A stretch of DNA of 56,532 nt from an uncultured Acetobacteraceae bacterium (GTDB lineage: Bacteria > Pseudomonadota > Alphaproteobacteria > Acetobacterales > Acetobacteraceae). Location of the stretch: NCBI GenBank assembly GCA_937873175.1, contig CALMVT010000434.1, positions 19,603 through 76,134 on the forward strand. The letters are read 5' to 3'. The translations under genes were made by a program, and so were the position numbers. Numbering within the stretch: the first letter of the stretch is position 1; each line of letters begins with the position of its first letter. The notes beneath the pieces were generated by a model that saw only the letters and a list, made by a program, of their open reading frames with translations, was not told where the DNA came from and searched no databases. Of the stretch, positions 1-56,532 are shown piece by piece.

Positions 1-147
1 CGGGACGCGCAGTTCGGGGCCGATGCCGAACTCCCGGGAAATCTCCCGCTTGCCGACCCGGCCGCCGGCGGCGCGGATGAACTGGCGCACGGCCTCCCGC
101 GACGGCAACGTGCCCTCCTCCGCCGCGCTCCGCATTCGGCGCACCAC
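1..147 (-). CDS. rnr: Ribonuclease R, N-terminal fragment (runs off left edge)
   Basis: Reverse-strand reading gives MRSAAEEGTLPSREAVRQFIRAAGGRVGKREISREFGIGPELRVP, typical RNase R N-terminal winged-helix; GTG start at 147 or 144 (or ATG at 135) directly after the topA stop. Confidence 0.7.
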   Translation of the reverse strand, partial: MVRRMRSAAEEGTLPSREAVRQFIRAAGGRVGKREISREFGIGPELRVP

Positions 148-148
148 G

Positions 149-2857
149 TCAGCCAGCCGAGCGGGTGATCCCCGTCCGAGGCGGCGTGGCGCCGGGCCGC
201 TTCGCCGCCGGCTTCTTGGCGGCCTTCTTGCTCGTGGTCTTGGGCGCTGACCGCTTGGCCGCCGGCCTTGCCGTCCTCGCTTTTGCCGCATCCGCTGCCG
301 CGGGCTTCGCAGCCTTGGCCGCCCCGACCTTTGCCTTGCGACCGGGCTTTGCCTTCAACGCCTTGCCCTTCTCCGCCAGCAAGGCGACCGCGTCGTCCAG
401 CGTCAGGTCGTCCATTGCCACGTCGCGCGGCAGGTTGGCCACGCGCAGGCCATGCTGGACATATGGGCCGAACCGCCCCTTGCGCACCATCACCGGCTCC
501 TTGTCGGCGGGGTGCGGACCCAGCGACCGCACGCTGTCCAGCTTCTTCGCCATCACGTCCACGGCACGGTTCAGCCCGACCGAAAGCACGTCGTCATCCT
601 TGTCGAGCGAGGCGTAGATGCTGCCCATGCGGATGAACGGGCCGAACCGGCCGATGCCGGCTTCCAAAGGTTCCTGCCGGTCGGGATGGATGCCGACCAG
701 GCGCGGCAGCGACAGCAGGCCCAGCGCCTGCTCCAACGTCAGTTGATCACCTTCGACGCCTTTCGGCAGCGACGTGCGGCGCGGCCTGCTTTTCTTGTCT
801 TCCGGGTTCGCCTCGCCCTGCTGCACATACAGCCCGTAGGGACCGCGCCGGACGGTCACGGCCTCTCCCGTTTCGGGATGGTGACCGAGCTCGCGCATGC
901 CCTCCTTCAGGGTCTCCCCAGCCTCTTCTCCCCCATCGATCGCAAGCCGCCTCGTGTACTGGCAACCCGGGTAGTTAGAGCAGCCGATGAAGCTGCCGTG
1001 CCGGCCAAGTTTGAGTCCCAGCCGCCCGGCGTGGCAGGCCGGGCAAAGCCGCGGGTCGGCGCCGTCGCTGCGCGCGGGAAAGAAGTGCTGGCCCAAGTCC
1101 TGGTCCAGCGCGTCGATCACGTCGCTGATCTTCAGGTCGCGCGTTTGCTCGACGGCGCGGGAGAACTGCTCCCAGAACGCCTGCATCACCGCGCGCCACT
1201 CCGCCCGGCCGCCGGAGATGTCGTCCAACTGCTCCTCAAGCGACGCCGTGAAATTGCTGTCCACGTAGCGCTCGAAAAAGCTGGTCAGGAACGCGGTGAC
1301 GAGCCGGCCGCGATCCTCCGGCACGAAGCGCTTGTTCTCCAGGCGCACGTAGTTGCGGTCGCGCAGCACCGTCAGGATGGAGGCATAGGTGGACGGGCGG
1401 CCGATACCCAGCTCCTCCATCTTCTTGACCAGGCTCGCTTCCGAGTAGCGCGGCGGCGGCTGGGTGAAGTGCTGGTCGGCGCTGACGTCGCCGCGGGTCA
1501 GCAGGTCGCGTTCCTGCATCGGCGGCAGCATCCGGCTCTCGTCGGTGGCCTGACCTTCCGGCGCGTCGTCCACGTCTTCCCGATACAGCTTCAAGAACCC
1601 GTCAAAGGCGACGATGGAGCCGGTGGCGCGCAATCGCGTCCGCGGCCCGGCAACATCGACCGCCACCTGGTCCAGCTCCGCCGACTGCATCTGCGACGCG
1701 ACGGCGCGCTTCCAGACCAGCTCATACAGCCGCTGCTGCTCCGCGCTGAGGTAGCGCGCGACGCCGGCCGGGGTACGGGACACGTCGGTGGGGCGCACCG
1801 CCTCGTGCGCTTCCTGGGCGTTTTTCGCCTTGCTGGAGTACTCGCGGGCGGTCGCGGGCACGTAGGCCGTGCCGTAAGCCTCGCCCACGTGCTCGCGGAT
1901 CGCCATAATAGCCTCGCGGGCCATCTGCACGCCGTCCGTGCGCATGTAGGTGATCAGGCCCACCGTCTCGCCGCCGAGATCCACGCCCTCATACAGTTGC
2001 TGGGCGCAGCGCATGGTGGCCTGGGCGCCCATGCCGAGCTTGCGGCTGGCTTCCTGCTGCAGGGTGGAGGTGGTGAACGGCGCGGGCGGGTGCCGCTTGA
2101 CCCGCTTGCGCTCGACGCTCGCGACGGTGAAGGCGTCCGCCTCGACCGCGGCCTTGGCGGCGTGGGCTAGGGCCTCCGTGTTGAGGTCGAACTGATCCAG
2201 CCGCTTGCCGTCCAAGTGGGTCAGCCGCGCGGTGAACGGGGCGCCAGCCGGGGTCAGGAAGTGCGCTTCGACCGTCCAATATTCTTGGGGCCGGAACGAC
2301 TCGATAACGGCTTCGCGCTCGCACACCATGCGGAGCGCCACCGACTGCACCCGCCCGGCGCTCCGGCTGCCGGGCAGCTTACGCCACAGAACCGGGGACA
2401 AGGTGAAGCCGACAAGGTAATCCAGCGCGCGCCGGGCCAGGTAGGCCTCGATTAGCGGCTGGTCCAGCTCGCGCGGGTGCTCGATGGCGAATTGCACGGC
2501 GGCGCGGGTGATCTCATTGAAGGTGATGCGCCGCACGTTGACGCCCCGTAGCGCCTTCTTATCCTCCAGCATCGCGCGGACATGCCAACTGATGGCCTCG
2601 CCCTCACGGTCCGGGTCGGTGGCGAGATACAGCGTGTGCGCCCCCTTCAGCGCCTTGGCGATGGCTGCGACCTGGCGCGTGCCGCGTTCGTCGGCCTCCC
2701 AGTCCATCGCGAAATCCTGTTCCGGCCGCACGCTGCCGTCTTTGGGCGGCAAGTCGCGGACGTGGCCGAAGCTCGCGAGCACGGTGTAGCCGCCGCCGAG
2801 GTATTTGTTGATGGTCTTGGCCTTGGCGGGCGATTCGACGACGACAACGTCAGTCAT
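149..2857 (-). CDS. topA: DNA topoisomerase I
   Basis: MTDVVVVESPAKAKTINKYLGGGY N-terminus, TYMRTDG active-site motif, Cys4 zinc motif CPACHAGRLGLKLGRHGSFIGCSNYPGC, Lys/Ala-rich tail; start moved to the internal Met. Confidence 0.97.
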   Translation of the reverse strand: MTDVVVVESPAKAKTINKYLGGGYTVLASFGHVRDLPPKDGSVRPEQDFAMDWEADERGTRQVAAIAKALKGAHTLYLATDPDREGEAISWHVRAMLEDKKALRGVNVRRITFNEITRAAVQFAIEHPRELDQPLIEAYLARRALDYLVGFTLSPVLWRKLPGSRSAGRVQSVALRMVCEREAVIESFRPQEYWTVEAHFLTPAGAPFTARLTHLDGKRLDQFDLNTEALAHAAKAAVEADAFTVASVERKRVKRHPPAPFTTSTLQQEASRKLGMGAQATMRCAQQLYEGVDLGGETVGLITYMRTDGVQMAREAIMAIREHVGEAYGTAYVPATAREYSSKAKNAQEAHEAVRPTDVSRTPAGVARYLSAEQQRLYELVWKRAVASQMQSAELDQVAVDVAGPRTRLRATGSIVAFDGFLKLYREDVDDAPEGQATDESRMLPPMQERDLLTRGDVSADQHFTQPPPRYSEASLVKKMEELGIGRPSTYASILTVLRDRNYVRLENKRFVPEDRGRLVTAFLTSFFERYVDSNFTASLEEQLDDISGGRAEWRAVMQAFWEQFSRAVEQTRDLKISDVIDALDQDLGQHFFPARSDGADPRLCPACHAGRLGLKLGRHGSFIGCSNYPGCQYTRRLAIDGGEEAGETLKEGMRELGHHPETGEAVTVRRGPYGLYVQQGEANPEDKKSRPRRTSLPKGVEGDQLTLEQALGLLSLPRLVGIHPDRQEPLEAGIGRFGPFIRMGSIYASLDKDDDVLSVGLNRAVDVMAKKLDSVRSLGPHPADKEPVMVRKGRFGPYVQHGLRVANLPRDVAMDDLTLDDAVALLAEKGKALKAKPGRKAKVGAAKAAKPAAADAAKARTARPAAKRSAPKTTSKKAAKKPAAKRPGATPPRTGITRSAG

Positions 2858-2907
2858 GGCATCCTTTACAAAGGCGTAGGACACGAATATGAGGCAGAAG
2901 GCGAAGC

Positions 2908-4053
2908 TTACCCGATAAGCATGGCCTGATTGCCCGGCAGCATCTCGATCCGCTCAGCCAGCTCCAGTTCAAGCAGCGCCGCAAGCACCGCCGAAGCGGA
3001 GAACTGGCAGCGCCGCACCAGATCGTCAACTGCCGTGGGCGAATGACTTAATAACCCAATCACCCGGCGCCGTACCGCGGCCGGGTCCGGAACGGCGCCG
3101 AAACCCTGCGCAGGTGGCTCTGTCATACCGGGCGGCTGGCCCCGGGCAAACATGGGTGACCGCGCCAGGCCCTGCCGAGTCGGATGGTCCGGCAGGTTGG
3201 CCAGCACGTCCGCCGCGCTTTCCGTCAGGTGGGCGCCGGAGCGGATCAGGTCGTTGGAGCCGCGGCAACGCGGATCGAGCGGCGAGCCAGGCACCGCGAA
3301 CACCTCCCGGCCCTCGTCCTGGGCGATGCGCGCGGTGATGAGGCTGCCGGACTGCGGCGCGGCCTCCACCACCACGACGCCGAGCGACAGCCCCGCGATC
3401 ACCCGGTTGCGTCGGGGAAAGTGCCGGGCCTGCGGGGCGGTGCCGAACGGCGCTTCCGCCACCACCGCGCCACCCTCCGCCACGCGCCGCTGCAGCGCCT
3501 TGTTCTCGGCCGGGTAGGCGATGTCGATCCCGCTGGCGATGGCGGCCACGGTCCGCCCGGTGCTGAGCGCGCCGGCATGCGCCGCTGCGTCGATGCCCCG
3601 CGCCATGCCGGATACCACGACCAGCCCGGCCGAGGCGAGATCGGCCGCCAGGATCTCCGCCACCCGCTGGCCGCTGGCGGAAGCGTTGCGCGCGCCCACC
3701 ATGGCCACCGCCCGCGCATCGAGCGCCGCCACGTCGCCCAGCACGGCAATCGCGGGCGGCGCCGAGTCCATCAGCGCCAAAAGCGGCGGATAGTCCGGCC
3801 CGCCCAGCACCAGGATGCGCCCGCCGATCTTGGCGACGCTGTCCAATTCCCGGCATACGGCGCCGAGCGTCGGGATCGCGGGCGGCGCCGTCCGTCCGCC
3901 GGCGCTGGCGAGGCCGGGCAATGCGTCCAGCGCTTCTGCTGCCGTGGCGAAGCGTTGCAGCAGGCGGCGGTAGGTGGCCGGCCCGACGCCATCCGTGCGG
4001 GCGAGGCGCAAGCGGCCGAGCAGCTCGGCCTCAGTCATGATTGGCACGGTCAT
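2908..4053 (-). CDS. dprA: DNA-processing protein DprA
   Basis: Rossmann core VAMVGARNASASGQRVAEILA...VVSGMARGIDAAAHAGAL, C-terminal winged helix; 4-bp ATGA overlap with plsY. Confidence 0.95.
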   Translation of the reverse strand: MTVPIMTEAELLGRLRLARTDGVGPATYRRLLQRFATAAEALDALPGLASAGGRTAPPAIPTLGAVCRELDSVAKIGGRILVLGGPDYPPLLALMDSAPPAIAVLGDVAALDARAVAMVGARNASASGQRVAEILAADLASAGLVVVSGMARGIDAAAHAGALSTGRTVAAIASGIDIAYPAENKALQRRVAEGGAVVAEAPFGTAPQARHFPRRNRVIAGLSLGVVVVEAAPQSGSLITARIAQDEGREVFAVPGSPLDPRCRGSNDLIRSGAHLTESAADVLANLPDHPTRQGLARSPMFARGQPPGMTEPPAQGFGAVPDPAAVRRRVIGLLSHSPTAVDDLVRRCQFSASAVLAALLELELAERIEMLPGNQAMLIG

Positions 4054-4646
4054 CGTCCTTGGCCGATCCGCGGCTCGGTGCCGGCCAACAGGCGGCGTAT
4101 GTTACCGGAATGTCGCCAGAACACGACGGCGCTGACGACGGCAACTGCCACCCCAGCCGCAGGCCCCCGCCAGAGCAGCATCAGCACCGGGGCCAGTGCA
4201 AAGGTGGCGAGCGCTCCGGCCGAGGACAGTCGGCTGAGCCGTGCGGTCGCAAGCCATGCGGCGCAGCACGCCAGGCCAACCGGCCAGGCAGTCGCGAGGA
4301 TGACCCCGAGGCCGGTCGCCACGCCCTTGCCGCCCTGGCCGCGCATCCAGACCGACGTGCAGTGGCCTGCAACTGCGAAAACCCCGGCGAGCAGCGCCCA
4401 GCCTGGGCCGGCCCATCGCGCCGCCGCCAGCACGGCGACCGCGCCCTTGGCCGCGTCCAGCGCCAGGGTCAGCGCCGCGATGTCGCGCCGCCCGGTGCGC
4501 AGCACGTTGGTGGCCCCGATGTTGCCGGACCCAATGGCCCGGATGTCGCCAAGCCCGGCTGCCCGCGACAGGAGCCAGCCGAATGGGACCGATCCGATCA
4601 GGTAGGCCGCCGCCGCGACCGCAACCGCCATGAGGGCGTCGCTCAT
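4050..4646 (-). CDS. plsY: Glycerol-3-phosphate acyltransferase PlsY
   Basis: YLIGSVPFGWLLSRAAGLGDIRAIGSGNIGATNVLR and GKGVATGLGV motifs. Confidence 0.95.
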   Translation of the reverse strand: MSDALMAVAVAAAAYLIGSVPFGWLLSRAAGLGDIRAIGSGNIGATNVLRTGRRDIAALTLALDAAKGAVAVLAAARWAGPGWALLAGVFAVAGHCTSVWMRGQGGKGVATGLGVILATAWPVGLACCAAWLATARLSRLSSAGALATFALAPVLMLLWRGPAAGVAVAVVSAVVFWRHSGNIRRLLAGTEPRIGQGR

Positions 4647-5914
4647 CCGAACACCCGCCGTCCGGCTTTCCAGGTGCCGACCACCCGGCCCTCCAAGGCG
4701 CGGCCGTCGAACGGCGTGTTCGGCGCCTTGCCGGGGAGCAGCCCGGCTTCGACTTTCCAGATGCGTTCAAGGTCGAACAGGCACAGGTCGGCAGGCAAGC
4801 CCTTGGCGAGACGCCCGGCCTCAATGCCCAGCACCCGTGCGGGCCGGGCGGTGAGCAGGTCGAGCGCCCGCAGCAGCGGCAGCCCGTTGCCATGCACCTG
4901 GGCCAGGGTCACGCCCAGCAGGGTCGCAAGTCCCGCGCCGCCGGGCGACGCAAGGGCGAAAGGCAGGCGCTTGTCGTCCGTATCCCGCGGCTGATGGTCG
5001 GAGGCAATGGCGTCGATGATGCCGTCCGCGAGCGCCGCGCAGACCGCCACCCGGTCCGCCTCCGGCCGCAGCGGCGGCGACAGCTTGGCATAGGTGCGGA
5101 AGTCGCCGATGGCCGTCTCGTTCAGGTCGAAGTAGGGAGGCGCGGTGTCGCAGGTCACGTCGATGCCGTCCTGCTTCGCCCGGCGAATCAGCGCCAGCGC
5201 CTCCGCCGTAGACACGTGGGCGAAGTGCAGCGCGCCGCCGGTGAGTTGGGCCAACCGGATGTCGCGGGCAACCAGGATGGCTTCCGCCGCGGCGGGAATG
5301 CCCGGCAAGCCGAGCCGGGTGGCAAGCTCGCCCTCCGTTGCAGCACCGCCGTCGGCCAGCGCCGGGTCTTCCGGGTGCTGCACGATGCGGGCACCGAAGC
5401 CGCGGGCGTAGGACAGGGCGAGGCGCATCAGTCGGGCGTCTCCGACTGCGCGGCGGCCGTCGGTGAAGGCGACGGCGCCGGCTTCCCGCAGCAGGCCGAT
5501 CTCCGCCATCTCCTTGCCGTGGCAGCCGCGGGTCACGGCGCCATAGGGTAGGATGGATAGGCTGCCGGTTTCCTCGCCGCGGGCGCGCAGCAGGCGGACC
5601 AGCGCCGGGTCGTCCATGGCAGGCAGGCTGTCGGGCAAGGCGGCGATCGTGGTGATGCCGCTCGATGCGGCGGCAGCGGCAGCGGAGGCGATGGTTTCGC
5701 GGTACTCGTAACCCGGCTCGCCCAGGGCCGCGCGCATGTCCACGAGGCCCGGGCACAAAATCGCGCCGTCGCCGTCAAGCGTCGGCACGTCAGGCCGACC
5801 GAGGCTCGGCCCGAAGTCGGCAATCAGGCCGCCCTGCGTTGAAAGCTCGCCGGGCTGGTCGAGGCCGCTTGCCGGGTCGATCAGGCGGACGTTGGTGAAC
5901 AGCAGATCAGACAT
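4643..5914 (-). CDS. pyrC: Dihydroorotase-like protein (class I fold, probably non-catalytic PyrC'/PyrX type)
   Basis: [30 protein letters not shown]; adjacent to pyrB; HxH metal motif absent; start set at [17 protein letters not shown]. Confidence 0.85.
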
Positions 5915-6842
5915 TGCGAAGACCGCTCTGGGACAGGACATCCAGCACGGCCATGCGGACGGCGACGCCCATCTCCACCTGCTCGCCAATGACGCTGTGC
6001 ATGGGGTCGTCGGCTACTGCACTGTCGATCTCGACACCGCGGTTCATCGGGCCGGGGTGCATCACCAGCACGTCCGGCTTGGCAGAGGCGAGCTTCGCCG
6101 CGTCCAGCCCGAAAAAGCGGAAATACTCGCGGGCGCTGGGCACCAGGCTACGCGCCATGCGCTCCCGCTGCAAGCGAAGCATCATGATGACATCAACGCC
6201 TTGCAGCCCGGCCTGCATGTCATGGAACACCTCAACGCCCAAAGCCGCGGCAGCAGCGGGGATCAGGGTCGGCGGCCCGACCACGCGCACCCGGCACCCC
6301 ATGGTGCCCAGCAAATGGATGTTCGACCGGGCGACCCGGCTGTGCAGCACGTCGCCGCAGATCGCCACCAGCAAGCCTTCCAGCGTGCCCCGGCGGCGTC
6401 GGAGCGTCAGCGCGTCCAGCAGCGCCTGGGTCGGGTGCTCATGCGTGCCATCGCCCGCGTTGATCACGGCGGAGGACACCTTCTGCGCCAAAAGGTTCGG
6501 CGCGCCCGACTGGTCGTGGCGTACCACCAGCAGGTCACAGCGCATGGCGTTGAGCGTGGTGGCGGTGTCGAGCAGCGTCTCTCCCTTGTTCACGCTGCTG
6601 GTGGACACCGACATGTTGATCACGTCCGCGCCCAGCCGCTTGCCCGCAAGTTCAAAGCTCGTGCGCGTGCGGGTGCTGTCCTCGTAGAACAGGTTGATCA
6701 GCGTGCGGCCTCGCAGCAGGTCGCGCTGCGTCTTGCCGGACCGGTTCAGCAGGACGTAGCTTTCGGCCAGGTCGAGCAGCCCGGCGATCTCGGGCGGGTG
6801 CAGCCCCTCGATCGCCAGCAAGTGGCGGTGCGGGTAGCGCAT
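5907..6842 (-). CDS. pyrB: Aspartate carbamoyltransferase catalytic subunit
   Basis: [22 protein letters not shown] motif, [23 protein letters not shown]. Confidence 0.97.
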
Positions 6843-8239
6843 CAGGCGGCGGCAAGCGCGATGCGGGCCAGCGCTTCCTCGCGCCCAAGAGCAGCGAGCG
6901 TTTCGTCGATGCCGGGACTCATGGTGCTGCCGGTCAGCGCGGCGCGGAGCGGCTGCGCCACCTGGCCGAGCTTGCGGCCGGCCGCTTCCGCGAACTGCCG
7001 CAGCGCCGTGTCCAGCGCCGGCGGCGTGAAATCGGTTGCGGCAAGCACCGAGGCAACCTGCCGCAGCGTTTCCTTGCTTTCCGGGGTCAGCAGGGCCAGC
7101 GCCTTTGCCTCGAACGGCAAGGGGGTGGGCCGCAGCAGGAAGGCAGCACTTTCAGTCAAGTCGGCCAACGTCTTAGCACGCTCCTTCAACCCTGGCATCA
7201 GTGTCCGGATGCGGGCGGTTCCGGTGGCGTCGGCGTGCAGGCCATGGGCCGCGGCAAGCCGCTGAATGACCTCCCGCGTCAGCCGATCGTCGTCGGCGCG
7301 GCGCAGCCAAACGCCGTTGATGTGCTGCAGCTTGGAAAAATCCATCCGCGCTGCCGCCTTGCCGACGCCGTCCAGGTCGAACAAGCGGATCGCCTCCTCG
7401 CGGTCCAGCACCTCGGTGTCGCCATGGCCCCAGCCGAGGCGGAGCAGGTAGTTGCACAGCGCTTCCGGCAGGAAACCCTGCTCGCGATATTCCAGCACGC
7501 TGACGGCGCCGTGCCGCTTCGACAGCTTGGCGCCGTCCGGACCATGAATCAGGGGCAGGTGGGCAAAGCGGGGCAGGTCCCAGCCCATGCCCTGATAGAT
7601 CTGGAGCTGGCGGAACGTGTTGGTCATGTGGTCGTCGCCGCGGATCACGTGGGTGATCGCCATGTCGTGGTCGTCCACGACCACGGCGTGCAGGTAGGTC
7701 GGCGTGCCGTCGCTGCGCAGGATGATCATGTCGTCCAGCTCGCTGTTGGCGACGCGGACGCTGCCCTGCACCAGGTCGTCCACCACCGTCTCGCCCTCCT
7801 GCGGCGCGCGCAGCCGGATGACAGGGTTGACGCCGGGCGGCGCCTCGGCCGGGTCGCGGTCGCGCCAGCGACCGTCATAGCGGGGCGGACGGCCCTCAGC
7901 CATTGCACGCTCCCGCATCTCCCGCAGCTCTTCCGCGGTGCAGAAGCACAGGTAGGCGTGGCCGCTGGCCAGCATCTGCTGCGCCACTTCGGCGTGGCGG
8001 GCCTGCCGGGTGGACTGAAACACCGGGGGCATGTCGGGCGACAGGTCGAGCCAGTCCAGCGCATCCAGGATGACCTGCGTATTCGCCGCGGTGCTGCGCT
8101 CCCGGTCAGTGTCCTCGATCCGCAGCAGGTACTCGCCGCCGTGGTGGCGGCTGAACAAGAGGTTGAACAGCGCAGCCCGGGCGCCGCCGATGTGAAGCTG
8201 GCCGGTGGGACTGGGAGCGAAACGGGTTCGGACGGTCAT
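6842..8239 (-). CDS. gltX: Glutamyl-tRNA synthetase
   Basis: [21 protein letters not shown] and KLSKRHGA class I motifs. Confidence 0.97.
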
Positions 8240-8309
8240 GGGCGTTGTCTAACACGCCGGAAGGTGGCGTCGAGAGCGGCTACTTGCTACGATATCGCAA
8301 GGAGATTTC

Positions 8310-10457
8310 GTGCAACAGGCAATCGCGGCGCTCGGCGCGTTTCAGGCGACATGGCTGCATGTCCGGTGGCAAAGCTGGGTCGAGGCGGAGCGGGGGCGCT
8401 TCGTGCCGTGGCTCTCGGTCTGCATGGGCGGCGGCGTGGTCGCCTACTTCGACTTGCAGGCGGAGCCGAACGCTTGGGCCGGGGCGGCGGCGGCGCTGAG
8501 CGCCTCCCTGGCCCTCGTCATCGGTTGGCGCGCCCCCGTTGGCCGCGCCGCGGCGCTGGCGGGCCTGTTTGCGGCGCTCGGCTTCCTGTCGGGCCAGTTC
8601 GCGACTTGGCGCGCATTGCCGATCGAGCCGTTGCCGACGCGCGCCGCCATCCTGACCGGCACGGTGCGCGGCGTGGACCTGTTGCCGGACGGGCGCCGGG
8701 TCACGCTGTCCGACGTGCGGCTGGAGCCGGATGCGCCGCCGTTGGCGCGGCTGGTGCGGGTCCGCCTGCACCGGTTGGACATGGCTGCGATGGGTGCGGG
8801 GGACCGGGTGCAGGTGCGGGCGCTGATCCGGCCACCTTCCCCGCCGGCGTTTCCCGGCGCTTGGGACCTGCAACGGGACGCCTTCTTTTCCGGGTTGGGC
8901 GGGTCCGGCTACGCGCTGAACCCGTCCGAGGTACTGGAACGGGCGCCTCCCCGAGGCAGCGCGGCCACCCTGCAAGGCGTGCGCGACTGGATCGCCGGGC
9001 GGGCTATGGCGGGGCTGCCGGGTTCGTCCGGCGCGGTCGCGGCGACCTTGCTGACCGGCACGACGACGGCAATCGCGCAGGGGGACCGCGAGGCGTTCCG
9101 CGACTCCGGCCTGGCGCACCTGCTGGCCGTGGCGGGCCTGCATATCGGCATCGTCATGGGCGTGGCCATGGGCGCAACCCGGCTGCTACTGGCGTTGTCT
9201 GAACATGCCGCCCTGCATTGGCCGACCAAGGCGATGGCCGCCGGGGCGGCGCTGGCCATCGGCGGCGCCTACCTTTTGCTGACCGGGGCGCACCTGCCGA
9301 TTATGCGCAGCTTCGCCACGGCGAGCCTAGTCACGCTGGGCCTCGTGGTGGGGCGCCGGGCGTTGTCGCTGCGCGGGCTGGCGCTAGCCGCCGTGGCGCT
9401 GATGCTGCTTTCACCAAACGAGGCCGTAGGCGCAAGCTTCGGCATGAGCTTCTCCGCCGTGCTGGCTCTGATCACCGGCTACGAGGCGCTGCGCCCGTGG
9501 CTGGCCCGGCTGCACGGCGGGGGCTGGGGGCGGCGCATCATGTCGCATGTGGTGGCGCTTGTGCTCACGAGCTTGCTGGCGGGGACCGCCTCGGCCCCGT
9601 TCGGGGCCTATTACTTCGGGCATTTCCAGCTTTACTTCATCGTCGCCAATGTGGCCGCCGTGCCGCTGACGGCGTTTTGGGTGATGCCGCTTGGTCTGCT
9701 GGCGTTGCTGATGATGCCGCTTGGCTTCGAGTCGCTCGCATTGGTGCCGATGGGGTGGGGGATTGACGGCATTCTATGGATTGGCCGAACCGTGTCTGCC
9801 TGGCCATCGGCCACCCTGCCGGTCCCCCACATGCCGGCTTGGGGCCTTTGCGTGTTCAGCCTGGGCCTGGCCTGGCTTGGGCTGTGGCGGTCGCGGCTGC
9901 GGCTTGCGGGAGTCCCTGTCATGCTGGCGGGTCTGCTGTCGCCCCTTGTGGCGCCAGCCCCCGATATCTTGGTCTCATCCGAGGCACGGCTGATCGCCAT
10001 TCGGGCTGACCGGTATTACCTGATGTCGCAATCCGGCGCGTCCAAGTTCGTGCGGGAGGCTTGGCAAAACCAGCTTGCAGCCAGGCCGCTCGTGCCGATG
10101 CGGACCGGAGAGCCTGCATTTTGCGACGCCAATGCCTGCCGCGTCCAGCGAAACGGGCAACAGGTCATGATCCTGCGCGGCCGCATGCAGCCTGATTGCG
10201 GCGGCATCGACCTGCTGGTTTCCGCCGAGCCGGCCCGCGACGAATGCCCGGCCGGGACCCCCTACGTAGACCGGTTCAGCGTATGGCGGGAGGGTGCTGT
10301 GGCTATTTGGATGACCGGGCCTGCCCCGCGCATCCTGTCCGACCGCACGTACCGCGGCGACCGGCCCTGGGTGCCGGGGCCGCCCAAGCCGCGCCGGTCC
10401 GTGCCCAACCTTCCCATGGCGACACCAGACGAACTGCCGCCCGCGGCGGCCGAGTGA
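8310..10457 (+). CDS. comEC: ComEC/Rec2-family competence protein
   Basis: GTG start after aaggag; HLLAVAGLHIGIVMG and hydrophobic competence domain. Confidence 0.9.
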   Translation: MQQAIAALGAFQATWLHVRWQSWVEAERGRFVPWLSVCMGGGVVAYFDLQAEPNAWAGAAAALSASLALVIGWRAPVGRAAALAGLFAALGFLSGQFATWRALPIEPLPTRAAILTGTVRGVDLLPDGRRVTLSDVRLEPDAPPLARLVRVRLHRLDMAAMGAGDRVQVRALIRPPSPPAFPGAWDLQRDAFFSGLGGSGYALNPSEVLERAPPRGSAATLQGVRDWIAGRAMAGLPGSSGAVAATLLTGTTTAIAQGDREAFRDSGLAHLLAVAGLHIGIVMGVAMGATRLLLALSEHAALHWPTKAMAAGAALAIGGAYLLLTGAHLPIMRSFATASLVTLGLVVGRRALSLRGLALAAVALMLLSPNEAVGASFGMSFSAVLALITGYEALRPWLARLHGGGWGRRIMSHVVALVLTSLLAGTASAPFGAYYFGHFQLYFIVANVAAVPLTAFWVMPLGLLALLMMPLGFESLALVPMGWGIDGILWIGRTVSAWPSATLPVPHMPAWGLCVFSLGLAWLGLWRSRLRLAGVPVMLAGLLSPLVAPAPDILVSSEARLIAIRADRYYLMSQSGASKFVREAWQNQLAARPLVPMRTGEPAFCDANACRVQRNGQQVMILRGRMQPDCGGIDLLVSAEPARDECPAGTPYVDRFSVWREGAVAIWMTGPAPRILSDRTYRGDRPWVPGPPKPRRSVPNLPMATPDELPPAAAE

Positions 10458-11162
10458 TCAGTAGCGCCGCAGCAACGCGACCAGACTGCCCTGCACCTTG
10501 ACCCGGTCTGCGGGGAAAATGCGGATCTCGTGACGCTGGTTGGCCGGCTCCAGCGCGACCGAGTTGCCCCGGCGCCGCAGCCGCTTCAGCGTGACCTCCG
10601 CATCGTCGATGAGCGCCACGATGATCTGGCCATTCTCCGCCACATCACCCTTGCGGATCACCACCGTGTCGCCGTCAAGGATTCCCGCCTCAACCATGGA
10701 ATCACCTGCAACCTCAAGCGCGTAGTGCTCGCCATTGCCCAGCAAGGCCAGAGGCACCTCGATCTGCGCGCCCTGATCGCGCAAAGCCTCGATCGGCAAC
10801 CCGGCGGCAATCCGGCCATACAACGGCAGGTGCACTGCCGCGGCCTCGTTCGCCGCGCGCACGGCCGGGAAACGGCCCGAGAAATCTCCGCGGATGACAT
10901 TGGGCGCAAACGGCGCTGGCGCCACGACGGCCAGTTCCCGCCCGGCCTCGTTCGGCAGCCGCGTGACCTCAAGCGCGCGGGCACGATGGTGCCGCCGGCG
11001 TAGAAAGCCCCGCTCTTCCAAAGCTGAAATCAGACGGTGAATCCCGGATTTCGACCGAAGCTGCAAAGCCTCTTTCATTTCCTCAAAGCTCGGCGAGAAC
11101 CCAGTCGCCTTGAGATGGGCATCAATGAATGTCAGCAACTCGTGCTGCTTGCGCGTCAGCAT
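10458..11162 (-). CDS. lexA: SOS repressor LexA
   Basis: [45 protein letters not shown] and VIRKGD catalytic Ser/Lys; SOS box upstream. Confidence 0.97.
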
Positions 11163-11215
11163 GACAAAACTCTTTCGTGCCCGATGAAACGGTCAGGCAA
11201 AATAAAACACCTGTA

Positions 11216-11230
11216 GAACAAAAAGGCAAC
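11216..11230. promoter_or_regulatory. Degenerate LexA box (GAAC-N7-CAAC) upstream of lexA
   Basis: GAACAAAAAGGCAAC; one mismatch from GAAC-N7-GAAC. Confidence 0.35.
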
Positions 11231-11237
11231 CAGATTC

Positions 11238-11252
11238 GTTCTATGTTGGTTC
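11238..11252. promoter_or_regulatory. Alphaproteobacterial LexA (SOS) box upstream of lexA
   Basis: GTTCTATGTTGGTTC = GTTC-N7-GTTC, 76 bp upstream of the lexA start. Confidence 0.85.
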
Positions 11253-11298
11253 GCCGATGCTTGTCAATGATTCCCGCGACCCGGCATGCGGCAGCACG

Positions 11299-12504
11299 CT
11301 ACAAGCCATCCAGATCCAACCGCAGCACGGGCACGTTGGCCCCGGCCTGCAACGCCGGCGCGTGCGGCGGGCGGAGGATCAAGCATCCGGCATTGGCCAG
11401 CAACAGCAGCAGCGACGAGTCCTGCCGATCGAACGGCGTGGCGACCAAGGTGCCGGCCGGGTCCGGCGTAAGGGCTGCCCGAAGGTGATCGGCCCGACGA
11501 TCATTCGCAGCCACAGGCGCAGTCAGTCGCGCCTCAACCGACCGCAGCGCATCGTTTGTCAGGCCGCAAAGCCGATTGAGCGCGGGCATAAGAAAAAGGA
11601 AGGCGCAGACAAAGGCCGAAACCGGGTTGCCGGGCAACCCGAGCACGGGTACGTCGCCAAGCCGCCCGAACAGCAGCGGCTTGCCCGGCCGCATCGCGAT
11701 GCGCCAGAAATCAAGGGCAAACCCGCGGGTCGCCAGGCTGGTCTGCACCAGGTCATGCTCGCCGACGCTGGCGCCGCCCGTGGTCAGCAGAAGGTCGATG
11801 CCGGACAGGCGGTCCGCCACGGAGGCGATGGCGGCCGAGTCGTCCGGCGCAATGGGCAGCACCAACGGGATGCCGCCGCCGGCCCGGACCAGCCCCGCCA
11901 AGGCGTGCGCGTTGGAACTGACGATGCTGCCCACCGCCAAAGGCTCGCCCGGCAGCACGATCTCGTCGCCGGTCGCCAGGATGGCGATGCGCGGCTGGCG
12001 GTGCACGGCGACCCACGGGTGGTTCGCCGCCGCGATCAGCCCGATGGCCCGTGCGCCCAGCCGGGCGCCGGCCGGCAACAAGGGGGCACCCTGGCGGAAA
12101 TCTTGGCCGGTGCGGCGGATGTGGCGCCCGGGCCGCGCCGCTTCCCGCACCGCAATCGAGTCGCCATCCCGGTCCACCTCCTCCTGCGGCAGCACACAAT
12201 CGGCGCCCTCCGGCACGACGCTCCCGGTGAACAGCCGGACGGCTTGGCCTTGTCCGACCTGGCCGGGAAACGGCCGGCCTGCGGGGGCGTGGCCAATCAC
12301 CGCGACCCGCGCGCCGGCTTGGCCGTCCTCCGCACGCAGCGCGTAGCCGTCCATGGCCGAAACGTCCGCAGGCGGTTGGGTCAGCCGGGCGTGCAGGGGA
12401 TTAGCAAGCACCCGGCCCCAAGCCTCCGGCAGGGAAACAGTCTCGGCCGGGGTGGGACGGAGCGGCCCGACAATGCGGGCACGGGCTTCCTCGACCGACA
12501 GCAT
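11299..12504 (-). CDS. moeA: Molybdopterin molybdenumtransferase MoeA
   Basis: MLSVEEARARIVGPLRPTPAETVSLPEAWGRVLA; DVSAMDGYALR; TTGGASVGEHD; LPGNPVSAFV. Confidence 0.95.
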   Translation of the reverse strand: MLSVEEARARIVGPLRPTPAETVSLPEAWGRVLANPLHARLTQPPADVSAMDGYALRAEDGQAGARVAVIGHAPAGRPFPGQVGQGQAVRLFTGSVVPEGADCVLPQEEVDRDGDSIAVREAARPGRHIRRTGQDFRQGAPLLPAGARLGARAIGLIAAANHPWVAVHRQPRIAILATGDEIVLPGEPLAVGSIVSSNAHALAGLVRAGGGIPLVLPIAPDDSAAIASVADRLSGIDLLLTTGGASVGEHDLVQTSLATRGFALDFWRIAMRPGKPLLFGRLGDVPVLGLPGNPVSAFVCAFLFLMPALNRLCGLTNDALRSVEARLTAPVAANDRRADHLRAALTPDPAGTLVATPFDRQDSSLLLLLANAGCLILRPPHAPALQAGANVPVLRLDLDGL

Positions 12505-12508
12505 CGCC

Positions 12509-12985
12509 TCACCCTTGCCGGAAGTCGCCGGACTTGCCGCCCGCTTTGTGCACGACGCGAAGCCCGTCGATCCGCATGCCCCGGTCGATCGCCTTGCACA
12601 TGTCATAAACCGTCAGCGCCGCAACGCTTGCAGCCGTCAGCGCCTCCATTTCCACCCCGGTGCGGCCCGTGGTGCGGACCGTGGCGGCGATGTCGATGCC
12701 GTCGCCGGACGGCGATGGTCCGAGATCAAGCGTGACCGCCGCAATCGGCAGCGGATGGCAGAGCGGGATGAGGTCCGCCGTGCGCTTCGCCGCCATGATG
12801 CCGGCCAACCGCGCCACGCCCAGCACGTCGCCCTTCTTGGCCTCTCCAGCCAGGATCACCCGCAGCGTATTCGGCAGCATCGCAACACTGACCCGCGCGG
12901 TCGCGGTTCGGTCAGTCTCCGCCTTGGCAGACACATCAACCATGACGGCCCGGCCCTCAGCATCGAAGTGCGTCAGACCCGACAC
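12509..12985 (-). CDS. moaC: Cyclic pyranopterin monophosphate synthase MoaC
   Basis: [61 protein letters not shown]. Confidence 0.96.
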
Positions 12986-13797
12986 TATGATGGGGTGCCC
13001 AGCAAGGCGCGAGTCGCGGCGCCGACATCGCGCTGGCGCAGGAGGCTTTCGCCGACCAAGAAGCAGGATGCCCCGGCGTCTGCCAAGCGTCGAACGTCGT
13101 CGTGACTGCGAATGCCGCTCTCGGCAATGAGGAACCGATCCGAGGGCACATGCGGCGCAAGCTCAGTCGTGGTCTGCAGGTCGGTTTGCAACGTCTTCAG
13201 GTTCCTGTTGTTGATCCCGATCAGCGATGTTTGCAGCCCCAAGGCACGGTCCAGTTCGGCCCGATTATGCACCTCGACCAGCACGTCCATATCCAGCGCC
13301 CGCGCGAGTTCCTCCAGTTCCCGTGCCTGATGGTCGGAGAGCGCCGCCATGATCAGCAGGATGCAGTCGGCGCCCATCAACCGGCTTTCGTAAACCTGCC
13401 AAGCGTCGAGCATGAAGTCCTTGCGTAGCACCGGCAACGGAACCGTAGCTCGGGCAACCTTCAGGTGGTCGGGCGAGCCTTGGAAGTAGGGAGCGTCTGT
13501 CAGCACGGACAAGCAGGTAGCGCCTGCATCGGCATAGGTCCGGGCCAGCAGCGAGGGGTGGAAATCAGGACGGATAACCCCGGCGGACGGTGAGGCCCGC
13601 TTGATCTCGGCAATCAGGCCGTAGCCGCCGCGGGCCACGGCCGCTTTCAGAGCGTGTCCGAAACTGCGGGTCGGATTGCGCCGCAGATGCATTCGGCTCG
13701 CGAGCACGGTCGCCGGCGTTTCGGCACGCCGACGCTCCACCTCGGTCAGCGTTTCCGCGCAGATCTGGGCCAACGTATCGGGGATCGCGACGTCCAT
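12985..13797 (-). CDS. trpC: Indole-3-glycerol phosphate synthase
   Basis: [53 protein letters not shown]. Confidence 0.96.
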
Positions 13798-13816
13798 TTC
13801 ACTCACTCCACAGACA

Positions 13817-14824
13817 TCAAGCCGTTGCTTGCTGCAGCTTATCGAGCGCAGCAGCGGCGGAGCCATTGTCGATGGCCTCTGCCGCCCGCACCGCGCCCGA
13901 CCGCAAATCCTGCACCGCCCCGGCGACGATCAGCCCGGCAGCCGCGTTCAGCAGCACGGTGTCGCGGTAAGGCCCAGGCTCTCCGTGCAGCAACGCCCGC
14001 AGAGCGCCGGCGTTCGTTGCAGCGTCGCCGCCGCGGATGGCCTCAATCGGCGAGTGCGCCAACCCGGCGTCCGCCGGCGCCACGCTGAACTCCCGGTAGG
14101 CGCCGTCGTGCAGCGCCACGACCTGGCTCGGCCCGGCCAGGGTCAACTCATCCAGCCCTTGCCCGTGCACCAGCCAAGCGCGCTCGGTGCCGAGCGCGTG
14201 CAGAGTTTCGGCCATCGGCCGCAGCCAGATAGGGTCGTTGACGCCGGTTAGCTGCCGGCGCACCCCTGCCGGGTTGGCCAGCGGCCCCAGCAGGTTGAAG
14301 ATCGTGCGCGTGCCGAGTTCCACCCGTGGCCCGGCCGCGTGGCGCAGCGCCGCATGGTGCCGGGGGGCGAACAAGAACACGCACCTGGCAGCCGTCAGCA
14401 CGTCCGGCAAGCGGTCCAGCCCCACGTCCACGTTCACGCCCAGAGCGGCCAGCACGTCGGCACCGCCTGTCTGGGACGAAAGGGCGCGGTTCCCGTGCTT
14501 GGCGACCGGCACGCCGCAGCCGGCCAGCACGAACGTCACAGCCGTGGACACGTTGAGAGTGCCGGCGTTGTCGCCGCCGGTGCCGCAAACATCGACCGCG
14601 TCCGGCGGCGCCGCCATCGACGCCATGCGGGCGCGCATGGCGCGGACCGCCCCGGTCAGCTCCGCCACGGTTTCCCGCCGCACCCGCATCGCCATCAGCA
14701 GGCCGGCGATCTGCGCGGGCGTCGCCTCGCCGGACATGATGATGTCAAACGCCGCCTCGGCTTCTTCGGCCGACAAGGTGGCGCCGGAAGCGAGTCGGGC
14801 GAGAACAGGCTTGAGGCTGGCCAT
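13817..14824 (-). CDS. trpD: Anthranilate phosphoribosyltransferase
   Basis: [51 protein letters not shown]. Confidence 0.97.
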
Positions 14825-14836
14825 GCGGCGCGGCGT

Positions 14837-15433
14837 TCAGGCGGCGCAGGCGGGCGCAGGCCGGCACGCAAGGGCCAGGAAATTCGCCAGGATCGTGTGC
14901 CCATGCTCCGACGCGATGCTTTCCGGGTGGAACTGCACGCCGAAGATCGGCAGGCTGCGATGGCGCAGGCCCATGATGGTGCCGTCCTCCGTCCAGGCCG
15001 TCGGCATCAGCACCGGGGGCAGGGTGTCCGGCTCGACGACCAGGCTATGGTAGCGCGTGGCCTCGAACGGGCTGGGCAGCTTTGCGAACACGTCGGTGCC
15101 ACCGTGGCGGATCGGGCTGAGCTTGCCGTGCATGGGGCGGTCCGCCCGCACCACCCGGCCGCCGAACGCCTGGCCGATGGCCTGGTGCCCCAGGCACACG
15201 CCCAGCACCGGGATGCCCTCGGCAGCCGCGGCGTCGATCAGGTCGAGGCAGACGCCCGCCTCATTCGGCGTGCAGGGACCAGGCGAGAGCACGACGGCGT
15301 CAGGCGCCAGGGCCAGCGCGTCGGCGGCCGAAAGGTCGTCGTTGCGCCGCACGGTGCAGAACACGCCGAGGTCGCCCAGGAAATGCACCAGGTTGAAGGT
15401 GAAGCTGTCGTAGTTGTCGATCAGCAGGAGCAT
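14837..15433 (-). CDS. trpG: Anthranilate synthase component II (glutamine amidotransferase)
   Basis: MLLLIDNYDSFTFNLVHFLGDLG; VLGVCLGHQAIGQAFGG; GVQFHPESIAS. Confidence 0.97.
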   Translation of the reverse strand: MLLLIDNYDSFTFNLVHFLGDLGVFCTVRRNDDLSAADALALAPDAVVLSPGPCTPNEAGVCLDLIDAAAAEGIPVLGVCLGHQAIGQAFGGRVVRADRPMHGKLSPIRHGGTDVFAKLPSPFEATRYHSLVVEPDTLPPVLMPTAWTEDGTIMGLRHRSLPIFGVQFHPESIASEHGHTILANFLALACRPAPACAA

Positions 15434-15436
15434 GGC

Positions 15437-16948
15437 TCAGGCTTTCAGGGCGGCGAAGCGCACCGCCTCCTCGGCGGCGCGGAACAGGGCGCGGGATTTT
15501 TGCCGGGTTTCCTCGTACTCGCCGAGGGCCGTGCTGTCCGCCACCACGCCGCCGCCAGCCTGCACGAACATCGTGCCGTCCTTCACCACGGCGGTGCGCA
15601 GCCCGATGCAGGTGTCCATGGTGCCGTTAGCGGCAAAGTAGCCGATGCACCCGGCGTAGATGCCCCGCCGGGTCGGCTCCAGCTCCTCGATGATCTGCAT
15701 GGCGCGGATCTTGGGCGCGCCGGTCAGCGTGCCCGCGGGGAACCCGGCGATCAGCGCGTCGAGCGCTTCAAGTTCCGGCTTGAGTCGGCCCTCGACGGTG
15801 GAGGAAATGTGCATCACGTGGCTGAACCGCTCGATGCGGAAGCTTTCAGCGACCCGCACGCTGCCCAGCTCGGCCACGCGGCCCACATCGTTGCGGCCGA
15901 GGTCGAGCAGCATCAGGTGCTCGGCCCGCTCCTTGGGGTCGGCCAGCAGCTCGGCTTCCAGCCGCTCGTCGTCCGCACGGGTGGCGCCGCGGGGTCGAGT
16001 GCCGGCCAGCGGGCGAATGGTGACAACCCCGTCGCGCAACCGCACCAGCACCTCGGGACTGCTGCCCACCACGGCGAAGCCGCCGAAATCGAGGAAGAAC
16101 AGGAACGGCGCCGGGTTGATGCGGCGGAGCGCGCGGTAAAGGGAGAACGGCGGCAGCGCGAAGGGCACGGAGAAGCGTTGGCTCGGCACGATCTGGAACG
16201 CATCGCCGGCGACGATGTATTCCTTCATGCGCTCGACGATGCCCATGAACTCGGCCTGCGTCATGTTGGACACCGGCTCCGGCTGTGGCGGCAGCGCCAC
16301 GGGCGGGGCGGCGTGGGGCAGGGGACGCATGAGCGCCGCGTCGGCCTGGGCTAGCGCGGATTGCGCCATGTCCCACGCCTGCTGGGCGGAAACGCCGGGC
16401 TGCGGGTAGATGGGGGCGGCCAGCGTCAGCGTATCGGCCACGTTGTCGAACACGGCGAACAGCGTCGGGCGGATCAGGATGGCGTCCGGCAGGCCGAGCG
16501 CATCCACGTTCTTGTCCGGCAGCCGCTCCATCAAGCGCACCATGTCGTAGCCGAGGTAGCCGACCAAGCCGCCCAGCATCGGAGGCAGGTGCTCCGGCAG
16601 GTCGAGCTGCGCTTCCGCGATCAGCGCCCGCAGGCTGTCCAGCGGCGCTCGCTCCTCCGCGGCAAAGGCGTGCGGGGCCGAGCGCGCGTGCCGGTTGATT
16701 TCGGCCTGGCCGCCCTGGCAGCGCCAGATCAGGTCAGGCTCCATGCCAATGATCGAGTAGCGGCTGCGGGCGGCGCCGCCCTCAATGCTTTCCAGCAAAA
16801 ACGTGTTCGCCCGCCCGGCGGCGAGCTTCAGGTAAGCCGCGACCGGCGTTTCAAGGTCGGCGACCCCGGTGGTCCAGATCAGGGTGCCGCGCCCGACGTC
16901 GTATGCGGTACGGAAAGCGGCCTGGGATGGCGAAGCGGAAGCGTTCAT
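15437..16948 (-). CDS. trpE: Anthranilate synthase component I
   Basis: IVPSQRFSVPF; IRPLAGTRPRGATRADDERLEAELLADPKERAEHLMLLDLGRNDVGRV. Confidence 0.96.
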   Translation of the reverse strand: MNASASPSQAAFRTAYDVGRGTLIWTTGVADLETPVAAYLKLAAGRANTFLLESIEGGAARSRYSIIGMEPDLIWRCQGGQAEINRHARSAPHAFAAEERAPLDSLRALIAEAQLDLPEHLPPMLGGLVGYLGYDMVRLMERLPDKNVDALGLPDAILIRPTLFAVFDNVADTLTLAAPIYPQPGVSAQQAWDMAQSALAQADAALMRPLPHAAPPVALPPQPEPVSNMTQAEFMGIVERMKEYIVAGDAFQIVPSQRFSVPFALPPFSLYRALRRINPAPFLFFLDFGGFAVVGSSPEVLVRLRDGVVTIRPLAGTRPRGATRADDERLEAELLADPKERAEHLMLLDLGRNDVGRVAELGSVRVAESFRIERFSHVMHISSTVEGRLKPELEALDALIAGFPAGTLTGAPKIRAMQIIEELEPTRRGIYAGCIGYFAANGTMDTCIGLRTAVVKDGTMFVQAGGGVVADSTALGEYEETRQKSRALFRAAEEAVRFAALKA

Positions 16949-16958
16949 GCGTCGATGC

Positions 16959-18851
16959 TCAAGGTTGCGCCATGCTGTCCAGCAGAGTCCGGTTCACCAA
17001 AGGCTTGGCCTGCGTCCGCAGGGCAGCGGCGACCGTCAGCTCTATGTCTTGGCTGATGGCCTGGGTGAGTGCCGTGCGGATCTGCGCCGTGCCCAAAGGG
17101 TCGGCGGCCGCGTCGGGTGCCGCGATCTCGGCAAGCGACACGACGTAGAAGGTCTCCGGCGCCTCGATCATCGTCGTTTCGCCCGGCTTCAGGTTGAACA
17201 GCGGCTCGGTCATCTCCGTGGGCACGCCAGGGGTGGGCTGGGCGCGGGCCACCGGGGGCGTGCGCTCCAGGCGCAGCCCGGCAATTGTCGCGGCGTCATC
17301 CAGGCTCGACCCCGCCTGGGCCGCGGTCAGCAGCTTCGCTGCCGCGCGTTCCTGCTCCTTGCGCCGGGCGTCGCGCTCCCAGTCCTCGCGCAGTTGCGCT
17401 TCGACGGCGGCGAACGGCTTGCGGGCGGCGGGAGTGATGTCCTCGACGGATACGGCGAAGTAGGACTGGTCAGGCCCCTCGGTCATCCGCGCCGGCTCGT
17501 TCTTGCCGAGCGCGAAGGCCGCCGTCACCAGCGCCTGTTTCAGGGCCGGGGAGCCTGGGATGGGGGCAGGCTGGCCGGCGGGCGTATTGCCCTGGGCGTC
17601 CAGCGTGCCGGTCACCGCGGCGACGCCGAGGTCGCCCGGCAGGTCGTCAAGGCTGCCGCTGGCGGACAGCGCGTCCTCAAGCTTGTTGGCCCGCGCGTAA
17701 ACCTGGTCCAATGCGCGTTCCCGGGCCAGCTTCGCACGGATTTCGTCGGCGGACTGCGCCAAGGACCTCTCGCTGCCGGCCGTCACTCCCGTCACCCGGA
17801 ACACCTGCCAGCCGAGCGCCGACTGGATCGGGCCGGTCACCGTCTCGGCAGGGGCCGCGAACACGGCCTGGCCAAGCTCGGGGGCCGGGAACTCGGCCGG
17901 GGTCGCATTGTCCAGCGACGCCGCCGATGCGCCTGCAGCGGCGGCCGCCTTCTGCACTGCGTCCCAATCGGCGCCGGCGATCCAGGCGGTCGCGAGATCC
18001 TTGGCGTGCGTCTCGTCCTGCGCGACGACCACCTCGACCGAACGCTTCTCCGGGGACACGTACTCGGCCTTGTGCTGCTCGTAGTAGGCGCCGATGTCGG
18101 CGTCCGGCACTTCGATGTCGCGGGCCACGGTGTCGGGGGACAGGATCACCGCCTTGACCCGGCGGAACTCGGGCGCGCTGTAGCGGTCGCCGTTGTTATC
18201 ATAAGCGCGCTGCAGGTCGGCTTCGGTCGGCACGAGCGGCTCGGCGGCGGCGGCGAACGGCAACTCGACATACTGGGCGGTCCGAGTTTCGCGCTGAAAG
18301 GCGAACACCTGCGCGGTCAGCACCTCCGGCGGCGCCGCGCCGACCTGCACGGCCTCCATCAACTGCCGCTGACCGAGGTCGGAGCGCATAAGGTCAAGGA
18401 AGCGCGGCTCGGTCAGGTTGTTGTTGCGCAGCAGCGCCTCGAAGCGCGCGCGGTCGAAGGTGCCCCCGGCGCCGCGAAAGGCCGGGATGTCGAACACCGC
18501 GGCCCGCAGGGCCTCGTCCGGCACCACGATGCCCAAGCGGCTGACCTCGTTCTGGATGGCGGCCTGCACAATCAGCCGGTCCAGCACCTGCCCGGCGACG
18601 GCCTGGCGGATGGCGGGCGTCGGCTCGGTCTTGCCGCCCAACATGCGGCTCACCTGGGCGAGTTGGGTCCGCATCGCTTCTTGAAACTCGGGCGCCTCGA
18701 TCTTGCGGTCGCCGACCGTGGCAACAGCGCTGTCGCGGCCGACATTGCGCACGACATCGGCGATGCCCCACAATCCGAACGAGGCGATCAGCACGAGGAA
18801 GAAGGCCCGCGCGGCCCAGGTGCTGAGGAATCGGCGAAACAAGGAGAGCAT
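16959..18851 (-). CDS. Peptidylprolyl isomerase, PpiD/SurA-type membrane-anchored folding factor
   Basis: MLSLFRRFLSTWAARAFFLVLIASFGLWGIADVVRNVG with SurA_N-like start and parvulin-like body. Confidence 0.85.
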   Translation of the reverse strand: MLSLFRRFLSTWAARAFFLVLIASFGLWGIADVVRNVGRDSAVATVGDRKIEAPEFQEAMRTQLAQVSRMLGGKTEPTPAIRQAVAGQVLDRLIVQAAIQNEVSRLGIVVPDEALRAAVFDIPAFRGAGGTFDRARFEALLRNNNLTEPRFLDLMRSDLGQRQLMEAVQVGAAPPEVLTAQVFAFQRETRTAQYVELPFAAAAEPLVPTEADLQRAYDNNGDRYSAPEFRRVKAVILSPDTVARDIEVPDADIGAYYEQHKAEYVSPEKRSVEVVVAQDETHAKDLATAWIAGADWDAVQKAAAAAGASAASLDNATPAEFPAPELGQAVFAAPAETVTGPIQSALGWQVFRVTGVTAGSERSLAQSADEIRAKLARERALDQVYARANKLEDALSASGSLDDLPGDLGVAAVTGTLDAQGNTPAGQPAPIPGSPALKQALVTAAFALGKNEPARMTEGPDQSYFAVSVEDITPAARKPFAAVEAQLREDWERDARRKEQERAAAKLLTAAQAGSSLDDAATIAGLRLERTPPVARAQPTPGVPTEMTEPLFNLKPGETTMIEAPETFYVVSLAEIAAPDAAADPLGTAQIRTALTQAISQDIELTVAAALRTQAKPLVNRTLLDSMAQP

Positions 18852-18952
18852 GCGGTGCGTATCCAGTGTACGAGCCGGCACCATACGGAGGCTGCCGGAC
18901 TTTTGCCAGATGCGGGCGCCGGCTTGCGTTGGGGAAAAAAGGAGGACGCGCG

Positions 18953-19687
18953 TTGCGCCAACTGATCGCCGGGAACTGGAAGATGAACGGCTTGCGAGCC
19001 GATGCTGCCGTACTCGCGGCGGCGCTGGCGTTGGGGCTGGAGCGGCCTGCCAAGTGCGACGTGCTGGTTTGCCCGCCGGCGACCGTGCTGGCCGCGGTGG
19101 CCGACGCGCTGGCCGGCAGCGGCGTGATGGTGGGAGGGCAGGACTGCCACCCTGAACCTTCCGGCGCGCGCACTGGGGACGTGTCGGCGCCGATGCTGCG
19201 CGATGCGGGCGCCGCGTGGGTGATCCTTGGGCATTCGGAGCGTCGGCTAGGCTATAGCGAGTCGAATGCCCTGGTGCGGGAAAAGGCGTGCACCGCGGTG
19301 GCCGCCGGCCTGACGCCCATCGTATGTGTGGGGGAAACGGAGCAGCAGCGCCTGTCCGGCATCGCGGAAACCGTGGTGGCGGCGCAGATCGACGGCAGTG
19401 TGCCGCCGGGCTTTGCGGGGGTGGTCGCCTATGAGCCGATCTGGGCCATCGGCACCGGGCGGACCGCGTCCGAGGACGACATCGTGGCGATGCACCGCTG
19501 CATACGCAGCCAATTGACGGAAACCTTGGGGGAAGCCGGGGAGGGCCTACGCATCCTGTATGGCGGGTCGGTGAAGCCGGCCGGCGCTGCCGCCTTGCTC
19601 GTGCTGCCCGGGGTGGGCGGCGCGCTGGTGGGTGGCGCGAGCCTGGTGGCCGCAGACTTCCTCAGCATCGTGCGGGCGGCTGGCTAA
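18953..19687 (+). CDS. tpiA: Triosephosphate isomerase (TTG start)
   Basis: LRQLIAGNWKMNG from TTG at 18953 after ggagg; WVILGHSERR; AYEPIWAIGTG. Confidence 0.95.
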   Translation: MRQLIAGNWKMNGLRADAAVLAAALALGLERPAKCDVLVCPPATVLAAVADALAGSGVMVGGQDCHPEPSGARTGDVSAPMLRDAGAAWVILGHSERRLGYSESNALVREKACTAVAAGLTPIVCVGETEQQRLSGIAETVVAAQIDGSVPPGFAGVVAYEPIWAIGTGRTASEDDIVAMHRCIRSQLTETLGEAGEGLRILYGGSVKPAGAAALLVLPGVGGALVGGASLVAADFLSIVRAAG

Positions 19688-19745
19688 GTCCGGGGCGCAA
19701 CAGTTCGTCTTTGCAATCGGGCCTTGCATCGCTAGAACGCGCGGC

Positions 19746-20096
19746 ATGACCACTGTTCTGCTGATTATCCATTTGTTCGTCACCCTGGCCCTGATCGGCG
19801 TCGTGCTGATCCAGCGGAGCGAGGGCGGCGGCTTAGGCATCGGTACGACGCAGGGCATGGGTGGCTTTATGTCCGGACGCGGCACCACGAATCTGCTGAC
19901 GCGCACGACGGCGATCCTGGGCACGACGTTCTTCGTGCTGTCATTGGCGCTCGCGTTGCTGAACCGCGGCACGGTCGGCGGCGGGCGGTCGCTGCTCGAC
20001 AGCCCGCCGGCGGCGGCCCCGGCCACTGCGCCGACCAGTGAGCCGGCGCCCACCCCGGCACCAGCGCCCAAGGGCCCGACGGTACCGACGAACTGA
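19746..20096 (+). CDS. secG: Preprotein translocase subunit SecG
   Basis: MTTVLLIIHLFVTLALIGVVLIQRSEGGGLGIG; GRGTTNLLTRTTAILGTTFF; Ala/Pro tail. Confidence 0.93.
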   Translation: MTTVLLIIHLFVTLALIGVVLIQRSEGGGLGIGTTQGMGGFMSGRGTTNLLTRTTAILGTTFFVLSLALALLNRGTVGGGRSLLDSPPAAAPATAPTSEPAPTPAPAPKGPTVPTN

Positions 20097-23933
<3,837 letters not shown>

Positions 23934-23993
23934 GGCATCGCATCCGTTGCCGAAACGAAGTATTCTGTGCGCGAAGCGGGCTAGGGGCATGCC

Positions 23994-24323
23994 ATGAGCT
24001 GGAGCGGGACATTGCGGCGGCAGGCAAAGGCGGCAGTTGCGCCGGCCGTGTTCCTGGGCCTTGCCGGGTATTTCGGCTGGAACGCCACGCAGGGTGCGCG
24101 GGGTTCGCAGGCTTATGCCGTGCGCCAGGAGCAATTGAAGGCGGTAGAGGCCGAGTTGCTCCGCGCCACGACGGAGCGCGACATGTGGGAACGCCGGGTC
24201 GCTGGGCTGCGAGACAAGCGGCTTGACCCTGACACGCTGGACGAGCGGGCGCGCGCCATGCTCAACGTTGCCGACCCGTCCGACGTCGTGATGCCGTATG
24301 GCGTGGGCAAGCGCCTGTTCTGA
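23994..24323 (+). CDS. Septum formation initiator (FtsB/DivIC family)
   Basis: TM segment near N-terminus, coiled coil, ERDMWERRVAGLRDKRLDPDTLDERARAMLNVADPSDVV. Confidence 0.85.
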   Translation: MSWSGTLRRQAKAAVAPAVFLGLAGYFGWNATQGARGSQAYAVRQEQLKAVEAELLRATTERDMWERRVAGLRDKRLDPDTLDERARAMLNVADPSDVVMPYGVGKRLF

Positions 24324-24436
24324 CCAGGGTCGGCGTCGAGGCTTGCCGGGTTTTGGCTGAGCGACGGCCTCTATTGCATTGCACAACAAGAGTTCTTTGG
24401 TCAGCGGACTTGTCGTGATCAAGCACGGTCGCTAGG

Positions 24437-24463
24437 TGTTGGACACATACCCTACGTCCGACA
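24437..24463 (+). promoter_or_regulatory. Inverted repeat / 5'UTR hairpin abutting the pdhA ribosome-binding site
   Basis: TGTTGGAC-N11-GTCCGACA, 8-bp RNA stem with one G.U, just before aggag and the ATG at 24476. Confidence 0.4.
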
Positions 24464-24475
24464 GGAGCGACGCGC

Positions 24476-25525
24476 ATGGCGCAGGCAGCCGAGACACGGA
24501 AGCGCGGCAAAGACTCTGAGTCCTCGAATTCTGTGACGTCCCAGCCTCCTGCCACCAACCAGGCCATGAGCCGGGAACAACTCGTCAAGGCTTACGGCGA
24601 CATGCTGCTGATCCGGCGGTTCGAGGAGAAAGCCGGACAGCTTTATGGCATGGGCCTGATCGGCGGTTTCTGTCACCTTTACATCGGGCAGGAAGCCGTA
24701 GTGGTCGGCATTCAAATGGCGTTGTCCGAGGGCGATCAGGTGATCACGTCATATCGCGACCACGGCCACATGCTGGCGACCGGCATGGAGCCGCGCGGCG
24801 TCATGGCGGAACTGACCGGGCGCAGTGGCGGCTATTCCAAGGGCAAGGGCGGCTCCATGCACATGTTCAGCAAAGAGAAACGCTTCTTCGGCGGCCATGG
24901 CATCGTGGGTGCGCAGGTGAGCCTGGGCACAGGGCTTGCAATGGCGAACTGGTATCGCGGCAACGACCGGGTATGCGCCACGTATTTCGGCGACGGCGCA
25001 TCGAGTCAGGGCCAGGTTTATGAAAGCTTTAACCTGGCAGCGCTGATGAAGCTGCCCTGCATCTACGTCATCGAGAACAACAAGTATGGCATGGGTACCA
25101 GCTTGGAGCGCGCCTCGGCATCGCATGACCTTTCGGTCAACGGGGCGCCTTGGAGCATCCCTGGCGCCAAGGTTGACGGCATGGACGTGACGGCGGTCAA
25201 GGCGGCTGCGGACGTGGCCGTGGCGCATTGCCGGTCCGGCGCCGGGCCCTACTTGATGGAGGTCCAGACCTATCGCTACCGCGGCCATTCCATGTCGGAC
25301 CCGGCCAAATACCGCACCCGCGATGAGGTGCAGAAGATGCGCACCGAGCGGGATTGCATTGAGGCGGTGCGACACCTGCTGGAAGCGGCCGGCATGGGCG
25401 AGGACGAGTTCAAGGCGATTGATGCCGCCGTAAAGGCCCGCGTCCAGGAGGCGGCCGACTTCGCGCAAAGCAGCCCTGAGCCGGACGAGCGCGAACTGTG
25501 GACCGACGTTCTGGTTGAGGGCTGA
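24476..25525 (+). CDS. pdhA: Pyruvate dehydrogenase E1 alpha subunit
   Basis: [78 protein letters not shown]. Confidence 0.96.
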
Positions 25526-25529
25526 AGGC

Positions 25530-26915
25530 GTGAGCACGCAGATTCTGATGCCGGCGCTGTCGCCAACCATGACAGAAGGCAAGTTGGCCCGCTGGCTGAA
25601 GAAGGTGGGCGAGGATGTGCGCGCCGGCGACGTGATCGCGGAGATTGAGACGGACAAGGCCACCATGGAAGTGGAGGCTGTGGACGAGGGCAAACTGTCA
25701 CAGATCCTGGTTGAGGAAGGCACTGACGGCGTCGCGGTGAACACGCCGATCGCGACCCTGTCAGCCGATGGCGAAGCGGCAAGCGAGACTGGAGCCAAGC
25801 CCGGTGCGCCTGCGCCCACGGCGGCGAAGCAGCCCGCGCCGGAACCGTTGGAGGATCGCAAAGTCGTTGCCGACAAGGCCGTGGCGGCGCAGGTCACGCC
25901 GGCCTCGACCGCGGCCGCCCCGGAGCGCGATTGGGGGCCGACCAAGCCCATGACTGTGCGGGAAGCGTTGCGCGACGCCATGGCGGCCGAGATGCGCGCC
26001 GATGACCGCGTGTTCCTGCTCGGCGAGGAGGTCGCGCAGTATCAGGGCGCCTACAAGATCAGCCAGGGCCTGCTGGATGAGTTCGGCCCGCGGCGCATCA
26101 TCGACACGCCAATCACCGAGCACGGCTTCACCGGCATGGCGGTAGGCGCCGCGATGGACGGGCTGCGGCCCATCGTCGAGTTCATGACCTTCAACTTCGC
26201 CATGCAAGCCATCGACCAGATCATCAATTCGGCCGCCAAGACGCTGTACATGTCGGGCGGCCAGATGGGGTGCCCCATCGTGTTCCGCGGGCCGAACGGC
26301 GCCGCGTCCCGGGTGGCGGCGCAGCACAGCCAGGATTACGCCTCGTGGTATGCGCACTGCCCCGGCCTCAAGGTGGTGGCGCCTTGGTCGGCGGCAGACG
26401 CCAAAGGCCTGCTTCGGACAGCGATCCGTGACCCGAACCCGGTGATCGTGCTGGAGAATGAAATTCTCTACGGGCAAACCTTTGAGTGCCCGACCGACGA
26501 GGGCTTTACCGTGCCCATCGGCAAGGCCAAGGTCGAGCGGACCGGCAAGCACGTCACCATCGTCGCATACAGCATTATGGTTGGCGTGGCGATGAAGGCA
26601 GCGGAAACCCTAGCGGAGCAGGGGATCGAAGCCGAGGTGATCAACCTGCGCAGCCTGCGCCCGCTGGACACCGCGGCCATCGTCGAAAGCGTGAAAAAGA
26701 CGAACCGAGTGGTGACGGTCGAGGAGGGCTGGCCCTATGCCGGCATCGGCGCCGAGATCGCCATGCAGGTGATCGAGCATTGCTTTGACTGGCTCGATGC
26801 GCCGCCGGTGCGGGTGCATGGGCTGGACATCCCCCTCCCTTACGCCGCGAACCTGGAGAAGCTGGCGCTGCCGCAGCCGCCCTGGGTGGTTGATGCCGTG
26901 AAGAAGATTGTCTGA
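25530..26915 (+). CDS. pdhB: Pyruvate dehydrogenase E1 beta subunit with N-terminal lipoyl domain
   Basis: GTG start [37 protein letters not shown] lipoyl motif; [34 protein letters not shown]. Confidence 0.95.
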
Positions 26916-26928
26916 GGGAGCGCGCAGC

Positions 26929-28296
26929 ATGGCGACGAATATCCTGATGCCGGCGCTCTCGCCGACGATGACCGAGGGCACGCTGGCCCGTTGGCTGAAG
27001 AAGGAGGGCGACGACGTCCGCGCCGGCGACGTGATCGCGGAGATCGAGACGGACAAGGCCACCATGGAAGTGGAAGCCGTCGATGAGGGCGTGCTGAGCA
27101 AGATCCTCGTGCCGGATGGCACCGCCGGGGTGAAGGTGAACGAGCCGATCGCCGTGCTAGCTGGGGACGGAGAGGACGCGGCTGCGCCGGCACCCGAAGC
27201 GCCGCCAGCCCAGGCTCCGGCCGCGCAAACCCCGGCAGCGCAAACCCCGGCAGCGCAAGCCCTGGTTGCTGCGCCTGTCCCAGCCGCCACGCCGGCACCC
27301 AGGGCGAACGGCCATGACCCTGCGTCCGGGCATGAGGGCGAGCGGGTCTTTGCCTCGCCGCTGGCCCGGCGCATGGCCAAGCAGGCCAACATCGACCTGG
27401 CATCCATCAAAGGCTCTGGCCCGAACGGCCGCATCATCCGCGCCGACATTGAGGCGCGAAAGGCGCCGGGCACGCCGCAGCCTTCGCCCGTTGAGGCGGA
27501 GGCGGGCGCCAGGGAGGCCGAGGCCGCCCCGCCGCCGGTGCAGCAGGCCAAGCCGGAAGCAAAGCCCGCACCGAAGCCCGCGGCGGCACCGGTCACGGCG
27601 CCGCACCAACTCGTACCGAACTCGACGATGCGGAAGGTGATCGCGCGGCGCTTGCTGGAAAGCCATCAGCTTGTGCCGAACTTCTACGTCACGATGGACG
27701 TGGAGATCGACGCATTGCTGAAGCTGCGCGCCGAGTTGAACGCGCGGGCACCGAAGGACGGACCCGGCGCGTTTAAGCTCTCGGTCAACGACCTGGTTAT
27801 CAAGGCCGCCGCGGCGGCGCTCCGCCGGGTGCCGAAGGTGAATGCGACCTTCACCGAGGACGCGACCATCCTGTATGACGACATCGACATCAGCGTAGCG
27901 GTGTCGATGCCGGACGGGCTGATCACGCCGATTGTGCGCAAGGCCGACCAGAAGGGGTTGGCCGCGATCAGCAACGAGATGAAGGACCTGGGCGCCCGTG
28001 CCAAGTCCGGCAAGCTGAAGCCAGAGGAGTTCCAGGGCGGCAGCTTCTCGATCTCCAACCTGGGCATGTTCGGCGTGAAGCAGTTCACGGCCATCATCAA
28101 CCCGCCGCAGGCCGCGATCCTGGCGGTGGGTGCCGGGGAGAAGCGCCCAGTGGTAAAGGAGGGCGCGCTTGCGGTCGCCACGGTGATGACGTGCACGCTG
28201 AGCGTGGATCACCGGGTCGCGGACGGGGCGCTTGGCGCCGAATGGATGGCCGTGTTCAAGGGCATCGTCGAGGACCCGCTCAGCCTGATGCTGTAG
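26929..28296 (+). CDS. pdhC: Dihydrolipoamide acetyltransferase (PDH E2)
   Basis: Lipoyl domain [12 protein letters not shown], peripheral-subunit-binding domain [29 protein letters not shown], catalytic [19 protein letters not shown]. Confidence 0.96.
27223..27257 (+). repeat. 15-bp tandem repeat in the pdhC interdomain linker
   Basis: GCGCAAACCCCGGCA twice in tandem plus a degenerate partial third copy; encodes [13 protein letters not shown]. Confidence 0.8.
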
Positions 28297-28318
28297 GCCA
28301 ACGCTTTAGGATCGTTTG

Positions 28319-29716
28319 ATGGAAAGCAAATTCGATGTGGTCGTCGTCGGGGGAGGCCCCGGCGGTTACGTCGCGGCGATCCGCGCCGCCCAGCTCGGCA
28401 TGAAGGCCGCCGTGGTGGAACGGGAGCACCTGGGCGGCATATGCCTGAACTGGGGCTGCATCCCGACCAAGGCGTTGCTGCGCTCGTCCGAGATCAACCA
28501 TCTGCTGCACAATCTCGGCGAGTTCGGCTTCAGCGCGGAGAACGTGCAGTTCGACTTGCCGAAGATCGTGACCCGTTCGCGCAAGGTTGCCAAGCAATTG
28601 GCAGGCGGCGTCGGGCACCTCCTGAAAAAGAACAAGGTCGCGGTGTTCGAAGGCGCAGCGAAGCTTGCGGGCAAGCATACCCTGGGCGTGACCAAGGATG
28701 GCAAGGAGGTTGCGACGCTCACAGCGCCGCATATCGTTCTGGCGACCGGCGCGCGGGCGCGGCAACTGCCGGGGATGGAAGGCGACGGCAAGCTGATCTG
28801 GACCTATCGCGAAGCCATGGTGCCGCCCAGCATGCCGAAGTCGCTGCTGGTGGTCGGCTCCGGCGCGATCGGCATCGAGTTCGCGAGCTTCTACCGCAAC
28901 ATGGGTGCCGAGGTGACGGTTGTGGAAATGCTCGACCGCATCCTGCCGGTCGAGGACGAGGAGATCAGCGCGTTTGCCCGCAAGTCGTTCGAGAAGCAAG
29001 GGATCAAGATCCTGACCTCGGCCAAGACGACCAAGGTGCAAAAGAACGGGGACAGCGTGACGGCCACGGTCGAGGCTGGGGGCAAGGCGCAGGACATCAC
29101 CGTGGACCGGGTGATCTCCGCGGTAGGCATCGTCGGCAACGTCGAGGACCTGGGGCTGGAAGGCACCGGCGTCAAAGTGGAGCGCGGCCACATCGTCATC
29201 GACGAGTACTGCCGCACCGGGGAGGCCGGCATCTATGCGATCGGTGACGTGACGGGCGCGCCGTGGCTGGCGCACAAGGCAAGCCATGAGGGCGTGATCT
29301 GCATCGAGAGCATCGCCCGGCAGAACGACGTGAAGCCGCTGAACGTCGGCAACATCCCCGGCTGCACCTACAGCCGCCCGCAGATCGCCTCTGTCGGCAT
29401 GACGGAAACCCGGGCCAAGGCAGCCGGGCATGAAGTCCGCATCGGGCGCTTCCCATTCATCGGCAATGGTAAGGCGATCTCGATGGGCGAGCCGGAAGGC
29501 ATGGTGAAGGTCGTATTCGACTCGAAATCCGGCGAATTGCTGGGCGCGCACATGGTGGGCGCCGAAGTTACGGAAATGATCCAGGGCTATGCGGTCGCCC
29601 GCACTCTGGAGACAACCGAGGTCGAGCTGATGCACACCGTTTTCCCGCACCCGACGGTCAGCGAGACGATGCACGAGGCGGTGCTGGACGCCTACGGCCG
29701 GGCGATCCACTTCTGA
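28319..29716 (+). CDS. lpdA: Dihydrolipoyl dehydrogenase
   Basis: [58 protein letters not shown]. Confidence 0.97.
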
Positions 29717-29783
29717 GGCTTCGCTTGACGGGTGGGCTGGTCCCATCCACTTGAATGTTTCTGTTTTTGTGCCGGGAGGCCGC

Positions 29784-30761
29784 ATGGCGTCGCGTATCGT
29801 GGTCGATCACCGCCGGGCCGTGCCGGGCATGGCCCGGCATCCGGAAAAGGCAAACCGCCCGGACAATCCGATCCAGCGCAAGCCCGACTGGATACGGGTC
29901 AAGGCACCCAACCACCCGACATACCATGAGACCCGGACGCTGATGCGCGAGAACCGGCTGGTGACGGTTTGCGAAGAGGCGGCTTGTCCCAATATCGGCG
30001 AGTGCTGGTCGCAGCGCCATGCGACGATGATGATCATGGGTGACACCTGCACCCGCGCCTGCAGCTTCTGCAACGTTCGGACTGGCCAGCCGGAAGCGCT
30101 CGACGCGGACGAGCCGCGGCGGGTGGCGGACGCGGTGGCGAAGCTGGGGCTGCGGCACGTGGTCATCACGTCGGTGGACCGGGACGACCTACGCGACGGC
30201 GGCGCCAGGCATTTCGCCGCGGTGATCCGCGCCATCCGCACAGCGGCGCCGGGCACGACGATCGAGGTCTTAACGCCTGATTTCCTGCGCAAGCCCGGCG
30301 GGCTCGAGGTGGTGGCGGAGGCGCAGCCCGACGTGTTCAACCACAACTTGGAGACGGTTCCGCGGCTTTACACGACCATTCGGCCCGGCGCGCGATACTA
30401 CCAGTCGCTCCGGTTGCTGGACCGGGTAAAGATGGTAGACTCGACGGTCTTCACCAAATCCGGGCTGATGCTCGGGCTGGGGGAGCAGCGCGCCGAGGTC
30501 ATGCAGGTCATGGATGACCTGCGGGTGGCCGATGTCGATTTCCTGACCCTGGGCCAATACCTGCAGCCCACGGTGAAGCATGCGGCGGTGGACCGCTTCG
30601 TGCCGCCGGAGGAGTTTGCAGATTATGCCGCAATGGCCCGCGCAAAAGGATTTCTGATGGTAAGCGCCACGCCGTTGACCCGCAGTTCGTATCATGCGGA
30701 CGCGGATTTCGCGCAGTTGCGCGATGCTCGTGCCAAGCAACTCGCGCTGGTGGCTGCCTAG
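29784..30761 (+). CDS. lipA: Lipoyl synthase
   Basis: [13 protein letters not shown] and radical [13 protein letters not shown]. Confidence 0.97.
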
Positions 30762-30763
30762 CC

Positions 30764-31243
30764 ATGCCGACCCATGCCGAGCACAAGGTCTTGCCCTACA
30801 GCCCGGAGCAGATGTTCGATTTGGTGGCCGATGTCGGCAAGTATCCGACCTTTTTGCCCTGGTGCGCCGGCGCGCGGGTGAAGTCCCACACGGAAACGCA
30901 GCTTGTGGCGGACCTCACCATCGGTTTTGGGCCGTTCCGCGAAAGCTTCACCAGCCGGGTCGAGCTTGATCGGCCGCGGCATATTCAGGTCAAGTATGAG
31001 AATGGGCCGTTCCGCTACTTGAACAACCAATGGACGTTCGAGCCGAACCCGAAAGGCTGCAACGTCAAGTTCTACGTCGATTTCGAGCTCAGGAGCCGCG
31101 TGCTGCAAGCCGCCATTGGGGTTGTGTTTAACAATGCCGTGAAACTGATGGTCAACGCTTTCTTGAAGCGTGCGCGGGAGGTGTACGGTGCGCCGGCCGC
31201 GACGATCAACGTGACCCCGGCCGCTGTGCCGGCAAAGTCCTGA
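30764..31243 (+). CDS. Coq10/RatA-type START-domain protein
   Basis: HKVLPYSPEQMFDLVADVGKYPTFLPWCAGARV. Confidence 0.9.
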   Translation: MPTHAEHKVLPYSPEQMFDLVADVGKYPTFLPWCAGARVKSHTETQLVADLTIGFGPFRESFTSRVELDRPRHIQVKYENGPFRYLNNQWTFEPNPKGCNVKFYVDFELRSRVLQAAIGVVFNNAVKLMVNAFLKRAREVYGAPAATINVTPAAVPAKS

Positions 31244-31259
31244 AACGGGGTCAGTCAGT

Positions 31260-32324
31260 ATGACCTATGCTCCGCCGCGGTTTGACGACAGGGTTCCGGT
31301 GCGGGTCAACCTGTATTCGGACACCCAGACCAAGCCGAGCCTGGCGATGAAGCAGGCGATGATGGAGGCCGAAGTCGGGGACGAGCAGCATGGCGCCGAT
31401 CCCACCGTGTGGGCGTTGTGCGACCGCATGGCGGCGTTGCTCGGCAAAGAGGCAGCGATGTTCCTGCCGTCCGGGACCATGTGCAACGAAGTTGCCATCC
31501 TGACGCAATGCCGGGCTGGCGACGAGATCCTGGCGCACCACACCGCGCACATCGCGACGGCGGAGGGCGGCGCGCCTTGGGCGCTGGCCGGCGTGCAGGT
31601 TTCGTCGCTGAATGGAGACCGCGGCGTGTTCTCGGCGGACACGTTGGCCGCTACGGTTCGCCCGGTGTCCCGCTACTCGCCCGCGCAACGTATGGTGGAG
31701 GTCGAGCAGACCGCGAATCTTGGCGGCGGCGCGATCTGGCCTCTGGCAACCTTGAATGAGGTTGCGGCGACAGCCCACGCGCACGGGATGGTCACCCATA
31801 TGGACGGCGCGCGGCTGATGAATGCGGTGGTGGCTGCGGGCGTCCCCGCGGCGGAGATGGCGGCGGGCTTTGATACGGTGTGGCTTGATTTCACCAAGGG
31901 CCTCGGGGCGCCGCTGGGGGCGGTGCTGGCCGGCTCGGCCGAGTTCATCGACGCGGCTTGGCGCTGGAAGCAACGGCTTGGCGGCTCGTTGCGGCAGGGC
32001 GGGATCTGCGCGGCGGCGTGCTTGTATGCCCTGGACCACAACGTGGACCGTCTGGCGGACGACCACGACAACGCCCGGGTGCTGGCGCGCAGCCTGGCGC
32101 AGATCGAGGGCCTGTCCCTCGAGTTGCCGGAAACCAACCTGGTCTTCTTCGACACGCGGGGCGTGGGGCTGACAGCACAGGAACTTGCGACGCGCGTGCG
32201 GGCAGCGGGGGTGTTGATCTCGGTTATGGGCCAATACCGGGCGCGTGCCTGCACCCACCTCGACGTGACGACGCCGCAGGTCATGGAAGCCGCGTCGGCG
32301 ATCCGGGACGTGGTGCTGGGGTAG
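31260..32324 (+). CDS. Low-specificity L-threonine aldolase / beta-eliminating lyase family
   Basis: VNLYSDTQTKPSLAMKQAMMEAEVGDEQHGADPTV; PLP lysine region TVWLDFTKGLGAPLGAVLAGS. Confidence 0.88.
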   Translation: MTYAPPRFDDRVPVRVNLYSDTQTKPSLAMKQAMMEAEVGDEQHGADPTVWALCDRMAALLGKEAAMFLPSGTMCNEVAILTQCRAGDEILAHHTAHIATAEGGAPWALAGVQVSSLNGDRGVFSADTLAATVRPVSRYSPAQRMVEVEQTANLGGGAIWPLATLNEVAATAHAHGMVTHMDGARLMNAVVAAGVPAAEMAAGFDTVWLDFTKGLGAPLGAVLAGSAEFIDAAWRWKQRLGGSLRQGGICAAACLYALDHNVDRLADDHDNARVLARSLAQIEGLSLELPETNLVFFDTRGVGLTAQELATRVRAAGVLISVMGQYRARACTHLDVTTPQVMEAASAIRDVVLG

Positions 32325-32326
32325 GT

Positions 32327-32821
32327 TTACCGGCCTTTCGCCGCCGCATCGAGCAGGGCCAAGGCGTGCTCCACCGTTGCCCGGCGTATGGCGGTCCGGT
32401 CGCCTGAAAACACCTGCCGCTCCGCTGAAGGGGAGGCTGCGCGGCCGGCAAGGCCGAACCATACGGTTCCCACAGGCTTGCTTTCGCTGCCTCCGCCGGG
32501 TCCCGCGACGCCGGTGACTGCGATTGTCAGCGCAGCCCGCGAGCGCAGTAGCGCGCCGTTTGCCATGCTGGCGGCGACCGGGCCGCTCACCGCGCCGTTT
32601 GCCTCGATAAGTTCAGGCGGCACGCCGAGCATGTCCGACTTGGCCGCATTGGAGTAGGCGACGAAGCCGCAGTCCAAAACGTCTGATGAACCTGCAACTT
32701 CAGTCAGCACGCCGGCGATCAAGCCGCCTGTGCAGCTTTCCGCCGTCGCGAGCATCAACCCGCGAGACCGGCATTCGGCGAGCAGGGTCGCCGCAGCCTG
32801 GATCAGATCCGGATCGAACAT
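32327..32821 (-). CDS. pncC: CinA C-terminal family nicotinamide-nucleotide amidohydrolase
   Basis: LMLATAESCTGGLIAGVLTEVAGSSDVLDCGFVAYSNAAK; GVAGPGGGSESKPVGTVWFG. Confidence 0.93.
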   Translation of the reverse strand: MFDPDLIQAAATLLAECRSRGLMLATAESCTGGLIAGVLTEVAGSSDVLDCGFVAYSNAAKSDMLGVPPELIEANGAVSGPVAASMANGALLRSRAALTIAVTGVAGPGGGSESKPVGTVWFGLAGRAASPSAERQVFSGDRTAIRRATVEHALALLDAAAKGR

Positions 32822-32838
32822 TGGGGGTGCCCTTCCAC

Positions 32839-33282
32839 TCAGAAATCGGTCAGTTGCCGGACGACGTAAAGCACCGCCGCAACGACGCCGCCGGCAACGA
32901 TATCGTCCGTCATGATGCCGAACGCGCCGGCTTGGCGGTCCGCCCAACCGACCGGGCCTGGTTTCCAGATGTCGAGCACGCGGAAGCACACGAAGGCCGC
33001 AGCCAACCCGGTGAACGAGATTCCGGCAAGCCCCAGCATCGCGATCCACTGGCCGGCCACCTCGTCGATCACGACCCATCCCGGGTCCGCATTAGGATCG
33101 GCCACGGCGCGCGGGATGACGAGGTAGCCCACCCCCGCCGCAAGCGCCGCGCCGAGCGGCAGCAGCCAGGGCGGCCCGAGCATCATTGCGGCGCCGATCA
33201 GCAACGCCACCGCGGACCCCGCCGTTCCCGGAGCGACCGGGAAAAAACCGACGCCGAAGAAGCTCGCGACGGAACGGCTCAT
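32839..33282 (-). CDS. pgpA: Phosphatidylglycerophosphatase A
   Basis: FFGVGFFPVAPGTAGSAVAL; DPGWVVIDEVAGQWIAM; DDIVAG. Confidence 0.92.
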   Translation of the reverse strand: MSRSVASFFGVGFFPVAPGTAGSAVALLIGAAMMLGPPWLLPLGAALAAGVGYLVIPRAVADPNADPGWVVIDEVAGQWIAMLGLAGISFTGLAAAFVCFRVLDIWKPGPVGWADRQAGAFGIMTDDIVAGGVVAAVLYVVRQLTDF

Positions 33283-35222
33283 CCGGCGGATCGCACGAGC
33301 GGATGCGGCGCACCGGTGCCGCGCCGGGCTGCGTAGATTACGACGTTCTCAATCACGCGCTGCACGTAGTTTCGGGTTTCGTTGAACGGGATCAGCTCGA
33401 TCCAGTCAACCATGTCGATGCCGCCGGTCCGCGGGTCGCCATAGCCGGCGAGCCAATCCAACACCCGGCTCGGCCCCGCGTTGTAGCCGGCCAGCGCCAA
33501 CGGCAGGGCGCCCCCGAACTGGTCCAACAGCGCCTGAAGATAGGCCGTGCCGAGCCGCATATTGTAGGCGGCATCGATTGTCAGCGCGGGTTGGTTCACG
33601 GCCTCGTTCAAACGCAGCGCGACGCTGGCGGCGGTTGCCGGCATGAGCTGCATCAAGCCCTGCGCGCCGGCCGGGCTTCCGGCTTGGACATCGAAGCTGC
33701 TTTCCTGCCGGATCAGGCCGAGCGTCACCGCAGGCTCGACCCTGGCATCCGGCGGCTGCACTGCGATGGGCCAGCCGGTTTCCGGCAGCATCACCCCGTC
33801 CCGCCCGGCCCGGCGCGCGATTGTCACGGCTTGGTCGGGCAGGCCGAGACCCAAAGCCATGCGGGCAGCCATCGCGCGCTCAGCCGGGTTCGGCGCTGTC
33901 TCGCCCAGTCGCAACAGGAACGCCTTGGCCCGGCGCGGCTCGCCCCAGGCCACCAGCAGGGCCGCCGCCCGTGCGAGTTCCCGGCCGATGAAGGCCGTAG
34001 CCTGTTCGGTGTTCCACGCCGGGTCATGCGCGGCGCGGATGCGGACGGCAAGCGCCGCGTCGTCGTCGCCTGAGGCGCGGATGGCGAGTTGGCCGTAGAA
34101 CGTGGTCGGCCAAGCGGCGGCCAGGGCGTAGGCAGCTTGCGCGCCCGCGGCGTCGCCCTGCGCCGCCGCGGCCCGGCCGATCCAATAATGCGCCCGGCCT
34201 TGGGTGATCGCCGCATGTGATAGGGCCGCAAGCGTTTGGAAGTGCCGGGCCGCCACATCCGGCTGCTGCAGCCGACGCAGCGCGATCCAGCCGGACAGGA
34301 ACTCCGCGTCGATTGCGGCCTCGCCGGTTTGGCGATGGCCGCTGGCCAAAGCATAGGCGGCGGTGGGGTCGCCCGCGCGCAGCATCCGCCGGGCCAGCAG
34401 GTTGCGCTCGTCCCAGAATGCCGGCCGACGGTCATCCGGGGCGGCCGCTTCCGCGGGGCCGCCCTCGTTGATCCAGATGGCCAAGGCGGCTCTGTCCTGC
34501 CCGGCGCGGCGGTGCCATCGAAGGAAGTCGAGGATAAGGCCCAGGTCGGCGCGCGCCGCGGCGGGGAGAACTGCAGCCAGCGCAGGGGCGGAGGGGTCGT
34601 CCCGCCGCAATGCCAGCCGGGCCTCGGCGGCCGGACGCCCGGCGGGATGGACCCGGATCGCCTGACGCGCTGCGGGTCCACCCGGCAGGCCGGAGTCGGT
34701 CCAGGCCAACCGGTCAAAGCGCCGCCACTGGTCATCGGCGGTCAGCGTATGGCCCCAAGTACGGATGAAGCCGAGTTCGCCCGCCGGTTCCACGCCCTTC
34801 ACCCAAGCCGTCCGGGCGTCCTGTTCGGCCTCGGCTTGGCGGCCGGCCCGGCCCAGAGCTTCGGCGCAGCGTAGCAGGGCAGCCGCCTCGAGTGCGGTGG
34901 GGCGCTGCTGGCAATGGTCCAGCGTTGCCTGGTCGTCTCCGTCCGCGGTCAGCGCCTCTTGCAGGCGACGGCCAAGCAGCGCCTGTTGCGGCCAGGCCGG
35001 ATTGTCCGCGATGAATGCCGCGAGTTCGGCGGCGCGGGCACTGCCAGGGGTCAGCAGGCGAAAGTACAGCGCGAGCTTGCGTACGAGCGGGTCGGGCGAC
35101 GCGGCGGCGAAGGCATCGGCTTCCGCCCAACGCCCCAGCCTGACCGCGCCCATCACATCCTGCGCAGCGGCGTGGGCCGGCAAGGACAGGCCCAGCACGA
35201 ACAGGAACACGGCGCGGCGCAT
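33279..35222 (-). CDS. Soluble lytic murein transglycosylase (SLT domain)
   Basis: Signal peptide MRRAVFLFVLGLSLPAHAAAQ; GLIRQESSFDVQAGSPAGAQGLMQLMPATA; GYNAGPSRV. Confidence 0.92.
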   Translation of the reverse strand: MRRAVFLFVLGLSLPAHAAAQDVMGAVRLGRWAEADAFAAASPDPLVRKLALYFRLLTPGSARAAELAAFIADNPAWPQQALLGRRLQEALTADGDDQATLDHCQQRPTALEAAALLRCAEALGRAGRQAEAEQDARTAWVKGVEPAGELGFIRTWGHTLTADDQWRRFDRLAWTDSGLPGGPAARQAIRVHPAGRPAAEARLALRRDDPSAPALAAVLPAAARADLGLILDFLRWHRRAGQDRAALAIWINEGGPAEAAAPDDRRPAFWDERNLLARRMLRAGDPTAAYALASGHRQTGEAAIDAEFLSGWIALRRLQQPDVAARHFQTLAALSHAAITQGRAHYWIGRAAAAQGDAAGAQAAYALAAAWPTTFYGQLAIRASGDDDAALAVRIRAAHDPAWNTEQATAFIGRELARAAALLVAWGEPRRAKAFLLRLGETAPNPAERAMAARMALGLGLPDQAVTIARRAGRDGVMLPETGWPIAVQPPDARVEPAVTLGLIRQESSFDVQAGSPAGAQGLMQLMPATAASVALRLNEAVNQPALTIDAAYNMRLGTAYLQALLDQFGGALPLALAGYNAGPSRVLDWLAGYGDPRTGGIDMVDWIELIPFNETRNYVQRVIENVVIYAARRGTGAPHPLVRSAG

Positions 35223-35305
35223 GATGGCTTCTAGCGCAAGGCAACCTTGCAGCGCATCCCCCATGTGCCTAGGTTCGCGATCCCCGTCCGTACCCGAGGC
35301 CCGCC

Positions 35306-36196
35306 ATGTCCAATCCATTGTTCAAGGGATCGTATGTCGCCCTGATCACGCCCATGCGCCCCGACGGCGCGGTGGATGAGACCGCGTTCGGCGCCTTTGT
35401 GGATTGGCAGATCCAGCAGGGCACCCACGGAATCGTGCCGGTGGGCACCACAGGAGAAAGCCCGACGCTCAGCCATGACGAGCATCGCCGCGTGGTCGAG
35501 ATCGCAGTGGAGGTCGCAGCCGGACGGGTGCCGGTGGTCGCCGGCGCCGGGTCGAACAGCACGGCGGAGGCCATCGAGCTGACCCGGCACGCCAAGGCAG
35601 CGGGGGCTGACGCCGCGCTGGTCGTGACGCCCTATTACAACAAGCCGACCCAGCAGGGCATGATCCTGCACTACACCGCCATCGCCGATGCGGTCGATCT
35701 GCCAATCATCATCTACAACATCCCGTCGCGCAGCGTGATCGACATGGGCGTCGAGACCATGGCGCAACTGGCGCGGCATCGGAACATCGTGGGCGTCAAG
35801 GACTCGACCGCCAACTTGGCGCGGCCGCTGCATACCCGCCGGGCTTGCGGGGCCGGGTTCGTGCAGATGTCGGGAGAGGACCATACGGCGTTGGCGTTCC
35901 TGGCAGCCGGCGGCCATGGCTGCATCAGCGTGACCGGCAACATCGCGCCACGGATGTGCAGCGAGATGCACCGCGCCTGGCAAGATGGCGAGACCGAGCG
36001 GGCCGTGACGATTCAGGACCGGCTATTGGCGCTGCATGACGCGATGTTCGCCGAGAGTAACCCCGGCCCGGTGAAGTATGGCGCGAGCCTGATGGGGCAC
36101 GGCAGCGGGCATTGCCGGCTTCCGCTGGCCCCAGTGTCGGATGCCACGCGGGCGCAGGTACGGACGGCGATGCTTGAAGCCGGGCTGCTGAACTAG
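35306..36196 (+). CDS. dapA: 4-hydroxy-tetrahydrodipicolinate synthase
   Basis: GIVPVGTTGESPTLSHDEH; VTPYYNKPTQQGMILHYTAIA; GVKDSTAN. Confidence 0.96.
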   Translation: MSNPLFKGSYVALITPMRPDGAVDETAFGAFVDWQIQQGTHGIVPVGTTGESPTLSHDEHRRVVEIAVEVAAGRVPVVAGAGSNSTAEAIELTRHAKAAGADAALVVTPYYNKPTQQGMILHYTAIADAVDLPIIIYNIPSRSVIDMGVETMAQLARHRNIVGVKDSTANLARPLHTRRACGAGFVQMSGEDHTALAFLAAGGHGCISVTGNIAPRMCSEMHRAWQDGETERAVTIQDRLLALHDAMFAESNPGPVKYGASLMGHGSGHCRLPLAPVSDATRAQVRTAMLEAGLLN

Positions 36197-36207
36197 GACC
36201 AGGCGGC

Positions 36208-36699
36208 GTGGCGGACAGCAAGACCAAGAAGAAATCGGGCCTGATCTCGTTCGGCGTGGCCGCGCAGAACAGGAAGGCGCGGTTCGACTATACGATCAAG
36301 CAGACGATGGAGGCCGGGCTGGTGCTGCGCGGCCCGGAGGTGAAGTCGCTGCGCCACGGCCGCGCGACCCTGACCGAGGCTTGGGCGGGGGAACGGGAAG
36401 GCGAGCTGTTCCTGTTCAACTGCTATATCCCGGAGTACCAGGCCGGCGTGCTATCCCGGTTCGAGCCGCGGGCACCGCGCAAGCTCTTGCTGAAGCGCAA
36501 GCAGATCGGCGAGCTGATCGGCGCGTCCACCCGGGACGGGCTGACGTTGGTGCCGCTGCAAATCCACTTCAACGACCGCGGCGTGGCCAAGGTGTTGCTG
36601 GGCGTGGGCGAGGGGCGGAAGAAGCAGGATAAGCGGCAGGCCATCGCAGCGCGGGATTGGCAGCGCGACAAGGCCCGGCTGATGCGGGACAAGGGCTGA
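36208..36699 (+). CDS. smpB: SsrA-binding protein SmpB (GTG start)
   Basis: AQNRKARFDYTIKQTMEAGLVLRGPEVKSLRHGRATLTEAW; KQDKRQAIAARDWQRDKARLMR. Confidence 0.97.
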   Translation: MADSKTKKKSGLISFGVAAQNRKARFDYTIKQTMEAGLVLRGPEVKSLRHGRATLTEAWAGEREGELFLFNCYIPEYQAGVLSRFEPRAPRKLLLKRKQIGELIGASTRDGLTLVPLQIHFNDRGVAKVLLGVGEGRKKQDKRQAIAARDWQRDKARLMRDKG

Positions 36700-36759
36700 C
36701 CGTTGCCAACCCCGTTCGCGTCGCCCACATGCAAGGCGGCAGGCAGGGGGACGGGCAGT

Positions 36760-37305
36760 ATGGGCGTTTCGCGACGGGCAGCATTGATCGGCGGTGCGGC
36801 GCTGGCCGGCGTGGCGGCAGGCCCGGCACCTGCCACGGCGTGGTCGTTCGAGTTCCCGTCCATCGACGAAGGCACGCTCCGGCTGGCGGAGTTCCAGGGC
36901 AGGGTGTTGCTGGTCGTCAACACGGCCTCGTTCTGCGGCTTCACGCCGCAGTACCGCCAGTTGGAGGCTTTGCACCGGCGCTTGTCGCCGCAGGGGTTCG
37001 CGGTGATCGGAGTGCCCAGCCAGGACTTCGGCCAAGAGAGCGGGTCGAACGGCGAGGTAAAGGCGTTCTGCGAAGCGACGTTCGGCGTCGATTTCCCCAT
37101 GGCGGGCCTCGGCCACGTTCGCGGCGCCGATGCGTCGCCGTTCTACCGTTGGGTGCGCGAGCAGCGGCGATGGGAGCCGCAGTGGAACTTCAACAAGGTG
37201 CTGATCGGGCGGGACGGAAGTATTACCGGGACTTTTGGTTCGACGGATGAGCCGGATCGCGGCCACCTCGCCGCGGCGATCCAGGCGGCGATGACCCGAA
37301 CTTAA
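36760..37305 (+). CDS. Glutathione peroxidase family protein with twin-arginine-like signal
   Basis: MGVSRRAALIGGAALAGVAAG signal; VVNTASFCGFTPQYRQLEALHRR with Cys, not Sec. Confidence 0.9.
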   Translation: MGVSRRAALIGGAALAGVAAGPAPATAWSFEFPSIDEGTLRLAEFQGRVLLVVNTASFCGFTPQYRQLEALHRRLSPQGFAVIGVPSQDFGQESGSNGEVKAFCEATFGVDFPMAGLGHVRGADASPFYRWVREQRRWEPQWNFNKVLIGRDGSITGTFGSTDEPDRGHLAAAIQAAMTRT

Positions 37306-37955
37306 AGCGGTGGGGCCTCGCCTGCGATCCGCGTCACCAGGTTGAACACCACCTGCTCAAACATCTCGCGTGTCAGCAGCCCGGTGTTCGTGTTGTAACG
37401 TGAGACATGGTAGCTGTCCGCCAGCAACAGGCCGTCCGGTAACTCGGTCACGTTCCCATGCCGGAAACGGATGCGGGTCGCGGGGAAGCCGCAAGCACGC
37501 AGGACCGCCGCATGGGCCAGGACGCCCAATGCCAAGACGGCCCTAAGTTTCGGCAGGGCTTTCAATTCCGCAGCGAGGAAGCGGTTGCAGGTGCGCACCT
37601 CGACGGGCTGAGGAAGGTTGGCGGGCGGCACGCAGCGCACGGCGTTCACCACGCGGCAATCGTGGAGTTGCATGCCGTCGTCCGGCCGGGCGTCATACAT
37701 GCCGGTCGCCAGGCGGAAACGGGTCAAGGTCTCGTAGAGCAGGATGCCGGCATGGTCACCGGTGAACGGCCGCCCAGTCCGGTTGGCGCCCTTGACGCCG
37801 GGCGCCATGCCGACAACCAGGATAGAAGCGTCGGGATCGCCGAGGCTCGGGACGGGACCATTGAACCAGTCGGGGTGGCTCTGCTGATTGGCATGGCGAT
37901 AAGCCACGAGCCGAGGGCAGAGCGGACAATCGCGTGGGGGCTGCTCAATCGGCAT
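37302..37955 (-). CDS. Uracil-DNA glycosylase, 4Fe-4S family (family 5/UDGb-like)
   Basis: CPLCPRLVAYR; GMAPGVKGANRTGRPFTGDHAG; DSYHVSRYNTNTGLLT; four cysteines. Confidence 0.88.
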   Translation of the reverse strand: MPIEQPPRDCPLCPRLVAYRHANQQSHPDWFNGPVPSLGDPDASILVVGMAPGVKGANRTGRPFTGDHAGILLYETLTRFRLATGMYDARPDDGMQLHDCRVVNAVRCVPPANLPQPVEVRTCNRFLAAELKALPKLRAVLALGVLAHAAVLRACGFPATRIRFRHGNVTELPDGLLLADSYHVSRYNTNTGLLTREMFEQVVFNLVTRIAGEAPPL

Positions 37956-38041
37956 CGGAACGGCAGGGGGTGTTGTCGTGCATGGTGAAGCGGCATGCCG
38001 GCCTCCACGTGAACGGTCAAGCCTTGATGGGGGCTTGTAGG

Positions 38042-38539
38042 ATGTTTCAGACGATCCTGGTTGCGATCGGCGCCAACCTCGCTTCGGCCGCGGGGCGCAC
38101 CCCGATGGAAACCTGCCAATGGGCGGCCGGGCAGCTTGGGCAGATCCCTGGCCTTGAGCTACGGGGGGTGTCGCGCTGGTTCGCCACCCAGCCGATCCCC
38201 GCGTCGGATCAGCCGCGCTTCGTCAACGGCGCGGCCTGGCTGAGCGGCGCCGCTGAGCCTTGCCGCATGCTGGAGGTGCTGCACGCAATCGAGGCGGACG
38301 CGGGCCGGGTTCGCGGCGGGCCGAACGCGGCCCGGACCTTGGACCTTGACCTGTTGGCGATGGACGACTTCGTGGTGGCGACGCCGAACCTCGTCTTGCC
38401 GCATCCGCGGCTGCAGGATCGCGCGTTCGTGCTGGCGCCGCTTCAGGACATCCGACCGAATTGGATCCATCCCGTGCTTCGCCTGAGCGTCACCACAATG
38501 CTGGCGGCGGTGTCGGGCCAGGATGTCCAGGCATTGTAA
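38042..38539 (+). CDS. folK: 2-amino-4-hydroxy-6-hydroxymethyldihydropteridine pyrophosphokinase
   Basis: VAIGANLAS...; [37 protein letters not shown]. Confidence 0.92.
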
Positions 38540-38612
38540 CCAGCCCTTGCTGAACGGGTTGCCCTCGCTTAAATGGATTGCTCAACCGATATCAATGGTG
38601 GAGGCCGGACGC

Positions 38613-39014
38613 ATGGCGCGCGTGACCGTAGAAGATTGCGTTCAAAAAGTTCCAAACCGGTTTGAGCTTGTCTTGCTCGCCGCGCAGCGTGCCCGCAACT
38701 TGAGCCGCGGCGAGGAACTGACGATTGACCGCGACAATGACAAGAACCCGGTGGTGGCCCTGCGCGAGATCGCCGAAGAGACGGTCGCGTTGCCGCTGTT
38801 GGAGCAAGACCTGATTAAGTCGCTGTCCCGCTCGCCGGAGCCGGAGCCTGCGGACGAGGAAGTGCTGGACCTGATTCCGACAGACCAGAACATTTTCGGC
38901 TTGCAAGACGTGTCGGCCGAGGAAGAAGCTTCGGCGATGCCGATTGGCGATCTTTCCCCAGACGATATCGAGGCTGCTATCGAGGCGGAGCTTGGCGGCC
39001 GTTCCCGCCGCTGA
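38613..39014 (+). CDS. rpoZ: RNA polymerase omega subunit
   Basis: [33 protein letters not shown]...[14 protein letters not shown]. Confidence 0.96.
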
Positions 39015-39035
39015 ACGAAATCTAACGAATGGGGG

Positions 39036-41303
39036 GTGGCCGTGACGGGCCGAACGCCACGCCCCTTCCGCGCGCCCGAAGGTCTGGCGTCGTCCGACAC
39101 GCGCTCCGACCTTGCCAAGCCCGGTAACCTAACTGAGTGCCGGTCTAGGCTTACCGGAAAGATATTGGCCTACGATCCCAAGGCGGATACGGGCCTACTT
39201 GATGCTGCCTATGCGGTCGCTGCGCAGGCCCATGGACAGCAGACCCGGGAAAACGGCGACCCGTATATCACGCATCCCATTGCGGTGGCCGAGATCCTGG
39301 CGGGGTATCGCCTGGACACGGCAAGCATCGCGACCGCTTTGCTACATGACGTCATCGAAGACACCTCGGTCACGCTTCCCGTGTTGGAACGGCAGTTCGG
39401 CCCATCCATTGGCGGCTTGGTGGACGGCGTCACCAAGCTGACACGGCTGGAGCTGCAATCGGACCGAACCAAGCAGGCGGAGAACTTCCGCAAGCTGGTC
39501 TTGGCCATGAGCAAGGACATCCGCGTTCTGCTGGTGAAGCTGGCTGACCGCCTGCATAACATGCGGACGCTGCACTACGTGCAAAGCCCCGAACGCCGAA
39601 TGCGCACGGCGCGGGAAACGATGGAAATTTATGCGCCGCTTGCCGAGCGGATCGGTATGGATGCGCTGAAAACCGAGCTGCAGACGTTGGCGTTTGAGCA
39701 GATCGAGCCGGAAGCGTTCGATACGATTAAGGCCCGGCTCAACTTCCTGCGCGGCCAGGGCGCGGACGTAATCGAGGAGGTGCGAGAGGAGCTGCAACGC
39801 ATCTGCGCCGAAGGGGGCGCCGCGCCTCTTGAGATTACTGGGCGCGAGAAGTCGCCCTACTCGATTTGGGAGAAGATGCAGCGCCGCAACGTGGCGTTCG
39901 AGCAGTTGTCGGACATCATGGCGTTCCGTGTGGTGATGCCGTCACGCGATGCCTGCTACATCGCCTTGGGCGCGGTTCACGCCGCGTATCCGGTAATCGC
40001 CGGACGGTTCAAGGATTATATCTCAACGCCGAAATCGAACGGCTACCGTAGCCTGCATACCGGCGTGACGTTGCGGGAGCCGCGCAACCAGAAGATCGAG
40101 GTGCAGATCCGCACGGCCGACATGCACGCGGTGGCCGAAAACGGGGTGGCGGCACATTGGCTGTATAAGCAGCAGGATGCCTCGTCCAGCGAGCTGCAGC
40201 GGTTCCGCTGGGTGCAAGACTTGTTGGAAATTTTGGAGAATTCACAGGCGGCGGATGAGTTCCTGGAGAACACCAAGCTTGAGCTGTACCAGGACCAGGT
40301 GTTCTGCTTCACGCCGAAGGGTCAACTGATCGAGCTGCCGCGGGGGGCAACCAGCATCGACTTCGCTTATGCCGTGCACAGCCAGGTTGGCGACAAGTGC
40401 GTGGGTGCCAAGGTGAACGGGCGGCTACTGCCGCTTCGGCACGAGTTGCAGAACGGCGACCAGGTCGAGATTATGACGGCGCGCGACGGCGTGCCGTCGC
40501 CGGCGTGGGAGCGGTTCGTCGTCACCGGCAAGGCGCGGGCGCGCATCCGGCGCTATATCGCTCAGCAGCAGCGGCAAAACCACCTTGATGCAGGCCGGGC
40601 CGCGCTGGCCAAGGCATTCCGGCAAGAAGGCTTGGACGGGTCGGAGAAGGTGCTGGAGGCCGGGCTGAAGGGCCTCAAAGCAGCATCGCTGGATGACCTG
40701 TATGTCATGGTAGGCAACGGCAACGTCGGGCCGAAGGATGTCGTGCATGCAGCTTATCCGGAACTGCGGCAGGCGCCCCGGGCGCCGCGCATGCTACCAA
40801 GCCTGCCGCCGCGGCCCGGCCGGGTGTCGGCGCGTGGCGGCGGCATCCCGATCACCGGGCTGGTTGCCGGCATGGCGGTGCACTATGCCGGGTGCTGCCA
40901 CCCGTTGCCGGGGGACCAGATCGTCGGCATCGTCACGACCGGCAAGGGCGTCACAATCCATACGAGGAACTGCCAAACCCTTGAAAGCTTTGCCGCGACG
41001 CCCGAACGCTTCATTGACGTCGGCTGGGAAACGCCTTTGCCCCTCGCGGGCGGCAAGGCGGTGACCCATACCGGCCGGATCAGCGCCGTTGCCGTGAACC
41101 AGCCGAGCACGCTTGCAAGCCTGACCAACGCCGTCGCCAAGCACGAAGGGGCAGTGACGAACCTTAAGATCACCAACCGCCAGCAGGACTTTTTCGAGGT
41201 CGTTTTGGATGTGGAGGTGCGGGATCTCCGGCATTTGTCGAACGTGATCGCTGGGCTGCGGGCGGCCAGCGGGGTGACTCAGGTCGAGCGGGCGCGGGGC
41301 TGA
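39036..41303 (+). CDS. Bifunctional (p)ppGpp synthetase/hydrolase (RelA/SpoT, Rsh)
   Basis: HD domain [14 protein letters not shown]; synthetase [23 protein letters not shown] and ACT regions. Confidence 0.95.
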
Positions 41304-41304
41304 C

Positions 41305-41721
41305 TTGATTTTGGGGCTTGGCTCGGACCTTTGCGACATTCGGCGGATCGAGGCGGTGATGGCCAGGTTCGGCGACCGATTCCTTGAGCGCGTGTTCACG
41401 CCGGTTGAGCGCGCACGCGCGTTGCGGCGCACCGCCAGTCTGCATGCGCCTACCTTCGCCAAGCGGTTCGCAGCCAAGGAGGCATGCGCCAAGGCGCTTG
41501 GCACCGGGTTCCGGTTGGGTGTCTTCCATTCGGATATGGGCGTGGTGAACCTTCCATCGGGCCAGCCGACATTGGCGCTGACCGGAGGGGCGCAGGCCCG
41601 CCTGCTCGCGATGGTGCCACCCGGGATGCGGCCAGCGATGGCGTTGACGGTGACAGACGAGTATCCTTATGCGTTCGCCCAGGTGGTGATCTCGGCGCTG
41701 CCTGTGGCCAGGGTTCCTTGA
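41305..41721 (+). CDS. acpS: Holo-[acyl-carrier-protein] synthase (TTG start)
   Basis: [52 protein letters not shown]. Confidence 0.94.
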
Positions 41722-41781
41722 CACGGCGGGGCGGCGTTGGCTTGATCCCGCCATTCCTGTGAACCGGATCACCTCTGCATA

Positions 41782-42522
41782 ATGGCGAAGCAAAAACCAG
41801 GTGGCTTGGTCGACAACATCAAGACCATCTTCTATGCCGGCCTGATCGCGGTCGGCATCCGTACCGTCGCGTTTGAACCTTTCAACATCCCATCCGGCTC
41901 GATGATCCCGACGCTGCTGATCGGCGATTATCTGTTCGTGTCGAAGTACAGCTATGGCTATTCCCGGTATTCGATCCCGTTCGCGCCAAACCTGTTCAAT
42001 GGGCGGATCTTTGGTCGGATGCCGGACCGCGGGGACATCGCAGTGTTCAAGTGGCCTCGCGACAACCAGACCGACTACATCAAGCGTATCGTCGGCCTGC
42101 CCGGTGATCGCATCCAGATGAAGTCCGGCCAACTTTACATCAACGGCACCCTTGTGCCGCGCCAGGCCGCTGGCGACTACGCGGACGACGAGCAGGGATC
42201 GCGCACGATCGCCCGGCTTTATATGGAAACGTTGCCGGGTGGCCTGCAACACGACATCATCAAAATGTATGAGGAGGGCGGGCTGAACAGCACGCCAGAG
42301 TTCAAGGTGCCTGATGGCCACGTATTCGCCATGGGCGACAATCGGGACAATTCCAGCGATAGCCGCGACCCTGGCGGCGGCGTGGGCTTTGTGCCGGTTG
42401 AAAACCTGGTGGGCCGCGCAGAGTTCATCTTTTTCTCGGTCGACGGCTGGGCGCCGTGGTGGAAAGTCTGGGACTGGCCGTTTGAGATCCGCTGGAACCG
42501 GCTGCTGCACGGCATCACTTGA
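41782..42522 (+). CDS. lepB: Signal peptidase I
   Basis: FNIPSGSMIPTLLIGDYLFVSKYSYG; DYIKRIVGLPGDRI; MGDNRDNSSDSR. Confidence 0.96.
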   Translation: MAKQKPGGLVDNIKTIFYAGLIAVGIRTVAFEPFNIPSGSMIPTLLIGDYLFVSKYSYGYSRYSIPFAPNLFNGRIFGRMPDRGDIAVFKWPRDNQTDYIKRIVGLPGDRIQMKSGQLYINGTLVPRQAAGDYADDEQGSRTIARLYMETLPGGLQHDIIKMYEEGGLNSTPEFKVPDGHVFAMGDNRDNSSDSRDPGGGVGFVPVENLVGRAEFIFFSVDGWAPWWKVWDWPFEIRWNRLLHGIT

Positions 42523-43253
42523 CCGGCACAGAGGACGAACCCTCGCCTGATCCGGCTGTCCAGTTTCGGGCGGCTGAGGCCATTCTCGGCCACAACTTCG
42601 CCCGTCCCACCCTGCTGCATGAGGCACTGACCCACCGTTCGGCCGCGCATGGCCGACGCGGCCAGCTTCGCCGGGGAGAGCGGCGCGGCGTCGGTTCCAA
42701 CGAGCGGTTGGAGTTCATCGGTGACCGCGTGCTAGGCCTGGTCATGGCGGATTGGCTGATTGAACGATTTCCCGACGAGCAGGAAGGCGAGTTGGGTCCG
42801 CGGCACGCGCATTTGGTGTCGCGCAAGGTGCTGGCATCCATTGCCGAAACAGCCGGGCTGTCGGAGGCGTTGGCGGTCGCGCCGAATGAGGCGCGGGCCG
42901 GCGTGGGGCAGCTCGCCAACGTGTTGGCCGACGCGATGGAAGCGATGATCGGGGCGCTTTATCTTGATGCCGGGCTGCCGGCGGCGCAGCGGTTCGTGCG
43001 GCAGGCTTGGCAACCGGTGATGGCTGCGCTCGTGCTGCCGCCGAAGGACCCGAAAACCGCGCTGCAGGAATTGCTGATGGCGCGGCGGCTCGCGCTGCCC
43101 ATCTACCAAGTGGTGAACCGAAGCGGCCCGTCGCACGCGCCTGAGTTCGTCATCAGCGTGTCGGCGTGCGACCAGACGGGCACTGGACGTGCCGGCAGCA
43201 AACGCTTGGCCGAGCGCCTCGCGGCCGCCGATTTGCTTGAAAGGTTGACATGA
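42519..43253 (+). CDS. rnc: Ribonuclease III (TTG start overlapping the lepB stop)
   Basis: LHEALTHRSA; SNERLEFIGDRVLGLVMAD; DAMEAMIGALYLDAG; dsRBD. Confidence 0.95.
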   Translation: MTGTEDEPSPDPAVQFRAAEAILGHNFARPTLLHEALTHRSAAHGRRGQLRRGERRGVGSNERLEFIGDRVLGLVMADWLIERFPDEQEGELGPRHAHLVSRKVLASIAETAGLSEALAVAPNEARAGVGQLANVLADAMEAMIGALYLDAGLPAAQRFVRQAWQPVMAALVLPPKDPKTALQELLMARRLALPIYQVVNRSGPSHAPEFVISVSACDQTGTGRAGSKRLAERLAAADLLERLT

Positions 43254-44179
43254 CCGACCGGCCCGACACTTCTGGCACGGAGCATCTTGAGCCGCGCTGC
43301 GGTTTTGTCGCCATCGTGGGCGCGCCCAATGCCGGCAAGTCCACGTTGCTGAACCGGTTGACCGGCGCCAAGCTGTCCATCGTGACGCCTAAGGCGCAGA
43401 CGACGCGGTTCCGCGTGCTCGGCATTCTGATGCGCGGGCCGAGCCAAATCCTATTGGTCGATACGCCCGGCATCTTCCGCCCGCGCCGAAAGCTGGACCG
43501 CGCCATGGTCAAAGCAGCTTGGACGGGGGCGGAGGACGCGGACCTCACGCTGTTGCTGGTCGATGCCAAGGCGGGCGCGACAGAGGGGGTGCTCACTATC
43601 GCCCGGCAGATCGCGGAGCGGGGACGCCGCACTTGGATGGTGCTGAACAAGATCGACCTGATCGCAGCACACACCTTGCTGCCGCTTACCGCCCAACTGA
43701 GCGCGATCCTGCCGGCCGAGCAGACCTTCATGGTCAGCGCCGCGACCGGCGGCGGGCTGGACCGCTTGCTGGATGCCTTGGCGGCCGGGGTGCCACCCGG
43801 GCCGCACCTTTACCCCGACGACGACCTGACCGACCTACCGGACCGGTTGCTGGCGGCCGAGCTGGTGCGGGAGCAGATTTTCCTGCAAATCCAGGAGGAG
43901 ATTCCCTACGGCACCACGGTCGAAACGGAAAGCTGGCAGGAGAAGGCGGACGGCTCGGTGCGGGTGGATGCGACGATCTATGTCGCGCGGGCCGGGCACA
44001 AGGCGATCCTGATCGGGGCCGGGGGCGGGCGCATCAAGGAGATCGGCGCCCGTGCCCGCAAGGAACTGACCAGCCTGCTCGAACGCCCGGTGCACCTGTT
44101 TCTGAACGTGAAGGAACGCGCCGGCTGGGACGAGGAGGGCGCGCGGCTGCGGGCCATCGGCCTCGACGACACGGCGTAG
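43250..44179 (+). CDS. era: GTPase Era
   Basis: GFVAIVGAPNAGKSTLLNRLTGAKLSIVTPKAQTTR; KH domain KAILIGAGGGRIKEIGARARKEL. Confidence 0.97.
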   Translation: MTDRPDTSGTEHLEPRCGFVAIVGAPNAGKSTLLNRLTGAKLSIVTPKAQTTRFRVLGILMRGPSQILLVDTPGIFRPRRKLDRAMVKAAWTGAEDADLTLLLVDAKAGATEGVLTIARQIAERGRRTWMVLNKIDLIAAHTLLPLTAQLSAILPAEQTFMVSAATGGGLDRLLDALAAGVPPGPHLYPDDDLTDLPDRLLAAELVREQIFLQIQEEIPYGTTVETESWQEKADGSVRVDATIYVARAGHKAILIGAGGGRIKEIGARARKELTSLLERPVHLFLNVKERAGWDEEGARLRAIGLDDTA

Positions 44180-44187
44180 CATCGCCG

Positions 44188-44919
44188 ATGGAGTGGCAGG
44201 CGCCCGCCATTGTCCTGGCCGCCCGCCCGCACAGCGAGGGCGACGCGCTGGTTACGGTGCTGACGGAGAGCCACGGGCGGCACCACGGCCTCGCCCGCGG
44301 CGGCAGTTCCCGGGCGCAAGCCCCGACTTGGCAGCCCGGCAACCTCGTGCAGGCGCGATGGGTCGCCCGGCTTCCGGACCAGTTGGGGTCCATGACGGCG
44401 GAACTGGTGCATCCCGGCGCGGCGCTGGCGATGGACGACGCCTTGTCGCTTGCCATGCTGTCCTCCGCCTGCGCCGTGGCGGAGGGCGCCTTGCCGGAAC
44501 GCGAGCCGCATCCGAAGGTGTTCGCCGGTCTGGTGCAGTCGATTGCCGGGCTGGCGCGGGGGCCGGACTCGCTGACGGACCTCGTGCGTTGGGAGGTCGT
44601 GCTGCTGGCGGAACTCGGCTACGGGCTGGACCTTTCGGCCTGCGCGGTGTCCGGAGCGACAGCCGGGCTGGCCTGGGTATCGCCGAAGACTGGCCGCGCG
44701 GTGTCGGACGAGGCGGCGGGCGAGTGGCGGCCGCGCTTGCTGCGCCTGCCGGGCTTCCTTGTAGGCGGCAACACGGCGTCCGCCGAGGATTGGCGGGACG
44801 GCCTCACGCTAACTGGGCATTTCCTGGAGCGGGACGCCTTCGGGCATCAGCACCGACCGTTGCCGCCGGCGCGGCACATGCTGTACGACCGAGTTTCGGC
44901 CTTGGCGACGAGTCCGTAG
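44188..44919 (+). CDS. recO: DNA repair protein RecO
   Basis: MEWQAPAIVLAARPHSEGDALVTVLTESHGRHHGLARGGSS; FRWVQ/WEVVLLAELGYGLDLSACAVSG-type RecO body. Confidence 0.92.
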   Translation: MEWQAPAIVLAARPHSEGDALVTVLTESHGRHHGLARGGSSRAQAPTWQPGNLVQARWVARLPDQLGSMTAELVHPGAALAMDDALSLAMLSSACAVAEGALPEREPHPKVFAGLVQSIAGLARGPDSLTDLVRWEVVLLAELGYGLDLSACAVSGATAGLAWVSPKTGRAVSDEAAGEWRPRLLRLPGFLVGGNTASAEDWRDGLTLTGHFLERDAFGHQHRPLPPARHMLYDRVSALATSP

Positions 44920-44930
44920 TTCTCTATATG
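44902..44930 (+). promoter_or_regulatory. Putative sigma70-type promoter for parC (TTGGCG-N17-TATATG)
   Basis: -35-like TTGGCG 44902-44907, -10-like TATATG 44925-44930, 17-nt spacer. Confidence 0.45.
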
Positions 44931-44933
44931 TTC
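44919..44933. promoter_or_regulatory. LexA (SOS) box upstream of parC
   Basis: GTTCTCTATATGTTC = perfect GTTC-N7-GTTC; covers the putative -10 and shares a base with the recO stop. Confidence 0.75.
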
Positions 44934-44950
44934 CAGACAGGAGAGCCGAG

Positions 44951-47164
44951 ATGCCTGATGACCTGGCCGGAACGATTGCCGACACGCCGCTCGCGGACGC
45001 GCTGAGCGAGCGCTACCTCGCCTATGCGCTGAGCACGATCATGTCGCGCAGCCTGCCGGACGTGCGCGACGGGCTGAAGCCCGTGCACCGGCGGCTGGTC
45101 TATGCCATGCACCAGTTGAAGCTTGACCCGGCCTCCGGTTTCAAGAAATGCGCCCGGGTCGTGGGCGACGTGATCGGCAAGTATCATCCGCACGGCGACG
45201 CTTCCGTCTATGAAGCGCTGGTCCGGCTGGCCCAGGAGTTTGCGGCGCGTTATCCGCTGATCGAGGGGCAGGGCAATTTCGGCAATATCGATGGCGATAA
45301 CCCCGCCGCGATGCGCTACACCGAGGCGCGTCTCACCGAGGTCGCGCAGACTCTGCTGTCCGGCATCGACGATGACGCCGTGGATTTCCGCGCGACCTAT
45401 GACGGGGAGGAGAACGAGCCGGTCGTGCTGCCGGGCGGGTTCCCGAACCTGCTGGCGAACGGGGCCGCAGGCATCGCGGTCGGCATGGCCACCAGCATTC
45501 CGCCGCACAACGCCGGCGAGGTCTGCGCCGCGGCGATCCACCTGATACAAAATCCTGAAGCGACAACGGCTGAGCTGCTGGCCCACATGCCCGGCCCGGA
45601 TTTCCCGACCGGCGGCACGCTGATCGAGGACCCGGCCGCCATCCTGCACGCCTACGAGGCCGGGCGCGGCGGCTTCCGCATGCGCGCCAAGTGGGAGATC
45701 GAACGGGGCAAGCACGGCGCCTGGCACGTCGTGGTCAGCGAGATCCCCTATCAGGTGCAGAAGGCTCGGCTGATCGAGCAGATCGCCGAGCTGCTGGAAG
45801 CCAAGAAGCTGCCATTTCTTGGCGACGTACGGGACGAAAGCACCGAGCAGGTGCGGCTGGTGCTGGAACCAAAGTCGCGCGGCGTGGAGCCGGAAGTGTT
45901 GATGGAAACCATGTTCCGCGCGACCGCGCTGGAAAGCCGGTTCCCGTTGAACATGAACGTGCTGACCGCCGACCGGACACCTATGGTCCTGGGGCTGCGC
46001 GGGGTGCTGCAGGCGTGGCTTGACCATCGGCAGGAGGTGCTGGTCCGCCGCTCCCGCCACCGTCTGGCCGCCATCGAGCGCCGCCTGGAGGTGTTGGACG
46101 GCTACCTGGCAGTGTTCCTGAACGTTGACGAGGTGATTCGGATCATTCGCGAGGAGGATCACCCAAAACCGGCCCTGGTCGCGCGCTTCACGCTGACCGA
46201 CCTGCAGGCGGAGTCGATCCTGAACATGCGACTGCGCTCGCTGCGGCGCTTGGAGGAGATGGAGATCCGGCGCGAGCACAAGGCGCTGTCGAAGGAGCGG
46301 CGGGAAGTCGAAGGGTTGCTGAAGGACGTGGCCCGGCGCTGGCGCAAGATCGAGGGCGAACTCACGGCGGTGCGGGACAAGTTCGGGGAGGGTGCGCTGG
46401 GCGCCCGGCGGACCGTGCTGGGCCAGGCGCCGCAGGTTGTCGAGGTGCATGCGGACAGCCTGATCGAACGGGAGCCGATCACCGTTGTCCTGTCCGACAA
46501 GGGCTGGATCCGGGCGGTGAAGGGCCACGTGGCCGAGGGCACAGAGCTGAAATTCAAGGAGGGCGACAAGCTGCGGCTTTTGCTGCCCTGCCACACCACA
46601 GACCGTCTGTGCCTGTTCGCCAGCAATGGCCGCGCGCATACCCTGCGGGCCGGCGACCTGCCGCGTGGGCGCGGCGACGGCCAGCCCATTCGCGTGCTGG
46701 CGGAACTGGGCGATGACGACGTTATTGCCTTGTTCGTTTGGCAGGACGGGCTGCGCTACCTGGTTGCGAGTTCTGCTGGCCGGGGCTTCATCGTCACCGC
46801 CCCAGACCTGCTGGCGGAAAAGCGCACCGGCAAGCAGGTGCTGAACGTGAAGCCCGGCGAGGCCGCGATGCTCTGCATCCTCGCGGAGGGCGACCACGTC
46901 GCGGTGATCGGCACTAGCCGCAAGCTGCTGGTATTCCCGCTGAGCGAGGTCCCGGAATTGTCCCGCGGGTCGGGCGTGCTGCTGCAGAAGTATCGGGAAG
47001 GCAAGCTAGCGGATGCCAAGGTGTTCCGGCTTGCCGATGGGCTGGCCTGGCGGCTGGGGGACAAGATGCGCACCGAGAGCCGGTTGCAGGACTGGATCGG
47101 TGCGCGGGGCCAGGCGGGGCGGATGCCCCCGACCGGCTTCCCGAAAACCGGTCGGTTCAGCTAA
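44951..47164 (+). CDS. parC: DNA topoisomerase IV subunit A
   Basis: ALSERYLAYALSTIMSRSLPDVRDGLKPVHRRLVYAM; NPAAMRYTEARLT active-site region. Confidence 0.96.
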   Translation: MPDDLAGTIADTPLADALSERYLAYALSTIMSRSLPDVRDGLKPVHRRLVYAMHQLKLDPASGFKKCARVVGDVIGKYHPHGDASVYEALVRLAQEFAARYPLIEGQGNFGNIDGDNPAAMRYTEARLTEVAQTLLSGIDDDAVDFRATYDGEENEPVVLPGGFPNLLANGAAGIAVGMATSIPPHNAGEVCAAAIHLIQNPEATTAELLAHMPGPDFPTGGTLIEDPAAILHAYEAGRGGFRMRAKWEIERGKHGAWHVVVSEIPYQVQKARLIEQIAELLEAKKLPFLGDVRDESTEQVRLVLEPKSRGVEPEVLMETMFRATALESRFPLNMNVLTADRTPMVLGLRGVLQAWLDHRQEVLVRRSRHRLAAIERRLEVLDGYLAVFLNVDEVIRIIREEDHPKPALVARFTLTDLQAESILNMRLRSLRRLEEMEIRREHKALSKERREVEGLLKDVARRWRKIEGELTAVRDKFGEGALGARRTVLGQAPQVVEVHADSLIEREPITVVLSDKGWIRAVKGHVAEGTELKFKEGDKLRLLLPCHTTDRLCLFASNGRAHTLRAGDLPRGRGDGQPIRVLAELGDDDVIALFVWQDGLRYLVASSAGRGFIVTAPDLLAEKRTGKQVLNVKPGEAAMLCILAEGDHVAVIGTSRKLLVFPLSEVPELSRGSGVLLQKYREGKLADAKVFRLADGLAWRLGDKMRTESRLQDWIGARGQAGRMPPTGFPKTGRFS

Positions 47165-48558
47165 TCGCCGGCCAATCTGGCTTCCATCGCGGGCGAAGCC
47201 ATCCGCAGCAACGGGCTGACACTCGGCGCCGTATCGATTGCGAGCACGGCATCGGCCAGGCATGCCGCCCGCTCCTCGCCCAGCACCGTGGCGGTCAGCG
47301 TCATGAACTTGCGCGCGAGTTCGTCCTGCGTGAGGAAATTGCCGGGTTCGCCCTTGGGCACGATCACGACGGCTTGAAGCGTCTTGCCGTCTGCGACGAC
47401 TGTCAGCTTGCCGGACATGTTGGCGGGGAACTCGGCCTGGACCTCGCTATCCCGCTCGCAGGCGATGCGCGGAAGCAGGGTGCGTATGCGGGTGTCGCGC
47501 AGCAGGGCGTAGCTGTCCCAATCCATCTTGCCGGTGGCCAGCGCCGCCGCGATCACGAACGGGCCGCTGAACTGCCCGTCCACCACGTTCTGCGGATCGG
47601 CTTTCTGTGCCGCGGGGGCGCCGATCAGCCGCATCCCGGCTTCGGGCAAACCGAGCACCACGCGCTCGATCGTGGCCGGGTCGATGGCGTGCTCGGCCCG
47701 CAGGGTGAGGGCGGCGTCGATGCCGGCATGGCCGTAGCGGCAGGACGGATAGGGTTTCACCGCGGTCTGCATCAACTCGAACTCGGTGCCCAAGCCCTGG
47801 ACTGTTCGTGCCGGGTTAGGAGAGGGGGCATAAGCGTTAAAGAAGCCGTGCTGGCCTTCCAGGGGATCGGCCGCGCCCTTGAAACCTTCCCGCGCCAAGG
47901 TCGCCGCCGTTAGCCCGGCCATGCCGGACCAGCCGACCTGAAACCGCTTGGTCCAGGCCCCATTCGCCAGGAACTGCAGGCTGCCGGCAGCTTGGCTGAG
48001 CGCGATGCCGAGGGCCGAGGCGATGTCGTCTGTGCCAAGCCCGAACACCCGGCCGGCCGCCGCGGCGGCGGCGAACACGCCGCAGGTCGCCGTTGGGTGG
48101 AAACCGCGCGCGTAGTGGTCGCCCGCCGGCAGCGCCAGCGCGACTCGGCAGGCGACCTCATACCCCGCGACGATCCCTGCCAGCACGTCGGCACCGCTGG
48201 CGCCGGCCATCTCGCCGGCGGCAAACGCCGCCGAGATCACCGGGCAGCCCGGGTGCAGCGACCCGGCCGCGTGCGTGTCGTCGAAATCGAGCGAGTGGCC
48301 CAGGGCACCGTTCAGCAACGCGGCCCCAGCCGGGGTATAGCGGGCGCAATCGCCGAACACGCCGCCGCTGCCCGCGGCCATGCCGAGCGCCCGGACGGCA
48401 GCCAGCAGCGGCGCGGTGCTTTCGGCGTCATGCCGGGCGCGCACGACGTTGCCGACAAGATCGAGCACCAGGAGCCGCGCCCGTTCGACCACCGCCAGCG
48501 GCAGTGCCGCGGTTGATACGTCGGCGCTGAAGGCGGACAGCTCAGCTGTGATCCCCAT
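47161..48558 (-). CDS. MmgE/PrpD family protein
   Basis: GALGHSLDFDDTHAAGSLHPGCPVISAAFAAGE; RGFHPTATCGVFAAAAAAGRVFGL. Confidence 0.93.
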   Translation of the reverse strand: MGITAELSAFSADVSTAALPLAVVERARLLVLDLVGNVVRARHDAESTAPLLAAVRALGMAAGSGGVFGDCARYTPAGAALLNGALGHSLDFDDTHAAGSLHPGCPVISAAFAAGEMAGASGADVLAGIVAGYEVACRVALALPAGDHYARGFHPTATCGVFAAAAAAGRVFGLGTDDIASALGIALSQAAGSLQFLANGAWTKRFQVGWSGMAGLTAATLAREGFKGAADPLEGQHGFFNAYAPSPNPARTVQGLGTEFELMQTAVKPYPSCRYGHAGIDAALTLRAEHAIDPATIERVVLGLPEAGMRLIGAPAAQKADPQNVVDGQFSGPFVIAAALATGKMDWDSYALLRDTRIRTLLPRIACERDSEVQAEFPANMSGKLTVVADGKTLQAVVIVPKGEPGNFLTQDELARKFMTLTATVLGEERAACLADAVLAIDTAPSVSPLLRMASPAMEARLAGD

Positions 48559-48654
48559 GGTCGTTCCCTGTCGATTTTTGCCGCATCCTGCCGCGGATCA
48601 GGCGCGGGTCCAAGCCTGTTGCCGGCCGGGGCGGCCCTGTGCCACACTTGTGCA

Positions 48655-49617
48655 ATGATATCCCGCCGCGCGTTGCTGCCGACTCCGCTCGCCGCCCTCG
48701 CGATGCCGGCGCGAGGGCAGGACTCCTTTGCGGCCTTCGTGAACAGCGTGAAGGCGGAAGGGCGGCGCGCCGGCCTGCGCGAGGCGATTCTGCAGCAGGC
48801 GTTTGCCGGCGTGGAACCGAACCAGAAGGTGATCGAACTCGATCGCCGCCAGCCGGAGTTCACTCTGACCTGGCCGGAGTACCGCGCCCGCGTGCTGCCG
48901 GAAAGCCGCATGCAGGCCGCGCGCGAGAACTATGCCCGCGAGCGTCCTTTGCTGGCCCGGGTCGAGGAGCGGTATGGCGTGGACCCGTTGATCATCATGG
49001 GCATCTGGGGCGTCGAGTCGGCCTTCGGCGCAAACAAGGGCAGTTACCGGTTGGTCGAGGCGCTCTCGACCCTGGCCTGGGAAGGCCGGCGGGCCGCCTA
49101 TTTCCGCAGCGAGTTGATCAATGCGTTGCGCATCCTGGACCAGGGCGATGTGGCGCCCGCACACATGACCGGCGGCTGGGCTGGGGCGATGGGTCAGCCG
49201 CAGTTCATGCCAAGCTCCTACCTGCGCTTTGCCGTGGACTTCGACGGCGACGGGCGGCGCGACATCTGGGACAGCAAGCCAGATGTGTTCGGGTCGGTCG
49301 GCAATTACCTGGCCAAGAACGGCTGGCGCCGGGGGGAACCTTGGGCGCAGCCGGTTCGGCTGCCTTTGGGCTTCGACGCGGTTGCGGCCGTGCGCGACAA
49401 CCGCCGGAGTCTTGACGAATGGATGCGCATGGGCGTGCGGCGGCTGGACGGCCGTGAATTGGGCCGGGCTGACATTCAGGGCGCAGTTGTCGTGCCAAGC
49501 GGGGCGGAGCCGGGGGAGGGGTTCATGACCTATCCCAATTTCAACGTGATCCGGCGCTACAACCCGTCCGACTTCTATGCTCTGGCTGTCGGCCTATTGG
49601 GCCGATCGGCTGCTTGA
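48655..49617 (+). CDS. mltB: Lytic murein transglycosylase (MltB family)
   Basis: YGVDPLIIMGIWGVESAFGANKGSYRLVEALSTLAWEGRR; GGWAGAMGQPQFMPSSYLRFAVDFDGDGRRDIW. Confidence 0.93.
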   Translation: MISRRALLPTPLAALAMPARGQDSFAAFVNSVKAEGRRAGLREAILQQAFAGVEPNQKVIELDRRQPEFTLTWPEYRARVLPESRMQAARENYARERPLLARVEERYGVDPLIIMGIWGVESAFGANKGSYRLVEALSTLAWEGRRAAYFRSELINALRILDQGDVAPAHMTGGWAGAMGQPQFMPSSYLRFAVDFDGDGRRDIWDSKPDVFGSVGNYLAKNGWRRGEPWAQPVRLPLGFDAVAAVRDNRRSLDEWMRMGVRRLDGRELGRADIQGAVVVPSGAEPGEGFMTYPNFNVIRRYNPSDFYALAVGLLGRSAA

Positions 49618-49752
49618 CGAACGGTTATCTCCATCGGGACGGGACGCCTCGCGGCCGTGTTCCTGGGTCAGCGGCGACCGACGGCTGACAAGGGAGCGCG
49701 GGACGTCCCGGCACTCTCGGCGCTGGACCCGGCCATGGGGGCGGAGTAACCG

Positions 49753-50997
49753 ATGCAGGAATCGTGCGAAAACAGGGAGCGCCGGGCCATGCTGGGTCGC
49801 CGTGGGATTTTGTTTGCCGGAACGGCGCTCGCGGCGATGCCGGGCAGGATGTTGGCGGCGGAACAGCGCCGGACGCCGCCGCGTGGGCGGGGTCGCGAGA
49901 CGGCGTCGGCAAGCACGGCAGCAGCCACGCCGCTGGGCCCGATGGACACTGCGGCCAAGTTCGCGCTGATCCTCGATTTCAACACCGGCGCAACGTTGCT
50001 GGATAAGGACGGCGACGCGCCGATGCCGCCGTCGTCCATGACCAAGCTAATGACCGCATACATCATCTACGGGATGCTGAAAGCGGGACGCCTGACGCTC
50101 GACCAGGAGTTGCCGGTCAGCGAGCGCGCTTGGCGCATGCAGGGGTCCAAGATGTTCGTGCCTTTGGGCGGCACGGTGAGGGTTGAAGACCTGATCCGCG
50201 GCGTCATCGTGCAGTCCGGCAACGACGCTTGCATCGTGCTGGCCGAGGCGGTGGCTGGGTCGGAAGAAGGCTTTGCCGACCAGATGAACGCCAAGGCCAA
50301 GGAGCTTGGCCTGACCGCATCGAACTTCCGCAACAGCACGGGCTGGCCCGACCCGCAACAGCGCATGTCCTGCCGCGACATCGCGGTGCTGGCGCGGCGC
50401 TTGATCACGGACTTCCCGGAATATTACAAATATGACAACGAAAAGACATTCAAATACAACAATATCGAACAGCAGAACCGTAATCCCCTCGTGCAGAAGG
50501 GTATTGCGGACGGTTTGAAAACGGGCCACACCGAGGAGGGCGGCTATGGCCTGGTCGCCAGCACCGCGCGGGGCGGCCGGCGGGTGATCGTCGTGGTGAA
50601 CGGCCTTTCCTCGATGCACCAACGGGCAGAAGAAAGCGAGCGGCTGCTGGAATGGAGCTTCCGGGAGTTCGAGAACGTGACGCTGTTTGCCGCGGGCGAC
50701 GCGGTTGAGCAGGCAAGGGTCTGGCTGGGTGCGCGGCCGACCGTGCCGTTGGTGGGTGGCCAGGACCTAGTGCTGACCATGCCCCGGCAATGGCGCCGCA
50801 GCGCCAAGATCGAGGTCGAGTACAGCAATCCCATCCCGGCGCCGGTCAGCCGTGGCGATGTGCTGGGCAAGCTCACCGTTTCCGGCCAGGGCGTGCCGGC
50901 GATGAACGTGCCGTTGCTGGCCGGCGCCGACGTGCCTCGGCTTTGGCTGCCCGGCCGCGCGGCCGCGGTCATGGTCCGCTACGTCACGGGGTCCTGA
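49753..50997 (+). CDS. D-alanyl-D-alanine carboxypeptidase (PBP5/6-like)
   Basis: SxxK in PPSSMTKLMTAYI; QSGNDACIVLAE; LKTGHTEEGGYGLVAS. Confidence 0.95.
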   Translation: MQESCENRERRAMLGRRGILFAGTALAAMPGRMLAAEQRRTPPRGRGRETASASTAAATPLGPMDTAAKFALILDFNTGATLLDKDGDAPMPPSSMTKLMTAYIIYGMLKAGRLTLDQELPVSERAWRMQGSKMFVPLGGTVRVEDLIRGVIVQSGNDACIVLAEAVAGSEEGFADQMNAKAKELGLTASNFRNSTGWPDPQQRMSCRDIAVLARRLITDFPEYYKYDNEKTFKYNNIEQQNRNPLVQKGIADGLKTGHTEEGGYGLVASTARGGRRVIVVVNGLSSMHQRAEESERLLEWSFREFENVTLFAAGDAVEQARVWLGARPTVPLVGGQDLVLTMPRQWRRSAKIEVEYSNPIPAPVSRGDVLGKLTVSGQGVPAMNVPLLAGADVPRLWLPGRAAAVMVRYVTGS

Positions 50998-51004
50998 CTC
51001 CTCG

Positions 51005-51619
51005 GTGTTCATCACGTTCGAGGGCGGGGAGGGGGCCGGGAAATCCACCCAGGCGCGTCTCCTGGCCGAAGCCATGACGGCTAAGGGCAGAACGGTGCTG
51101 TGCACGCGCGAGCCGGGCGGCGCGCCCGGTGCGGAAGTCCTGCGCGGCTTGCTGTTGTCGCGCGATCATGATTGGTCGCCGCCAGCCGAGGTTTACCTTC
51201 ACTTCGCGGCACGGGCCGAGCATGTAGCGCGGACCATCCAGCCGGCCCTGGCCCGGGGCGCCGTCGTGATCAGCGATCGGTTCGCCGATTCGACGATGGC
51301 CTATCAGGGTTATGGCCTTGGGGCCGACCGCAGCTTGATCGCCGCACTGAGCCGGTTGCTGCCGATACGGCCCGATCTCACCGTCATGCTGGAAGTCTCC
51401 CCGGCCATTGCGGCGGTCCGAGTGGCAGGCCGCCGCCAGGCGCTTGACCGCTACGAGGCGATGGGACCGGCGTTCCACGCGCGGGTTGCGGAGGGCTTTG
51501 CCGCGGTTGCCGCCGCGGAGCCGGACCGCTGCGCCGTGGTCTCGGCCGATGGTGGGGTGGACGACGTGCACCGCACGGTGCTCGCCGTTGTCGCGAGTCG
51601 CCGGCCCGGCGTCGTATGA
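51005..51619 (+). CDS. tmk: Thymidylate kinase (GTG start)
   Basis: MFITFEGGEGAGKSTQARLLAEAM; CTREPGGAPGAEVLR; SDRFADSTMAYQGYG. Confidence 0.97.
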   Translation: MFITFEGGEGAGKSTQARLLAEAMTAKGRTVLCTREPGGAPGAEVLRGLLLSRDHDWSPPAEVYLHFAARAEHVARTIQPALARGAVVISDRFADSTMAYQGYGLGADRSLIAALSRLLPIRPDLTVMLEVSPAIAAVRVAGRRQALDRYEAMGPAFHARVAEGFAAVAAAEPDRCAVVSADGGVDDVHRTVLAVVASRRPGVV

Positions 51620-52620
51620 CTGCGCCGGCGCCGCGCGAGAACCCGTTTTTGCTGGGCCACGCCGCCGCGGAAGCGGTGATCGAGGACGTAATCCGGGCCG
51701 GCCGCATCCACCACGCTTGGCTGCTGACCGGGCCGGAGGGTGTCGGCAAGGCAACGCTGGCCTACCGCTTCGCCCGGCGCTTGCTCGCCGGCCCGCAAGC
51801 CGTCTCCAGCGCGAACGACCCGGCATCCCCCGTTTTCCGGCGTGTCGCGGCGGGCACCCATGCCGACCTGCTGACAATCGAGCGTGAATGGGACGACAAG
51901 CGTAGGCGCCTGCGTTCCGAGATCGTGGTGGACAGCGCCCGCGATGTGGCAGACTTCCTGCGCCTGACACCGGCGGAAGGCGGCTGGCGCATCGTCGTGG
52001 TGGACGGGGCCGAGCACCTGAACCGCAACGCCGCCAATGCGCTGCTCAAGGTGCTGGAGGAGCCGCCGCCGCGCGCCGTGCTGCTGCTGGTCAGCGCGTC
52101 GCCGGGACGGCTGCTGCCGACGATTCGGAGCCGGTGCCGGGGGCTTCGGCTGGGCGAACTCGGGCCGGCGGATATGGAGCGCGTGTTGGCCCGTTGCCTG
52201 CCGGACATGGACCCGGCGGAACGCGCCGCGCTGGCTGCCCTGTCGAGTGCGCCGGGCCGGGCGCTGGCTTTGGCGCAGGAGCAAGGCGTTGAGGTCGCTG
52301 CCCTGGTGGCCGACGTGCTGCGGGCGACGCCGAACGTGCCGCTGCTGCGCACCCACGAGGTCGCGGACAAGCTGGCGCGGAGCGACGCCGGGTTCGCGGC
52401 CTTCATGGACCTGCTGCGTGATGCAATCAGCGCCGCGGTCCGCAACGCCGCGCGGGGACAGGCCGATGCCGGCCAACAGCGGCTAACGGGCTTGAGGCCC
52501 CTAGCCGAATGGGGTGATTTGTGGCACGCGCTGACGAGGCTGCAAGACGATACCGAGCGGTTCAACTTGGACAAGCGGCATGCGATCGTCTTGAGCCTGG
52601 ATTTGCTGAATAGCCCATGA
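51616..52620 (+). CDS. holB: DNA polymerase III delta' subunit
   Basis: HHAWLLTGPEGVGKATLAYRFARRLL; DGAEHLNRNAANALLKVLEEPPPRAVLLLVSASPGRLLPTIRSRC. Confidence 0.95.
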   Translation: MTAPAPRENPFLLGHAAAEAVIEDVIRAGRIHHAWLLTGPEGVGKATLAYRFARRLLAGPQAVSSANDPASPVFRRVAAGTHADLLTIEREWDDKRRRLRSEIVVDSARDVADFLRLTPAEGGWRIVVVDGAEHLNRNAANALLKVLEEPPPRAVLLLVSASPGRLLPTIRSRCRGLRLGELGPADMERVLARCLPDMDPAERAALAALSSAPGRALALAQEQGVEVAALVADVLRATPNVPLLRTHEVADKLARSDAGFAAFMDLLRDAISAAVRNAARGQADAGQQRLTGLRPLAEWGDLWHALTRLQDDTERFNLDKRHAIVLSLDLLNSP

Positions 52621-54152
52621 CCAAGCGGTTCTACGTCACGACACCGATCTACTACGTCAACGGCGCGCCGCATATCGGCCACGCCTACACGTCGGTTGCC
52701 GCCGATGTGCTGGCCCGGTGGAAGCGGCTGGACGGCTACGAGGTATTTTTCCTGACCGGCACCGACGAGCACGGTCAGAAGGTCGAGAAGGCGGCGCATG
52801 ACGCGGGCGTAGCACCCCAGGAGTTCGCCGATCGCATTTCCCAGCAGTTCCAGGGGCTTTCCACGCTGATGGGCTTGTCCAACGATGATTTCATCCGCAC
52901 GACGGAGGAACGTCACAAGCTTGCTTGCCAGGAGCTTTGGCGCCGTCTGCGCGCGTCGGGCGACATCTACTTGGGGCATTATGAAGGCTACTACGCCGTT
53001 CGCGACGAGGCATTCTACAACGAGAGCGAACTGATCATCCGGCCTGACGGCAGCCGCATTGCGCCCACGGGAGCGCCCGTCGAGTGGGTGCGGGAGCCTT
53101 CGTATTTCTTCCGCCTCTCGGCTTGGCAGGAACGCCTGCTCGCGCTGTATGAGAGCGAGCCGGATTTCGTGTCCCCTGCCAGTCGCCGCAGCGAGGTCGC
53201 GAGCTTTGTCCGCGGCGGGCTGAACGATCTTTCGGTCAGCCGCACCAGTTTCACCTGGGGCGTGCCGGTGCCGGACGACCCCAACCACGTCATGTATGTA
53301 TGGCTTGATGCGCTGACGAACTACCTGTCTGCGGTCGGCTTCCCCGACCCGGCAGACCCGCGCTGGCCGTTTTGGCCGGCCGACGTGCACCTGGTCGGCA
53401 AGGACATCATCCGTTTCCATGCGGTCTACTGGCCAGCGTTCCTGATGGCTGCCGGGCTGCCGGTTCCGCGGTGCGTGTTCTCGAACGGCTGGTGGACCGC
53501 GGCGGGCGAGAAAATGAGCAAGTCGCTAGGCAACGCCGTTGATGCCGCCCGGCTAGTGGATGCGTTCGGCCTTGATCCCGTGCGCTATTTCCTGTTGCGC
53601 GAGGTGCCGTTCGGCAATGATGGAGATTATAGCGACGCGGCGTTGATCCGCCGGTTGAACGTGGAACTTGCGAACGACCTCGGCAACTTGGCGCAGCGCA
53701 CGTTATCGCAAGTCGCCAAGAACTGCGGCGGCCTGTTGCCGGGGCGCGGGGCCGCGACCGTTCAGGACACGGCGCTGCTGGAGGCGGCGCTGGCGCTGCC
53801 GGATGCCATGCGAGACCGCCTGGACCGCCTCGCTTTCCACGACGCGCTGGAGGATGTGTGGAAGGTTATCCGGGCGGCGAACGCCTACATCGACCATCAA
53901 GCGCCCTGGGTGCTGCGCAAGACGGATGCGGCCCGCATGGCAAGCGTGCTGCGCGTGTTGGTCGAGGTGATCCGTTGCGTGGCCACGGTCCTGCAGCCCT
54001 TCATGCCGGGCAGCATGGCCGCGATGCTTGACCAGGTTGGCGCGCCTCCAGACGCACGGGGCCTTGCGGACCTTGCGATGCCGCTGCCACCAGGCGCAGC
54101 GTTGCCGGCGCCGCGTGGCGTGTTTCCGCGCTACATCGAAAAGGCCCGGTAG
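52617..54152 (+). CDS. metG: Methionyl-tRNA synthetase
   Basis: FYVTTPIYYVNGAPHIGHAYTS; GEKMSKSLGN. Confidence 0.98.
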   Translation: MTKRFYVTTPIYYVNGAPHIGHAYTSVAADVLARWKRLDGYEVFFLTGTDEHGQKVEKAAHDAGVAPQEFADRISQQFQGLSTLMGLSNDDFIRTTEERHKLACQELWRRLRASGDIYLGHYEGYYAVRDEAFYNESELIIRPDGSRIAPTGAPVEWVREPSYFFRLSAWQERLLALYESEPDFVSPASRRSEVASFVRGGLNDLSVSRTSFTWGVPVPDDPNHVMYVWLDALTNYLSAVGFPDPADPRWPFWPADVHLVGKDIIRFHAVYWPAFLMAAGLPVPRCVFSNGWWTAAGEKMSKSLGNAVDAARLVDAFGLDPVRYFLLREVPFGNDGDYSDAALIRRLNVELANDLGNLAQRTLSQVAKNCGGLLPGRGAATVQDTALLEAALALPDAMRDRLDRLAFHDALEDVWKVIRAANAYIDHQAPWVLRKTDAARMASVLRVLVEVIRCVATVLQPFMPGSMAAMLDQVGAPPDARGLADLAMPLPPGAALPAPRGVFPRYIEKAR

Positions 54153-54162
54153 GGCGCCGGGG

Positions 54163-54930
54163 TTGATCGACTCGCATTGCCACCTGGACATGTTCGACGC
54201 GGCGGAACTCGACGCCGTGCTTGGGCGGGCCGCGACCGCTGGGGTCGGCGAGATGATCACCATCGGCACGCGGCTGGCCGAGAGCGCGCCGCTGATCGCG
54301 TTGGCGCAGCGCCCCGGCGTGTGGTGCACCGTCGGCGTTCATCCGCACAATGCCGGTGATGGGCCGGTTGCCGACGCGGCCACGATCGCCAGACTGGCCG
54401 ACAACCCGCGAGTGGTTGGCATTGGCGAGTCCGGGCTGGATTACTTCTACGACAAGGCGCCGCGCGATATGCAGCAGGCGAGCTTTCGGCAGCATATCCG
54501 TGCCGCGCGCCTGGCCGGCCTCCCTTTGGTGATCCATGCGCGCGATGCCGACTGGGACATTGCAGCAATCCTGCATGAGGAGTGGGACGCCGGCGGGCCA
54601 TTCCAGCTTGTCCTGCATTGCTTCAGCTCCGGCCGCGCTCTGGCGGAGGATGCTCTCAAGCTGGGCGGATATGTCAGCTTCTCCGGCATTCTGACGTTTC
54701 CAAAATCTGGCGCCTTGCGTGACATCGCCCGCGACATCCCCGCGGACCGGCTGCTGGTAGAGACCGATGCGCCATATTTGGCACCCGTGCCGTTTCGTGG
54801 GAAACGCAACGAATCCAGCCATGTCGTCGAGACGGCGCGCGTGTTAGCAGAACTGCGCGGAATGCCGCTTGAGGCTTTGGATGCGTTGACGACTGGCAAT
54901 GTGCATGCCTTGTTCAAGCGTATGGCCTAG
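54163..54930 (+). CDS. tatD: TatD-family DNase/hydrolase (TTG start)
   Basis: LIDSHCHLDMFDAAELDAVLGRA; VGIGESGLDYFYDKAPRDMQQASFRQHI; VETDAPYLAPVPFRGKRNE. Confidence 0.93.
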   Translation: MIDSHCHLDMFDAAELDAVLGRAATAGVGEMITIGTRLAESAPLIALAQRPGVWCTVGVHPHNAGDGPVADAATIARLADNPRVVGIGESGLDYFYDKAPRDMQQASFRQHIRAARLAGLPLVIHARDADWDIAAILHEEWDAGGPFQLVLHCFSSGRALAEDALKLGGYVSFSGILTFPKSGALRDIARDIPADRLLVETDAPYLAPVPFRGKRNESSHVVETARVLAELRGMPLEALDALTTGNVHALFKRMA

Positions 54931-54932
54931 AG

Positions 54933-55748
54933 ATGCCGCGCGTGACCATCCTTGGCTGCGGCGGGTCAGCAGGTGTGCCGCAAGTTGGCGGGATTGACGG
55001 CCGCGGCGACTGGGGCGTATGCGACCCGGCCGAGCCGCGCAATCGCCGCACCCGATCCAGCATCGTCATCGAAAGCGACACGGGAGAGCGATTGCTGGTG
55101 GACACGTCGCCTGACATGCGCGGGCAACTATTGGCCTGCGGGGTGCCGCAGGTGGATGCGATCCTGTTTACGCATGCCCATGCGGATCATGTGCTCGGCA
55201 TCGATGATGTCCGCATTCTCAACCGCATCGTGAACCGGCCCATCGATGCGTTTGCCACAGCGCAGACCTTGGTGGAGCTGAACAAACGTTTTGACTATGC
55301 GTTCCAGCCGTGGAACCAGCCATACTTCTTTCGGCCGGTGCTTGCGCCGCGTGCCGTCGAGCCGGGGCAGACGGTCGAGACTGCGGGCCTACGGGTGCAG
55401 TTGTTCGAGCAGGATCATGGCTTCATGCCGACGCTCGGATTGCGCGTCGATGGGTTTGGCTATTCGACCGACGTTGCCGTTCTGGACGAGGCCGCATTTG
55501 CGGCGTTGGCCGGAGTGGACACCTGGGTTGTGGATTGCTTTCAGCGCCAGCCACACAAGACGCACGCGAATCTGGAGCAAGTGCTTCAATGGATCGAGCG
55601 CCTGCGTCCACGCCGGGTCGTACTGACGCACATGGGCTATGACATTGATTGGGCGTGGATGAAACAGCGTCTACCGTCGCATATCGAGCCGGCCTACGAT
55701 GGACTAGCTTTGGACATTCCTGCCTCTACACACTTTGACTTTCCATAA
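54933..55748 (+). CDS. MBL-fold metallo-hydrolase (PhnP-like)
   Basis: VTILGCGGSAGVPQVGG; SIVIESDTGERLLVDTSPDMRGQLL; FTHAHADHVLGIDDVR. Confidence 0.92.
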   Translation: MPRVTILGCGGSAGVPQVGGIDGRGDWGVCDPAEPRNRRTRSSIVIESDTGERLLVDTSPDMRGQLLACGVPQVDAILFTHAHADHVLGIDDVRILNRIVNRPIDAFATAQTLVELNKRFDYAFQPWNQPYFFRPVLAPRAVEPGQTVETAGLRVQLFEQDHGFMPTLGLRVDGFGYSTDVAVLDEAAFAALAGVDTWVVDCFQRQPHKTHANLEQVLQWIERLRPRRVVLTHMGYDIDWAWMKQRLPSHIEPAYDGLALDIPASTHFDFP

Positions 55749-55767
55749 TATGCATTATCGGTCTGAG

Positions 55768-55858
55768 GGGCAATATTCCGTCTGTTGCCGTTGGAACCAT
55801 TCTCGGGCGTTTTTCCGGCAACACCCCTCTTCGATAAAGGGCAATATCTCTGTTGCCG
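55768..55858. repeat. Pair of imperfect direct repeats GGGCAATAT..TGTTGCCG with an inverted copy of TGTTGCCG between them
   Basis: GGGCAATATTCCGTCTGTTGCCG (55768-55790), CGGCAACA (55816-55823), GGGCAATATCTCTGTTGCCG (55839-55858). Confidence 0.65.
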
Positions 55859-56228
55859 TCCCGGCACCCCCAAACTCGTTATTGAGGACCGGCGGTGAGA
55901 GGAGCGACCCAGCACTGACCCAGGTCAACGTCGAGCGGTTTTGCACAAAACGGTAGACACGCCGGTTATCGCCTGTTACAGGGCTCACCCATGAAGACTT
56001 TGAACCTCATACGCGGGCGCAGCTGAGACTTTCGCGCGTTACCGTGTCAGGCGGCAGTTCCGCCCCATAGTTCGGGTTCAGTTGATGATCCATCTCAGTT
56101 TCGTTCTCGCCGTGGCATTCATCGGTCGAGGCTCTCCTATATGCTCCGGTTGAGGTCGTCCCGGGCGTAAGGCCCTACAAAGCCAGCCAGGAAGACCTAT
56201 CCGGTAGCCGTACCTTCATGGTGCGGCC

Positions 56229-56532
56229 ATGAGCCGCGTCCGCGTCCATGGCCCGGAGCTTCCCCCGGCGTTGCAGGGTTGGCTCCTGGTCGACGAATTC
56301 GGCGTCCCTCGCTTCTGGGCCGCCGTCTGGCAGATCATGCGAGGTCCGCAGATCGCGGAATCGACGCTCGGTGCCAAGCTCTCGGCTGTTGAACGCTTGT
56401 ATGTGCATGCTGCCGATGTCTCCGGCATCAACTTAGACCGGGCGATCGCCGCGCTCGATCTCGAGGCGATCAAGGACGTTGACAAGCCCCCATTGAGTGG
56501 TCCGGGTGAAATGTTAGTGCAGCACGGCAGCC
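56229..56532 (+). CDS. Tyrosine-recombinase/site-specific integrase-like protein, N-terminal part, truncated by window edge
   Basis: Open frame to the edge: MSRVRVHGPELPPALQGWLLVDEFGVPRFWAAVWQIMRGPQIAESTLGAKLSAVERLYVHAADVSGINLDRAIAALDLEAIKDVDKPPLSGPGEMLVQHGS; resembles N-terminal SAM-like domains of mobile-element integrases; catalytic domain not in window. Confidence 0.5.
   Translation, partial: MSRVRVHGPELPPALQGWLLVDEFGVPRFWAAVWQIMRGPQIAESTLGAKLSAVERLYVHAADVSGINLDRAIAALDLEAIKDVDKPPLSGPGEMLVQHGS

Follow-up and report, generated by a model that had tools for sequence, protein, structure and literature searches.

Does the open reading frame at the right edge of this stretch of DNA mark the beginning of a mobile island and, if so, what kind of island is it and which target did it use? 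The window, by which we refer to the whole stretch analyzed (56,532 nucleotides, positions 19603-76134 of contig C434), ends with the last base of the contig (76134 bases) and therefore at a true contig end. The assembly it belongs to is a draft of 6.39 Mb in 624 contigs with a completeness of 99.4%.

Identification of an interrupted recombinase gene

The original prediction had placed a frame without stop codon at 56229, and this frame is real, extending from an ATG at 56229 to the end of the contig (101 codons). It had also been read as an integrase, which held for residues 1-83 but not for the sequence from 56480 to 56532, where the right end of an IS3-family element was found. The two features involved are:

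56229..56479, plus strand: 5' part of ginA, codons 1-83 of about 400, assigned by GinA homology and alignment of starts
56480..56532, minus strand: right end of an IS3-family element, comprising the terminal repeat TGACAAGCCCCCATTGAGTGGTCC and the last transposase codons (stop 56514-56516), assigned by matches to the ends of annotated IS3-family transposase genes

A profile search matched the ORF to GinA-type recombinases with E = 3.8e-19 (positions 1-85 of 406), and tblastn returned 42% identity (E = 5e-13) to Pseudomonas aeruginosa pBJ86. The start codon of the fragment aligned with the start of GinA homologues, while most alignments stopped at or before residue 84 of the ORF. Only residues 1-83 thus represent recombinase, and the last 18 residues of the 101-codon ORF do not, because position 56480 onward is the end of the IS3-family element. 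Searches with the 101 aa fragment gave no match in Pfam and nothing meaningful in NCBIfam, and the ginA N-terminus had no match among phage records. Judged by its homology, the fragment is the N-terminus of GinA, whose gene opens the ginABCD module (three recombinases) of GInt islands. The ginABCD layout is that of GInts as described by Bardaji et al. (2017, PMC5385486).

The IS insertion interrupts ginA at codon 84, with the body of the element located beyond the contig. The transposase C-terminus on the minus strand ends at a stop codon equivalent to that of the IS3-family matches. Since the 53 bases at 56480-56532 also end contig C376 (98% identity), contig C434 was evidently broken at a repeated IS. 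The same IS end is common to many plasmid IS copies, including those of Roseomonas and Acidiphilium plasmids, in keeping with Acetobacteraceae; the left inverted repeat was indistinct in the plasmid copies examined, and the window displays the right end only. Contig C376 was considered as the right half of the island and rejected, as a sugar ABC transporter locus lies beyond its IS. Due to the IS3-family insertion at codon 84, this copy of ginA cannot make GinA.

A probable chromosomal dif site at the left end of the island

The ginA fragment is preceded by a core block consisting of tmk-holB-metG-tatD-mbl, and the following features were located between the last gene of this block and ginA:

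54933..55748, plus strand: MBL-fold hydrolase gene that closes the core block (Pfam Lactamase_B_2, E = 2.6e-36)
55738..55765, minus strand: most likely dif, 28 bp with an 11-6-11 arrangement, serving also as island attL; reads CAGACCGATAATGCATATTATGGAAAGT in consensus orientation
55760..55859, plus strand: left end of the island, assigned by the same spacing in relatives and the repeat found there

The dif site is the chromosome dimer resolution site, where bacteria separate joined chromosomes. The 28-mer at 55738-55765 agreed with the dif of F. alni at 23/28 and with that of E. coli at 18/28 positions, compared to 20 for the best of 200 shuffled windows. This 28-bp 11-6-11 motif is single-copy in the genome, lies near the terminus and has KOPS-type GGGNAGGG motifs oriented towards it (8 to 0). 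Taken as a sequence assignment, 55738-55765 is most likely the chromosomal dif.

The mbl gene is conserved in relatives and its stop codon falls within dif. Same-genus relatives could be aligned to approximately the end of this gene and were divergent thereafter; two of the three (G108 and G017) kept dif, whereas the third (G163) was without it at that place. The last stretch common to the window, G108 and G017 is ACTTTCCATAATATGCATTATCGG. Three more members of the family (L044, L048 and L051) had a weaker dif-like site where the MBL gene ends. In several genera of the Acetobacteraceae (L042, L043, L044, L048 and L051) a dif or dif-like site is thus located right at the end of the MBL-fold gene, so that tmk-holB-metG-tatD-mbl seems to adjoin the replication terminus in them.

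Closer examination of the left end revealed TGTTGC at 55783-55788 (offset 45 from the dif start), an inverted GCAACA at 55818-55823 and a direct repeat TCTGTTGCCGT at 55781-55791 and 55849-55859. These are probable recombinase-binding repeats. The inverted GCAACA follows TGTTGC in many relatives as well, while G108 and G017 carry the same dif as the window without TGTTGC at that position. The distance from dif to ginA is 463 bp in the window versus mostly 60-290 bp elsewhere (396 in Oceanicaulis). No tRNA or known RNA gene was found as island target.

These features alter two earlier statements. The gene had been taken as the start of the island; it does mark the island edge, but the boundary itself is dif, about 490 bp before 56229. 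Nor is the gene the sole mobile-element signal, as had been thought, since the IS end and the dif-type attachment site at 55738-55765 flank the ginA fragment. Same-genus relatives diverge just after dif and therefore did not reveal an exact empty site for the element in the window. One of them (G017, locus L043) has a different coding region just after dif that reads, by eye, like a large DNA methyltransferase, which suggests a hotspot at dif in this genus.

Association of dif with ginA across homologues

The analysis was extended to 84 ginA homologues obtained from plasmids and a scan of about 85,000 genomes, in which the short fragment alone retrieved nothing and a full-length alignment retrieved the homologues; 72 of these had at least 250 bp of upstream sequence. 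A dif was called when a 28-mer within 500 bp of ginA agreed in at least 19 positions with the dif of E. coli or of F. alni. By this measure dif was present upstream of 33 of the 72 homologues, compared to 7 of 1440 shuffles and none of 72 control stretches inside the module. TGTTGC occurred at an offset of 44-46 from the dif start in 28 of the 33, matching the offset in the window. The dif-linked matches spanned alpha-, beta- and gammaproteobacteria and, more weakly, Acidobacteria. Another 28 of the 72 scored as having no dif, including a separate clade of eight GinA sequences that stands apart in the tree (support 100/99) and serves as internal contrast. The dif label was clustered on the GinA tree, yet did not form one clade. 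In all 24 genomes searched as a whole, the best dif match was the one next to ginA, and 23 contained one dif per genome (at most one mismatch).

The fixed spacing between dif and TGTTGC across many genera, the window included, bears on whether the fragment could be an ordinary integrase remnant that lies near dif by coincidence. Terminus regions do accumulate foreign DNA, and IS, transposase or integrase genes flank 14.2% of 161 dif sites (PMC2731167), but this spacing speaks against chance accumulation, as do attL and attR sites in register with empty sites, detailed below. We regard coincidence as very unlikely here; for the family as a whole it is already disfavoured.

Several variations were noted among these loci. 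X. floridensis (G598; C22:1364 and C40:483) was the sole genome of the 24 with two close dif copies, the second of which may mark another dif element. In Rhizobiales (L067, L072, L105, L119 and L136 as well as plasmid loci L015, L064 and L065) the island abuts the XerD half of dif, whereas the islands of beta- and gammaproteobacteria and that of the window are on the XerC side. In several plasmid loci (L061, L063, L064, L065 and L066), ISNCY-family transposase genes immediately precede ginA, in some of them between a dif-like site and ginA. The distance from the left-flank gene to dif ranged from less than 0.1 kb to more than 60 kb between Xanthomonas species, which shows variation on the opposite side of dif too.

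Modules, attachment sites and cargo of intact relatives

In intact homologous loci (L078, L085, L116 and others) the ginABCD products measure about 404, 510, 770 and 160 aa; across the homologues, the tandem genes after ginA encode a second recombinase (~510 aa), a larger protein (~640-780 aa) and a small one (~160 aa). This bears out the proposal that the fragment is the N-terminus of a tyrosine recombinase leading a multi-gene module, as its homologues are accompanied by partner recombinase genes in tandem. The C-terminal catalytic domain that had been named as a check was likewise present in the full-length homologues: PF00589 was detected in GinA and GinB, and weakly in one GinC, together with the R..HxxR..W..Y catalytic residues. 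As in described GInts, the homologous loci comprise three recombinase-type genes of rising size and a small fourth gene, and are inserted site-specifically with short imperfect direct repeats and the target intact on the ginA side.

In X. arboricola the crossover could be placed by comparing three sequences: ..ACATTATGCGAAATTGCGTATCGGG at the empty site of its closest sister genome, ..ACATTATGCGAAAAAGTGGTAC at the left end of the occupied site, and ..GTACCAAGATTGCGAAATTGCGTACCGGG at the opposite end, 24.9 kb away. TGCGAAA, common to these sites, is located within the outer XerC arm of dif. Likewise, the S. nitritireducens island is in register with a further empty site. As both comparisons place the crossover in this arm, we assign it to the outer XerC half; at the ginA end, dif consequently remains complete. 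Six islands end on the right with TACCAAGAT(T/C)GCG, which gives element sizes of 10.6 to 24.9 kb. For the islands of Pandoraea, Pseudomonas and Duganella, a search of 40 kb yielded no attR. Empty Xanthomonas sites were identical to the published X. campestris dif (PMC2731167), while the Afipia site was two bases off the published Bradyrhizobium dif.

Elements located at dif are usually IMEX (PMC5357621, PMC9765430), and XerCD-like hosts are universal here. The island could accordingly be an IMEX with a dif mimic that was integrated by the host XerCD at the centre of dif, its recombinase genes being incidental. This fits poorly, because IMEX leave dif-like sites at both ends and no second full dif was found within 40 kb in ten islands, a close second copy occurring in only one of 24 genomes. 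In addition, the overlap lies in the outer XerC arm rather than the 6-bp centre, and the gin module is present in all dif-linked islands. The relatives thus lack both dif-like sites at the two ends and a crossover in the dif centre, which makes this explanation very improbable.

According to PADLOC models applied to three dif-linked islands (L184, L196 and L198), the X. arboricola cargo includes a CBASS cyclase, TRIP13 and a type IIG restriction enzyme, that of Lysobacter antarcticus type I restriction-modification and Gabija, and that of Massilia rubra Gabija. This sample of ten proteins from three islands was picked for defence-like look and indicates possibility rather than frequency. Four contigs from four genera (L088, L092, L112 and L114; 6507-6521 bases) start ~130-140 bases before ginA and hold ginABC plus a small gene; possibly these are cargo-free elements in several copies.

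Fate of the copy in the window

The original prediction expected any accessory system to lie beyond 56532, an expectation that the rest of the genome did not support. Homology searches of the 99.4% complete assembly recovered no C-terminal part of ginA, no ginB and no ginC elsewhere; the ginA query recovered the window's own N-terminus as a control, whereas the ginB and ginC searches were without positive control in this genome. Integrases of the same genome were considered as the missing gin genes and rejected, their similarity being weak and at the domain level only. The window copy therefore consists of ginA in its first 83 codons with ginB and ginC unmatched in the assembly, and is classed as a remnant, not as a GInt, because of these missing matches and because its right end is not defined.

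The contig ends inside a repeated IS, so its continuation could sit on another contig, and cargo would not be recognisable by homology to gin genes. An intact island past the contig end, in which IS3 inserted recently and the remainder of ginA plus ginBCD and cargo are absent from the assembly, is nevertheless unlikely given the searches above, including those for ginB and ginC that had no positive control. The element is either a broken remnant or else an island hidden by the assembly gap.

Proposed integration mechanism and comparison with known systems

Our preferred explanation, which we hold to be very probable, is that a GInt-type island has integrated at the chromosomal dif and that its left end, with ginA now cut by an IS3 element, forms the right edge of the window. 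It is directly supported by the position and conservation of dif, the architecture of the left end, the ginA homology, the IS junction and the register of attR in two relatives. Against it stand that only the left end is seen in the window and its right end was not found, the longer dif-ginA distance, the homologues without dif and the XerD-half position in Rhizobiales.

Intact islands encode GinA, GinB, GinC and GinD, with GinA and GinB as the catalytic tyrosine recombinases. The Gin recombinases, and not XerCD, would join the att of the circular island (reconstructed for X. arboricola as ..GTACCAAGATTGCGAAAAAGTGGTAC..) to the outer XerC half of dif TTATGCGAA, with an overlap of about 6-7 nt. 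Because this cut would fall outside the 6-bp centre, the ginA end would retain the complete 28-bp dif and the far end a few bases. The retained dif could presumably still be used by the host XerCD and would thus stay functional after island integration. In this genome an IS3-family element has entered ginA at codon 84. In a model GInt, none of the four gin genes is dispensable (PMC5385486). The element in the window probably once had the full module.

The homologous loci resemble GInts in module order and sizes, catalytic GinA and GinB, the position of ginA at the end adjoining the target, an attL with the target intact, short imperfect repeats and variable cargo. They differ in target, the described ones being an ABC transporter gene, the ssb end and a ribonucleotide reductase gene, with dif unmentioned (PMC5385486); the window copy differs further in being a ginA fragment only. 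The chromosomal dif as target is shared with IMEX, which however use the host XerCD at the dif centre and have dif-like sites at both ends, while the islands described here have their own recombinases, an overlap in the outer XerC arm and one dif left. SE elements, RIT elements and Tn554-like transposons also contain several tyrosine recombinase genes in tandem, and SE and Tn554 share target specificity too. SEs form sequence clusters separate from GInts, and the three RIT recombinases are 315-410 aa and all catalytic (PMC10214605), in contrast to about 404/510/770/160 aa in the homologous modules, which accordingly fall outside the RIT definition.

Implications for the colonization of replication termini

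GInts are already known, and mobility genes near dif have already been counted (PMC2731167). In the literature searched, which left most subscription journals outside, a link between GInts and dif was not found described. Taken together, the loci probably represent a widespread GInt sub-family in Proteobacteria and Acidobacteria that relies on its own Gin recombinases, integrates in the outer half of dif, leaves a working dif and carries anti-phage defence at the terminus, distinct from Xer-exploiting elements.

Taken alone, this genome holds a broken remnant of moderate interest, and its value lies in the family it revealed. Previously, dif was known as a target of elements borrowing the host XerCD; if the interpretation is true, the islands would represent a second, independent way to colonize the replication terminus, with three recombinases of their own, a cut at the edge of dif and dif left intact. 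They could account for some of the integrase genes reported next to dif from 2009 onwards and can be sought by the signature of dif, 17 nt, TGTTGC and ginABCD. The family would also connect dif with the spread of CBASS, Gabija and restriction systems, and it raises a testable question, namely whether XerCD faces competition from Gin proteins at a shared half-site.
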